This document shows, piece by piece, positions 1-64,000 of a stretch of DNA of 64,000 bases. The position numbers were made by a program, and so were the translations under genes. The stretch comes from Macrocystis pyrifera (lineage: Eukaryota; Sar; Phaeophyceae; Laminariales; Laminariaceae), in NCBI GenBank assembly GCA_031763025.1, contig JASSKH010000025.1, forward strand, positions 930,001 through 994,000, given 5' to 3'. Positions within the stretch are counted from its first letter, which is position 1, and each line of letters starts with the position of its first letter. The notes under the pieces are model-generated. The model did no database searches and was not told the origin of the DNA. It worked only from the letters and a program-made list of their open reading frames with translations.

Positions 1-135
1 ACATCCCGACGCCCATAAAAAGGAGGCACCCTGAGTTCACCATTATATAAGATGTTTGCTTCGTAGGGGAATTTTACTCACAACCCCCCCCCTGACCAAT
101 TCTACAACGCTTGGTTGCGGAAGGCGCACTCAGGA
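1..135 (+). repeat. Interspersed repeat R1, copy 1 (cut by window edge)
   Basis: This stretch matches 29211-29341 in order: an AAGGAGGCACC block, a C-run followed by CTGACNAATTC, and a block ending GGCGGAAGGCGC or GCGGAAGGCGC. The two copies differ by substitutions and small indels. No coding frame or terminal structure is visible, so the family cannot be named. It begins at base 1 and probably continues to the left. Confidence 0.6.
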
Positions 136-438
136 TTAAAGCTGAAACTGCTCATAACCGCGGGAATATTCCCGTGGCACACAAACGAGGAATGACCTGG
201 AAATCCACTTTCGCTCGTTCTGAAATTTTGCGATGTAAGACAGTTATGCATGTATCTATTAACAGCAGGAACTGATATGGAAAATTTCCTCGGCGTCCGG
301 TGGCTTGGTAGGTGGTCCGTGTGCCTGATATGAACAATTGTGGCAGATCGAGTCTCACCGAGCGCATACTTGTAAGAACCTTTCTATTAATAGCGCAAAA
401 ATGATTATCGGAAAGCACGAGAGCGCGAGTTAACCCCT
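136..438. other. No recognised feature
   Basis: A 106-codon minus-strand open frame covers most of this stretch. It has no recognisable domain and looks like chance. Confidence 0.5.
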
Positions 439-518
439 TTAATACCGCAGTCCCGATTTGTGGACAAACCATTCTAGTTCCAATTGGCTTGTCCCCAAAT
501 AGGGACTGCAGTGCTAAA
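439..518. mobile_element. Palindromic TTAA-flanked MITE, copy 1
   Basis: An ~80-bp imperfect hairpin. The left arm has CCGCAGTCCC and a GGACAAAC block, and the right arm has the complementary GTCCCC and GGGACTGCAGT blocks. The left end reads TTAACCCCTTT, that is, a TTAA followed by a C-rich terminus as in piggyBac-type ends. Related copies lie at 11261-11347 and 52111-52194. It has no coding capacity. The piggyBac assignment is inference from the TTAA and CCCTT start only. Confidence 0.6.
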
Positions 519-819
519 ATACGATGGAAATCGACGGGCAGTGGGAATAATGATGAAATTTACAAGCGATAAAAATGAAGGCAATTACCGGGGGTGGACA
601 CGAGACGACATCTATCTGTGATCAGGGCTTGTCCAGAAAATCGTTGAGGAGGGTAAAACCTCCTACGAGCTGAGCTGGTAAATAAAAATAGTGATCAAAA
701 ACGAAAAGAAGCAATAGAAGTGCGAACAAACAACAATAAAGGTGGGAGATTCGCCCGATCACTGAGAAGCTGCACGTTTCTTCGGATGTGAGAAAAAGAT
801 CTAAGTTATGACACGGCAC

Positions 820-1156
820 GACGTTTGTATCTTCTGTTTTTATTCTGTGTTGTTGAGTTTTTTTTTTCTCTTTTTCTTTCTATTTGTCTTGTTTGCTTTT
901 GCTTTTTGTTTTTTCTCTTTCGTTTCGCCATCCATATACTGTGTATACCGTTCCTGTCGTATCCAGTATAATGACATGTTCATGGCATCGTCCACTGTGC
1001 TTGAACTGCATACATGGCAACGTAGTATCTCTATGGCGTAGTTTTGTGACCACAGAACTTGTATCTCTCTAGGATTGAAGAATCGGCACAGACACTGGTT
1101 GTGCTGGATGTCGACGGGTAGAAAGGACGGTTTAAGGTGAAGAACACACACACATA
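820..1156 (+). mobile_element. LINE 3' end, 5'-truncated (tail copy 1)
   Basis: This is a T/C-rich tract followed by conserved blocks: the GTGACCACAGAACTTGTATC region, ATTGAAGAATCGGCAC, GATGTCGACGGGTAGAAAG, and GGTTTAAGGTGAAGAA ending in (AC)n. The same order closes the long LINE copies at 8527-11017 (minus) and 11474-13770 (plus), so this is a 3' untranslated remnant. The tail is a short tandem repeat instead of poly(A), as is usual for RTE-type LINEs. T-rich open frames here are chance. Confidence 0.75.
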
Positions 1157-1377
1157 TCCATCTTTTGCAAACAGGCAGTTGCTTGGAAACGGTACGCACG
1201 GTAAAAGATCGGATGAAACTAGATGGTCGGTACGTGGATGGTATGGTACGGAGACGAAAAGTCATGTGATATTTCTTTCCCGATCGCGGTTTCCAAATCA
1301 GTATCGTCCTCTAAGTCCCCGCCGTCTACCGTCTCGTCGTAAAACTAAGGTGTCCTGTCCCCGTCACGAATGGTTCT

Positions 1378-1745
1378 GTCACAAGGATTACCCTGGGATG
1401 GGTGATTGATCGATCTTTTACCCCTATAGCTCAGTCGGCATCTCCCTCATATTTATTTAACGTGGTCCAGGTCACGGGTTCGAACCTCATTTCGAACGTT
1501 TCTTTTTCAAAAGAAATGGTTGCGCGTGCCTAAAAAAAAAAAACACTGACACACACACATCTCCCTGGGCCCCCAGGTAATGAGACGAAGCGGGTAGGTC
1601 AGCGTACAGACGTTTACGGTTATGACGCCCCAAAGATCCCACAGCTCAGAAGGGGGGGAGAGTGTCATGAGGATTACCCTGGGCTGGGTAATCGATCGAT
1701 CATTTACCCCTATAGCTCAGTAGGTAACACCCTCACAGTTCCTAT
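1378..1745 (+). mobile_element. tRNA-derived SINE, dimeric, copy 1
   Basis: A pol III-type A box (TAGCTCAGTCGG, 1427-1438) and B box (GGTTCGAACCT, 1477-1487) sit at tRNA-like spacing in a tRNA-like head. An A-rich/(CA)n middle follows, then a body with GACGAAGCGGGTAGGTCAGCG. The leader GGATTACCCTGGG...GATCGATC...TTTACCCC plus the A box then appears again about 288 bp later (1666-1735), so the element is a head-to-tail dimer whose second unit is truncated. Copy 2 at 4353-4710 has the same layout. It is not a working tRNA gene, because a closed acceptor stem and anticodon arm are not visible. Confidence 0.75.
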
Positions 1746-3041
1746 CCCACTGTCTGCCCAGTTCCGAGATTTTTCCGTGGTGCTGGCTCAACAGTTGCTC
1801 CCATCCTATCCCGGCTTTCGTCCATAATTTCTGACATCCCGTGGACGCAAAATGGATTATGCTACAAACGTTTTGCCGACAAGAGAATGTGTGGAGACGG
1901 AAAACTGCAGACATGGTTACTGTTTCTGTTTTTCAATTTTTCCGCAAGATCTTTGTACAACGTTTTTTTAAACGACGAAACACGCACCGCACGCACAAGC
2001 CATGGCAAGCATGGAGTCTGTGGAGGCGAATGGCGCCCGCGGCTCTGCTTCGGTGCCTCAAGCAGAGCCGAAAGAAGCAACCCCACAGTCCCTACGCATC
2101 GTTTGCAATAGACAGCTGTCGGTGATACTCTGGGTATAGTATCTACAGCAGTTTATATAGTATATATATTAATCTAAAGCGAACAACTCAGATGTTGTGT
2201 ACGCACGTTGTCCCTTTACTACAGGTTCGCTGTCATACCTGGTATTCTTTTTTTTTCCCTTCTCATTTATGACCTTCGCCTCTTTATTAGCTCTCCTCTC
2301 TAGCCGTACCCATGTCCAGGTTCACATACTGTAGCAGTCCTACCGCGTTTATGTAATGATACCTCAATATTATAGTAAGCCGGGTTTTACCATTATAAAG
2401 CGGGATCGACGCTAACAGCCACACATGTAGCGTTCAAATTAAAAATATTAGGAATACCCCTAATATTAGGTGTTGCCTCTAGCCCGTGTTCGCGATCGGG
2501 TTGCCAGCCATTCCCGTCCAAAATCCCGACCCGTTATATTGTTCGGCGCACCAATGAATCGTGCAGTGCCGCCCCGTTCCGTCTACGAAACAGCTTCTGG
2601 CCTTCCATTCCCACTCACACCGGTGATCAACAAACGGGGACCGTTTGCGTTTACCGACTGTCAGGAAGAACCCATCCTTTTCCAGCCGACGGCAGGCGAG
2701 GCGGTCTCACACCTCACCGCGCGGTCCCTTCCACACAGTTCGGCCCCTCACCGTTCCTCATGGCGTTGAATGGGAAGACTGAAAAACAAAGAAAACAAAT
2801 CCGCACCTTTTGCAATAATTTTCAACACGGGGGCCGCGTTTTTAGTTTTTGTCCTTCAACTACCGAGTACGTACGTACGCGATGACTATGCCATTTATAT
2901 CCATTCATCGTTATTCATATTATTACTGGACGGTGTGTGCTGTCTTCAAATTGGACCGCTGTTTGTACCCAACTACATCAGCTAACCTATGGTAGTGTCC
3001 GTACGATGGCTTAATTTTTATATATATATACATATTTTTTT
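1746..3041. other. No recognised gene; AT-rich patches
   Basis: A 99-codon plus-strand frame (2470-2769) shows no motif or splice context that I recognise. Short TA-rich runs occur near 2155-2170 and 3018-3040. I see no repeat matching another part of the window. Confidence 0.5.
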
Positions 3042-3907
3042 GGCAAATGTCAAAATCAGGCATACCTGATCCGTTTGAGCCAAAATCAGGTACATCCTAA
3101 GACCAAGTAAAAAACGCGCACCACGAGCGGTGTGATGTCCATGACAACCCGGTAAAAAAAGAATGTGCCTAAAGCACTAAGCGTGCCACATGGCTTCCAA
3201 AATCTGAATCGTTTTGTTTTCTTCAGGGTGTAGGTACCACGGGCTCCACTTGGTCCTGCAGAGAGAGTCACAATTAATATGCTTCGTTTGTTTCGCCACG
3301 GCAGGAGCGCCAAGAGTATTTACTCTGGCGCCCCCCCCCCCCGTTGACAGCTTTAAAGCTTCCAGACCGTCCTCGCAGAACCGCTTGCTCGGCACGAAAT
3401 TATCTTGCCGTACCAAATCTGAGACCACCTCAACGCGGGGTGGTGCAGACGGAATGCCGTGTGGCCATGGTGCTGTAAAGACGGCTGTGAACATAGAAAA
3501 CAACAGAGCACACACAACAACTAACTGAAGCACATCGCACATCCCAAAGGAGAAAAAGTGAAAACGCATGTATGCATGTATATACGTGCTTTTATGTACG
3601 ACGTATGAGTACAGAGTTTATACGTCAATACAGAAGAATTTCAACCGAGGGAGGGCAGACGCATACGGAAAGAAAACACAGTGTACGTAGGGCTTCCCTG
3701 ATTGGTTCAAAGTTGGCCAAAATCAGGTGAAAGATAAACAGAGTAGTAGCAAAAATCAGGTATACCCTTGGCTTTTTCGAGCCAAAATCAGTTACGATGT
3801 CAGGCAGGCCAACAGCAGGGCTCCAGGGGTGTGGTTTGTACTTGTTTTTAGCATGCAGCTGAGTTTGGCCGAAAAGTTGCCAGGTATACCTGATTTTGGC
3901 GAAAACG
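3042..3907. repeat. Cluster of AATCAGGTATACCTGATT palindromes
   Basis: The motif CCAAAATCAGG, its complement CCTGATTTTGG, or the joined palindrome centred on GTATAC recurs at about 3049-3094, 3697-3730, 3755-3795 and 3884-3902. The copies bound an ~850-bp stretch. They may be the ends of small inverted-repeat elements or one degraded element with repeated ends. A 130-codon minus-strand frame (3177-3569) with a hydrophobic start lies between them. It has no recognised domain and spans a C-run, so I do not call it a gene. Confidence 0.5.
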
Positions 3908-4211
3908 CTATTTTTTTTTCTTGTTTCTTTTTCTCTTTCGAATTGTCTTTGTTTGTTTGTTTGATTTTTTTTCTTTGTTTAATTTCGTTTCTCTAGGTCA
4001 TGGAATGTGTATGTCGTGCCTGCCGTACGCAGTATGATGACAGGGCATTGCATTGCGTACGTGGCAACGTAGTATCTCTGTGGCGTAGCTTTGTGACCAC
4101 ATAACTTGTAGCTCTCTAGGATCGAAGAATCGGCACGGACACTGGTGGTTGTGATGGATGTCGACGAGTAGAAAGAACTGTTTAATGTGAAGAAAACAAC
4201 AACAAAAACAT
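3905..4211 (+). mobile_element. LINE 3' end, 5'-truncated (tail copy 2)
   Basis: It has the same block order as the other LINE tails: T/C-rich tract, GTGGCAACGTAGTATCTC, GTGACCACATAACTTGTAG, GAAGAATCGGCACGGACAC, GATGTCGACGAGTAGAAAG, then GTGAAGAAAACAACAACAA. It ends in a (CAA)n-like tract. No reverse transcriptase sequence remains. Confidence 0.75.
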
Positions 4212-4352
4212 AATTATTTAGTATAGACATATACTATGTATGTGGTTACAGATTGCGAGACAGTACAAACACTAAATGAGCAAAACAATTAACAAATTAA
4301 TGGATAAAACAAGTGAAATGCCAACGTACCGGGTTCGAGAACAAAATATTGC

Positions 4353-4710
4353 AATCAGAAGGCGTTACCTACTGACTTATAGGGGTAAAAGATCGATCGA
4401 CTACCCGGGGTTATCCTTATAACACTCCCCCCCCTCCGAACGGCGGGATCGTTTGGGCGTCAGAACCGTATACGTCTGGACGCTGACCTACCCGCTTCGT
4501 TTCATTATCAGGGGAACCATGGAGATGTATGTGTGGTTTTTGTGTTTTTGTTTTTTAGGCACACGGGCAAGCGTTGCTGTACAAGAAACGTTCGAGGTGA
4601 GGTTCAAGCCCGTGACCTGGACGACGTCAAATGAATGTGAGGGCGTTACCCACTGCGCTAATGGGGTAAAAGATCGATGGATTACCCAGCCCAGGGTAGG
4701 TAATCCGTAG
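4353..4710 (-). mobile_element. tRNA-derived SINE, dimeric, copy 2
   Basis: Read on the minus strand, this copy has the leader GGATTACCTACCCTGGG, an A box TAGCGCAGTGGG (complement of 4649-4660), a B box GGGCTTGAACC (complement of 4600-4610), an A/C-rich middle and the GAAGCGGGTAGGTCAGCGTC body. About 285 bp on, a second leader and head follow (GATCGATC...TTTACCCCTATAAGTCAGTAGG), with a second B-box-like GTTCTCGAACCC near 4330-4345. The shared dimer layout with copy 1 argues that the dimer itself was the mobile unit. Confidence 0.75.
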
Positions 4711-5140
4711 AACACCAGAAAAAGAACAATACGTCAAGAAAAAAAATACGTAAAAAATGAAAAAAAAAGGCCGAACGACGCGAAGAGATCAGACGGGCTG
4801 CAGCACACAAGCAAACAAAGTTAAACGCACTCAAGATAAAATGATAACTACTGCACGGACGAAGCAACACGAGGAAAAAAATGTTCCGGGACAGGGACGG
4901 CGGAGGGAAGAAAGTAGGAAACAAAGAGACGAACAAGCAAGGTAAAACTAATGAAAGAAGAGACAAGAAGGTGGAGAGAAATCGCACTCAAGGCAGTAAT
5001 AATAACATGTAAGTTCTTGTCTCCGCTATCAAACAGAATCGGGAACTTGCCACACCCTCTTTCTGCCGTCGCCCTCCTGCCTTCAACACCCAGATCAAGT
5101 GTCAATACTACGGCTGGCTGTCGCGCCCCCCGGCCTTGAA
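4711..5140 (-). mobile_element. Probable LINE tail fragment, degraded
   Basis: On the minus strand a GACGGCAG...GGG...GGCAAG block (around 5040-5075) resembles the junction after the coding region of the plus-strand LINE at 11474-13770. It is followed by a T/C-rich tract as in the other tails. The conserved 3'-most blocks are missing. This is a weak match by eye; the alternative is unrelated purine-rich DNA. Confidence 0.35.
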
Positions 5141-5170
5141 CAACTCAACAAGGAGCAGGCAAATAAAAAC

Positions 5171-5256
5171 TATTTTTTTCGGGGGACCCTCCTGATATTA
5201 GAATATAGGACCTACGGTACACGCAAAAGCCTTTATGTTCACACATTTTTATTGCA
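5171..5256 (+). mobile_element. Mariner-like MITE, half copy
   Basis: It begins CGGGGGACC and continues through AGGACCTACGGTACACG...CCTTTATGTTCACACATTTTTA. This parallels the left half and middle of the complete copy at 5879-5985. Its right half is replaced by the next copy, which abuts it at about 5256, suggesting insertion of one copy into another. Confidence 0.55.
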
Positions 5257-5357
5257 GGGGACCATAGTTAATAGGACCTATGGTATACATAAAAACCTAT
5301 ATGTTTACCAATTTTTACTAACCATATTTGGTCCTATTTACTATGGTCCCCCGTAAT
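5257..5357 (+). mobile_element. Mariner-like MITE, copy 2
   Basis: The inverted ends are GGGGACCATAGTTAATAGG on the left and CCTATTTACTATGGTCCCC on the right, followed by GTAATA at the right flank. The TA after GTAA fits a TA target site. The interior (TATACATAAAAACC...TTTTTACTAACC) is shared with the copy at 5879-5985. It has no coding capacity. Confidence 0.75.
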
Positions 5358-5878
5358 AGACATCAACGGCTAGTCAGACCGATGCCATGCCACCTGATCT
5401 GTCCTTCAGTTTCTGAATTCGTCGTCAGACACCTGTACTGGTATGTAGTAGTATCAGTACGGCTGCGGTCTACTCACTCATTTACTATCTGGTGCCAGGT
5501 ACATGGTACGAGTATGATATGTTATCTCTATATTTTAGGTTATTTTGCTCTGTTGGACACGCACGTACATGATAATGCCCGAGGCATTATCCCCAGTATA
5601 ACCCTACGCAGAAAATATTCGTGTTTTGCAGGACATTCATACACGTACGCTGAATTTCTGCATGGTATGTAAGACTTAATTTCACAATACCCAGGGTACA
5701 GGTTTATATTATGATACTGCTTTGAATGCGCCTGAAAGCCCGGTAAATACCTGGGTTCAAGTATTAGGATGGTATATGTACTACTTGGGAGGCGTATCGA
5801 AGATGGAAAACCAGGGGTTTTCCCAGCGAAGCACGAGCTTGGCTCTTGTGGTCACCTTGTGCACGAAAGGAATATACT
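5358..5878. other. No recognised feature
   Basis: This DNA lies between two copies of the same MITE. A 114-codon plus-strand frame (5328-5672) starts inside the MITE and has no recognisable domain. Confidence 0.5.
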
Positions 5879-5985
5879 ATTACGGGGGTCCATAGTTAAT
5901 AGGACCTATGGTATACATAAAAACCTATATATTTATCTATTTTTACTAACAAAATTTGGTCCCATTAACTATGGACCCCCGTAAT
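5879..5985 (+). mobile_element. Mariner-like MITE, copy 3 (most complete)
   Basis: A 107-bp element with ~28-bp terminal inverted repeats differing at one position, starting TTACGGGGGTCCATAGT. Both ends are flanked by TA (cTA-TTACGG and CCGTAA-TAg), which is the target site of Tc1/mariner-type elements. The short non-coding interior makes this a non-autonomous element. A fourth copy lies at 47192-47296 in the opposite orientation. Confidence 0.85.
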
Positions 5986-6057
5986 AGCTGCTCTCATTAT
6001 ATCTCTGAGCAACGACACACGTGAGTTAGTCTTACTCTCTTGACGACGACTATTAAT

Positions 6058-6452
6058 AGTGTTTTTTTTTTTTCTTCTTTTTCCTTTTTTTTTTTCCAGC
6101 TCGTTCTTTTCAAGTGTCTGCTAGATCCCCTGCGGGGGGGGCACGATGGTTTGTTTCTCGTATTTTTTTCTTGTTTCTTTTTGTCTTCTTTGTTTTTGTT
6201 TTTGTTTTTCCTACTTGTTTCGGTTCGTTTTCTCTAGAATGTCATGAAATGTGTATGTCGTACCTGTCGTATGCAGTATGATGACAGGGCATTGTATTGC
6301 ATACGTGGCAACGTACTATCTCTGTGGCGTAGCTTTGTGACCACCGAACTTGTATCTCTCTAGGATTGAAGAATCGGCACGGACACGGGTTGTGCTGGAT
6401 GTCGACGGGTAGAAAGAACGGTTTATATTGAAGAAAACAACAACAACAACCC
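6058..6452 (+). mobile_element. LINE 3' end, 5'-truncated (tail copy 3)
   Basis: It starts in a T-rich tract and contains CAAGTGTCTGCTAGATCCCC followed by a G-run, also found at 13425-13455 in the long plus-strand LINE. The standard blocks follow: GTGGCAACGTACTATCTC, GTGACCACCGAACTTGTATC, ATTGAAGAATCGGCACGG, GATGTCGACGGGTAGAAAG and a (CAA)n tail. Confidence 0.8.
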
Positions 6453-6799
6453 ACGAGTATCGACTTAATAAGCAAACCTGTCCAGAGATGCTATTAGTAA
6501 GTACTAACCTTGATCTTGTTTAACATAATATTATAGCGTTGCCACGATACGCGGGAACCCGATACGTAATAGGGTTTAGACCAAACATGATGGCATCACA
6601 TCACCGGATGAATATTATTTTATAATTACATTTTTTCGCATCTTTGAAACACGCGAAGAATGTATTAGACGACAGCAGCAGTGCAACAGCATCAGCAGCA
6701 AGCAGCACCTATATATTATTATAATAGGTAAAACCTAAGCACCGATTATTTTTCATTGAAGTTTGAAAAAATACATCGTCGTTCGATTTGATTTGATCT
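6453..6799. other. No gene; short CAG-rich patch
   Basis: AT-rich DNA with a short interrupted CAG stretch near 6670-6710. Nothing else is recognised. Confidence 0.5.
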
Positions 6800-7517
6800 G
6801 AATGGTCGAGAAGTCAATCGCCGGAGGCGTTTTTAGTTGAAATTATACTTTTGAGAAAAAAAAAAACAAATTAAGAAGAAGTCGTTTGGGACTTATTTTG
6901 CTTTTCGTGTGGTTTTATTTAGGGTTCTGTCCAAGTCGACGTGCCATATTGCTGAAACCTAAGCATGGCACGCAAACTCGAGCCGTGTAATTGTCTGCTT
7001 CATACTGGTAGGCATGATCCACCATCCCCAGGAGTCAGGGTCACCGGAGCAGCCGCAGCGCGAGGTCCCACGCCCCCTAGCACGAGTAGAACACTTGTGG
7101 CGTCTCGAAAAATTGCAAGGGCGTCCAAAACCACTTTTGCATCCATCTTTGCCTCCCAAACCACACGATCACCGACCAGGTCACGACTTCGCTCAGCCGT
7201 TCGATCGCTGTATCCCTGTTGCTGCTGCCTGTGTGGGGCTTCTGTCCTGCACCAGTAACTCAAGAAATTCAAAGAGCAGTAGCCTCTTAGGCGTTGCCAG
7301 CCGAAACGACGGCCGCTGGCCGCTGCGCCGCAAAGAGGATGCGGACCGTCGCTCGCCTCGTTGGTTGTCTCAGGTTATTTGTCGGCTTTTGTGCGCTATT
7401 TGATGTTTTCAAATAAATGAGTTATTCTTCGAGATCTCCAGCCTTAGTTTTCGCGTTTGTTTCGAATTAAATCAAGTTCATTTTTCTCCATTTAACCCTA
7501 CTCAAAATTTGCTCCGT
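6800..7517 (+). mobile_element. GC-core element X, copy 1 (ends not found)
   Basis: The core at 6940-7380 aligns with 7745-8175 in the neighbouring copy. Shared blocks are GGAGCAGCCGCAGCGCGAGG, CACCGACCAGGTCACGACTT, CGTTCGATCGCTGTATCCC and CGTCGCTCGCCTCGTTGGTT. The core is clearly richer in GC than its AT-rich flanks. Open frames of 129 codons (plus) and 90 codons (minus) cross it, but in copy 2 the matching protein segments fall in different frames, so coding is doubtful. The 25-bp inverted ends of copy 2 are not seen here. Confidence 0.6.
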
Positions 7518-8327
7518 AGGGCCCATCTTAACGAGAAACGTTGTTTATGATACTCCGCCAATACCTTTTGCGTTTGATTTCATTCGCATCTGATGGGTCG
7601 AAAAGTGAATAATAAATCAGGTGTTTCGACATTTGATGCGAATAAAACGAATAGAAATGAATTAGACAAGAAGTCTTTTTTTGGCACTTCTTTTTTTGCT
7701 CTTCGTGTTATTCGATTCGGGGAGTTTATCCGACTCGGTTGGCATGTTCCTGAAACCCAAGCAAGCCACGCAAACTTGAGCCATGTTGTCGACTGCTCCA
7801 CAGGTGAGATCTACCATTACCGAGAGACAGGGCCACCGGAGCAGCCGCAGCGCGAGGTCCGACGGCCCCTATCACAGAGTAGGCCATCCGCGCCGCCTCA
7901 AAAACTTGCAAGGCCGTCGCAAACCCAGCTTTTCATCCTCTTTGCCTCGCAAACTACACGAGCACCGACCAGGTCACGACTTCGCTCAGACGTTCGATCG
8001 CTGTATCCCCGTCGCTGCTGCCTCCGTGGGACTTCGGGGCTGCGCCAGTCACCTAAGACGTCCCAAGAGCGATAGCCTCGCGGCGGTGCTGGCCGAAACA
8101 ATCGACCGCTGACCGCGGCGCTCCCGAGAGGACGAGGGCCGTCGCTCGCCTCGTTGGTTGCCCTGTGGTGTTCGTTGACCCTTGTGCGTTATTGGGGTTT
8201 TTTTTAATACGCTATTCTTCGATAGGATCCAAATGCATGGTTTTCACGAAATTCTATTCAAACCAAACCATTTTGTTTTTTTCTTATTCGATTATCATGC
8301 AAAAGGTTTCTCGTTAAGACGGGCCCT
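7518..8327 (+). mobile_element. GC-core element X, copy 2, with 25-bp inverted ends
   Basis: The left end AGGGCCCATCTTAACGAGAAAC (7518-7542) is matched in inverse by the right end GTTTCTCGTTAAGACGGGCCCT (8303-8327). This defines an 810-bp unit with the same GC-rich core as copy 1. A peptide segment with FDRCIPVAAA is shared between the copies but needs frame changes to extend. The terminal inverted repeats point to a DNA transposon or its non-autonomous derivative. I see no clear target duplication and recognise no transposase. Confidence 0.6.
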
Positions 8328-8526
8328 TAATTGTAGGCGGCGGTCCAAATTATTCTAAAATATAATTACTTGTAAAAAATATGGAACATCTTACACATAC
8401 AATATTAATAGTCGGGTCCTGGTGTTTAGTAGCAGGTGCATGTCGTGCGAATACATGTATGTCGTGCTCGCATTCATCAAAACCAGAACAGCAGGTGTGA
8501 GATAGAGGTTCTCGTCGATTTACAAG

Positions 8527-11017
8527 GTGTGTGTGTGTGTTCTTCACCTTAAACCGTTCTTCTGCTCGTCGACATCCAGCAAGCCCAGTGTCCGTGCTGA
8601 TTCTTCATCCTAGAAAGATACGGGCTCTGTGGTCACAGACTACGACACAGAGATAACACACCGTAATGCATTAATAGCCTACGCAATACCATGCCTTCGC
8701 ACTAGGTGCGGCCGACACAACATACATACATACGCCAGCAACCAAAATACACCATAAAGAAAGAGAAGCAACGAAGAAACCAAACCGAAAAAGAACAAGA
8801 AAACGAAAAAGAAAAGGAGAAGAATCCCAAATAAATAAATAAAATTGGAAGCCAAAGCTCAGACACATACATACTTACCCCGAGCATGAGCCAAAAGGGA
8901 CGTGCAAGGGGAAATATACGAGAAGGAAAAAGGGGACTATGCATCCCGTTGAACACTTAACTAAGTAAAAAGAGCAATAGTGAGTGGGCCAAAATACGCT
9001 CGTCATCCACCCGCTATGTAGTACTTCTTTCATAAGGATAAGAGGGGGAAAAAAAATCAAAATACATACCGAACGGCCGCAGCAGTTGGCGGTATGAGTA
9101 GCAAAGAAAAGCCCAACCTATTAGTCGGCCTGGTACCTTGCTACCCTATCTGCGGTCTCTCTGCTACTCTCTTATACCGCGTTTTCCCTTCTACCCCTCC
9201 TGTTCCCCCCCCTGCCCCCATACACTTGTACGGTGTTCCTTCTACCCCTCCTGCTGTTACCCCTCTCCCCATTCCCTCTAACACTACCTGCAGCGGATGC
9301 ACGGCGCTGTCTACTCAGCTTTGCCTCAGTCTCGTGCCACCTGCCCATGAACTGTTCAGCTGCTTCGAGGATTCCCCGGTACCACTTTCCCGTCTGTTTT
9401 GCTGCAGTGGGCCACAGTGCGGTCCCAACTCCAAAGACTAAGGGGGAGTCGTCCGTTGATCCCTCGGTGGCTTTGAACACTCTAAGGTTCTCAGCAATGG
9501 CCCAAGGCCAAGTCTTGGGCTCCCCGCCTGGTTTCGGGCTCCCCCCACCAGCGATCGTCCCGAACATCAACCGACTGGGCAATCGCCCTCGTGTTGCCGC
9601 ACCGCAGCCCCCGCAAAGAAGAGTCGCCGTTTACGTATGGTCGTTTCGATACTTTGGCATCGTGTTATCCTGAGCGCCTTCGCATACGAGAGGGTGGGAG
9701 AGGGTGGTGTGGTCGGTGTGTAGTCGGCGCTGGAAACCAATGACTCGCAGAAGGACTTCGTGGTGGGCTGATCGAAGCTTGGCGAAGAGGTCCGCATTGA
9801 GGGTCCACGTCACGCAACCGTACAGCAAGGTCTCAATCACCTCGGCCTTCAGCATCCGGACTTTCAGACTAAGCGGTGCGTTCGTCCTATCGTACAGTTC
9901 CGGACCATACCGTTTGAGGCATGCCCGCATCAGACGGATTCGTCGCTCGATTTCGAAGGAGAGGTCAGCGTTCTCGTGGATAATGCCTGCTAGGTATAAA
10001 AACTGGGTCGTCTGTTTATACTTTTGGCCTGCAGCTTCGATCGCGAGCGGTGAGGTGGTAAACGTCTGATCCGGTGTTCGTAGGAGCATCGTCTCTGTCT
10101 TCTTCTCGGATACCGTGTGACCTACTGCTTCGAAGACAGTCACGATGACTGTCATCATTCTTGCAAGGCTTTCCGCCGACTTCGAGACTATTCCTGCGTC
10201 GTCTGCATACAACATGCCCCACACAGCCCTTTGCACGCATGCCAACGGTTCCTCTTTTCCGACAACCCTGTCCTCTTCGAGATGAACCAAATCCCTTACG
10301 ATGCATTCGTCTTTGCTGAGGCGTACCAGCACGATGTGTATCGCGGCGGCGAAGAACACGTTGAACAGTAACGGCGATAGTACGCAGCCTTGCCGCAGCC
10401 CCTGGGTTACATTGAACCAGTCCGAGTGTTCACCGTCATCCGCACGCACGCGAGCCCGCATGCCTTCGTGAAAATGGCGAATGATTGTGAGCATCTTGGT
10501 TGGTACACCAAGGCGTGTGAGTACCTCCCACAACAGTTCTCGGTCGACAGAGTCGTACGCTTTCTGCAAGTCGATGAAGCACATGTACAGGGGGATTTTC
10601 TTCTGCCGCCCGAGCTGCTGCAACCGGCGCACGACAAACAGCATATCGACTGTTGACCGTGCGGGGCGGAAGCCGCACTGTTCTTCAGGGAGTATATGCT
10701 CGGTCTCGCAGTAGCTGCTTAGACGGGACGCAACGATTTTCAGCAACACCTTGCCTGCGTGAGCAACAAGCGAAATACCTCTGTAGTTGTTGCAGTCAGT
10801 TCTATCCTTCTTTTTATGAAGGGTTTTTATGATCGCATCTTTGCGTTGCTGGGGGACTTCTCCCGTTACCCAAACGTTAACAAGGATACTGTGAAAATAC
10901 TGCACGAAAGCGGGGTGGTCAAGTTTCAGTACTTCGACCGGGAGACCATCTGGTCCACGGTCTCCCGGCTTTCCAGTTTGACATACCCTTCACTGCTTCC
11001 ATCATCTCGTCGCACCT
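8527..11017 (-). mobile_element. LINE (RTE-like), 5'-truncated, long copy
   Basis: Read on the minus strand, it starts near 11017 in the linker before the reverse transcriptase (reading ...NWKAG..., compare NWKAVGPGSLPAELL in the LINE at 20.8-24.1 kb). The reverse transcriptase follows at 10905-9631, then the C-terminal region (RLMFGTIAGG and KWYRG...EQFMGRWHETEAKLSRQRR, about 9690-9172), a T/C-rich 3' untranslated region, and an (AC)n tail ending at 8527. The endonuclease is absent. The reading frame shifts at least once between the reverse transcriptase and the C-terminal domain, because [22 protein letters not shown] continues in another frame at about 9680. Microsatellite tails and the short 3' region fit the RTE group. 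Confidence 0.9.
9631..10905 (-). CDS. LINE reverse transcriptase, 424-codon open frame
   Basis: A reverse transcriptase domain that would copy the element RNA at a nicked target. Motifs in order: NNYRGISL (residues 39-46), [10 protein letters not shown] (79-87), [12 protein letters not shown] (110-121, first catalytic Asp), [18 protein letters not shown] (168-185) and YADDAG (233-238, catalytic Asp pair). The thumb-like region [10 protein letters not shown] follows. The annotated Met is internal: the domain reads upstream to about 11017 without a start codon. The last ~25 codons are out of frame compared with the sister copies, so the C-terminus is an artefact of a frameshift. This is the longest intact enzyme frame in the window, but the element has lost its endonuclease. 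Confidence 0.9.
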
Positions 11018-11260
11018 AAGTACCTATTATTATTTACAGCTGTGGTGCGGCAACATAATAAATAAGTTTGTAGCCTGAATGCAGTACATAATTGACAGTA
11101 TTATATCATCCCCGGTATTGAAATTCTCGGGCTCCTAATCTTATTCAGCGTGCGGTACTGTTATTAATAATATCACAAGGTTGGTTTTAGTTATTTCTGA
11201 TGACAAAGGCCGAATACGTAATCTTGTCTGAAAAAAACATGGTTGGGTGCCAACGTTCTT
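11018..11260. other. No recognised feature
   Basis: AT-rich spacer between the 5' end of a minus-strand LINE and a palindromic MITE. Confidence 0.5.
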
Positions 11261-11347
11261 AACCCTTCTAGTACCGCAGTCCCATTTTGGGGACAAATTA
11301 CTCTGAATTAGACTGGTTTGTCCCCGTATCGGGACTGCGGTACTAAA
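11261..11347. mobile_element. Palindromic TTAA-flanked MITE, copy 2
   Basis: The left end TTAACCCTTCTAGTACCGCAG leads into a near-perfect hairpin: CCGCAGTCCC...GGGGACAAA on the left and TTTGTCCCC...GGGACTGCGG on the right, ending in TACTAAAG. Both arms extend to AGTACC/GGTACT. This is the best preserved of the three copies. It sits about 125 bp upstream of the truncated 5' end of the LINE at 11474. Confidence 0.7.
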
Positions 11348-11473
11348 GAACAATTCCATCACCCGACGATTCGACCAAACAATCAAAACATGGAAACAAA
11401 AAAAAGGGACGAGCATCCAACCCAAAACGGTGATGTGCATATCACGTATCACGCATATATGTACCTGGTAGAT

Positions 11474-12313
11474 GAGGAAATTCCCCTGTACGTCTACGTT
11501 GTCGATTTGCAGAAAGCGCACGACTCTGTCGACCAAGAGCTTCTATGGAAGGTACTCACACGCTTTGGCGTACCAACCAAGATACTGACAATTTTCCGTA
11601 ATTTCCAGGAAGGCATGCGGGCTCGCGTGCGTACAGATGACGGCGAGCACTCGGAATTGTTTGATGTCACGCAGGGACTGCATCAAGGCTGCGTGCTATC
11701 ACCGTTACTATTGAACGTGTTCTTCGCTGCTGCGCTACACGTCGTACTATTAGTAGTACGCTTTAGCCAAGACGAAGCCATCGTAAGGGAATTGGTTCAA
11801 CTCGGTGATGCTGGAGTAGTCGGAACAGAGGAGCAAGAGCCGTTGGTGTGCGTGCGAAGAGCTGTATGGGGCATGTTGTACGCCGATGACGCAGGAATTG
11901 TCTCGAAGTCAGCTGAGGGGCTCGCGAAAATGATGACAGTCATCGTGACTGTCTTCGAAGAAGCAGGCCGCACGATATCGGAAATGAAGACAGAGACAAT
12001 GCTCCCACGGAGACCAGACCACACAACCCTCGCACCAACGCTCGTCATCGAAGCAGCAGGCCAGAGGTATAAACAGACGGCCCGGTTCTTACACCTTCGC
12101 GGCATTATCCACGAAAACGCTGACCTCTCACTCGAAATCAACCGACGGATCCGTCTCATGCGGGCATGCCTCAACCCATTCGGCCCAGAGCTGTATGATA
12201 GGACGACCGCCCCCCTTAGCTTGAAAGTCCCAATGCTGAAGGCCGAGGTGATTGAGACCCTGCAGCACAGGTGTGTGACGTGGACCGTCATACAGAGCGG
12301 AACACATTGCTAA
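11474..12313 (+). pseudogene. LINE reverse transcriptase fragment
   Basis: The open frame formally begins at 11318, but residues upstream of about 11474 come from the adjoining MITE and unique DNA. Homologous sequence begins at EEIPLYVYV. Visible motifs are [10 protein letters not shown] (His in place of the usual Tyr), [35 protein letters not shown], and the thumb segment ending VTWTV, after which the frame shifts. The palm catalytic Asp residues are present, but the fingers domain is missing, so it cannot be active. Confidence 0.85.
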
Positions 12314-13770
12314 CTTCGAACGGCTCAAAACCAAGTCATTTTGCCAGTCATTGGCTTCCAGCGCAGCACTTCGTACTGACCACTCCACCCTCTCGTACGC
12401 GAAGGCCCTCGAGATGACACGTTGCGAGAGCAACGAAACGACCATCCGTAAACGGCTGCTCTTCTTTGCGGGGGCCGTGGCACGACTAATCAAGGAGCGA
12501 TTACTCAGTAGGGTATTGTTCTGGACGATGGCTAGTGGGGAGAACACGAGACCTGGCGGGCAGTGTAAGACTTGGCATTGACGCATAGTCAAAGACCGTA
12601 GTTAGGGAGTTCCGAGCCACCGAAGGGTCAACGGAAAATGCCCCCTTTGTGTTTAGAGTTGAGACCGCACTGTGGCCCACTACAGCAAAAAAGGCGGGGA
12701 AGTGGTAACGGGGGATCCTCGAAGCAGCCGAACGGTTCATGGTGAAGTGGCACGAGGCTGAGGTTGAGCTGAGTACGCAGCGCCGCGCATTCGCCGTGGG
12801 TTGTGTCCACGGGAATGGGGGGAGGGGAGGTAACAAGAAGAGGAGTGAAAGGAAACCCGACCAAGGGAATGCCGGGAGGGGGGGGAGCAGTACGAGTAGA
12901 AGGGAACCCGCGGTAGACGAACGTAAGAAGGAGACGGCAGACAGGGTAGCAAGTCACCAGGCCGACAAGGATTAGAACATGCCTATGCTAATCCTGCCGC
13001 CAACTGGTGCAGTTTGTACGAACGTGGTCTTCCTTGGTCTTTTTTTTCGTCTTGATCCTCTGTGATGTTCATTGTTTTTCCTTCTCTTGCTTTCTTATAT
13101 TGATACGCAGTATTGAAGGAGTCGTGTGGCGTGGGTGGACGACGAGTCTGCTTTGTTTGTTTTGTATTGTCTGACGCCGAGGGGGGGGGCACAGTTGACG
13201 AACTCAGGACGGAGACGGCAGTCAGGGTAGCAAGGTTCCAAGCGTAACTGTAGAGAGAACCTGGCTATGGTACTCATACCAGAAACTGCTGCCGATACCT
13301 GGAGGGTACTCTGTGCTTCGGTTTGCCTGTTATTTTCCCTTGGTTCTTAGTTTTACTCTGTTTATAAGTAAAGTGTTTTTTTTTTCTTTCTTTCTTTCTT
13401 TCTTCAGGGCGATTTTTTTCAAGTGTCTGCCGCATCCCCTGCGGGGAGGCATGGCAGTTTGTTGTTTTCATTCCTTTTTTCATTTCTCTCTTCCGATTTA
13501 TTTTCTTTGTTTTCTTTGTTTTCTTTTTTCTTTGTTTTCGTTCGTTTTCTCTCTTTCATATAATATGTATGCCGTGCCTGTCATATTCAGTAGGATGACA
13601 TAGACTTGCATTGTTTGTCTACTGTGCTTATTAATAGTTCATACGTAACAATGCAGTATATCTTTGGCGTAGTTTTGTGACCACAAAACTTGTATCTCTT
13701 TAGGATTGAAGAATCGGCACGGAGACTGGTTGACAATGTGCTGTCCACGGGTAGAAAGAACACACACACA
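11474..13770 (+). mobile_element. LINE (RTE-like), 5'-truncated, long copy
   Basis: The element starts inside the reverse transcriptase at [20 protein letters not shown] and continues through the YADD box (11878-11889). A degraded C-terminal region follows (LSYAKALEMTRCESNETTIR, about 12390-12450; matches to RW/KWHEAEVELSTQRR at 12745-12790). The 3' untranslated region holds the T/C tract and CAAGTGTCTGCCGCATCCCC (13420-13450), and the conserved tail ends in GTAGAAAGAACACACACACA. It converges on nothing recognisable downstream. Confidence 0.9.
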
Positions 13771-16433
13771 TGTATGATACGCATATGTATCATACGTACG
13801 GATATTTTAATTACTTACTTGACTGGTGTGCAGTCTCGTAATAATAAACTTATTCTCCTTATTTCTCGTATCAGTCAATTTTCGGGAATATATTCATTCG
13901 TAGTGGGCACGGCCTACTTGCGCAATGGAGGTGCGGCTTTGGTTCTTAGGTCCGAGGTACCCCAATGACGTGCAACAAGAAGTCAATCGATGCACTACTA
14001 TCAGGTACTATCCCACCCCTAATGTTGCCGTTTTTCTACCTTTTCTCCTCTTGTTGACGTCTTCCTACACTTTAGACTTCTTACTGGTTTTGACGCATTA
14101 GTTCGGCAGACATTCCTCAGATGGAGTAGTCAAATGATACGTGGAAAGCCATGCTAGAAGCCCAAATAAATCGGAATTATGTGCAGGAATTATGCATACT
14201 TTATTCAAGTAATTCTACTGTGGCTTGCGGCATTGTTTCGTTGTGTGGATATATTTTTTTCTCTGATCGATATTTTTGTGGTCGATAAGCACATATTGCC
14301 AGCCTATCACAGCAGCCACTTACTGTAGATGTACTCTGTATCTCAATTCAGGTGGTAAACCTGTGACCAAGTGGAAGTCGTTTCCAATGTACTAGAAGAA
14401 ACGGCTGTTTTCGTGAAAACTGTTGAAGACAGCAACAGCAACAACAACATTGCAGAATAATCAACTACAACAAAAACAGGTAAGTACTACTTGTTGTTCT
14501 TACATTAATTCTCAAATCAACGAGTCCGTGGTCGCACGAAGGTGCTTGAGCCCTGGGGAGTTCCGAAAAACCATTTCAAACAAAATTCGGCTGGGAAGCG
14601 CGACGCTTCGCACCTCAAAATACACGATAGGAAGTAGGCGCACACGAAGTGAAATCAACGTGCAAACTGAACTAACATGGCCGCGGGTATCCACTCAACA
14701 ACAGCATAGAGTTCCTCCCATCTCCACAACTAACCAGCTCGTGGCTACTGCCTACAGCGTTTTGTGCCTGGGGTTCTGCCCGCACCGTGCGGAACGCACG
14801 GACACGCCTGCTGTCTGGGGTGCTGTCTGAGTGACGCCTCGCAGACATGTAGTGAAAAAAACTATCAAACCGAAAACAACCAACCGAATGCCTCCTATCA
14901 GCGAAATAGACTGTGTCGAAGTTTGGCCTGTGGCGGCTCCTGCCTCCGCTCACGGTTATCTTGTTTGAGGATTGCTGCTCTACCGCTGCTGCCGAAGAAA
15001 GACGTGTGAATCGTGCGTGTTCGTGCCCGACCGACCACCTACGACGCATCTCTACTGCCACGAGTAAGCCTCGCGGCCACACGCAGCAGCGATTTATTTA
15101 CGAACCCATGCTGGCGCCCTCCCCCCCCTTGTTGATATACCGTGGGGAACGCGCATGATAACCCAACTCCTCCATACTCTTTTCACTTGGCACACACGGA
15201 CATGCTGCATGAACGGAATGTACATTTGGCTACGTCTGCCTGTCCAAATCATAAGGTGCATCAACCCGCTCCCACCCCGGTCCGGCGGGATCCCATTGTC
15301 ACGACCCTCCTGGGCCGTTCCGTTTGCTACCCAGCTAGCGTCCTGCCCCGTGACGATGCACGTCCATCTACCGCCGGACTGCAACCCCTCTGGTACAGCT
15401 CCCCCCCTTTCGACGAGTTCGTTGCGGCTCCAATCCTGAGGGAGTGCGTAGCGTGTTCCTCCGTGCACACGCTCCCGCCAACGCAACTACTCGTCACTGG
15501 GTTGTCGGCCGTTGAAGCGGAGTCCACATAGTGCATCCGCCGCTGCAGACGCAGCACGTCACACCCCTCGCCTAGTTCGTAGTTGCTGACCAGCGAGCTA
15601 AGAACGTTTTCAAGCAGAGTCAGAGCTACAAGAGTAAAGGCGTGATACAGATTTGTTCGAGTTCCCACCCACCCGCCCTTGAGGGTGAGTCTGACCTCAC
15701 AGCCAGATCAGGGACGAGGCTCAAATAGGTGGTGCTGTGTCCTCTACAGGTGGTATGGGTCATTGAACGCAGCAGTACAGTATGACTACAGCAGCATCAC
15801 AAAATATAAGCACAGTAGTGCTGCTCGTATGATAAGATTATGGAGTCTGGAGTCGCACTCGATTACATAAAGAAAACGGGAATATATAGAACAGACAAAG
15901 ACTGATCAAAGAATGAAACGAAAATCAACCCGAGACAACAGACAGGTTCGGTGTGCCACGAGCATTAGGCACCATCGAGCGACGAACGACGTATTCAAGC
16001 CGAGCCACGAGCCTCTAAGTTGGAGTCGACTTGGCGTTTTGCAAATTTGCCGGGTGTGGGCAGCTCGGTGTGGGATATGTGTGAAAAAATTAACAACAAT
16101 CTTGTGTCTGGGAACCGGCATGCATAGACCTACAGCAATGTTGCTGCTACTGTGTAGAGTTCGTAGGAAACGGTGGCTGTCTGCATCTTGAGTACGTACA
16201 CGCAACTCAGCAGTATGCAGTAGGGACTCCAGCACCCTTCATATCTACGACACTGGGTGCGCTCAGCATGAACAGCGGCTGTGCTGCTCTAGTCCTGGCG
16301 TGTGGATAACACCCCCAACGTAAGAACGCGCCATTGTCGCCCTGCTCTGCTGCTGTGCTGACTGCTGCGATTGCAGCATACCGAAGGTCAACCAAATTTA
16401 CTTTCCTAAGAATGTTCCGCAGCATGTGATACT
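13771..16433. other. No recognised gene
   Basis: Several open frames of 80-136 codons lie on both strands (for example 14423-14830 plus, 14672-15082 minus, 15094-15486 minus). They overlap one another and show no domain, signal peptide or consistent splice structure that I recognise. A short CAA-rich patch occurs at 14435-14475. Confidence 0.45.
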
Positions 16434-16978
16434 TCAGGGTACAGCGCTCAGACTCTGAAAAAGACCTGAGCTCGTTAGATCTCTGAGGCCGGCTCACCTG
16501 TTATTTGAGAGTTCGGGGAAGCGCCTTGGTGCAGTAATGATTGGGTCACGCAGAACGTGGATCGATGCAATGCGGAAGATGCAAGCAGCCAGAGTGAACA
16601 AACAATGAAGCACCACAGACATGATGACGGGCGCGACGGGGACGGCAGGGCGTCGATAGGACAGGTATCACCTGTGACTTGGCTTTGACTTTCTGTCTTC
16701 ACTTGGTGATGTTTAGTAAGCACCGGGTGGTCCCGGAATCTCGTTACTGGCTCTGTATCCGAGACCGAAGGCGTTCCTACACCGGGGATCCTCCCTGCCC
16801 CTATAAGCTCCGTCCAGAAGATGCTCACTAAAGCGTGCCCTCTGCCTATCGAATAGACCCGACACGTGACCCTGATCAGGACAGTTGTCTCGCGCCGTAT
16901 TATCGTCCTATAGCGCTGGTCACGACAGTCGCGGCTCTATGAACCTCCCTCCCTGGCCCCACTCGCTGTACCACCCCC
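16434..16978 (+). repeat. ~550-bp direct repeat, copy A (possible solo LTR)
   Basis: This aligns over its whole length with 25588-26140 at high identity by eye, in the same orientation. Shared blocks include TCGTTAGATCTCTGAGGCCG, CAGAACGTGGATCGATGCAA, GGGATCCTCCCTGCCCCTAT and CTATCGAATAGACCC. It begins TGATAC and ends TGTACCA, with a TATA-like CTATAAG about two thirds along. TG...CA-type ends and a TATA motif suggest an old LTR, but no primer-binding site, polypurine tract or coding remnant was recognised next to it. The assignment is tentative. Confidence 0.55.
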
Positions 16979-17156
16979 GTGTCCGACGCATAACCATCGT
17001 CGGCACAAAGCCGGCACCCCGGTATTAGCCCGGCGACAGCGTGTGCGCTTTCCTCTTCCGACACCCCCCCAGCCCGGCGCATATGAGCGACGGTGCCCAG
17101 TGGGCATTACGATCATGGACTGCTGCAGCGTGTGCACCTTCAACCTCCGCACCTCG

Positions 17157-17480
17157 CCGTCGGCTCGATGTTGCAGCTCCTCTCCTTTCCTTAGTGCTGC
17201 CCTCAGACGGAGGTAGGAAGAGCGGCGGTCCTGACCTTCGTCCAGACGTTCTTTAGCACTCCTCTTCCATCCATCGCCGTCGGCCCGATGTTGCAGCGGC
17301 CTTCCATTCCGCGGTGTTGCCCTTGGTCGGTGGTAAGAAGAACGGCGGTCCTGACCTTAGTCCAGACGTTCTTCAGCTTTCCACCTCTGTCCGTCGCCGT
17401 CGACCCGATGTTGCAGCGCCTCTTGTTCCCGCGGTGCTGACCTTGCACGGTATTGAGAAGAGCGGCGGACCTGACCCTCG
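17157..17480 (+). repeat. Tandem array, ~120-bp unit, about 2.7 copies
   Basis: The unit begins GCCGTCGNCCCGATGTTGCAG and contains GGTAAGAAGAGCGGCGGTCC and TGACCTTCGTCCAGACGTTC. Units start near 17157, 17277 and 17397. An open minus-strand frame (17203-17514) mirrors the repeat with a repeated VWTKVRTA segment. Because 120 is a multiple of three this frame survives by chance, and I do not call it a gene. Confidence 0.75.
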
Positions 17481-18411
17481 TACATTCTTTGCCACTTGCA
17501 ACTGCCAGCGCCACAGCTGTCTAACACGCTCGGAGCATGTACTCATCTGCGAAACAATATGTTTTCTTCCTGTCTCACCTGCGTCTGAGGTGGGGGTTCC
17601 TCTCGAAGGCCTACGTCTGTACTTTGACAATAACCAACACGTTTCACCTTTCGGCTAGACATAGATTCTACTGAAAGGTACCATCGTCCTACCCCACCAC
17701 CTCACCTTTAACTGAGACTTCAGATGATTCTTACAGTGCTTCGTCGTATGACTAAACGTGCCCACACTACCTAGACACTGCGGTGACTGTCCACTTTGCC
17801 CCTCTCTATAAATTTGGGCGCTGACTGTCAAACCTGTTATAGCTGTTCACTGATGAGTATTCCAATATACTAACACACTTGACTGTGTCGATGTGGCATA
17901 ACGTCACGTACCTTTGCCACGATTCAACGTGCGCAGTGGACTATGTTGATGCTGCCACCATTCACTTACCTTCGCCCTACGTTTCTCACTGTGCCTTCCT
18001 TCAACAAACGTTTCTGCGAAAATTGGAATGCATGTGCCACATTGAAGTTTGTCCAGATGTCTCTAGTCGCTTGGTATGAATACCACGTTTAGATATACTG
18101 AGAAAATAAAAAGCAACAGCTGTGAGAGATCGAGGATTTCGTCGAAACTCGTCTTCGCCAACTTCCACGCTAGTCCTTTGCAAGCTGTGTGTGATTCTTC
18201 GGTCGCGCGTACTACCCGTTCTATATTATATAGGCCGTTCTGTTGGTGATGATGTCAAACTTTTCTGATTTGAGAGTAGATGTTCCTGGCGAATGTGGAG
18301 GTCGTTTTTTTGTATAGGTTCATCACGGGCTGTAGGAAGTTCATCATGAGTTATCTTTCTACTCCGGCCTCCTCCTATCGTCCAGAATTCTACTTCGTGT
18401 ACTTCGCGTGC
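17481..18411. other. No recognised feature
   Basis: Only short overlapping open frames occur here. I see no repeat match elsewhere in the window. Confidence 0.5.
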
Positions 18412-18840
18412 TTCGCACAAAGTTATTACCTGATCCGACTAGGTCATTGGAAGGTACTGATGTTAGCGTACTTCGCGTGCGTCGACTTACTAACACTAGC
18501 CGAAGGTTTTATCCGAGTGACTTAAGTCGTTTCAAGGTATTGACGTTTACGCCACATCGACTTACTGGCACTAGCCAAGGTAAATATTTAATTCCGAGTA
18601 AGTAAGTGTGCTTCGCACTAGGTTATTGCCTGATCCGAGTACGTCATTTGAAGATACTGACATTAACATACTTCGCTTGCTTCGACTCACTGGTACTAGC
18701 CAGAGATATTATTCGGTTTCGAGTGACATACGTCGTTTCAAGGTACTGACGTTTACGCCAATTCGACTTACCGGCACGAGCCAAGGTTAATATTTGATTC
18801 CGAGTAAGTAAGTCGTTAGAAGGTACTGTCGTTACGCCAC
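18412..18840 (+). repeat. Tandem array, ~97-bp subunits in ~198-bp pairs
   Basis: Two ~198-bp units (starting near 18412 and 18618) each hold two related subunits. Recurrent blocks are TTTCAAGGTACTGACGTTTA, CGACTTACTGGCACTAGCC and ATTCCGAGTAAGTAAGT. This is a higher-order tandem repeat without coding potential. Confidence 0.75.
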
Positions 18841-20809
18841 CCCCCCAGCACGGACACTGTCCACTCGTGCGATTGTTTCGTGTTAAACTTAATCATGCGT
18901 CTTGAAACGGCATTCGTCCACAACCACTTCCAAATAGTACCCCTCGTATAACGGTTTTTGTGGAAGTAGTTGCAGCAAGGTGGAGACAAACGCACCCCCA
19001 GAACGGAAACTGCCTACCGCCTACTGGCAATCCAATCACCCCTGTCGATTCGTTCCTTCAACACTCGGCCAGTATACTTGGAGCGAAAAATAGTATCCTG
19101 TTAGGTTGCGCAGATCATACCAAAGCTCGTCACGTTCCATCTCGGTTTAGCGTCTCACAATTGTGTACCCGTGCGTGGTGTGGCGACTTGCACATGCACT
19201 CGTTCCTTCCTACATGTGGATATTCAAACGTTACGATACCTGGTGTACGCCTTCTCATGTACCTCCTGTGCACCTGACGTCGAGTACCTGTATATTGACT
19301 GAATCTGTGTGAACAATCCCAAGCCTAGGTATTATCACGACAACGTATAGCATAACACTGATGGTCTGTATCCCACTGATGTTGGGTTATGGAGCCTGGT
19401 CAGTCGTAATAGATGCTTGGCCGTATCCAGCTATACCCTTCTCGTAGCAGGAGTTCTGTATCGACTTGCCTCTTATTCGACTGTCACTGTTATTGTGCCA
19501 TCGTTGCTATCAGAGATAGTCACCTGGAGAGCAGCAGCATGATCCCAACATGATTCTCGGCATTCGGTGCCATGCAATTTAGTGTCTCTTCGAGCATTCC
19601 TCTCTGATCAGGCGGATCATCCGCTACTCGGATACGGACAGATAAAGCCGGGATGTGTGGTACGCCCAACACGTACACACTCGCGTTCGCAAACTCACGC
19701 GCCGCTAGAGTTTTGTTTTTGACGTTCAGGCAACCTCTAGTTTGGGCATTGGGCACATGTGGCCTTCAGAACCGCCATTCCATTGGGCGGACGAAGCACT
19801 TGGAATTAAGGTCAAACCTAGGTACATGTACAGCAGAGCGTACTCAAAAGGCTAAGATGCCCAGTTGACATGGAGAACGGTGTTAGATACTTGAAACAGC
19901 GTAAAAATCGGTTGACGTGCCGTTCACCGCGTTAGTTAGTAAGGCGGTGAATGAGTTTGCGTCCTGGGGAGGGTTCTGGCTACCGGAAAATGCCAGGTTT
20001 TCTCCGCTCAGTTTGGTTGGCATAGTCTTTCTCGAATCCATCGCTTAGGATGCATGTATCAGTTCTGCGAGAGCAGTCGCAATTCCTCAGTAACTCATCA
20101 TGATCGGAGCCCGCTCCGGGGTCCCTTCGGCACGACATAAGGGACAACTATCGTAAGGCCCAAGGATCGAAGGAGATCTTGCCGTACGACCTACAGTATT
20201 TCCCACATATAGAGACATCCTCCAGGTTGTTGCCTCAACTTTAGATCGTCCTTTGTACCCAGCTTCATCCAGCTTCATCAGTACACGCCAGCTTCGTCAG
20301 TATACCCCGTGCGAATACAATTTATACAGACGGTGCTGTGTACGCGCTGTTTCAACGAGTCAAGCATGATGACTGGTCACGGTGACAAGAGAGATAGGCT
20401 CAAGGGTCCCTCGGGATCTTGCCCTACAGTTTTAGTACTATGGATGTATGGTATACGTCCTCTATATACATATATATACATATGTAAAAAGCAAACTGCG
20501 AGCCACGCCCCCTGCACGCTTGTGGTGTGGTATCAACGAACCCCCGTATATCGATAAATCAACCGAGTTCGGGAAATAAACAAGTAAAAAGAACTTCAGG
20601 TACAGCGTACAGCAGCAGTATGGTTCGTGTATTTCTTCCAAATTACATGTACTACTCTTTTAATAATAATATTAATCCTGTACGGCAATGCAGGTCGTCA
20701 GTACTATCCCTTTATCTTTTAAGCATCGTGCCTATAAGTGTAAAGACTACTGATAGCATAGTAAAGACGGAGATACGGCTGTTCTGTGTAATTCCTGCGT
20801 TGAGGCGCC
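18841..20809. other. No recognised gene; short AT microsatellite
   Basis: A 105-codon plus frame (18960-19277) and shorter ones carry no known motif. A small minus frame at 20087-20278 has a CPLC pair but nothing else supports it. A TATATACATA run sits at 20460-20485. Confidence 0.45.
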
Positions 20810-23800
20810 TTTGCTCCGGGTGGCGGTAGACAAGTGTTCGTGGCATGGTAGGCTCCTCAGTAACCACGTACAGCTTCACCCTGTAGCACCATCTACGGGA
20901 GCAGCTCATCCCGCAACGAGATTCAAAAGTGCTCCCTTCTTTTTCGATACCATCAGCGAGATATTCGTCAACAGCATCGCTCGCAAGGGTGGAATACCCC
21001 ATACGTTCAACGGCATCAGCAGCCGCAACGACTAAAGATGGATTGAATACATCCTAACACGCCAAGCACACCGACCTCGCGTGCATGATCTTAAGGTCCA
21101 CTCCATGCCTTCGCCCCCAGCTAAGGCGGATTCAGACCATAACATCGTATATGCGATGGTCCGCCTCAGCGGCCGTTTCGCACCCAACAGACACTTACGA
21201 ACAAATAACCAAATTCGGCCTTTCGACCGGCTGAAGTTTCGATTCGACGGAGATTGCAGGCAGCGAGTCGTCGCGCGGATCCTTTCAAAGCTTCCCTTCC
21301 TTCCCTCGCAACCGGACAGTATCTCTGAGATGGCTGAATCCTTTGCTGATGTTAGTCTTGATGCAGTAGCGAACGGAGTACCCCCCCCCCCACCACGGCA
21401 CCCTCACAAACCTCGGTGGTGCGAGACCGCGGAAACCTTGGCCGCCATACAATTACCTGGGATGCGAGGGAGGATGCCCGACGAGGCATGCGCACCAAGA
21501 AGGACAAAACCGCGTGGAAGACGCTGAGGACGGCGTGCGCGAATGTTCGAAGGGCAATCGATACAGCGTTGCACTACTTCGAAGAGCACCTTGCTGAAAC
21601 GCAGACACTGCTCGCCGATAACGATCAGCGGGGTATCTATAAACACTTGAAGAGCACGGTGGGGTTGGACGGTCGAAAGGTGAGAAGCGAGCATTTCATC
21701 CAGAACGAGGATGGTACGCTCCTAAGGGGCAAAGTGGGCATTCTTGAACGGCGGGCGAGGTTGTTCGGCATCCTCCTGACCATTAAATCGTTTAAGCTTG
21801 ACTCAACCATCAGCGCCCTAATTCCACAACGGCCGTTGGCACCTTCGCTTGGAGATGAACCGATCATGGGTGATAACGGCGGTAATTCGGGGTATACTAA
21901 ACTGGAAAGCGGTGGGACCAGGCTCCCTTCCGGCCGAGTTACTGAAAATCGACCACGCCGAATTCATCCAGTACTTTCACAACTTACTTGTCAACGTGTG
22001 GAGAACGGGTGAAGTCCCCCAGCAATGGAAAGATGCGACCATTAGGTAGGATGCTTCATAAAAAGAAGGATCGCTCTGATTGCAACAACTACCGGGGAAT
22101 TTCGCTTGTTGCCCCTTCAGGCAAGGTTTTGCTGAAGATGGTCGCGTCCCGCCTCAGTACTACGTGCAGGTCGAAAGGATACTCCCCGAGGAACAGTGCG
22201 CCTTCTGGCCAGCACGATGAACGGTCGACATGCTGCTCACCGTGCGCCGACTGCAAGAACTCGGACGAGCTACAAGAATCCCCCTGTACATGTGCTTCAT
22301 CGACCTGCAGAAAGCATATGACTCCGTCGACGTGAGCTGCTGTGGGTGTGCTCGCACGCTTCGGCGTAATAGAGAAGAAGCTAACCATTACCCGCCAGTT
22401 TCACGAAAGCATGCCAGCCCGCGTGCGTACGGATGACGGCGAGCACTCGGAATGGTTCGACGTCACTCAGGGGCGGCGGCAAGGATGTGTCTTGTCACCA
22501 CTTCTGTTCAATGTTTTCTTCGCTGTTGTGATACACGCCGTGCTGGTACGCTTATGTGATGACCCAGATATTTTAAGGGACTTGGTTCACCTCGAAGGGG
22601 ATCTCGGCGAGGACGGGGTGAAGGTTGACCCACTAACTTGCGTACATAGAAGTATGGGGTATGCTGTACGCGGACGATGCAGGCATTGTGTCTAAGTCGG
22701 CGGAAGGCCTTGCGAAGATGCTGACCGGCATTGCGACCGTTTTCGAAACAGCAGGCTTCACCGCGTCCGAAAAGAAAACGGAGACCATGCAGCTGCGGAC
22801 ACCGAATCAGGCACCCCATACCTCACCGCTCGCCATCGAAGCCGCGGGACAGAGATATAGACAGACGATGCAGTTTTTGTATCTGGGCAGTGTTGTCGTC
22901 GCAACCGCTGACATTATGCCAGAGATCAAACGACGGATCTGACTCGCATGGGCATGCTACAATCGGTTCAAACGGGAACTGTACGATAAGGAGGATGCCC
23001 CGTTCGTTCTACAAGTGCGCATGCTAAAGGCCGAGATGATGGAGACCCTGCTGTAGGGTGCGTGACGTGGGCTCTTGGTCAGGAGCACTTCGCAGAGCTC
23101 CGAAGGGCACACCAAAAACTCCTCCTACGGATCATTGGCTTCCAGCGCCGGCAACGCACTGACCACCTCATGTCGTACGCCAAGTCCTCAAAAAGGCACA
23201 ATGCGAGAGCGTTGAGACGACCACCTGCAAATGTCGCCTCCTCTTTGCGGGGGCCGTACAGCGGACGACCAATGAGCGGCTGACCCGCAGTTGATGTTTG
23301 GGACGATGGCTGGTGGGGAGAACCCAGGACCAGGTCGACCGGAAATGAACTGGGCCCAATGTCTAGCAGACGACCTCAGGGTTTTCCAAGCCACCGAGGG
23401 GTCCACGGAAAGCTCCCCTCTGCTATTCGGAGTAGAAACGGGATTAAGGTCGAGGGCGGCTAAGAAGAGCAGGAAGTGGTACCGGGGGGTCGTCGATGCG
23501 GCGGACTGTTTCATGGAAAGGAGGCACAGGGACGGGGCTTAGAAGAGCCGGGAGCGCCACGCAGCTGAAGACACCAAGCACAGCGACAACGGGATGGAGG
23601 TAGAGGGGAAGGGCAGCCCTACTGATACAGCTGTCGACGAATGAATGCAGAAACGAGGTCATAGATCGGGTCGGCTCTCTATCGCTTCGACTATTCATAG
23701 CTCGTTTTAGCCTGTAGCTCCCTCTCTTTCGCGTCGCTTCGTCCACGCAGCAGATATCTGTCCTTCCTGAGTACGTATGCTGTCCGTCTGGCAGCCTTTC

Positions 23801-24107
23801 TGAAGTCTTTGCGTCGTTTGTACTACGTTTCATTTCTATTTTTTGTCTTCGTTTTGATTGTTTTTTTGTTCTTATTATCCATTTATGTTTTGTCTTGTTT
23901 GTGCCGTGTGTTCCCGTACCCGGTACGCTGGTATTCCACGTGGTTGACATTTGAATTTGCAACCATTTTTTATTTTTGGTCTTCTTCTGTCTTACAGTCT
24001 GCGATCACGCAATCAGTATCTCTTTAGTATAGAGAATCAAGACGGGCACTGGGTGTACGGATGAAGCTGGGTAGAAAGAACGATATAAAGTGAAGACAAC
24101 AACAATA
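20810..24107 (+). mobile_element. LINE (RTE-like) with endonuclease remnant, most complete copy
   Basis: The order on the plus strand is as follows. The C-terminal part of an APE-type endonuclease reads RKGGIPHTFNG and RWIEYILTRQAHRPRVHDLKV, with the SDHN catalytic motif near 21130-21145. A linker follows (about 21180-21880), then the reverse transcriptase: NWKAVGPGSLPAELL near 21895-21940, NNYRGISL near 22085, [12 protein letters not shown] near 22295-22330, [14 protein letters not shown] near 22480-22520, and LYADDAG at 22658-22684. Next come the C-terminal region (IIGFQRRQRTDH and KWYRGVVDAADCF, 23130-23540) and a T-rich 3' region ending GTGAAGACAACAACAA. The frame is broken in several places, including a stop between the two endonuclease segments, so it is inactive. 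The true 5' end was not found. Confidence 0.9.
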
Positions 24108-24683
24108 GTATATGTGGTATATGGCAACGAAACTACTGACAGCCGATCAGGTTGGGCTGACTAGTAGAGTCGTACATATATTGACAGCCCACCGCAATAC
24201 TTTCCATGATAGTCTATATGAATACAGCAGAGCCATCCGTTTACTACTCAGATTTCATGCCTTCCGAAGACGCCGGGCAGCTCGTCACTGGTATGTGCCA
24301 TGTCATACATGCTACGGATATCTCGTTGGGTCCATGTCCCCGCTAATACATCGGTGGTCCAGCACATTACGGCATGCGCTGCGCGAGTTTTCTAGCGTTG
24401 GTGTGTGACTTGACTTTTAAGTCCACCACTGGGACACAGCCTGCCCCCCATTTAGGTTTTTGCGCTCGAGGAACACCGTACAGCAAGAGAAATATCTGCA
24501 ATTTCGATTGTGGATACGGCATCAGAACAACGAGAAGAATCAATCCGACGGGTCGTGTTTCACCCGCTCCATACCTGTTGACCTGGTACTAGTAATCAGG
24601 TTGGGTTGCATCGTGTATCTGTCATCACCCCGAACCCTCTGGACACAAGCAAGCCACACGTCCCCCTGTTGTGTGCAAGCTCA
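24108..24683. other. No recognised feature
   Basis: Unassigned DNA downstream of a LINE tail. The short plus-strand frames lack motifs. Confidence 0.5.
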
Positions 24684-25058
24684 TCATCGTCCAGATGAAA
24701 CTATCTCACCCCGTGTTACCCTTGCCGAAAAAGGGCTTGCGTAGCCGATCTTCGTCTGCTCCGGTTTTTCTTGTCCTTTCCTCTTATGCTTAGCTTTCCG
24801 TCCTTCAAGTGCTGTAACTGGTACTCGAGCGCAACGCTCGGTTGGTTTTTCAACACAGACAATGGTACGACCGGAGACGTCGAAGAGGGTCAAACGTGCA
24901 TCGGACTTTATATTTGGTGTGAATAATGCGACGATTGGTCTATTACTGATGTGGTCTAAGCATCGTGGCAAAATACTAGTGACCAAAACATATGCGGTTT
25001 TCTTGAAAGTCCTATATTTGCCAGCCGGCAATGCACAAAGTGTTGTCGAGGGGTTCAT
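24684..25058 (-). CDS. Uncharacterised 124-codon frame
   Basis: I do not recognise this product. The frame has a mixed, protein-like composition: a hydrophobic stretch TAYVLVTSILP, a segment LTLFDVSGRTIVCVEK, and a basic stretch EGRKAKHKRKGQEKPEQTK. It has no signal peptide, and there are no obvious splice sites or repeat matches. It may be a single exon or chance. Confidence 0.2.
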   Translation of the reverse strand: MNPSTTLCALPAGKYRTFKKTAYVLVTSILPRCLDHISNRPIVALFTPNIKSDARLTLFDVSGRTIVCVEKPTERCARVPVTALEGRKAKHKRKGQEKPEQTKIGYASPFSARVTRGEIVSSGR

Positions 25059-25587
25059 TTTTCTATAGGGTTACGTACGCATAAGCGGCTCAAGTCTCAA
25101 CATTGTTAGTTTCCGGTATCACTTAACCAGGCAAACGGTACACGAGAGCATGCGTGTATTAGTATGTACGGTACCTTTGGTGTATCGATACCTGTCGGCT
25201 GCATTTGGTTTTGAAGACAACATGTGGTCAATAGCACGCAGTTATTTATTAGCAAACATGCATGTGTGTGCGATCATGAACAACGAACGACCAGACGAGC
25301 GCGAGCAACAGGCAAACCGAGCACAACCGATAAGTATCTTCAAAGCCTTACGAAACAAACAAGCAGATCCCTTGGCAGCGTGAATACATAACAACATATT
25401 GCACGTATCACCATCATACAAAGCAGGCAACAACGAAAACATGTGCATGTATGCATATACAAAGTATGCAATAAGTAATTTTCAAGATCAAACGCGGGAT
25501 TATACGAAGAACACATGACATTGTGTCACAGTTTTGCAAACACTCCGATCTTCTGCAATACGCTTCGATCTCCCTGGGTTCACCATG
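25059..25587. other. No recognised feature
   Basis: Short frames only. No repeat match was noticed. Confidence 0.5.
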
Positions 25588-26140
25588 ATACGGCAGGGTA
25601 GAGCTCTCAGACCCTAAAAAGGACCTGCGCTCGTTAGATCTCTGAGGCCGGCTCACCTGTTGTTTGAAATTTCGAGGAAGTGCCTTCGTACAGTAATGAT
25701 CGGGTCCCGCAGAACGTGGATCGATGCAATGCGGAAGATGCAAGCAGCCAGAGCGAACAATCAATGAAGCACCACAGACACGGTGAAGTGCGCGACAAGC
25801 ATGGCAGGGTCCCAGGGGCTGGGCATCGATAAGACAGGTATCACAGACCACTTGGCTTTGACTTTCTGTCTTCACTGTGTGGTGTTTAGTAAACACCGGG
25901 TGGTCTCGGAACCTCGTTACTGGCTCTGTACCTGAGACCGAAGGCGTTCCCACACCGGGGATCCTCCCTGCCCCTATAAGATCCGCCCAGAGGATGCTTA
26001 CCAAAGCTTGCCCTCTGCCTATCGAATAGACCCTTCGCGTGACCCTGATCAGGACAGTTGTCTCGCGCCGTATTATCCTCCCCAAAGCGCTGGTCACGAC
26101 AGTCGCAGTGCTATGAACCCTTCTACCTGGTGCCACTCGC
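25588..26140 (+). repeat. ~550-bp direct repeat, copy B (possible solo LTR)
   Basis: This is the partner of 16434-16978, 9.15 kb downstream in the same orientation, with the same TGATAC start, a TGTAACA end and a TATA-like CTATAAG. The 265-codon minus-strand frame that crosses it (25414-26211) is not conserved in frame with copy A over its second half, so it is not a gene. If the two copies were ends of one element, the interior would hold 17.0-25.6 kb, but no matching coding remnants are visible there. Confidence 0.55.
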
Positions 26141-29100
26141 TGTAACACATGACCCATAATTTTGTTTAGGTAGATATAAATGAGGAAATTTCGTTCGGGA
26201 GGTTGCGCCACGAAAAACAGCGATAGTTAATCACATCAAAAATAGCTTCGGCCATCTCGACGAGTTAGCCTATGTTTAGACGGCAGAAAGACTGGAAAAT
26301 TTCGCGTTCGCTCGTACATATACGCGTACCTGGAATCCACAAACCCTGCAGAACGAAACCTTGGACGAACTCTCTGTAAGTGAAAAAACATTGGGGTTTT
26401 AAGTTTAGCAACCTGTCTGCTCAACATCTTTCTATTCCAGGAACTGGGCAGAGGATGGAAGGGTGCAGTGATGTTGAACATGGACGACTACGAGCATACG
26501 GGTGGGATATTTTCAACGATAATAGTACACGGTTTCTGTCCTTCTCTACTAATTGCCAGTTACGAATATCTCTCACCATTAGTTCAGCACGCGCAAGGGT
26601 GTGATATTGCATACCCACAAGGGAGCAGGCCCGATGATTGTGCGCGGGTTGACTCCATTCTACCCGGACTAGCTGGTCGGCCCAGAGTGCGTAATGATAG
26701 TAGCCTCCGTCGCTAGATAAGGCTGACTTAGGCCTCTACATGATATACATGACGATACGCTTCGCTAGTCACTTTGCATCATACCGACAAGCACGCAAGA
26801 CGCCAAAAAGCCGATTGTTCGACAGGCAGGTTTATAATATGTCCGACGTCAGGCGTCGAGAGCGAAACGCCGCAAGACTCGTCCCCATTATTAACTTTTG
26901 ACAGATATCTAAATGTATAGACGCAGCTGGTCAGGAAACGCGTAATTGGTGGCTCAAGGCATACGGAGCTCTCAATTCTTGTAATACGCCCGAGTATTCG
27001 AGTTTATTCAACTCATAAGCTAGACAACGAGTGCAACCAGGCGGCTCGCACATTCTCCCGATATCCCCATATCCCACTACCAGCATTTCTATCAAGCATG
27101 TAACTTCTCAACGTATGATGGATGTTGTGCGTCGTGTTCGTGAGTACAACCAACATGCACCCCTTTTCATTATAAACGACTATGCTGCTATACCTCCTGT
27201 TCTGTGCGTCACAAGCGACGAAATCTCACGGTTGACACATGCAATAGAATAACTCAGAAGCGAAAAAATCCAATATGTAACTCAAAAACGAAATCCCCGA
27301 ATCAAAACTCTAGTCCGTAAATCCACACCTGTGCTGGAAATACGTAAATCCCTCGAAATCTAGTGCCAGATCAAACAGCAATATCTTGGATTGAGCCAGG
27401 TGTAATGGCATTCTCCGCGAAATCGGTACAAAAGTGCTCGGCCAATCTAAAAAAAAAACCCAGTATTCCTCCATGATTGTCCTCAAATACCTTGAGATAC
27501 CAATACCCAGTGCGGGGCCTAGCCCAATCAGAGAACATGATATCCCACAATGTACGAACGAAACCACACAGGCTCCATTCACGTGCATACTACATTACTT
27601 CAGGTATAGATCAACATTTCGTTCGACACGCGTGTATCAAACGCAACGAACGGGGTAAAAGTCGAAACCCAAAACATTTAGTCTGGAACGTGCGCGCCTC
27701 CTGTCGTTTCTTAATCTCTCGAGTCCTGGTTATTCCGCCGTAGACTGCGATTATTTACCGTCACTAAACATGAACTCTGTTGGCGCAGTACAACTCAGTA
27801 AGAAGCCCAGTTCGAAAAACACAAACACACAATGAAATCGACCATCCAGAATCGCAGGCAAGCACATTTCCATCCCAATGCCCCAAATACTACTGCGGTT
27901 ACCTGCCCCGCGGTCGCCTCTTGTTCCGGTCACATGGCGTCGCCGCAGCTGGAGTAATCCAGCTTATTCTCCAGTGTGAAATAAGATGTCGCTTCCGCAT
28001 CATCGGCGCGACATACACGAGTGATGGGTGGTGAACCCGAGCCATTCGGTGTTTCGCTTTCTTCACGCATTCACAGACTGCAAATCCCTCTATATCACTG
28101 TAACTGAAGTACTCAAAAGTCTCTCAAAATACAAAGTTACTTGTCGACGACAATATATGATGCCGTATACATGTACCACAACCCGGTATTGCATCAATGC
28201 ATTCTTCCGCCACTATGTACTGACATACGTACGCATAGTATCTACCTCAATCCTCCTACTTGGTGAACATATACAGCACTACCATACAACCTGTTTATGA
28301 GTGTTGTCGTCTAGGCTCATACTCATAATTCTACTAGTTACCAATTATCATCAGCATTACTACCAAGGCAACGGACACTGGACGAGATGTTCCAATCTGC
28401 ATTCCAGACAGTATGTCACTCAAATTTGAAAGGTGTACTCTGTTGTGCTCCTAGCACAGTAGGCACCTTCCACAATCAAGCGATACTTGCAGCGGAAACA
28501 CGGATATTTGTCTTAAATAAGAAGGAAAATGGCGGGTCTTTTTACACGAAACAAATGTGCCCCCCCCCACTAAAAAACAAATTCCGATCCCCAAACTTCT
28601 CAAAGAATAAAATCGAGAGAAAACAAACTTCACAAAAGTTGAGAGATTTTGTCCAGCGCACACGCTCAAAACGGCACCGCTGTGCCGCCTATTTGGTGAT
28701 GAGTGTTTGAGACTAGCGATACGTCAAAACTCGGGCTTCTAAAACGTGGAGGGGTTAGGCATGAAAGCGGTACCTTTTGAGCACGTTTGGGTTTTCGATT
28801 AGTTGTTTATGGAGTTTTCTTCAACACTAAACTCGAAGGGGGGTGAAAAAATGGGCTATAATACGTGCCAGCTATGAGGTCATGATTCCGGTTTGGCGTT
28901 TTCTACCAGGCACTGTTTAGGACCGTTCAAGTCGAAAACGTGCAGAAGAACAGCCTCGCGTCAAAGATAATGCGCCGACTGCTCCGCGGTTTGCGCCTTG
29001 TAGTACGCAACGAGGTACGATATCTAAACTCTGAATTCAGATTCGTACAATCCCCACCGCAATTGATCCCCCAGTCCAGTTGATCGCCACCCTGGGTTTT

Positions 29101-29210
29101 TCGAGGAAAAAATTGGAAGGGGAAATATCGGGTATTGTCCCCGCTTTTTTACGTCTTGGGAGAAGACAGAACCGTTTCAGACATGCGCCCAAATGACGTA
29201 TTCGTTCTTA
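26141..29210. other. No recognised gene; one intron-like signal
   Basis: Near 26375-26440 a GTAAGT donor and a pyrimidine tract ending TATTCCAG enclose about 65 bp, but the joined frames stop after some 44 codons. Other frames are short. C-runs occur at 28561-28568. Nothing else is recognised. Confidence 0.4.
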
Positions 29211-29341
29211 CACATCGACGTTCTTAACAAAGGAGGCACCATGAGTGCAGAATAGGTTTCCATCACGTGTTGGGGATATTTTATCGCCACCCCCCCCCCC
29301 CCCCTGACGAATTCCGTATCGCTTGATGGCGGAAGGCGCCT
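29211..29341 (+). repeat. Interspersed repeat R1, copy 2
   Basis: This matches bases 1-135 in order: AAAGGAGGCACCATGAGT, a C-run (16 C here), CTGACGAATTC, then GATGGCGGAAGGCGC. The full extent of the family cannot be defined from two copies. Confidence 0.6.
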
Positions 29342-30984
29342 ATACTACTGTAGTTCTGTCGCACTCGTTTCAAATATTACTCCGTTCACGATCATCGTGT
29401 CGTTTGGCACGGAACAGCAGTACGGGTGGTCCTACACATCAATCTAGCAACTCAGAAACCAATTGGCCGCGCACACAAAGACGCAAATATGTGAGTTACA
29501 GCAAGAAAACGTACGCCGGCCGTCGGGTTCAAGGGCTCAACGCGTACATCTCTGTTCCTGCTGTACTTTCTGGGTGCTTTCATCAAACAATATCCAGACC
29601 AACGCAATGTCGAACTCAGAAGTTGGGTGGGATAATCAGTCCTGTACTTACGGCATATGATACGTAATTAATTTCAGGGGGTGCACGTGAGCGAATGGCC
29701 TTTTTGCAGAATCATTGACCTCACCGAATGAACGCGAGAATTAGTATCAGTTTAATTTTACCAGTAGTACCTGTATCGCATTCCAATTGCTTGTCCATGC
29801 AATACTGCTATACGGTTGTGATACGGAAGTGATACCGCCGTAGACTACGTGTGGAAACACTCCTCGACATTTCACACTTTATTATTCATTCTACTATCAG
29901 CTTCCACATCTTACATGTACTCGCATCGATACCCAACCGGAGGACTCGACCAGTCGACCATAAAATAGACTGATGCCATTGTCCTGCACTGCATGTAAAG
30001 GACAACTTCAGTGAGAGAGGCTACATACGATTACGTGTAGGCATCATCCTCCAGTTATCTCTATTCTCCAATATTTTCCAATATTAGCCCCAAATGTGCG
30101 GACATTATTCACCATTCCTAAACCAATACGAACTCAAACGTTCCGCCTATCAACCATCTGCGTGCTTGGTGCTTAAGTAGTCTAGGTAAAGAATAATTCT
30201 TAAACGCTTCACCGTCGCTCTTGCGATCTGGACCTTTCCCCCATGTACTGCCGGCCAAACTCCTTCTCCTCCTACGTCGCCATTGAGAAGCGGACCACAG
30301 ATTCAGACATATACCTGACTCCCCTGGGGTTCTACGGCAGTGACGGTGACGGCGACGCCGGAGACCGCGGTGGTGGGAGCAGCTGGGGGGGTAATGGTGA
30401 CGACGGCGGCACTGACGATGGCAGGGGCGGAAGCATCGGTGGCAGCGGCAACAGTGCCCAATCGTTACGCTTCATCGTCGCAGGCGCAACATTCGTTTCA
30501 CTGCCGCCTTTGCAGACGGTGCTGCTGGGGCTACGTTTGGCTCTGCTCTGCTATCGCTGCTTTCCAGTGCCATCGCGACCAGTATCAAGAGAATCGTCCA
30601 GACACGGCTCATATTAGGCCTTGCTGGGATCGCCTTGGTGCTGCTGGGGTGGAATTTCCTCGCTCTCTCATTTCTCTCCTGTCTCTCCTTGGTGTCTTCG
30701 CTCCTCTCCTCTGTGCTATCGCCTGCTCTTTCCTCGCTCTCGTTCAAACCCACTTGTTCATTAAGGTTCTCTACTTATCTGTGCTTTGGCCCCATTCTTC
30801 TTGCGGAGAAGTCGAAGCCTCTGCTTCATTGTCGCCACTCGTCACTACCAAAGCCGAGTTAAACCGTGCTCCGCTGCATTCGACACCCCCCAGGCTTCCT
30901 TCGCTAAGGCAACCTCTCTCTCAAGTGTTTGTGTCGCTATCTGTAGCATAAGCATTTTTAAGATTAAAGCCGTAGCAAGGTATC
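29342..30984. other. No recognised gene; Gly/Asp-codon-rich patch
   Basis: A GGC/GAC-rich stretch at 30335-30450 produces a 124-codon plus frame (30243-30617) and a 203-codon plus frame (30340-30951), both low-complexity at the start. On the minus strand, codons from about 30615 to 30472 read as a 47-residue peptide starting MSRVWTILLILVAMALESSD, which resembles a signal peptide. I give none of these gene status. Confidence 0.35.
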
Positions 30985-31665
30985 TTCTTCGAGGAACGTG
31001 CAGTGGTTGGACAAGCGAGGCCATTGGCACAGTCGTGTGGACATGGTGCATGCCGATGGCGCAGCAGTTGTCTCGACGTCGGTAAAGTGACTATTAATAG
31101 CAAAACAGAATACAGCTCTCGTGACTGCGTTCGAAGCAGTGGGCCTCGCGGTTTCAGAGAAGAAGACGGAGACGATGCTCCTGTGAACGCAGAACCAGGC
31201 CTTCCCTGCTCCCCTGTACGTGATCGAAGCTGCTGGCTGGAGGTACGGACATACGACCCAGCTCTCACACCTATAAATTAATTTGCAACAAAGACCTTCA
31301 CCTCTCGCTTAAACTCGAACGACTGATGCGTCGCGGGTGTGCCTCAAACCATTTGACACGGAGCTGTAATGTATTAACACGCCCCCGGAACACCGAGGTG
31401 GTTGATACCCTCCTGCAACGGGTGTGTGACGTGGGCTCTCAATGCGGAACACGAGGCTCTGATCAGTGTACCAAGTCCTCCTGTGGGTCATTGGCTTCCA
31501 GCGCCGACAAGGTGCCGACTATACGACGTTATCATATGCAAAGGCCCTCAAAACGATTCAACGCGAGAGAATCCAAACGAGCATTCGGAAACGCAGGCTC
31601 GTCTTGGCAGCAACCGCGGTGCGGCTTCAAAACAGGCGGTTATCAATAGACTATTGCCCCTACAA
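30985..31665 (+). mobile_element. LINE fragment, degraded reverse transcriptase C-terminus
   Basis: It matches the LINE family from just before the YADD box (here decayed to HADGAA, near 31050-31065) through the segment after it (GTGACTGCGTTCGAAGCAGT, AGAAGAAGACGGAGACGATG). It continues to the thumb region (GTGTGTGACGTGGGCTCTCA, TCATTGGCTTCCAGCGCCGA) and the IRKRRLV-like segment. Frames change repeatedly. It stops where the foldback array begins. Confidence 0.8.
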
Positions 31666-31669
31666 CAGA

Positions 31670-32985
31670 GTCACGAAGTTGTCCATTAATGGGAATCGTC
31701 CGGGCAAGTGATGCCATAGCCTGTCTACCAGTTGAAAGAGTTTAGACAGTTGAGCTTGGATACTGTCTATTAATTGGATTTATTCGGACAATTGATATCG
31801 AGTACTGTCTAACAATTGGAATTGTCCGGACAAATAACTTTGGAGGCTCTCTATCAATTGAAGTTATGCTGACAACAGATTTCAGAGACTGTTCATCAAT
31901 TGGAATTGTCTGAACAATTGATGCTTGGTGCTTTTCAATGATTGGAATTGTCCAGACAAATGAGCTCGGAGACTGCCAATCGATTGAAATGTGCTGGCAA
32001 ATGATTTCACAGCCTGTCAATTAATTGGAATTGCTTGAACAAATTATTTCGGGAGATTTACACGAATTAAACTTGTCGGGGCAACTGCTTTGAGAGACTG
32101 TCCATTAACTGGAATTGTCCGCATAAAGGGTTTCGGAAGCAATCTACTTATTTGAATTGTCATGACTATCGAGTTTAAGAGGGCTCTGTTATTTGAAAGC
32201 TGGCAACTACTTGTAGTGTTACGTTTAATTTGGTCAGTACACAACAGTACACCATGCTAGTATTGCCTCTACAACAGGATCGGGAACTTTCCTCTATACG
32301 CAATCATTTGCAAGGTCCTATATTGTGCCATATTATGAGTAGTATCAATTCAATACCTGCTGTAGGTACACGGCAATGGCATTTATCGAACAATTGCTTT
32401 CTTGCGCGACATCTGAAATTAATCGTGCGGACAGTTCCAACTACTTTCCAATCGCCGAAGTCCTTTTTGACAATTCCGTATATTTGACAGCGACCGAACT
32501 CAATTGTGCGGAAAATTTCAGTTAATAAGCAGCAGCCGAAATCAAATGTTCAGACAGATCCGGTTCATCGACAACTCCCGAAACCAATTGTCTGCACAAT
32601 TTCAGTTGGTGGACCAAACCCGACATCAATTGTCTGGACAAATCCAAGTATTGGATCAGCACCCAAAATCAATTTGTTGAATAATTTCAATTAGTCAGCA
32701 GTTTCTGCGACCAACTGCTTGGGCAATTCCAAGACAACACTCGAAACCTATTGCTCACACAATTCGAACTTGTAGATGGTGTTCGAAATCAATTACCTGG
32801 ACAATTCCAAATCATAGACAAATGGCGAAACAATTGTCTGGTCAATTTCAGTAAATGGGGAATCACCGAAACCAATTGTATAGACAATTTCAATTGATAG
32901 ACAGTCGCTATAAACAATTTTCCAGGACAAATCCAATTAACACACATCCTCCTGAACCAATTATAGACACAATATACTATTGAGG
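31670..32985. mobile_element. Foldback-type element built of 42-bp units in inverted arms
   Basis: The left arm (31670-32210) holds about 13 tandem units of ~42 bp with the approximate consensus GTCNATNAATTGGAATTGTC, then a GGACAA block and TTTCGGAGACT. The right arm (about 32370-32985) holds about 14 units of the reverse complement (CCGAAATCAATTGTCTGGAC followed by AATTTCAATT). The centre (32210-32370) is unique, apart from ATTGCCTCTACAACAG, which also occurs just outside the left arm at 31652-31667. Large inverted arms made of tandem repeats define foldback-like elements. No coding region is visible. Confidence 0.8.
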
Positions 32986-34229
32986 TAGTAACTGTCCAGG
33001 GTGTGGTGCTCACTGATGCTTGCCTCTTACTGCTTCTACAGCTTGCTGTTGCATGCAGCTGCTGATGCTACTGCTGTTGCGGCTGGAGGTAAGTTCTGCT
33101 ACTCGCACGACTTCTGCTCGTACTACAAGTTTTGCCGATGGTAAAAGTATTTTTTTCTGACAGTAACCAATAATCCAGTATTGTGCGTTTTTTTGTTTCT
33201 GATTATGCCGATCCCGGAATCTTTTCAATTTAGAATATCGTTGCGACGGAAATCCTTCATAAATCAAAATGCCTGGAAATATGAAAAAAAACTAATCGTA
33301 GAGTGTCTGGGCAAGTAATTTAGTTGTTCAAGCATGAGTTGTCCTGCTCCAAGTCCTGCAGTGCAAAGTGGTTCGTATGGTGTTTGCGAATAATGTTTTT
33401 CTTCATCAGGGGTTGCCGTTGGAGATATTATCAGAATTGAAAGTCTTCCGGGATGCGCATAATCGGAGACGAAAAAGCCCAAACATTTAGATCGTTGTGT
33501 GGGGAAAACAAACGTGCAACAACGGCAGTAGCAGTGGCAGTAGCAGCGGCAGCAGCGGAAGAAACAGTGAGCAGCTGCAAGCCATAGCGAGCAGAAAAGT
33601 GTGGTCTATACTTCGCTCCTCGACACTCGCTGTGTAAGCAACGCTGCCACAGGAGAAAATCGTTCACGTTCGTCTTAATTGTCCTCTCTATCCGAGAAGG
33701 GGTCATAGGGTTGACGATCAGGATCGTGGCGGCAAGGGTGTGCTCCATCGCAGCAAAAGCAGCAGCCGCGCTTGCAACAGCGCTTGCAACAGCGCTTGCA
33801 AAAGCGCTTTCGCTTGAAGCGTCTCCCTTCATTGCAGCAGAGCCTGCTTGCAGCAGCGCAAACAAACGAAAGCAATGACAAGTACATACAACACGCCGCG
33901 CCTAAGAGAAGGTGGGAAACACACACGCCGCGATTTAGTATGCAAACAAACGGAGGGGGGGAAGGGAATGCCGCTCGGCCGCTCTTTGGTGCTCATCGGG
34001 AAGAAGCGACGGAAAATCGCACCAATAGAGCAGTAAAAACAAGCAAAAAACTGGAAGAAGCCCACAGGCTCGCCACCCATCGGGCCCAACAAGACTCACC
34101 ATCATACCAGTATGAATAAGCACGAAGCACGAAGTGCCAACACTAAAAAACAAATTAAAATAAAGCAGATTCAAGCAACCGCAGACTTTTGTGCTTCAAC
34201 TGCGTTCCCGAGACTGACTCTTACTACTA
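32986..34229. other. No firm gene; GCTTGCAACAGC minisatellite
   Basis: A 12-bp repeat GCTTGCAACAGC occurs 3-4 times at 33765-33812, next to CAG-rich stretches at 33510-33570. A 144-codon minus frame (33431-33865) is Ala-rich because it runs through these repeats. I recognise nothing in it. Confidence 0.45.
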
Positions 34230-34785
34230 GTCGGCCTGATACTCTGCCACGCTGCCTTTCGTATTAATCCTGACCTCGTTAACCGCGGCTTCCCTAGGAC
34301 TGTTGCCCCTTCCTTCTCCCATTCCCTGGGCACCACCCCACAACGGATGCGTGGCGATTTATACTCAAATCGGCCTCAACCTTGTGCCGCTTATCACTAA
34401 TCCTTGGTCACCTTGGAAGATTCCACAGTACCATTTACGCCCCTTCGTTTCTTCAACGGTCCACAGCGCTGTCTCAACTCCGAACACCGACGGAGAGCGT
34501 TCCGTACACCCGTCGGTGGCTTGAAAACCTCTGACTGAAGTATTTGGCTGTCCTCTCGGTCTCCAACCGCCCCTGCCGGTAATCGTTGCAACTTTCACCA
34601 GACTGGGGAATCACCCCCTGGTTTACCGCGTCACGGCCTCCGCAAATAAGAGCGGACGTTTACAGATGACCGTTTCGATGCTCTCGCATCGTTTGTGCTT
34701 GAGAGTCTTCACGTACGAATGTATGGTATAGTCAGTACTATGTCGGATGCTCGAAACCAATGTCCCAAAGGCGAACATTAGAGCG
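34230..34785 (-). mobile_element. LINE fragment, 3' part (split copy)
   Basis: On the minus strand this matches the C-terminal coding region of the LINE family (reading ...FQATDGCTERSPSVFGVETALW...KWYCGIFQG, plus LKHKRCESIETVICKRPLLFA). The same LINE resumes at 35736 beyond an inserted element. The frame is broken and no T-rich tail was identified. Confidence 0.8.
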
Positions 34786-35735
34786 TTTCGGAAAAACAAA
34801 CTTTGCTCAGGGTGGGTGCTCATGGTTGGTGCTCCCAGGAGTTGGAAATATTTAAAAAAACAAATTGCTCAGGGTGGGAGGAGGAACAAAAATGACGTGG
34901 ACTTGCGTTCAAGCTTCCCCACTTTTCACGGCAAGCTCCGAGCATCTTGCAGTCGACCGCCGCGTGTTCCACCACCTTTCGCCCCGACCTGCCGCTCCCG
35001 CTCTTGCATCGCTATAACACGATCTCCACCGTCGCTGTCCTCCAAGTCGCCACCCAGCTCGAGGTTGCGTGCCTTCGTTTTCGTATGCAACGTGATGTGC
35101 TTCTATTTATCGAGCTGCTCCTGCTCACTTCGCCTCGCTTGCTGCGATTACAGCAGTACTACTTGCAGCCCCATCACAACCAACCGCCTACTGGTGGAGG
35201 AGGTGGTGCGCCCGGTTGCCCCAACGCTTTGGCGAGTGGTCGTCCGCCTCGCGTACCTTCTACGCCATCACCGCCCTCCTCACCGTCACGCGCCGTGAGG
35301 TTGCTATTATAGGTCGATTGTCTTCAATATTTTTTTCTAAAGATAGATGATGCATGCTCCACCTCCTTGCCCGCTGAGATTGCCGAAGCTAATCTGTACT
35401 TCCTCGCCGCCAAAATCGCGAACCAAACGACGGCTGGTTCGAGGAGATGGCACGCCTTGTCGCCCTTGGCTATGGCGGCGAGTCAGTGTCAGTCCCGGGC
35501 TGCTTGTGCGACGGTACAGGCATCTCTTACTACCTGTGCTCTGTGCCATGACCAATACCCTGAGCAGCTTGTTTGCTCAGGGTTAAACCCTGTTTTTCAG
35601 CCCGTAACCCTGAGCATCTGGAACAAAATAATCTGCTCAGGGAAAAAAATAGCCGTCAACGTCTTTTATGCGGAAAGACTTCGACAGACCCTGACCCTGA
35701 GCGCTTTTTTTTCTTTTTGTCTTCAGTTTCCGAAA
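34786..35735 (+). mobile_element. 950-bp inverted-end element inserted in a LINE
   Basis: The left end TTTCGGAAAAACAAAC and the right end TTTCCGAAA form a short inverted repeat, extendable outward to GAGNGTTTCGGAAA. Subterminal copies of GCTCAGGG or CCCTGAGC recur at about 34803, 34864, 35562, 35576, 35608, 35636 and 35694. Pieces of one minus-strand LINE lie on either side, so this is a later insertion. Open frames of 183 and 121 codons (34747-35312 plus) and 158 codons (35367-35843 plus) overlap it, partly extending into the flanks. I recognise no transposase signature, and no clear target duplication is seen. Confidence 0.65.
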
Positions 35736-36405
35736 CTCTCAATTGTTGTGTACCAATCGGGCGCACTGACGTTCATCCGCAAAACAGGGTCGCGATCACC
35801 TCCGCCTTCAACATACGAGCATCGAAATCAAGCAGGGACGTGACGATGTTGTGTACCTCCCGGCTGAACCGTTCAACACATACCGATATGAGACGGATCC
35901 GCCCTTCCGATTTCGAGCCAGAGGTTATCGTTTTCGTGGATAACACCACAGAGGTATAGTAACTGGGTCGTTTGTCTATGTCTCTAGTCAGCTGCGTCGA
36001 TCACGATCGACGGAGCAGTGGGCGTCTAGTCCCGTGTTCGTAGCAGCATCGTCTCCATCGTACGTTCCGATACTGTGAGGCCTGCTGCAATGAATATGTC
36101 ACGATTGCACTTATCATGTTAACAAGTCCATCGCACACCGGGAGACCATTCCTGCGTCATCAGCGTACGGCACTGCCTTTCGCCCAAACGTAACTGGCAC
36201 CTCTTTTCCGACTCCTGGATCCTTCTGTGGGTAGACAAAAACTCGTTTACGTGGTTCTCGTCCACGATCAAGCGAACTACACTACTGTCGAACGGCGTGC
36301 ATCGTAGCAATGAAAAACACGCTGAAAAGGAACGGTGACGGCACGCAGCCTTATCGCAGCCGCTGCATGACATCAAACCACTGCTTTTTGGATTTGACGT
36401 TTGTG
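35736..36405 (-). mobile_element. LINE fragment, reverse transcriptase part (split copy)
   Basis: On the minus strand it matches from QGLRQGC-like sequence (about 36390-36340) through the decayed YADD region (TACGCTGATGACGCAGGAAT, complement of 36150-36170) to the RRIRL segment and the thumb near 35780. It is strongly decayed, with several frame changes. It continues in 34230-34785. Confidence 0.8.
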
Positions 36406-37399
36406 ACCACTGAGCTTCCACCTCTTTATTAGTGGAATACATATCCTATTCTTCACTTTCCTCAGGTGTAAGTCCGCATTGTGGAGGTGCAAGAACGGTA
36501 CGAATGAGGAGCGTGACAGCCGCTTTAGAATTGTCAAACTCGTGTCTGCTTCCATCTACTTCGTTGGCGGTTCTTTTACACATGTTTATTGCCTTCCGGC
36601 AATGGCGTTGGGAAGGCTTTCACGTTTGGGCGATCCGCGTCTGCCCTTAAACCTTGTATGTCGCCTGGGTGGGTATGGGCGGGTGGGTTTGAGTTTGATG
36701 CTGAAGTGAGTGTTTGGGTGCGTCCGTTGGTGCGTTGGCTAGTTGGTTCAACCACTACCGACATCACACACCACTCGCCACCAGCATTTCATTATCGAAC
36801 AATGCGCGTTGGCGCGAAACCGTTTGTGGCGGGTGGATAGGTGAGTGGGTTGGTTGGTGGGGGGCGCGGGTGGTACTGCTTGCCGTAGCTATTTGACCAC
36901 GCACCACGCATCCCTCCCGAGACGGAGTATTCTAAGTACTCCAATTGGAGACACCTCCGACACTTGGGGGCCCATTTCGTTGGTTCCATTTCCGTGCTTG
37001 AGCACTCGAGTACTTTTTCAAAGTGTCTGACAAACTTGGCGTTCCCTTCCGGGTAGAGATGAGCGAAGGGCAGCTACTGCGGGTAGCCCTTTTATTTGAA
37101 GATGCGGTGATCTTTGCAACGGGTTTTAAGTATACCCGTGTATGGACAGTGAAGTAGATTTGACTTACACTAAAAGTCTACTCTAAGAGAAACACCTCTC
37201 ACCCTGTATCCCTGACTTGTAGTTACTCGCGGATAAGGCAGTCCTTGATTTTGTCTTGCACATGTGGTGCGGATTGTCAATGGATACATCCATGCCATGG
37301 AAAAGCAATAAAACCCTGATTTGCCACCTGTGTCCGAATTCAGGGGTCTCCGTCCATAGACGTATATCAGAGTTGTGAGTCAGATCTGTCTATTCCACC
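36406..37399. other. No recognised feature
   Basis: A GT-rich stretch (36655-36880) gives overlapping frames of 60-83 codons without motifs. Confidence 0.5.
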
Positions 37400-38090
37400 G
37401 GTGTATTGGATGTTAGTTCAGTACGTAGTGTTTATGGAAGTTTTCACAAATGCCAAGCGGCAGGAAGTGACGAGACTCCATTGAGCCACGATTGTCACTG
37501 TCTGGGGTTCGGATGCATCCGAAGCCGCGTGGTATACCTTGGCACGCCGGGGGATTCCACGTGGGATGCAGCCGGACCCCTTCACTGTATCCCAGCGGAG
37601 ATGCGTGGAGGTCCGTGGAATTCAGCTCGGGAACCCTAGGGGAAATACCGCGGGATCCCGTCAGAGCCCATCATACCTCGTGGAATAATACGGCAAGTCC
37701 ACACGACATCCCTTGCGATACCAATGCCGGTTACCGGAGAGCAATATTGCCTTGTAGAGTAGGCGATAGACTCATGGAAGCTCCTGTACGAACTCTCGTG
37801 GAGTCCTGTGCAACTATTATGGACTGGGAGTGAGAGGTCTCGTGGGACAACACTGTTTGCCAGGTGGCTACGTGGAGGAACCCGTCCGATCCCGGGGGAT
37901 TTACCAGCAATATGCAGAGTCTCACCTGGCATCTTGCGGTATTTCACGGGGTCTCATGGCACTCAACAGGAAGTACCGTGAGATACTACGCGTCGCCGCA
38001 GTCAAGTCTCGTGGCATCCCAAGATTCATGCACAGGTGTCCGAAAGATCCCATGTGATCTCCGGCCAGATCCCACTGAAGAACACAATCA
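37400..38090. repeat. Degenerate CTCGTGG/GTGGGAT-rich stretch
   Basis: Short motifs CTCGTGG(A/G/C) and near matches recur irregularly (about 37676, 37796, 37838, 37953, 38008), together with GGGATCC or GGGATTCC variants. It looks like a strongly decayed short-period tandem array. The unit length is not clear by eye. Confidence 0.3.
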
Positions 38091-40248
38091 CTTGTGATCA
38101 ATTACGCGATCGGCTGTCTGTGCGAGACTTCTTCCTGTCCCGGTAGACTGCCATTTGTGGATGACATATCTAGACCCACATCAGTATACGCGTCGCACGT
38201 GCATACCAGGTATTATGCAGTCGGGCGTTGTGATGAAACCGATATTTTACAGAGTAGCCCTAGACATAGCCCATATAGATAAACAAACAGCACTATAATG
38301 CTGGTACAACTCTTCGTGTGCATGCTATTTGTCTGCCAGCGAGTGTGGATGTTATGTTGCTTGCTTTGTATGCAGCCTAAAACTGTCTCTTCGCCAAAAA
38401 AAAACAAATTATCGATATTTAATACTGTCCAGTAATTCGAATCGTGGCGACAATATTGTTTCCTTCTCACGGTGGTGATATGTCTACTGTACGTTAGCTG
38501 ATGGGGTGACTGTGCCGTTCGGCTCCACAAGGTGTCTAACGGCAGGAAGTGCCGACCCAGGCATTCAAACTCAAGCAGGTTGTATGCAGATTCGTTGTCA
38601 TGTTCTCGTTAATAAGAGAGATTCAATAACCGGGAGGGACTCTGATAGAGGAGAATGTAAAACAATGTCCCCGCGGAGCAAGCGCCACGGGGAGTATCAC
38701 GCTGCATTTTCCCCAGAGAGCTTGCCGTTAGGGAGATTTATACCGCATCTTCTCCAGAGGGCGACTCGCCTCGGAGCACTGATGTCGACCCAACAACAAA
38801 TCATTGCTGCCCCGGGGTGCATCAAGCTTAGTATGGCATACCGTGATGTCGTCGACTATACCTGCGCGCGTCCTGTCGACATATCAGAGGAAACACCAAC
38901 TTACCACGAACGCACACCCGTACGACGCCCAAGATGGCGAAGAGGGTTACCCTGTTCAATTCTGGTGAAATCTATTATGCATCCCAAGCAGGGATACAAA
39001 GGGCCGTTGGATCAAGAGCATATTACTTCGGACTGCCCTTACACCACTTCGAATGCAGCACGGACGTGAAGGAGGTGTGCTGTGGTTGTGCACTTGAGGT
39101 CCGCGAGCGGTACAGTTCGCGGAGCAGTGTGTCCTACTGGGCACGTCCCCGTGATCCAATCGGTGTACCGAGACCCATTGGGTGGGTGTGCTCTGTACCG
39201 TACAAGTTAGATGTATAGTGTCGATTCATCTCTCTGTGAAATCTCCTGCTGTATGGGGCTCATCACCGCTACTGCGTGATACGGTCCAGGACCTATCGTA
39301 AAGGGTGTCAGCCTCCGCCTTCTGCAACCCCTTGTGTCTTATCTTACCTGTGCGGCTACTGTGGCTGTGGCTGCCGACGCACATGGCCGGGTCCTTCGTG
39401 GGTGTCTAGTCTTTTTGCATGCATATTTTGTTGGTCTCCTTGGTTCGTTGGTCGTAGGTGTGAATTGACGTTTCCGGCGGTGCCTGTGATTGATGCACAT
39501 GAGATAGGGACTACGAACGGGAGCAGTCCAAAATTCAGTGCTCACCGTCAGGAGCAGGAGTGCAACAGACAGCCGATCGTGGATGGACTGTTAGGTTGTC
39601 TTTGTGGAGCACCCCGTATCACCCATGACGAGGTACACTTCGTGTGCGGCGATCGATCACGAACGTACTTTTGAAGGGCGACTGCCATGGGATCTGTGTA
39701 TCGCACCGTCAAGTTTCCTTGTATCGTATAGACTACGATCGTTGTGTTGCATTGTCCGAGGATCCTGAATTAAACTGTGGATGGGGGGCTCACGCATGCA
39801 ATGTCAGACTTCAAACGCTGGAATTTCATTTTTTGATTAGTACACGTTTTCAGCCAAGCGTACAAAATGTTAAGTTTTATTCTCCATTACATTTAGTATC
39901 CTTGCCCTTTCGTCCTCTCTCCCTCTTAGTCGTGACTCCGATGCGCCGTCACAGTTTCTGCTACCTATGGTTCGCTCCTTGATTTTTCATCGCGAGAAGA
40001 CTCCAGTTCTTTCTTTCGTCATCGGATCGTGTCGAGTGGTTCGTTAATACAACTTCTGCAGGAAGTAGTGTAAGTTGCGCTCCATGATGTTATTGCTCTA
40101 CACGAATACCACGATCTACCTGTATTGCCACAATCCACCTGTATTGGCTATAATCTCTTATAAACAAAAACATGGGCACAGCTGCAGTGGTGCATGACGC
40201 CGTCAAGTAGTCAAATTAGTTCCTGGTGCAGCTTGTTGGGCGCAATAT
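38091..40248. other. Unassigned; longest frame 187 codons at 38506-39069
   Basis: A plus frame 38506-39069 (187 codons) and an overlapping one, 38934-39218 (94 codons, starting MAKRVTLFNSGEIYY), have varied composition but no recognised domain. They read the same DNA in different frames, so at most one is real. A 132-codon plus frame lies at 39276-39674. No splice framework is visible. Confidence 0.3.
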
Positions 40249-40875
40249 TCACGACAGCCAACAACAAACGTTATCTGCGGCACGTCGCCCGTAGTCGCGA
40301 CTGCGCCTTGATTGTCGAACGTGGAGTTTGTGTTTAACTCCAACACAACATGTTTCGTGTGCGACATGACCACTTCGGCGTACAGGCTGCATTCCGTTGA
40401 GTTTGGCTGCATTACTCGAGACGGCGTTTTCACTTTTCTCCACTAAGTGGTGACGAACACGAGCCACATTTGTTTGATTATTCATTGTTCGAGCAGACAT
40501 GATCCTCGTCACAAACATCTCCGGTGGTTTGATAGCAATTTCAACCTTCTGCACCCTTGTGCAACCCTGACCACGGTAGACTTGCAAGCGTGTCCCCTTG
40601 CGCGTTTTCATCGGGATTTTCGAGCAGTTGGTTAAGCACCTGATCAGATGGGTGTCAATATTTGCCCCAATCTTGTTCGAACATAAGGCCGGTGGGTGGG
40701 GTCCGACACGCCCACCTGTAGTCGGTTGCTGAACCAGTAGTTGCTGGTTCATAGTACAATTCGGCCACCGACCAGCCGTAGTGCTCCAAGAGCGACCATG
40801 GTGGAAGCAGCGGACGAACTCAGGTCTGTGGTATGTTGTGCTGATCCGTTGTTGCGAAGGTTCTTGCGTCTCCAC
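40249..40875 (-). CDS. Uncharacterised 208-codon frame
   Basis: I do not recognise this product. It is long for this base composition, rich in Arg, Thr and Gln, and has a Cys-containing C-terminus, but no signal peptide, membrane segment or repeated motif. The overlapping minus frame 40203-40433 also has an even, protein-like composition, so if there is a gene the true frame is unclear. It could be chance. Confidence 0.2.
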   Translation of the reverse strand: METQEPSQQRISTTYHRPEFVRCFHHGRSWSTTAGRWPNCTMNQQLLVQQPTTGGRVGPHPPALCSNKIGANIDTHLIRCLTNCSKIPMKTRKGTRLQVYRGQGCTRVQKVEIAIKPPEMFVTRIMSARTMNNQTNVARVRHHLVEKSENAVSSNAAKLNGMQPVRRSGHVAHETCCVGVKHKLHVRQSRRSRDYGRRAADNVCCWLS

Positions 40876-43800
40876 GTTACAGAATCAAACACCTTGCAGA
40901 TACGTTTCGACTCCTCATATAGGACTGGGAGGTACTGCCGGTGTGGAATACGTCATCCTGAGGTCCCACGTCGTGTGCTGTACGCTAGGAGACAAGACGA
41001 CAATCCATACAACGACGCCATGTCCAACAAGGTCGTGAAACGTCGGAACCCTGTCAAGGGTTCTCAACGTTAGGTTGGGTCGGTGATTTCGTCTGCGCAA
41101 ACGTTCGGACTGGTGAGGCGTCTCCACAGAGGTGGTTTGATGCTCACCATCGTGCCCAACGGGGAGGGAGGGTTCGTGGACGTCCAACGAACAAGCGACG
41201 AAGTGCACATCCACAAGATGGGTATGGTCAGGACCTTTTATTCCAGGTCCCGTTTGAATATTGGTTGTATTGCTTCTCACTGAATATCGCGCATTCCCAA
41301 GGAGCATATACTTGTGTTGACATAATCCTCCGTGCCGGTAAACGCCACTGCTGTTTTCCCGCCCGGCACGGCTCGGCTATAGACACACTCAAGAGTGCGG
41401 CTCTTTACCGGTTGCAAGATGGGTGTCATTTTCTGTATAATTTGGCCATGAAAAAAGGGGCAGCCGCCACGAATGTGGCTAAACACTTTATGGATGAAGC
41501 ATTCCAATGGCTTTAAGTCAATCACACTCTGGAGCCCTTACAGAAGGTATACACCCCTGAGTTTGATATTAATCCCAAATATTATGCATGCCGCACTTCG
41601 AAGCATGGCTCATCATACCTTCAACAATATTATGAAACCCTCAAACCTGATACCACTCAGATATATTCCGCATACCGCAATTCCGAAGCAGAGCAAAGAT
41701 ACATGCAGCACGTACGTTATTCATAGAAGAACCAACAGCTATTGGAGTGCGCGTATACAGGGCGGACAAACACAGTCTAGGACTACGTGAAACGCCATAT
41801 ACATGTGTACCCAATACAGGGTGACTGTGCAATATCGATAACAAAACATCGATAGGTGCACAAATCGCCGAAAAAAGACCGATATCTAGGCTATGACACA
41901 ATGGTCAGAATCATGGTACGCCCTTCGACATCAACTCTTAATAAATACTCATTCATACGTTGTAGACTACAATGGTGTTAAATGTATCTAGTTATGACCA
42001 TGAACCAGATGTTCATAACCCCTACCCGTGCCGACCTTGTTGTTGAAGAACATCATATGACCCCCTATTAGCCTCGGCTGCCACCGCTGTTGCCGAAGAC
42101 ACAACAGCCCCGATTGGTGGTTGCTTTTTACGTGTTCCTACTTGTCAATTCAACACCAAGCTCTTCGTCTGCATTACTCTACGGGACGGCGAGGTTTGCT
42201 ATGGTAACACGCGTAAAGGAAGCCACACGAGTACCTCGTGCTCGGATGCCGTCTACTGCAGGGCAATGGAGATTGACTCCTTCGATCAAATAACACTACT
42301 GTAGTCCAATTTGGTCTTCGTCGCTACCGTTATATCCCAACTGCCTTTCGGTATATTACGAGTCCGTGATATAGTTGCGCCCAAGAACCTCCGAGCATTT
42401 CAGCAACATATACGGGTTAAACACACCAGCGATGAATACATGTCTATTAATAGCATATGTTTCCATTGTCCGGTTTGCGCTACTAGATCCTAGCTATCCA
42501 TGATCTCATGGGAGAAAAATCAATGGCCTTCAGCACAGGAGAACGGGCGATAGGTCGTCCATGTTGAACATCGAAGAAAAATACCAACTGCGTCACTTTT
42601 GGTACTTCAATGAATCGTCCACACTGCTGGATGGCGACATCCTTTTGATACTGTCGACTGCGCACATACACCCAAATACAAGACGATATTCCTAGTGGCT
42701 CTAGAATCTTTCGTGCTTCACTGCTAAGCTGAGTTCTCGGAATTTGCTGCTCCTGATTCCTACGGGCTCAGCAGTTCACTACCGATCAGACGTTGCAAAC
42801 ACTATCGAGATAAAAAGTGCAATATACGTTTACATTGCTAGACTCTAACCTTTATCCGTACCGTCTCGGACGACCATACACCGATACCTAGTGCCGATGG
42901 CCGGATGCGCGGCTGTCCGTGTTGCATGATGATAATGCAAAATACAGAATCAAACTAAACTGTTGGATCGTCCACACCGCAGTATTGCAGGCAACCCCAT
43001 GTTCTTCCACTGGGATTGTGCATATATCCAAAAACGAAGCATCTACGATATAGTCGTCGTCGGGAGGGATCTAATGCTTGCTGCTTCATAGGCACGACGA
43101 GTTGATCAACATTGTAATTAGACCTGACGGTCGTCTTTCGTGAAGCCAGCTCTCCTTCTTGTCCTGAGGCCACTTCCGGTCGAACAAACATGAAAATATG
43201 AAATGTCTCAGGTATGTATTAGGCTGATTTTACTCTCGCCTCGAGGTAAAAGAGCAAACATGGATCCGACACATAAAGTACTAGACGCAACTGAACTTAC
43301 GGTCTCTGAACTAATGTCCGTCTACACATCGCATGCTCATTCCGGCGTCGATGTTAGTAGTTTCGACCGGCGGTATGTTCTCACTGCGAGCAGTGGCCAG
43401 CCATTGTAGCTTCCCCAGTGCACCAAGGTGTACGTTTAGGGGCCGTACTCGCGCTGGGCGAAGTCCACACCGAGGGGACCAGCGACAGCATCTGCGTGTA
43501 CACGAAAATTTGCGCGCGAGGGGGAAAATTGGACGGACAATCGATGACGTGGTTGCATCGATCAGACAAAACCGATGTGGATTCAAGTGGTGATCGCTCC
43601 TGACGTTTCCAGGCCACATAAGCAATCGATATGAACATTTCCTTGGGAATATTCGATGAAGAGTATGGTACACGGTCTCGGCTGGATAGCAAAGTTAAAG
43701 CTGAGGAGGGGGTCCATCCGACCGGAAATAGTTTTTGGTGCTCTTCAAATACACAGAGTAATTCTACTTACCGTACGTGGGCCGACATAACTCTGTACAG

Positions 43801-43881
43801 TAGTGAAACCTTTGTAACCATCTCCCAGAATCCGACATGATTGCTGTTCAGAAATCCAACATTTGCGCTGCGCGAACTTAC
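40876..43881. other. No recognised gene
   Basis: Frames of up to 130 codons (40915-41307 minus, 43311-43673 minus) lie on both strands. None carries a motif I recognise. A further exon of the gene at 43882-45207 could lie below 43880, after the GTAAGT donor, but I could not place it. Confidence 0.4.
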
Positions 43882-45207
43882 AGTCGGCCTCTACCCCGCG
43901 GATGCATTCCATCCCGCGCATGATAATGTTGCCGCTGTCATCAAGCGTAGGGACGAACGTCTCGCCGAGAACACCTTGGGCGTCGTGGCTAATGTCGGCG
44001 TGGTCGATGGCCATGTTCATTTGCCAAGTCAAGTGGTCCGGGAGATCGAACTGGTCTGTAGGGTCCCGCATGGGGAGCTGGTGCAGCCTACCATGGCTGA
44101 GGCGGATGGTTCCCTTGGGAGTAACGATCTGGAAGGATGCATGTTCCGATTGATGAGCGAATATCGCGCCTTCCTCTGACATGGCGCGGGAGACGTACGT
44201 GGTGCACTCTACCATATTGGTAGCGGTAGGGTCGGCGAGGATCCATTCTCCTATGCTCAACGTCTCTCGCAGCAGCTTACGAGCGGACTGCATGTTCTCC
44301 ATCTTTTTCCTCTCCCAGTAAGTCTCGAACCCAAAGGACCTGCACTCTCCAGGGATGTTCACTGCGGTGATCTGCACACCAGGGCCCAACGTGACTGTAC
44401 GGGCGAGATCAAGACCTCGTTTCCGTCAGCCACCACTCTTAGTGATCCGTCCGCTAGACATGGATAAACACCTTCAGGGCAGGCACTGTTCAGGTTGTGT
44501 GGGTCTTTGACCGAGATAACGACGGTGTGGTCAACCCAGTCATCATCGATTGTGAGAAGAGAGAGGCCGGTGATGTACGTAATCTCGGGCAAGGAGGGAA
44601 TTGGAGCCGAGACGCGCATGTTAAGGTGCATCGACAGAGGGTCCGATATCAGGGCATACCAATGGCCGTCAACGCCAGTAAAGTCGAACGTCTGGCCGTG
44701 GAAGCCGGTCATATGCGGGTCACCTGTCAGAGAGGCACGGGATGCAACACCGTAAAACTTAAACAATATATTTGGAGACAAGGCGATGAACGCATACCAG
44801 TCGAGGACAGGCGAGGTGTAACCCTAACATGTCGAAACTGTGACTCCGGATGAAGTGTGGGCAGTGCATGGCAAGCGGGACGAACGTTGAGGTCGTAGAG
44901 GTCGCGCCCTCTCTTTGTATATCGAACAGAAGGATCGTCGATCGTTTTTCTCGACGCACAGCGATACGACTTGAATTATATGACGGGCTCCAGAAAATCA
45001 ATACAATGGGTTACTGGATGCGCCAAGGAATCATAGACCACCACTATCGGGCCGGATCGTGATATGCAACCACACACATAGTCGTCTGTGAAAACATTGG
45101 TGTCGGCTTACCACAAGCAGTCGGGTCTCTCATGCCAGGTTGGCCGCACAACCTATCTTCCGGGCAGCAGATTAAAGGTTTTAGGCATTCATCGTTGCCC
45201 ACGCATT
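43882..45207 (-). CDS. Secreted-type Cys-rich protein with vWD/Root_cap-like domain, partial
   Basis: Three exons are proposed on the minus strand: 45207-45112, 45085-45005 and 44723-43882. The first two encode a Cys-rich module (ECVGNDECLKPLICC, then DDYVCGC after joining). The third begins in a GDPH motif (DPHMTGFHGQTFDFTG), typical of von Willebrand D modules and of plant root-cap/LEA-related proteins. It ends HDAQGVLGETF...IRGVEAD, close to the HAQGVLG...EADY signature of the Root_cap family, right at a GTAAGT donor. A further 3' exon is therefore expected but not found. A signal peptide should lie upstream; sequence near 45266-45215 would read MKPRLVF, then ARTLFVFLVTFAEC in another frame. 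Inside exon 3 the frame changes once near 44395, between residues EVLIS and TVTLGPGVQ. This means a recent pseudogene or an assembly error. Function is probably extracellular or in the cell wall (inference). Confidence 0.65.
44724..45004 (-). other. Candidate 281-nt intron
   Basis: The donor is GTATTG after ...HPVTH, and the acceptor is CCTCTCTGACAG just before the GDPH exon. The phases agree, with one base on the left and two on the right forming a Cys codon, giving THC-DPHM. The acceptor is strong by eye and the donor is weaker. Confidence 0.4.
45086..45111 (-). other. Candidate 26-nt intron
   Basis: On the minus strand the sequence starts GTAAGC and ends TTTTCACAG. Removing it joins ...RDPTAC to DDYVCGCISRSG, which keeps a Cys-rich frame. 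Retaining it leads to a stop within about 25 codons. The length is not a multiple of three. Such a short intron is unusual, and a small indel could mimic it. Confidence 0.35.
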
Positions 45208-46029
45208 CTGCGAATGTAACCAGAAAAACGAAGAGGGTTCGAGCAAAACACCAAACGTGGTTTCATATCCTTAATATCAAATGCTGTTAGTCTGTTAGTC
45301 TGTTTGTAAACATAGTCTCGCGACCCAGCGCATTTCATGGGTAGGGAGACTAGGTGCCACATACATTGCAATAACGGGCCTCGTACCTCGTTGCGTGTTG
45401 AGCATTCCTGACAAAGCATGATCGATTACAGTCAAAGCGCAATGTGCCGAGATTTTACTGTAGTCATCACGCATCACAGCAGCGGCAGCAGCAGCACATC
45501 AAAGCAGCAGAGCGGCTGATCCAGCCGTGGAGAGGCTGGGTGCCACAACTAGTGGGACACCGGGTCTCACGTCGCGCCGAGTCATGGCGACCGCATGCTG
45601 GGCGTTGTGGACAACCTCGAGGTGGTCCTCCCGGAATCTACAAAGCTAGTATCTGCACACTCTGGACAATAGACGATAGGGACGGCATTAATACTAAATA
45701 TGGTGCAATGGATTTGTCTGTAGTCGTTTCTTTAAAGGGTATTGATTGGTACCTTTCTCAAGATATTATCGTCAGTAATTGGTATCGATATAATCTATGC
45801 CCCAACATATTGTTCAAGCAGCGGTCTTCGGCAAACCCTCGGTGAAGGCTATGGTGACCGGCTACGGCTAGGGATGAAAAGCTTGTACACCTCCGATTAC
45901 GTAACAAGTTATCGTATTATGTCAACGTGAGGCTTCAGCAACAACGAACGTTACCACGTCAGCTACTTTCCGCATTTTGTGATAAGGTAATGTTATTGTG
46001 CTATGATATTGGCGTGCGATCGTGTAATA
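45208..46029. other. Upstream flank of the minus-strand gene
   Basis: A promoter or first exon for the minus-strand gene may lie here, but neither is recognised. A 133-codon plus frame (45444-45845) contains a CAG-rich patch and has no domain. Confidence 0.35.
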
Positions 46030-47191
46030 TTTTGTTTAAGCGTTACCTTGCTCTCGTATTGACCGCAGTATATGTGTTACGGTGTTAGGGTAGGCAGCCC
46101 ATAGCGCGTAACACTATGTCAGCGCGTTAGCCCGCTTCCTTGTGGCTATCGTAACTCCCGTTGAAGCGATAAAGCCCATGGCCAATTGAATGCTAACCAT
46201 ATGTTACCGTGTTAGCGACATCAGCCAGTAGCGAGTGAAGGTTTCGTGCATTTAGCAGTTTGTTCAGAACAATCGTCGCGGATAAATTCGAAAATACCCT
46301 TTTCTGGAAGCTTCGCTTTCCCGTTGGCGTCGGTCTAAGGTACTGACTTATGGATGGATGACGTACCGTTTTTTAACTGGTTGTGGCCTTCTTTGCGGGG
46401 GATCCTTCCCTCATATCCCTTGGTATGGGGGATTGAAAACTTGGAGGCATTTATTTACCGGTGATGCTATATTATCATCCCCTGCCGGGAATACTTTGAC
46501 ACATGTTTCCCATTGGGATCTCGGAGAAATTGGATAACACGGCTACGTCGTGCTGCTCCGCGACGCCGCTATACCACTGACGAGAGTAACACATGATACA
46601 CATGTTATATCTCGGGAAGAGCCGAAGGGTGACGTCGCAACATTGCGTTTTTAAACGACTGCGGCCCCAACAGTAACTCAGTAATAAACTGTTAGCCCCG
46701 AATTTATTATTGAGATAACACAGTCAAACGAAATGTTAGAACGAGATTGTTACTGACTGCAAATCAACCGAAACATAATGTTAGAGAGAACTCCTATTAT
46801 AGGCTAACATTCCGACAGAATGCCACGCCTCGGCTGGCTAATACTGCAACAATGCTAACTGAAGCTCGATGTTACGTTATCCTACCCTAAGGCGATCAGA
46901 TGAGGCATCCCAATAACGGAGTGTCAGTAGTGCAGGCCACTACGTTTGATAGTTATTGATTAGAAACACAATGCTGAGTGATAGTAGTGCTGGCCAACAT
47001 AGTAACGTCATGATACGATGCTACGTGTAACGCTGGGTTAATGTTAATGTTTGGGTCTTATGCCTAACGCAGCAGAGACATCAACACTATTCTATCACGT
47101 TAGTAAATCTGCGGATATCGATCTGGACATGCTAGCGTGTCAACGTATGTGTATGGTCAAATCCTAGCGTTGTGATACAGTGTTGTTAATA
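46030..47191. repeat. GTTAG/CTAAC/GTTAC-enriched stretch
   Basis: The words GTTAG, GCTAAC, GTTAC, GTAAC and ACGTTA recur far more often than nearby, on both strands and at irregular spacing, from about 46030 to 47480. No open frame exceeds 60 codons. It may be a decayed short-period array. It is not a telomere-type repeat, because no regular period is visible. Confidence 0.35.
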
Positions 47192-47296
47192 TTACGGGAG
47201 CCATAGTAAATAGGACCAAATACTGTTAGTAAAAATAGGGAAAAAATATAATTTTTAGTGTGTACCGTAGGTCCTATTTACTATGGTCCCCCGTAA
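47192..47296 (-). mobile_element. Mariner-like MITE, copy 4
   Basis: Inverted relative to copies 2 and 3. The left end is TTACGGGAGCCATAGTAAATAG and the right end CTATTTACTATGGTCCCCCG, then TAA. TA precedes the left end, while the right flank reads CA, probably a decayed target site. The interior carries the reverse complement of the TTTTTACTAAC segment. Confidence 0.8.
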
Positions 47297-50235
47297 CAAC
47301 AAGCACGGATCACGGGCTAACCTAATGCTACTGTACCCGAACTGGACGAGAACGAGCAGAAATACGACTGTTGTGCACTCTCGTGGGTTTCTAACTGACA
47401 GGGTGCTACCACGTTACCGTGATTTCTCTTCCAGTTCTAACTCAATGTTAGTACGTGGCCACGCCCCTGCGTTAGGCCCCACAGCGTAGATAAGTGTTAT
47501 CCGAGTGTTCCGTTATCCGGGGTGTACGCTTGTACAACCTAGTGCGGTCGCCATTGACTATCTGTAAGCCCCCCAAACAATATTTTGGCCGGCAATGGCC
47601 ATCGACAGACACAGTGTATAATCTATTGTGTGTGGTGGACTAAATGTCTAACGATTGACGTAATCTATTTTGACACCAAAACCCAACGCCCACTATTGAA
47701 ATACAAGGCGGTTCAATTTACGTCGTGCGATAGCACTTTCATTTTTAGTAGAGTATGGCTGTTTGTGATACTGGCAGCAATGAGTGCGTGTTACATGTAT
47801 TACCTGATCGGCAGTATTGAGTTAATGATACATATATTGATATACGTACGTGATCACGTGATGATGCACCATACCTGATTCCATACCTGAGCAACAAGGG
47901 GGGGGGGGGGTGTAGAAAAAAATCTGGCCCTAAGAATACCAGGTACTATTAATAAGTATACTGCAAAGACCTGGTACGTATTACACGACAACTTCAAATA
48001 CCTGGTGCGCATAATATGATAAACTTATTGTTTTTTCTGTTCGCGTCATGTTGTGAACGTGGATTCGTTTTCCAAAAATAATTTATTCTATTCTACCAGG
48101 TAGACAAAACGCGTCACATCACCCGTCCATGGCACTTTAATTCTCGACCACAATAGACCGGCGACACCATGTATTGACATCGAGTATAGGCAGCAACACG
48201 GTATAGATATTTATGACGGAACACGAATGTATTTATGGGATAGTTTAACGTATTACTTCGGATGCGTTCTATGGTTCGGGGATAACCGTAACTTTTTCTG
48301 CGGGTCAGGACTTGAAGAGCTCTGTACTAATTCTAGTATGCCATTCAAAACTACAGCAGCAGTGTGAAAAAGCTAAACGTACAACCCAATGACCAATCCC
48401 AAAGCCTGGGCACGTCACGGAAGATGTTGTAGAACACTTTTGGTATTCCAACGGAATTTTGTTAATGAGCCCGGTCGGTTAGAATATGTGTGATTAAAAT
48501 CTGCTTTAAGTCCCTATCAAGGCGTGCCTCGTTGGAATGTGCTGCAAACAGCCTGGACAATATGAAAGTGATACGAACAGTGCTCAAGCAGAAATTTGCT
48601 GGTACAATAGACCTCAAAGAATGTGTATCATTGGACAATAGACTGGCAATACTGCCTGTCGATATGTATTGTCCATCACACTGCAGATGATTGGTCACTG
48701 TGGACACAATCGGTGGCCATTGTCAGCCATCATAAATTGTGTGGGGTGTCTTAAAATTTCAATAGTCAACCGAAGTAGTTGTGCGAGCTTTCCATCGATG
48801 CCAATATGTTTGACAATGAACTAAACGTTGTGTATTTCGACAGCTGTAATTGCTGCCAACAAAAGATGGACACTCGCGTCCATAATAGACATTCAGCCAT
48901 CGCCACCCACGGACTATTGGGTTGCGTGTTTACATTATTACACTATTTCCAAATTCCATGTCGATATCGTGCAAGGGTGGGTATCTACGGCCTATGTCGT
49001 CGACCGCCGACGTGTACATGCGAGCAAGAGGGGAACAATAATCATCAACCAACAGGGCAAGCAAGGGCATATTGTAAAAAACTGGTGCAACAGGTGCATA
49101 TGTTTTTCAGCCCGTCCCCCCTTTCGATCCCAGCAGAGGTCCCCGGTAATCTGTTTGGGCCAGCAAGGCCCATGGGATGAACACTATTCACAACCTATTG
49201 TGGTGGACAATATATATCGATGGAAGGGTTGCACAATCTATAGCGCCCGACGATGGCCAGCGGTGGACACATTTCAGCCTGTCTTGTTGTGGACAATGTC
49301 TAACAACTGATCGGCATAATCCCCCGTCTGATGGTATCACAACAGACTGTTTGTCGCCAAGTTTCTGAAGCTGTTGTCGACGAAAGTATCCACCTTTTAG
49401 ACACGTGCTATGGTATGTTGTGGCCGGCAGTGAACATCGATAAATTCCCCCTTGGTCCGTTTCTTAAGCAATGTACTATTGAGGCGTGCTACGATAGAGG
49501 TGGCAATTTCGGCAAATATATTTCAGACAGGCCGGGCAGCTTCAACCATTTGGGCCTCCGAGAAAGCGACCGAAGCGACCTAAAAACGAGGGCAATCTTC
49601 TGTGCCATCAATCGTCTACGCGCAGCCTGCGCCCAGCAGAAATGGTCGACCGTGTTGCGGCACAACTAGCTGCATCGTAACTTAGACACCACTTTACACC
49701 ATCTCCCACTCACGCAGTGGCCGTTGCTACAACTGTCGCTTGGTACCGTCAATTTTTCCCTTTGAAGTCTCATGGTTGGAATGCCGATAGGCTTCGACAA
49801 TACTTAGTGCTCGTGGTACGTGTACCTGGTACCATGAAGGATTTGAAATTCATTGGGCTGCCATTTAATCTTTTCTCGAAGGTAGTTTTTAGGTAGCTTA
49901 TTTTAAGTAATGGCGCAAGAAAGATTTTACTTCAAAAGTGACTTACAGTACTGTAGTAGCAGAACGTGTTGAGCCTATTGAATGAGAAAGAGCGAAACAA
50001 TATGTTACATGCTCTACTGCAGGTGTTACACCCACCGTGGCACGCGTCTACTCTATTGCAGATAGCTCACTCTATGGCTAGGCATGTTGTCCAGGGTGTG
50101 CGGCATTGTCACTGGCTTTAGATAGAAATGAAAGTATTTATTTGGCCCAGCCATCAATAACGTTGGCATCGCTGCTGGCTAGTGCCGTTGCATACTGCAA
50201 TGTGTGTGAGATTGTTTCCAGCGGCGGCATATAGC
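47297..50235. repeat. Unassigned, with degenerate TTGTGGTGGACAAT-like motifs
   Basis: Between about 47620 and 49320 the words GTGGAC, GTGGACAAT and ATTGTCCA recur irregularly (for example 47632, 48700, 49200, 49261, 49291), suggesting an old tandem array. Two overlapping plus frames (48779-49180 and 48828-49310, 133 and 160 codons) cross it without motifs. A G-run lies at 47900-47911. Confidence 0.3.
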
Positions 50236-50420
50236 ATAGAACACCACCACCTACCATCACCACACCAGCAACAGCTACCACCACTGCTACAACCGCCGCC
50301 GCCAAGAGCAGCAACAGCAGCAGCAACAACAGCAGCGCCAGCACCAGTACCAGCACCAGCACCAGCAGCTACCACCGCGCCACCACAGACGCCAATAGCA
50401 GCTGCGTACTGATGCTGTGG
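50236..50420 (+). repeat. CAC/CAG/AGC trinucleotide-type repeat
   Basis: Interrupted CAG, CAC and ACC triplets give homopolymer-like peptides in every frame on both strands (poly-Leu, poly-Ala/Gly, Pro-Ala). They are produced by the repeat and are not genes. A separate (CAA)n patch lies at 50528-50575. Confidence 0.85.
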
Positions 50421-51590
50421 TCTATACAGTAGTGTTGACCACGGACTGAACACTACGGCCATGAGCTACTGTACAAGTATGTGAAGTGATATCAACGTCA
50501 AATAAGATTAAGAACAACTTCGAAATCAACAACAACAGATAACACTGTCAATACAAACATCAACAACAACAACAACGTCGGTGGCGGCCTATCTGTAATT
50601 GCGGGTAAAAACTTCAGCAGGAGCAACGCGAGCGATTAAAAATCTTGGAGACACGCTTCAAATGCGGTACGTAGGTATATATCTTTAGCTTTTTTGCTTT
50701 TCCACTGTGCACTTTCAAGAGCCTTCGACCCAGGAAGCTGTTTGTCTAAGGTCACTGGGCAATCACATGCATCGCATGAATCAAAGGGACTCACCGCATA
50801 TTCCATTTATGGTGATCGCGTCGTTTTTACATACGCACTTGTCTTCGGCAGCCCCGCCTGCTGCAACTGACGTTTCCGCTTGTGCTGGTGCGGGGAGGTT
50901 AGGTGGACACCGCGCGTAAAATGGAACGGCCGAAGAAAACATGGCTGAGCTTCACCGCAAACAAGCAGGCACACGTGCAGCTGACGAGACTCCACTGTAA
51001 CCCCCATTCAAAGGTCTAATAAACATCAAAACGCCAAAATATGAACAACTGTATGAGCTTGCGTGTCGTCTTTCTTTTTTGTTGGGGGGGGGGTAAACAT
51101 CCTAGCAACTGTTCAAAGGCCCGAACAACAACGGGCATGCTATAATGTGAACAAACACTGCTGTATGAGCGTGGATGACGTTTTTTGTTTGTTTTTCAAA
51201 GAATTATTCTATTCCACTGACAATGAAGTTAATCGAACATGGCTAGGTATTCAAATGGTGTACACGACACACCACGGAATTCAATGGAAGGTATGCAGCA
51301 AGTACCGCATTCGAAGGCATCTTGACGTGTACGCTTGCTGTGATACTGGATGCCACGTCTACCACAATGACGAAACCAAATGCCACGCCACTCCACCCCG
51401 TCATGACTCGTTCCAGGTGTGACCTTCCGGAAACAAGCAGCTCCCCTTGCCGACTAGCGCTTTCCTTACGCAGACGGCACGCAACGTACTTACTTGAGCA
51501 GTATCCGTTTTCCATGCAACAGGAGGGTTTAATACAATCTTCATGTGCCGTGCACAGCTCTGTAAACATTTAAGTTGGCGTCGAAGTCAC
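50421..51590. other. No recognised gene
   Basis: Overlapping frames of 70-119 codons include 51063-51422 plus and 51243-51569 minus. The minus frame has several Cys residues (CTAHEDCIKPSCCMENGYCSS, a pattern like small disulfide-rich proteins) but no signal peptide or splice framework. Confidence 0.35.
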
Positions 51591-51619
51591 GGGGGGGGGG
51601 GGGGGGGGGGGGGGGGGGG
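51591..51619 (+). repeat. 29-bp G homopolymer
   Basis: An uninterrupted run of 29 G followed by (GA)n. It is a strong candidate for G-quadruplex formation and for length error in sequencing. The frame through it (51575-51820) is not a gene. Confidence 0.9.
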
Positions 51620-52110
51620 AGAGAGACCGCCGTCATGTATACAAGCAATCCAGAATCAGGATTCTGGCTGTACAGTCTTCAAATCACAGTATCAACTGTT
51701 CAATCATTAGAACTCACAGCTCACGTATCTGATGAGTTTATAAAAGCACATTATCAAGGTACTGGCGACATCGTGTGTTGCTATTTCAGACGGGAGCACT
51801 TGCTCGTCTGTATGTTGTGATCTACTGTTTTTTTCGTTTATTTTGTGAGATATACAAAGAACCGTGTCCGACATGAGCACAATTGGGTGGCACCCATGAC
51901 ACATGCTACGATTGGGGTAGCATGTTATGGGAGAACTTGTTTCGGCTGATGGGGTTCTTCGATATCAGAGCTGCCAAAATTCCGTTCGTGCTTTACACTG
52001 TAATTCGGTTCACATATATGTCATGGCGCTGGCCGTCTTGTTCAGCGTACATTTGCTGCCAAGTCCGGGATTCGAGTGAGGTACGGGGCTCCTCATATGA
52101 ATAACATTTT

Positions 52111-52194
52111 GTTTAGGACCGCAGTCCCGTTCTGGGATAATCTACTTGGAGTTTGAGTGTTTATCCCGAAACACGGGACCGCAGTTTGTAAAAG
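52111..52194. mobile_element. Palindromic TTAA-type MITE, copy 3 (divergent)
   Basis: GGACCGCAGTCCCG...GGGATAA on the left pairs with TTATCCCG...CGGGACCGCAGT on the right. The right end, read in reverse, is GACCCCTTTTACAAACTGCGG, matching the CCCCTTT start of copy 1. It is more diverged than the other two copies. Confidence 0.65.
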
Positions 52195-52484
52195 GGGTCA
52201 CTTCGGGCAAAACCTACAAGATATTTCGAAGAACCAGATACGTTTATTGTTCTCAGTTGCAAGACAATTTCTGGTACAATTTCGAACTTTCACGACGCTC
52301 TACCGGACTGATCTTTTCCCAGGTCTAATGCTTAGATCATCTCCCTCACTGTAGTTCAAGAGAACGTAGGTAGTAGGCCCTGCATGTCTACCAGTCCCCG
52401 GATCGATCCAACGCCTTTTTCATTTCGAAAACAGCAACCTCCTACAATGTGCGAAGTCGGAGGGCATGTTTCGCGGGGTTCCTG

Positions 52485-53515
52485 GCTCGCAGGGGTAACG
52501 AGAGACTACCTGTACGAATACCTATACGAGTAATGTTTGAATAACTGGAGGGAGGAAAGGATCACTCGGGAGGGCAAGAGCAGGACGCGACCTAATCTTG
52601 TTGAACCTGCCCATCGAAGAGAAACAATGGACGCTGGCAGCGAAGAAATTGGGAAAGTGATTCAGACGTGCTGAACAAGCGGCAGAGCAGTACATGAAGC
52701 GTTGGTTCGTTTATAAGAAGGATTTATGTAGCACAACGGCGAGCGCTTGAGGTAAAAAAAGGGCAGCAACTTAATCAAGATGCCGTTCGACTCAAGGCCA
52801 GGCGGGGAAAGAAAGAGGAGCCATGTTTAACAGCAGCTAGGCCGGTTCAGAAAGTGAAGGCACCCGCCGAAACTTGACACTCGTCGTCTTTCTAGTCAAG
52901 ACGCCCAGTGACTACTGCCTAATACTGTGATACAATCCCTGATGCAGTTGTTTTTTTGTTCGCATTATTATTTTTGTTTTGTTTGTCGTGATGCCTCATC
53001 CCGTACCAAGTCGATGTCAGCCTCCCCCCCTCGTACCACGTACCCTGTCATGCATCTGCTGTGTCATAGTATTGTTTTTTTTGTTTGACCCTTTGATATT
53101 TTTCCTTTTTTTTCCGATTCTGTTGACAATCTCGTTAGTCCGTTTGTCTCTGTTCTCTTGGTGTCCGTTGTGTCGTCCTTGACCCACAACAGGACGAAGG
53201 ACTGCTCGGTTTTGTTTTTCGTAATTGTTGGCTCTTTTTGTCTTCTTGCCTTCCGTCTGGTCTTCTTGGGACGTCTGTATGTTGGTCCATCAGCTCGGGA
53301 CATATCATACGACTGATCGTACCAGAAAACAACAACCTTGTCCTCGGTACCCTGCCTGCGCCTTGAGCACATGTTTGCTTGGTTTTAGTCTCTTCTATTT
53401 TTTCCTCTCTCCTCTTCTTACTTTTCTCTCTTCGTGTTTTTATTTCTGCTATATATATGTTGAGTGTACATATGATACCATGATACCATGGATATGTACC
53501 TGGTGTTACTAAGTT
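52485..53515 (+). mobile_element. Divergent LINE 3' part
   Basis: Sequence reading AEQAAEQYMKRW, then YVAQRRALE near 52670-52755, parallels LEAAEQFMGRW...SRQRRA of the LINE family. An earlier IRVMFE-LEGGK (near 52525-52560) parallels SRLMFGTIAGG. A T-rich 3' region follows (52945-53430) but without the conserved tail blocks of the other copies, so this may be an older or different subfamily. Frames are broken. Confidence 0.6.
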
Positions 53516-54869
53516 TCAAGTGATACGGGATGGTTACCACAGCTCGTTAGTACCGTTTCGCATACGGACTGGTATAGTACTGCCGTGCGCAATATTTGAT
53601 ACTTGTTTGTTTCCTCTCAGCTAAAGGCACTGTTGGCTACAGTCTTTTTTTGTGATCACAGGCAACATTTCGAGGAAGTGAGCTAAAATGTGAAACATAT
53701 CATCTGCTACCCGTAGACAAATTAGCTGGTACGGTTTTGACTCAGATGTTGGCCGGCCAAAACGAACATGAAATACGTTGGTCAGGACACGGTCTGAGGC
53801 CTAGTAGTCGAGTTATGCCGTGTTCCGCAAGTAGTCGTGATACTTCGGTATTTTACCATGAAGTGGGTTGCTGTTGTAGGAAAAAACGAAAGGACGGATG
53901 TGCTATTTAATTTTGACCGAAGGAGATCCCTTAAACCTTACCAGGTATGGTGTATGTGTGTAGTAGCTTGCGCCCATTCCACTCGATTTTGCATTCGACA
54001 CTTTTCGAAACGAGGTCACGTTGGCTCTAGATACAAACCATAAGTCTAATGTATCTAGAGGAGTTATAGATCTGTCGGTGAAATAAACTGTGAAAGTTGT
54101 GTTGCATCAACACCTGATCAACTCGGTACTACCAGCGAGAAAATGACCGACCGTATTCGGCCTGCACACATGTGGCTCGGCATCAACACTCACCCATGAT
54201 TTGCAAGAGGCATGTTTTGTTTTCTTCGCCCAGACGAAGCAGCGTTATGCCGTACGAAGTACAAGGAAAAAACGTCTGTCTTGACACTAGAAATCCCGTG
54301 CTTTCGCCAAACCTATGTAAGGCAGCAATGCTACTTTTGGACGCTGCACGTTCATGCCGAAAGTTTTCCACACGAAATATTGAAATAATAGGCATGGTCG
54401 GCGTATTCATTGGTCTACGTGACAAATGGTATAAGCACGCCAGGCGTAGCAGGCATACTGCAACTAAACGTCGCCAGTGCATGTACGATAACCATTTTAC
54501 AGCGTGACTCGCCTAATGTATACGCCTAGGATATCCGGTCGCATTAGATGGCATTCCCAGTTTCGAGGGGAAAACCTCCTGTTCATAGCAGGTCCAGCCG
54601 CCGTCTTCACAGGGGCGGTGGCTCCCAAACGAAAGGGTTGGCCGTGACGTGTGAGATGACAAAACCAAAGTCGTATAAGCAATTTGGAAGTTACAATTCA
54701 AATTTTGATTCGGTCGGTTAGGGCATATTGCCATGCTGATCATACGTTGGTGCGTTGTAGGACCATTGACAGCTTCAGACAGCCTCAACACAGTACTACG
54801 AAGTGTTTTTCTTGAAGACCATCTGTAGCCGTAAAACATTTCTAGCTGGACTGGGCGGAAAACGTCACT
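53516..54869. other. No recognised gene
   Basis: A plus frame at 54172-54507 (111 codons) and an overlapping minus frame at 54183-54482 (99 codons) show no motif. Confidence 0.45.
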
Positions 54870-55720
54870 CATATACGACGTGTTTGCGCTCTATTTCGCT
54901 AGGCCGATCGCGCGGGTCGAGACGACTCACTGCATAAGCCCGTCCTATCGTCACGTGCCCCGGTTGCGCATTGGCATTGGTAGGTTGCTCGGCCACCTGC
55001 AGGTATGTTCCCTTTGGCTTCAGTTCACGAGGGGAATTCAGCATGGGATAGATCCGATACGGGGAAAAGCGGCACGGAGCGGTAAGGACGACGCAAACAA
55101 CCATGTCGACCTATTATACGATCATAAAGTATAAAGAACACACATTTGGCAACATCATATAAATGTGCGTATAGCCGTCAAACTCGATCGTGAATGTGTA
55201 GCATCCGGCAGGAATGCCCAGAGGGAGCTATGGTTTATACTGCACACACTACAATCACGTTGAATGAAGGTGTGCGGCAGTCGTTTCACCGAATTTCCCG
55301 CTTCGACATGTACAGGTGTCTGAGGCCAACTTTCATTGCAAATGAAATCACACTAGCATCTTGGTGATCGAAATTTCCTATCGCGGGACCTGGACCAACT
55401 CCGTACTCGAACGTATTGGTCCTGGGATGAATGGCTTAAGCACGCCTAGTGTTGATCGACTCATGATGCACAGAGAAACCGATATGTAATCCGGCGAGCA
55501 CAGCGTTGCAAAAAGTACGGCAACAAGTAACTGCCTGCGTCCTCCCACGTTTACGACGCCGACACGTCGATGGCGCACGGCGGTCTCACATATGCATTGT
55601 CTCTTTGACGTGTCGCAGCATTTAGTAGCGCAGTGGCTGTCCGCCTTGCACGCTAATTTGGTGGAGAGTACAGACGAAGGGGCGCAGGGACAGGAAATCG
55701 GTCGACTTATAAGCTATATG
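54870..55720 (+). repeat. Diverged duplication D, copy 1
   Basis: Short blocks recur in the same order about 1.93 kb downstream: GCGCGGGTC...CACTCACTGCAT-type sequence, CAACAAGTAACTGCCTGC, and a GCGCAGGG(A/G)CAG block. The sequence between the blocks is poorly conserved. This points to an old segmental or element duplication. Confidence 0.35.
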
Positions 55721-56799
55721 CTGGTTGACGGCGAACACTCGGTCTTAAAAAACTGGAACACGCACCAGCATCATGCCAATCAATCATCCGCATGCCTGAC
55801 AGAACACAACAAGGGTAGTGTTGCTACATGCAGACTCTGTGAGAGGCACCATTTGACGGTACCTATACCAAGTGATTCGGTAGGTGGCTTGTGCTTCAAC
55901 CGTGGTCGCGGCAATATTGAGCCTAGAGGCATTCACGTAAATATATGTATTTGACCTTGAAATGGCGCAAAGGGCTTTGAAGGTCGCGCTTGGTTAGCAC
56001 CCGGTCCCTACGACACACAACCGAGGAGACTAACCACAGCTTCGACCCGTGTGAAGCAAGTAGTACAATAAATCCCTACTTCGGATTCTTGGCGTGGGAT
56101 ATGAAGCATTGGGTGTGTGCGTACGAAACGTCGGGGAAGCTATATAGCTCCTCTCCTTTGATAGCGGAGAACTTTAAAGTACGCATGAACCGACCATGGC
56201 GTACGCTACTGTCGACTACCTCAAGATACTTTGTTACAATGTTATTGACGCAAATATTGGGAACCATAGCTGGAGGAATGGTAATCCGGGATGTGCGCAG
56301 CGAGTACGAGACTACTTATAGTCCTGGTGCTAAGCACGAGCACGTCCTGCATGCTAGGTACACGTGCGTCTAGGGCCTACTCAATCGATCAGATCTATTG
56401 TGGTGCTCACTAAGGCAACGACTTCGAGAAGGAATTGAAGGTGAAACCAGTTCAACAACCCCATGGCCTAGGCGTACAACAGAAATATTTTAACAAGACC
56501 AAAGGGTATTCCAACGACACTGGGTAAGTTCTGGGTTGAGGCGACCCGTCAGTCGGAAACCAAAGTAGCCGAACCGTGTCACCCTATTGCAGTACGCGTC
56601 ACACGGTGTTTGTGTTCAAACCAGCGTGCGTAGACGATCGTTTTCGTTTCCAAGTTCCTTGAAACGTCATCTTGTACATGGCGTTTATTTGGTCTAAATG
56701 GCTTGAATACGGTATTTACGGTACGGTGACCAATACCGTTGCTATCCTGTCTGAGCCGGGCTGACGATTCACTTACTCACAGCGTCTTTTTGCTCTGTT
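55721..56799. other. Unassigned; two plus-strand frames
   Basis: Frames 55592-55954 (120 codons) and 55990-56373 (127 codons) lie one after the other on the plus strand with mixed composition. I recognise no domain. They could be exons or chance. Confidence 0.3.
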
Positions 56800-57620
56800 C
56801 AGCTATGTCAATTACGCTCGCCGCGCGGGGTCACGGCCACTCACTGCATTTGTTATGTCGGCTATCACCGCTTAGGCATTGGCAGTCGTCCTCCACTTCA
56901 GTTCCTTCAAGTTGCTGGTTTGGGGCTACTCGTAGTGATGAGGAGCAATTCGGCGTAGAGCAGACCCGACACGGAGAAAATTAGTACAACGGTAAATATG
57001 AGGAATATACAATGGTCTTGCGAACAAAAACAGTTACATCACAAATTGAACATTCCAGCCAGCATCACGAAATATCCCCGTCAAACGCGAATGTTATTGA
57101 GAAGCAAGCAGTGACAAATCATATAAATTATCACGCGTGCTGTATATAGTTATTACATAACACCACAGAGGCACAGAACCAACGTGTACCACACGATGCA
57201 CTCACCAATACATTCGACATCTACTCGAGGCTTGGGGCAACCTTCACTGCAAGGGGGAAAGAAGCAAGGCCTGAACAATTTGGTGATCCAAACGAGGCCG
57301 CAGAATAGTCGAACCGGGTCCATAGAAGTAAGATTTACCGCATAAGACGAATTTCCCTACCACCCCTCGCGTTGCGTCCCCGTTCTATATATTCATAGAA
57401 TCAAGGGCATGCAATCCCACAACAAGTAACTGCCTGCCTCCTTGCTGGGTCCCGGCGTCCACGCTTGGTGCGCGACATTCTTACCGCAACGATTTTTGCC
57501 TTGGATGCAGCACGTGTCAGGCTTGCATTGACTGGTATTTTTGCACGCTGACGTTAGGAGTTAAGTACAAACAGGCGAGGGCACGCAGGGGCAGCAGACA
57601 TATCGCGGTGACCATTACTA
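56800..57620 (+). repeat. Diverged duplication D, copy 2
   Basis: This is the partner of 54870-55720. The clearest shared block is CAACAAGTAACTGCCTGC (57420-57437 here, 55527-55544 in copy 1). Confidence 0.35.
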
Positions 57621-59414
57621 GCGTATCTAACGGGGAACGTCGTGGCAGAAGCAGTTACAATGTAAGCATCAGGAACACGCTAACATGTGACCGACAGGAG
57701 TTTGACAACGATATCTACAGGGCGTCGAGCGGGAAAACCCCACGCCATTGCTAGAATCATGTTTCAAACAGCATGGTAGAGCCCATGCCGATCATCAATA
57801 TGAGGGTGAAAGCAGATTTCGTCGGGAATAGACCGCTTGATGGCGCATGGGACTAGTTCAATAAGACGAATCACCGACAGTATCAATGCAATGTTTTGGT
57901 ATGAGTACTTCATCTTGGGATCAACTGCAATCTGGCGTAGGATCCATGTCGCGGAGGATGAAGGAAGCGCTTAGGCTGTAGCTGCGTGACTATGGAACTT
58001 GATGAGTATCACGGCCGCACGGACACCATAGAAACATACATTGATACCTACTGTAGGCCTAAAGGATCGTACGCTACTCCCAACATATACATCATAATAC
58101 TATGTCCAGGATTCAATACGCGGGTCTGAACGCAATAGAGCTGGAGATGCGGCAACCTTGGGCATTCGCTGCCATCTGCAGCAAGGTCGTTTGGGCAGCA
58201 ATCTTGGTGTCGTTCCTCTACGTTGCTACGTCAAACACGTGTATTTGAAGCGAGGGAGTAGCGATTGTCGGTGTCGTGAGCGAGGTCAGGTCTGATTTTA
58301 GGTCTATCTGGATTTCGAGCAAGCATTGGAAATGTGTTTCCCGTTTTGGTGGTCGACAATGGGGTAAACCGGGAGCATTGATTTCGTGCATCCTAAGCTG
58401 AAAGAGGTAGCTGTCTGTGTAGCATATGTGCATTTGCAAGCAAAATCACAGACTATGCGATGGCTCGTGAACTTCGGAAGACGAGAAGCTCAAGCGACTC
58501 ATTGCGCACGGGTGGCGAGTGTATGAAAGGCTACGGTAAGTTCATCGCGGAAAGGTTCCAAACGGCTGGGTGAGTACGATGTCACGGTACACCAACACAA
58601 TGCATGTTCCATGTGCCTGTCGCGAGTGTCGCACTAGCGACTTGATTTATACTGACCGTAATGACCAGCAGGCGAAGGTGACATAGCCCGTTTTTTTGTT
58701 GAGGGCGTAGGGTTGGCACCAATGGGGAGACTGTGTACGGACTGACCACAGGGCTTCAAAGGTCAATGCTAGTCAGGCGTTTCCGTAAGAAGCCTTGTAT
58801 TTCATTGCTGTTCATATACGAACTGGGCCCCAGTACTCCAAGGCATACTGGTAAAACAGCTCGCGTACACAATCGAGCATCTTTGTATGTTCCATATAAA
58901 ACATGAAAGTTTGTCAAACTCGCTCCCACACTACGAGTAATACTTGAAAGTTATAAGGCAACGTCGATACTTCCACATTTTCCCACCCCAAACTACAAAT
59001 GTCCACGCCGTCGTTAGGAGATTTAATAGAGCCTGAAGCTACATGTTCTCGAAGGGGGGCTAAATTTCCCCCAACATATATCAGATATCGAAAATCAAGT
59101 AACCAAAAAACAACCACCCGTTAGCTACGGTGTTTGTAAGGCCTAATACGCTAGAAGTCGAGTGCCAGCACCTTGGGCTTTGATCGGGGAATATATATCC
59201 GTCAGTTAGCTTGAAGCAGCCAGTTGAAAATTATCACGAGTTTTCCATCATGACGTCGAGTTGTTCGTTAACACAGGGTTAGTGAACTCTAAAGGTGACG
59301 CACCTTTTTTTAACTCGTAGTGGTGCAGCTAAGATGAGTTTTCGCTCAGAGGAGGGACGACTGTCAACAATCGCGACATTGGTGTGGTTCCGCGTTTTTA
59401 AATGCATGGGATAT
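57621..59414. other. No recognised feature
   Basis: Almost no open frame exceeds 70 codons, and I noticed no repeat. Confidence 0.5.
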
Positions 59415-59846
59415 TTAAAACACTAGGTGAATACGAAGATCCTTGAAACAAAAATATCTATGCACGGAGTGCAATATCAACCAACTTGTACATCCTTTGT
59501 ACGCACTGTAAGTAGTCTTGGGGGTTTGATTGCTGCTGTAACAGCAAGGGCTAAGTGCTAATAATACAATGTACTCCACCCCACATAGAGCTGACCGAAT
59601 ACCTGGCAACGGCAACTCACTGCAGGTTAGAATGCCGCCAATTTGTTTAGCAGCGAAGGTGTTGCATTGACACCTGTCTTCCGCACCCTCCCCTCCCAGC
59701 AGGGTTTTCTGAGGAATTGCTGACAGAGGAAGAGTTTGGAGCGGAACGCAAACGATGGTGAAACCGGCGCATGCCAATACGAACGACACAGATGGACATG
59801 CAGACAAAAAGCTGGAAAACACAAAAGATAAATATGCCGCAACCAC
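59415..59846 (-). CDS. Uncharacterised Cys-rich 143-codon frame
   Basis: I do not recognise this product. It opens with a hydrophobic run (MVAAYLSFVFSSFLSACPSV, then SFVLACAGFTIVC) that could be a signal peptide or membrane segment, and carries about a dozen Cys residues. There is no repeat match and no splice evidence. It may be chance. Confidence 0.2.
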   Translation of the reverse strand: MVAAYLSFVFSSFLSACPSVSFVLACAGFTIVCVPLQTLPLSAIPQKTLLGGEGAEDRCQCNTFAAKQIGGILTCSELPLPGIRSALCGVEYIVLLALSPCCYSSNQTPKTTYSAYKGCTSWLILHSVHRYFCFKDLRIHLVF

Positions 59847-62191
59847 CGGGAATTTACTTTTAGTCGCGCTTCACTACTACACATGCTCATGGCGGTGTGT
59901 TGTAACATCAACGTTTTACACGTACGCAACATTTTCCGTGCTGTTACGATGAACTCTAATACACGTCTGGGATCGTCGAACGCCCTTCACACTTGAAGCA
60001 GCGCACCCGACACCCTTTGGCCACCGGGTGGCGCCATGAGCGCCACCTTCGCCTTGCGGCGAAAACGACTTCGTGGTGCCACAACTCCAGTGACCCTCGA
60101 ACGATATCATCGAGAAGAAAGTTGATTGCTGCGTCAAACAGCGCATGCAGTGCAGCTTCTTGAGTCGTAATCTCACTACACGAATGTATGGAATCAGTAA
60201 TAATTCATGCGACCGCACGGCAAAGGTGGTTCCCTTACGTATATGATTCATAGCATGCGGAGTCTATACCTACCTGGACCAAAAACAGATTTTCAAGAAA
60301 ATATGTTCCCGGGCCCCGATGAGAAGACCCGTGTATTAAAGTAGAAATGTAACGAACCCAATCGTATGGCGTATAGGAGTTGAAACTACGTTGGGTGGTT
60401 AATCGACTGAGGAAGACCGTCGTTCAGGACACATCGGGCCCCAAAACGTGTACCCCCCCGGGACAACGGACAACAGCCGAGGTGCCGACGTGTATCGCAT
60501 TCAATACCTGCGGCTTCTGCGAACCGTACCTCCTGCCCATACGGTGGGATCGTGTGCCCGACTCACCTGAGCACTTCTCCGTGGCCCCCACGCAGCACTT
60601 CGACTTGCAGCTAAAGTGAGTTGAACAAGTTGCACCAGCGGCAACTTCAGGCGAATGCGGATATTGACAGGTTAGAGGATGCCGCTACGTAAGCAGACCG
60701 GAGCATGAGCAAAACGTTTATTTAGAGTTGGTTTTGCAAACTGATATCAAAACTTGGCGTCAACGCCCCGCGCAGGTCGTGCCAGTGATATATTAATGCA
60801 ATTTACGCGTGATGGTGTGGCGCGCTTGATGACGTCTACATCAGAGCACTGCCGTATGTCGATGGTACCTTATTCTCTGAGGTTTTCACAAGAGAACTTC
60901 AATATCTCCCCCGGACTGTGACTTCAAACGAGCCTGTCCGCGCAACCCGACCAAGATTTCTATGCACTACGGTAGTACTAAACCATTTATACGAGTACAA
61001 TAATCTTCCTAACCAGCATATTAATAGTGTTATACTTGACGAGTAACACCGGTCAGAAATTGTAGAGCCAAAAAGTGCAGCCCCTCCCGTGGGATGAGCG
61101 AACATTATATCTGTACCTCTAGCTCTCGCTCTAGAGATGTTCGCCTTGCACGTTCATGGGGATGCCTTTCCGTGGCAAATGATGGGGTGTTTCTGGATGG
61201 CCCCAATCCTGGGTGGACGTATACATCTACGTCGGTGCCTGAGCACAACAGGCTGCTAAGAACTAGACAAGATACTACTGCTAGTGGGGCTAAGGCATAC
61301 TGTAAGTCAATCTCTTCGTGTGTATCGCAAAATGCGACCTAGATGTCTGTATGCGTTACTGTCTCTGGTGGGTTGTGGAATATCACTCAGATCAAGCCGT
61401 GCATATTGTGAAGCGTGGCCTCTAGCTTGTAAACTGTACTTGAGAGCTTTTCGTACACAGATCGTTGACATCACACCCTTAAATGCTACCATGTACCTTT
61501 TCTACCACCCTACACATACATGAAAGCGAACGGGCAAGGTGGCGGGGCTGATATCTTGTTCCCCGTCCGTTGTTGACTTGCAATTTGGGTTCTAGAGTAG
61601 GCTATCGTAAGCCGATGCAGCAGCCTATTTTTCGTTGTTTGTTTTTGTACTGGCCCCAGCGTGCACAATTGTTGACAACCCCTACACGAGGAGCTGGTTG
61701 CTGCCCCCATGCGACGTACGGGAGCTTCCCGTTGGTCGCTAGAGGAACTGGAGCTGTAGGTTTTGAGGTTGAAGAGTACCAAATATATCAAGTACCAAAG
61801 TTGTAAGAACAAGTCATGCAAGCACAAAAACAACCCTGATCAGCCGGCAGGCAGCGACGGGTGTCTGCTCTCCAAGTCACAGCAGCGATCAATACAAACG
61901 TAGTCAGGCACCAGCCTCTTTGTGGTGAGTAAGAAGAGTACCGTCGTCGGCGGGAAGAGAGTCTACGATCGCTTGTGGTGTAGCATGTGGCTGCCGTCGT
62001 ACTGTGTTTGTGCAGGAAAGAGATGCAACAAGCAGCCACACGGTGTCCGCGGCATCACGAGAACCCGAGAGACGTGCCGCTTCTAGCAACAGGTGGACGA
62101 ACTCAACGACCGGCCAATGTAATAATGCTACATATGTGACAACATCACACTTGGTAGATGCGGCCTGGCTCGCGATGAAGCGGTGACCTCC
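59847..62191. other. Unassigned; possible exon near 60540-60690
   Basis: A plus frame 60380-60619 ends at CTAAAGTGAGT, which contains a GTGAGT donor-like site. Just after it, in another frame, ELNKLHQRQLQANADIDRLEDAA reads like a coiled coil. The two cannot be joined into one model without guessing. Other frames lack motifs. Confidence 0.3.
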
Positions 62192-62740
62192 TCACATCGG
62201 TTGGCAGCTACGTTCGGCATTGCTCATTTCCGGAGCGGTCGGGACTTGTGCATAATCTTGTCTTCGTTTGAAAACTCGTGACTGGCGTATCAACGTCAAA
62301 TTTCGACGAAACAAAATTCTGTGATTCTCCATAACTCGTGTGAAACGCCGCGCTGCCTTCAGGTTGCAAGCAAACACCATACAAAGGTGTCGTTTGTTTC
62401 CCTGCGTTTGACGCAGGGGACAAAACCAACATAGCATGGGCCTGCAGACTACCCTGTTGGCAAAAACTGACAAACGTTTTTTTTGGTGTACACAGCAAGA
62501 GTAAACGCACACCTGCGCCAAATGCCCGAATAGGCGTACCGTTTGCGCCAAAGAAACGTTGACTGTGGGTTGGTTGAGCTCACGTAAAGTGGCTAGACCT
62601 ACCTGACAGTAACGCACATGAGCATATTCCTCTCTTGGCCATGTGAATTTCCATAGTGCTTGTGCGGAGGTACGGCATCGCGAAAAGCCGTATTTTGGAC
62701 GACACGTCAATTGTACAGTAAATTGAAGTTCTACGTGCAT
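62192..62740 (-). CDS. Uncharacterised 182-codon frame
   Basis: I do not recognise this product. It is a long uninterrupted frame with a balanced, basic composition (many Arg) and scattered Cys, but no signal peptide or known motif. No neighbouring exons are visible. It could be a single-exon gene, an old element fragment or chance. Confidence 0.25.
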   Translation of the reverse strand: MHVELQFTVQLTCRPKYGFSRCRTSAQALWKFTWPREEYAHVRYCQVGLATLRELNQPTVNVSLAQTVRLFGHLAQVCVYSCCVHQKKRLSVFANRVVCRPMLCWFCPLRQTQGNKRHLCMVFACNLKAARRFTRVMENHRILFRRNLTLIRQSRVFKRRQDYAQVPTAPEMSNAERSCQPM

Positions 62741-62820
62741 GCTAGTCGCAATGCTGACTTTTCCCTACAGTAGGTTTACCTATGGTTATCTAGAAACAAA
62801 ATTAATTTCCTGTCTTAACG

Positions 62821-63130
62821 GAAAAAATGACAAAAACGGTACACCAGCGCTTTTTTTGCCAGTTTAAGGTACAAAACACTCAAACCAGGCAATCAGGGTA
62901 CACCAAACCCAAGTTAGATGACATTTTCTGTCAAGGTATGCCTTTTAATGGCGAAACATCCATGTCCGTCCCTCTCACTTGTGAAAATGCAAAAAAAAAA
63001 ACGCTACACCGTCGTATTTTTCCAGTTTACGGTACTAAAAAGTAAAACGAGGTGATCAGAGGGCACACCAAACTGAAGTTATGTGACATCTTCTGTCAAA
63101 GTATACCGTTTTCTGGCAAAAATCAATGTC
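62821..63130 (+). repeat. Tandem pair, ~177-bp unit
   Basis: Two units start near 62821 and 62990. Shared blocks are CCAGTTTANGGTAC, ATCAGNGGGCACACCAAAC or its close variants, GACATTTTCTGTCAA and TTTTNTGGC. The second unit is more diverged. The ATCAGGGTACACC block resembles the palindrome motif at 3042-3907. Confidence 0.65.
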
Positions 63131-63226
63131 CTGGTACAGCTTATATTTTCGAACAAACACCGCGTTCGTGAATAGAAGCGCCTCCTTGTACTAGTGTTCA
63201 AACAAACGTACCAGGTACGAGTGAAG

Positions 63227-63388
63227 AAGACATTTTATTTCGTTTCGTGCGCGTGCGTGCAGTCAGAACACGGTACAGCGGGCGAGCCTGGCGCCGCCGC
63301 GGGTGACAGCGGGTGCTAGCAGGTAGAGGGGGGTGTTGCAAGGAACACGGTCGCCGTTTGCATGGCTAGGCGGCGCGTGTGCCTCGAG
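63227..63388 (+). repeat. ~160-bp direct repeat, copy 1
   Basis: This matches 63840-64000 almost base for base, from AAGACATTTTATTTCGTTTC to GGCGGCGCGTGTGCCTCGAG, including GTTGCAAGG and TTTGCATGGCTAGG. The start-to-start distance is about 613 bp. It is GC-rich compared with its surroundings. Confidence 0.85.
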
Positions 63389-63839
63389 ACACAGAGGAAG
63401 CACGACTGGGCTCTGTCTGGCCTCCTTGTGAGGCTCCGCTTGTACCATATACGAGATATAGGGGTCGTTTCGATATGCGAAATAATATTCAAGAGGTGCT
63501 TATTTTTGCGGCCAAACTAAACTTCAAAGAGAATTCAATGCAGTTTGAGCACCAACTTTGTCGAGCTGGCGAACAAGGGCCACGGTGAGCACCAGGCTTC
63601 ACGCGAGGTGGACGACGGGGCTCACTGTGGCAGAGAGGGAGAAAAACTTTATCGGGACGGAATCGGTGGTGAGGTGATCGCGAGACGGGCGGGCGACGTA
63701 CAAGGCTAAGAAGGAAGCTCTGCTGTTCGTTTTTTTCTTTATGACCGGTGGACCGTGTTCCAATCAGGCAGAAAATTATTACATGAGAGGGGACGGGGAT
63801 ATTCGTTTTCCCGCGCTTTTTGTTGCTTGTCCTATTTTA
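63389..63839. other. Spacer between direct repeats
   Basis: If the pair is part of a tandem array, this is the rest of a ~613-bp unit. No gene was recognised; a 69-codon plus frame (63379-63588) is not convincing. Confidence 0.5.
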
Positions 63840-64000
63840 AAGACATTTTATTTCGTTTCGTGCACGTGCGTGCACTCAGAACACGATACTGCGGGCGAGC
63901 CCGGCGCCACCTCGGGTGTCAGCGGGTGCCAGCAGGTGGAGGGGGTGTTGCAAGGGGCGCGGTCGGCGTTTGCATGGCTAGGCGGCGCGTGTGCCTCGAG
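63840..64000 (+). repeat. ~160-bp direct repeat, copy 2 (runs off window)
   Basis: This is the partner of 63227-63388 and is still matching at the last base of the window, so the repeat continues beyond 64000. Confidence 0.85.

Follow-up and report, generated by a model that had tools for sequence, protein, structure and literature searches.

Tandem repeats in the ends of foldback-like transposons have been described before, and three such elements bear on the present case. Galileo of Drosophila, a member of the P superfamily, carries transposase (THAP) binding sites within its tandem repeats (PMC3688188), and it generates 7-bp duplications (PMC3688188, PMC3573991). Tetris of Drosophila virilis makes 8-10-bp duplications, and its autonomous partner was not found (PMC4079207). 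The third, Tm1, is a Mutator/Foldback element of root-knot nematodes (PMC3169594). For brown algae, a paper on Ectocarpus transposons, as far as the excerpt goes, calls transposon biology underexplored, and the excerpt of the giant kelp genome paper reports a RepeatModeler library (PMC10498591), which may hold the element discussed here unlabelled. Among the titles and abstract openings listed in our literature searches, none describes the kelp element.

We analysed a stretch of 64,000 nucleotides (the window) from the giant kelp Macrocystis pyrifera (contig JASSKH010000025.1, positions 930,001 to 994,000). Very probably, it holds an old copy, truncated on the left, from a family of non-autonomous DNA transposons of class II (terminal-inverted-repeat type). 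The span homologous to other family copies in the same genome is 31641-33005, slightly wider than the 31670-32985 of the preliminary description, and its alignment of 1399 columns with L009, a full copy, shows 85.9% identity to positions 799-2195. Judged by this alignment, the window copy is the right 1.36 kb of a dispersed family of about 2.2 kb, and its parts are as follows.

31641..33005, + strand: window copy of the element; the left ~800 bp are missing, according to the L009 alignment
31641..31687, + strand: remnant of an internal terminal inverted repeat (TIR) and end of spacer 1; the alignments with L009, L012 and L016 begin here, give or take one base
31688..32190, + strand: block B, 12 head-to-tail 42-bp units, from position-matrix matches and a direct scan
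32191..32400, no strand: spacer 2, the centre of the preliminary description; zero unit matches, aligned in full copies
32401..32940, - strand: block C, 10 recognised reversed units, degenerate rightward; the right bound is approximate
32991..33005, + strand: right TIR, ACTGTCCAGGGTGTG, with one change relative to ATTGTCCAGGGTGTG

Units were searched for with a 42-bp position matrix built from seven copies other than the window copy. The accepted units of the window copy score 14 to 48, far above the best score of -0.75 in 80 shuffled sequences, and the autocorrelation of the array has its maxima at 42 and 84; Tandem Repeats Finder reported nothing at 31670-32985. The inverted arrays of 42-bp units are thus real, as had been proposed, with 12 units on the plus strand facing 10 recognised units on the minus strand; the earlier counts were about 13 and 14, and the centre, put at about 160 bp, measures about 210 bp by the matrix. 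In block C the matrix matches stop at 32895, and alignment to block C of full copies extends degenerate unit sequence to about 32940. The core of the consensus unit, AATTGTCCGGACAATT, is a perfect palindrome made of AATTGTCC GGACAATT, that is, of the word GGACAATT back to back with itself. The window copy has no exact core, 7 cores with up to two mismatches and 15 with up to four; elsewhere in the window the corresponding counts are 0, 0 and 3. The short word reported both outside the left arm and in the centre is indeed there (ATTGCCNCTACAACAG, at 31653 and 32262), and in the full element these two places are the end of spacer 1 and spacer 2. Because the arms are inverted, a stable single-strand fold is expected, and the window copy would fold at -427 kcal/mol, more stably than 12 shuffles (mean -334 kcal/mol).

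When 31600-33050 was searched against the genome, there were 686 candidates; scores were computed for 40 of these, the window itself included. Thirty-five of the 40 places align over nearly the whole 1.36 kb and five in part; leaving out the window, this amounts to 39 loci on many contigs, 34 of them near full length. The left-end pattern, with up to two mismatches, occurs 310 times genome-wide (143 forward and 167 reverse; reversed control 0), and an exact 16-base core is found at 215 places (control 0). Other copies reach about 800 bp further left than the window copy, with a length of 2145-2236 bp in 13 measured copies. Full copies have the order TIR, block A (-), spacer 1, block B (+), spacer 2, block C (-), TIR, and spacer 1 ends in a second, internal copy of the left TIR. 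In L009, this internal copy aligns to the left TIR with a score of 35, whereas 1000 shuffles reach 24 at most. The first base of the window copy lies about 17 bases into the internal TIR copy.

The block order -,+,- is found in all 29 fetched copies L006-L034, and 25 of the 29 have 10-13 units in every block; the exceptions concern block A, with 16 units in L014, 15 in L032, 6 in L028 (cut) and a split of 8+2 in L031. Some of these copies, for example L030, have no recognisable end. Blocks A and C, the outer ones, share one orientation, and B and C are mutually inverted. Because the two outermost arrays point the same way, the earlier picture of a foldback with inverted arms fits the right part only: the data support a mobile element whose inverted arms consist of 42-bp units, but the window has just a part of it, the family being 2.2 kb long with three arrays. 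Since, in addition, the unit number is nearly fixed, we read the family as foldback-like, yet as no canonical Foldback element.

Eight copies have deviating interior sequence (L041, L044, L048, L054, L056, L057, L058 and L064), and an 881-bp stretch is 99% identical between L064 and L028. Right of the element, the window sequence at about 33380-33800 shares 75-80% with an insert that interrupts L048 and therefore belongs to another repeat family. At G000:C208:4630646-4630678, two element ends stand back to back with 13 bp between them. Copy pairs with very similar flanks lie on one contig about 275 kb (L042/L043), 37 kb (L101/L103) and 25 kb (L062/L063) apart, which suggests duplication of larger segments after insertion.

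The preliminary description saw no encoded protein, and the longest stop-free stretch of the window copy is 96 aa. In 13 full copies the maxima range from 112 to 221 aa, and six of them exceed the maximum of 159 aa reached in 100 shuffles of L009 (mean 93 aa); open frames of up to 221 aa are in keeping with a 42-bp period. An encoded repeat protein was considered and rejected, as block B changes least at what would be the wobble phase, worked out by hand, and block C has no phase effect. No transposase was seen by eye in the open frames of the eight deviating copies. Judged by the lengths of stop-free stretches and the phase of change, there is no credible gene in the copies examined, and movement would therefore be in trans.

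Corresponding units are 93.4% identical between five copies (340 comparisons), whereas the units within one copy are 64.4% identical (2979 comparisons, five copies). The divergence within the arrays is thus old, and by now they are copied in one piece. On these sequence comparisons, the family is the spread of a fixed master, and reflects neither satellite turnover nor an assembly fold-back; one or few master copies with about 12+12+12 units would have given rise to the present set. In an alignment of the right 1.4 kb of 30 copies, 29 differ by 1.9-5.8% from the column majority and the window copy by 9.8%, and the tree of these copies is star-like. Older copies, 77-86% like L009, also occur (L001, L002 and one beside L062). 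The window copy is, with high probability, the product of an earlier round than the present set, with its left third gone.

To the left, a translation of about 31120-31640, read by eye, gives a LINE-like frame that continues up to the element start. A broken LINE had been described against the array: such a frame does abut the left edge, and its label is a by-eye one, based on motifs, because a 51-residue fragment of the frame has no Pfam match. By eye, there is neither LINE sequence after 33005 nor a duplication around the window copy, so that a clean insertion is less likely than a deletion by which LINE and element were brought together. The left third was probably lost in such a deletion, which would also have fused the element to the broken LINE; the LINE looks like a neighbour at the truncation junction and not like a part of the element. 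Elsewhere in the window, an open stretch at 21946-22335 (+) shows the beginning of a motif like that of reverse transcriptases (RVT_1 at E 0.064, which misses the cut-off) and is perhaps a second LINE remnant, and the regions 17154-17476 and 18408-18813 hold tandem repeats, whose periods are 120 and 206 bp.

The TIRs of L009 align over 35-38 bp, both starting with CACACCCTGGACAAT. Many copies have 15-bp inverted ends, and the element ends are CA..TG. In the search for an autonomous partner, an end pattern with C or G after CACACCCTGGACAAT was found at 14 places, four of which are ends of known copies. Flanks were compared in 51 copies. From L006-L034, eight without both ends recognised (some with degraded ends only) and L031, whose left flank is too short, were dropped; two extra batches lost 3 of 17 and 10 of 30 copies for which the fetched stretch held no right end, the second batch having been chosen for an exact left end. 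L043, L063 and L159 were dropped because they have the same flanks as L042, L062 and L060, and L032 was kept despite a doubtful left end.

An exact 8-bp direct repeat abuts both ends in three of the 51 copies (L040, L145 and L149) and is absent from the other 48. Among 2550 mispaired flanks there is no exact abutting repeat of 8 bp, one of 7 bp and two of 10 bp. No copy of the 51 has an exact abutting 9-bp duplication, and those longer than 6 bp are all 8 bp. Direct repeats of at least 6 bp that hold a G or C and lie within 7 bp of the ends occur in 9 of 51 copies, against 0.96 expected. In the first 34 copies, direct repeats close to the ends were over-represented, with z as high as 6, and had no fixed offsets; a duplication of TA, of AT or of zero length, considered for those copies, was replaced once further copies showed exact 8-bp repeats. 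The genome search did yield dispersed copies, but exact target duplications are seen in few of them, while by our estimate from divergence about half of the copies should still keep the 8-bp duplication.

The targets are A/T-rich, and many copies have the flank make-up aaaT|element|Atttt; left flanks end in AAT in 19 and in GAC in 4 of the 51 copies, and right flanks start with ATT in 17 and with GTC in 6. The two flanks of five filled sites (L042, L010, L047, L029 and L006) are collinear with copies of the same host repeat that lack the element, so that recombination between copies does not explain the missing duplication at those five. The left flank of L010 keeps an intact AAATTT. The host repeat that holds the L042 insertion, as seen at L082 and L083 (right flank), contains ACACGCCCTGACAATTC, which resembles the element's own TIR.

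Which kind of transposase could have moved the family? hAT and P elements make duplications in the range of 7-8 bp, and an 8-bp duplication fits KDZ, hAT and P, with Mutator also compatible. We give roughly an even chance to the element being a non-autonomous relative of KDZ, hAT or P, the superfamilies with 7-8-bp duplications, in agreement with the exact 8-bp duplications in three of 51 copies and the CA..TG ends. According to excerpts of the respective papers, no other named DNA superfamily occupies as much of the Ectocarpus genome as KDZ does (PMC12477816), and Zisupton produces 8-bp duplications (PMC12730594). The KDZ and P models had no matches in the kelp genome, but this says little because the control genomes were silent too. 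hAT domains have at least 150 matches (150 of 317 candidates scored); on the other hand, by eye a single one, at C189:7319855, is no more than 6 kb away from a listed end, which is about chance by a rough hand estimate. Domain coordinates were compared by eye with about 100 of the 310 listed ends and with the 40 scored places, two overlapping sets, and on this basis the KDZ, P, hAT and MULE domain searches yielded no transposase linked to the element ends. A scan of IMG/VR for the left end gave 0 matches.

A Foldback of the Mutator type, with long inverted repeats, a variable unit number and duplications of about 9 bp, appears unlikely to us. Blocks B and C do form inverted arms of tandem units, the targets are A/T-rich, the genome has 94 matches to MULE domains, and Tetris, with its 8-10-bp duplications, is assigned to Mutator by its authors in the excerpt available (PMC4079207). 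However, outer blocks of the same orientation, a nearly constant unit number and exact duplications of 8 but never 9 bp are at odds with this reading, and by eye there is no MULE domain within 40 kb of the listed ends or scored places. Still less probable is a Spy-like enzyme: Spy inserts between AAA and TTT without a duplication, as the flank make-up would allow, but the exact 8-bp duplications, the excess of near duplications and the AAATTT left intact beside L010 argue against it. A plain satellite inverted once locally, or a fold-back introduced here by the assembly, would produce head-to-tail units and inverted arms, but its probability is negligible and it was rejected in view of dispersed, end-defined copies, empty sites and orthologous units far more alike than neighbouring ones, the opposite of homogenisation. 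Run genome-wide, the two refutations envisaged by the preliminary description both fail, since many loci share the structure and the inverted ends, and of the 39 other scored loci that match the window copy, 34 do so almost from end to end.

For a non-autonomous DNA transposon family, we propose that a transposase encoded elsewhere binds the ends together with the repeated palindromic GGACAATT words, and that the element would be cut out and pasted mainly into A/T-rich sites with an 8-bp stagger. The arrays of GGACAATT words may act as clustered secondary binding sites for this enzyme. That the units are such sites is suggested by the short shared word and by analogy with Galileo. In its two orientations, the right TIR aligns with the unit at scores of 26 and 23, which 0 and 8 of 1000 shuffles equal, and the printed alignment passes through GGACAATT; for the left TIR, whose likeness to the unit barely exceeds that of shuffles, the counts are 19 and 82 of 1000. 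It is possible, though we are doubtful, that the cuts of the transposase often fall several bases beyond the inverted repeats, and that synapsis depends on three fixed arrays of palindromic sites and not on precise termini. If so, copies would carry short pieces of the donor flank (AAAAT/ATTTT, GAC/GTC) to each new site, and each unit would resemble two element ends fused head to head. As a populous brown-algal family, the element makes the role of repeated subterminal arrays for a transposon testable, and it is well suited to this with near-fixed unit number and order, hundreds of copies, and directly readable end variation and empty sites.

The comparison with known systems, based on the parts of the reports available, starts with Galileo, which like the kelp element has foldback-like, long, internally repetitive ends and some copies with non-matching flanks (PMC3688188, PMC3573991). 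In Galileo, copies whose flanks do not match are chimeras between two groups of TIRs (PMC3573991), whereas five kelp sites are collinear with empty ones. The kelp element differs further in its 42-bp unit and three arrays, the outer ones in the same direction; a P-type transposase has no match in kelp, with control genomes silent as well. Tetris resembles the kelp element as a non-autonomous, foldback-like transposon with tandem repeats in its ends, but its units of about 220 bp vary in number and also form satellite arrays (PMC4079207), while most kelp copies have about 12 units per block and no large satellite was seen among the fetched loci. Tm1 shares composite, Foldback-similar TIRs and departs from the kelp element in its 9-bp duplications, its variable TIR length and the transposase encoded by some copies (PMC3169594). 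What is new in the kelp family is its host group, a layout of three blocks whose outer arrays point the same way, the internal TIR and the near-constant unit number.
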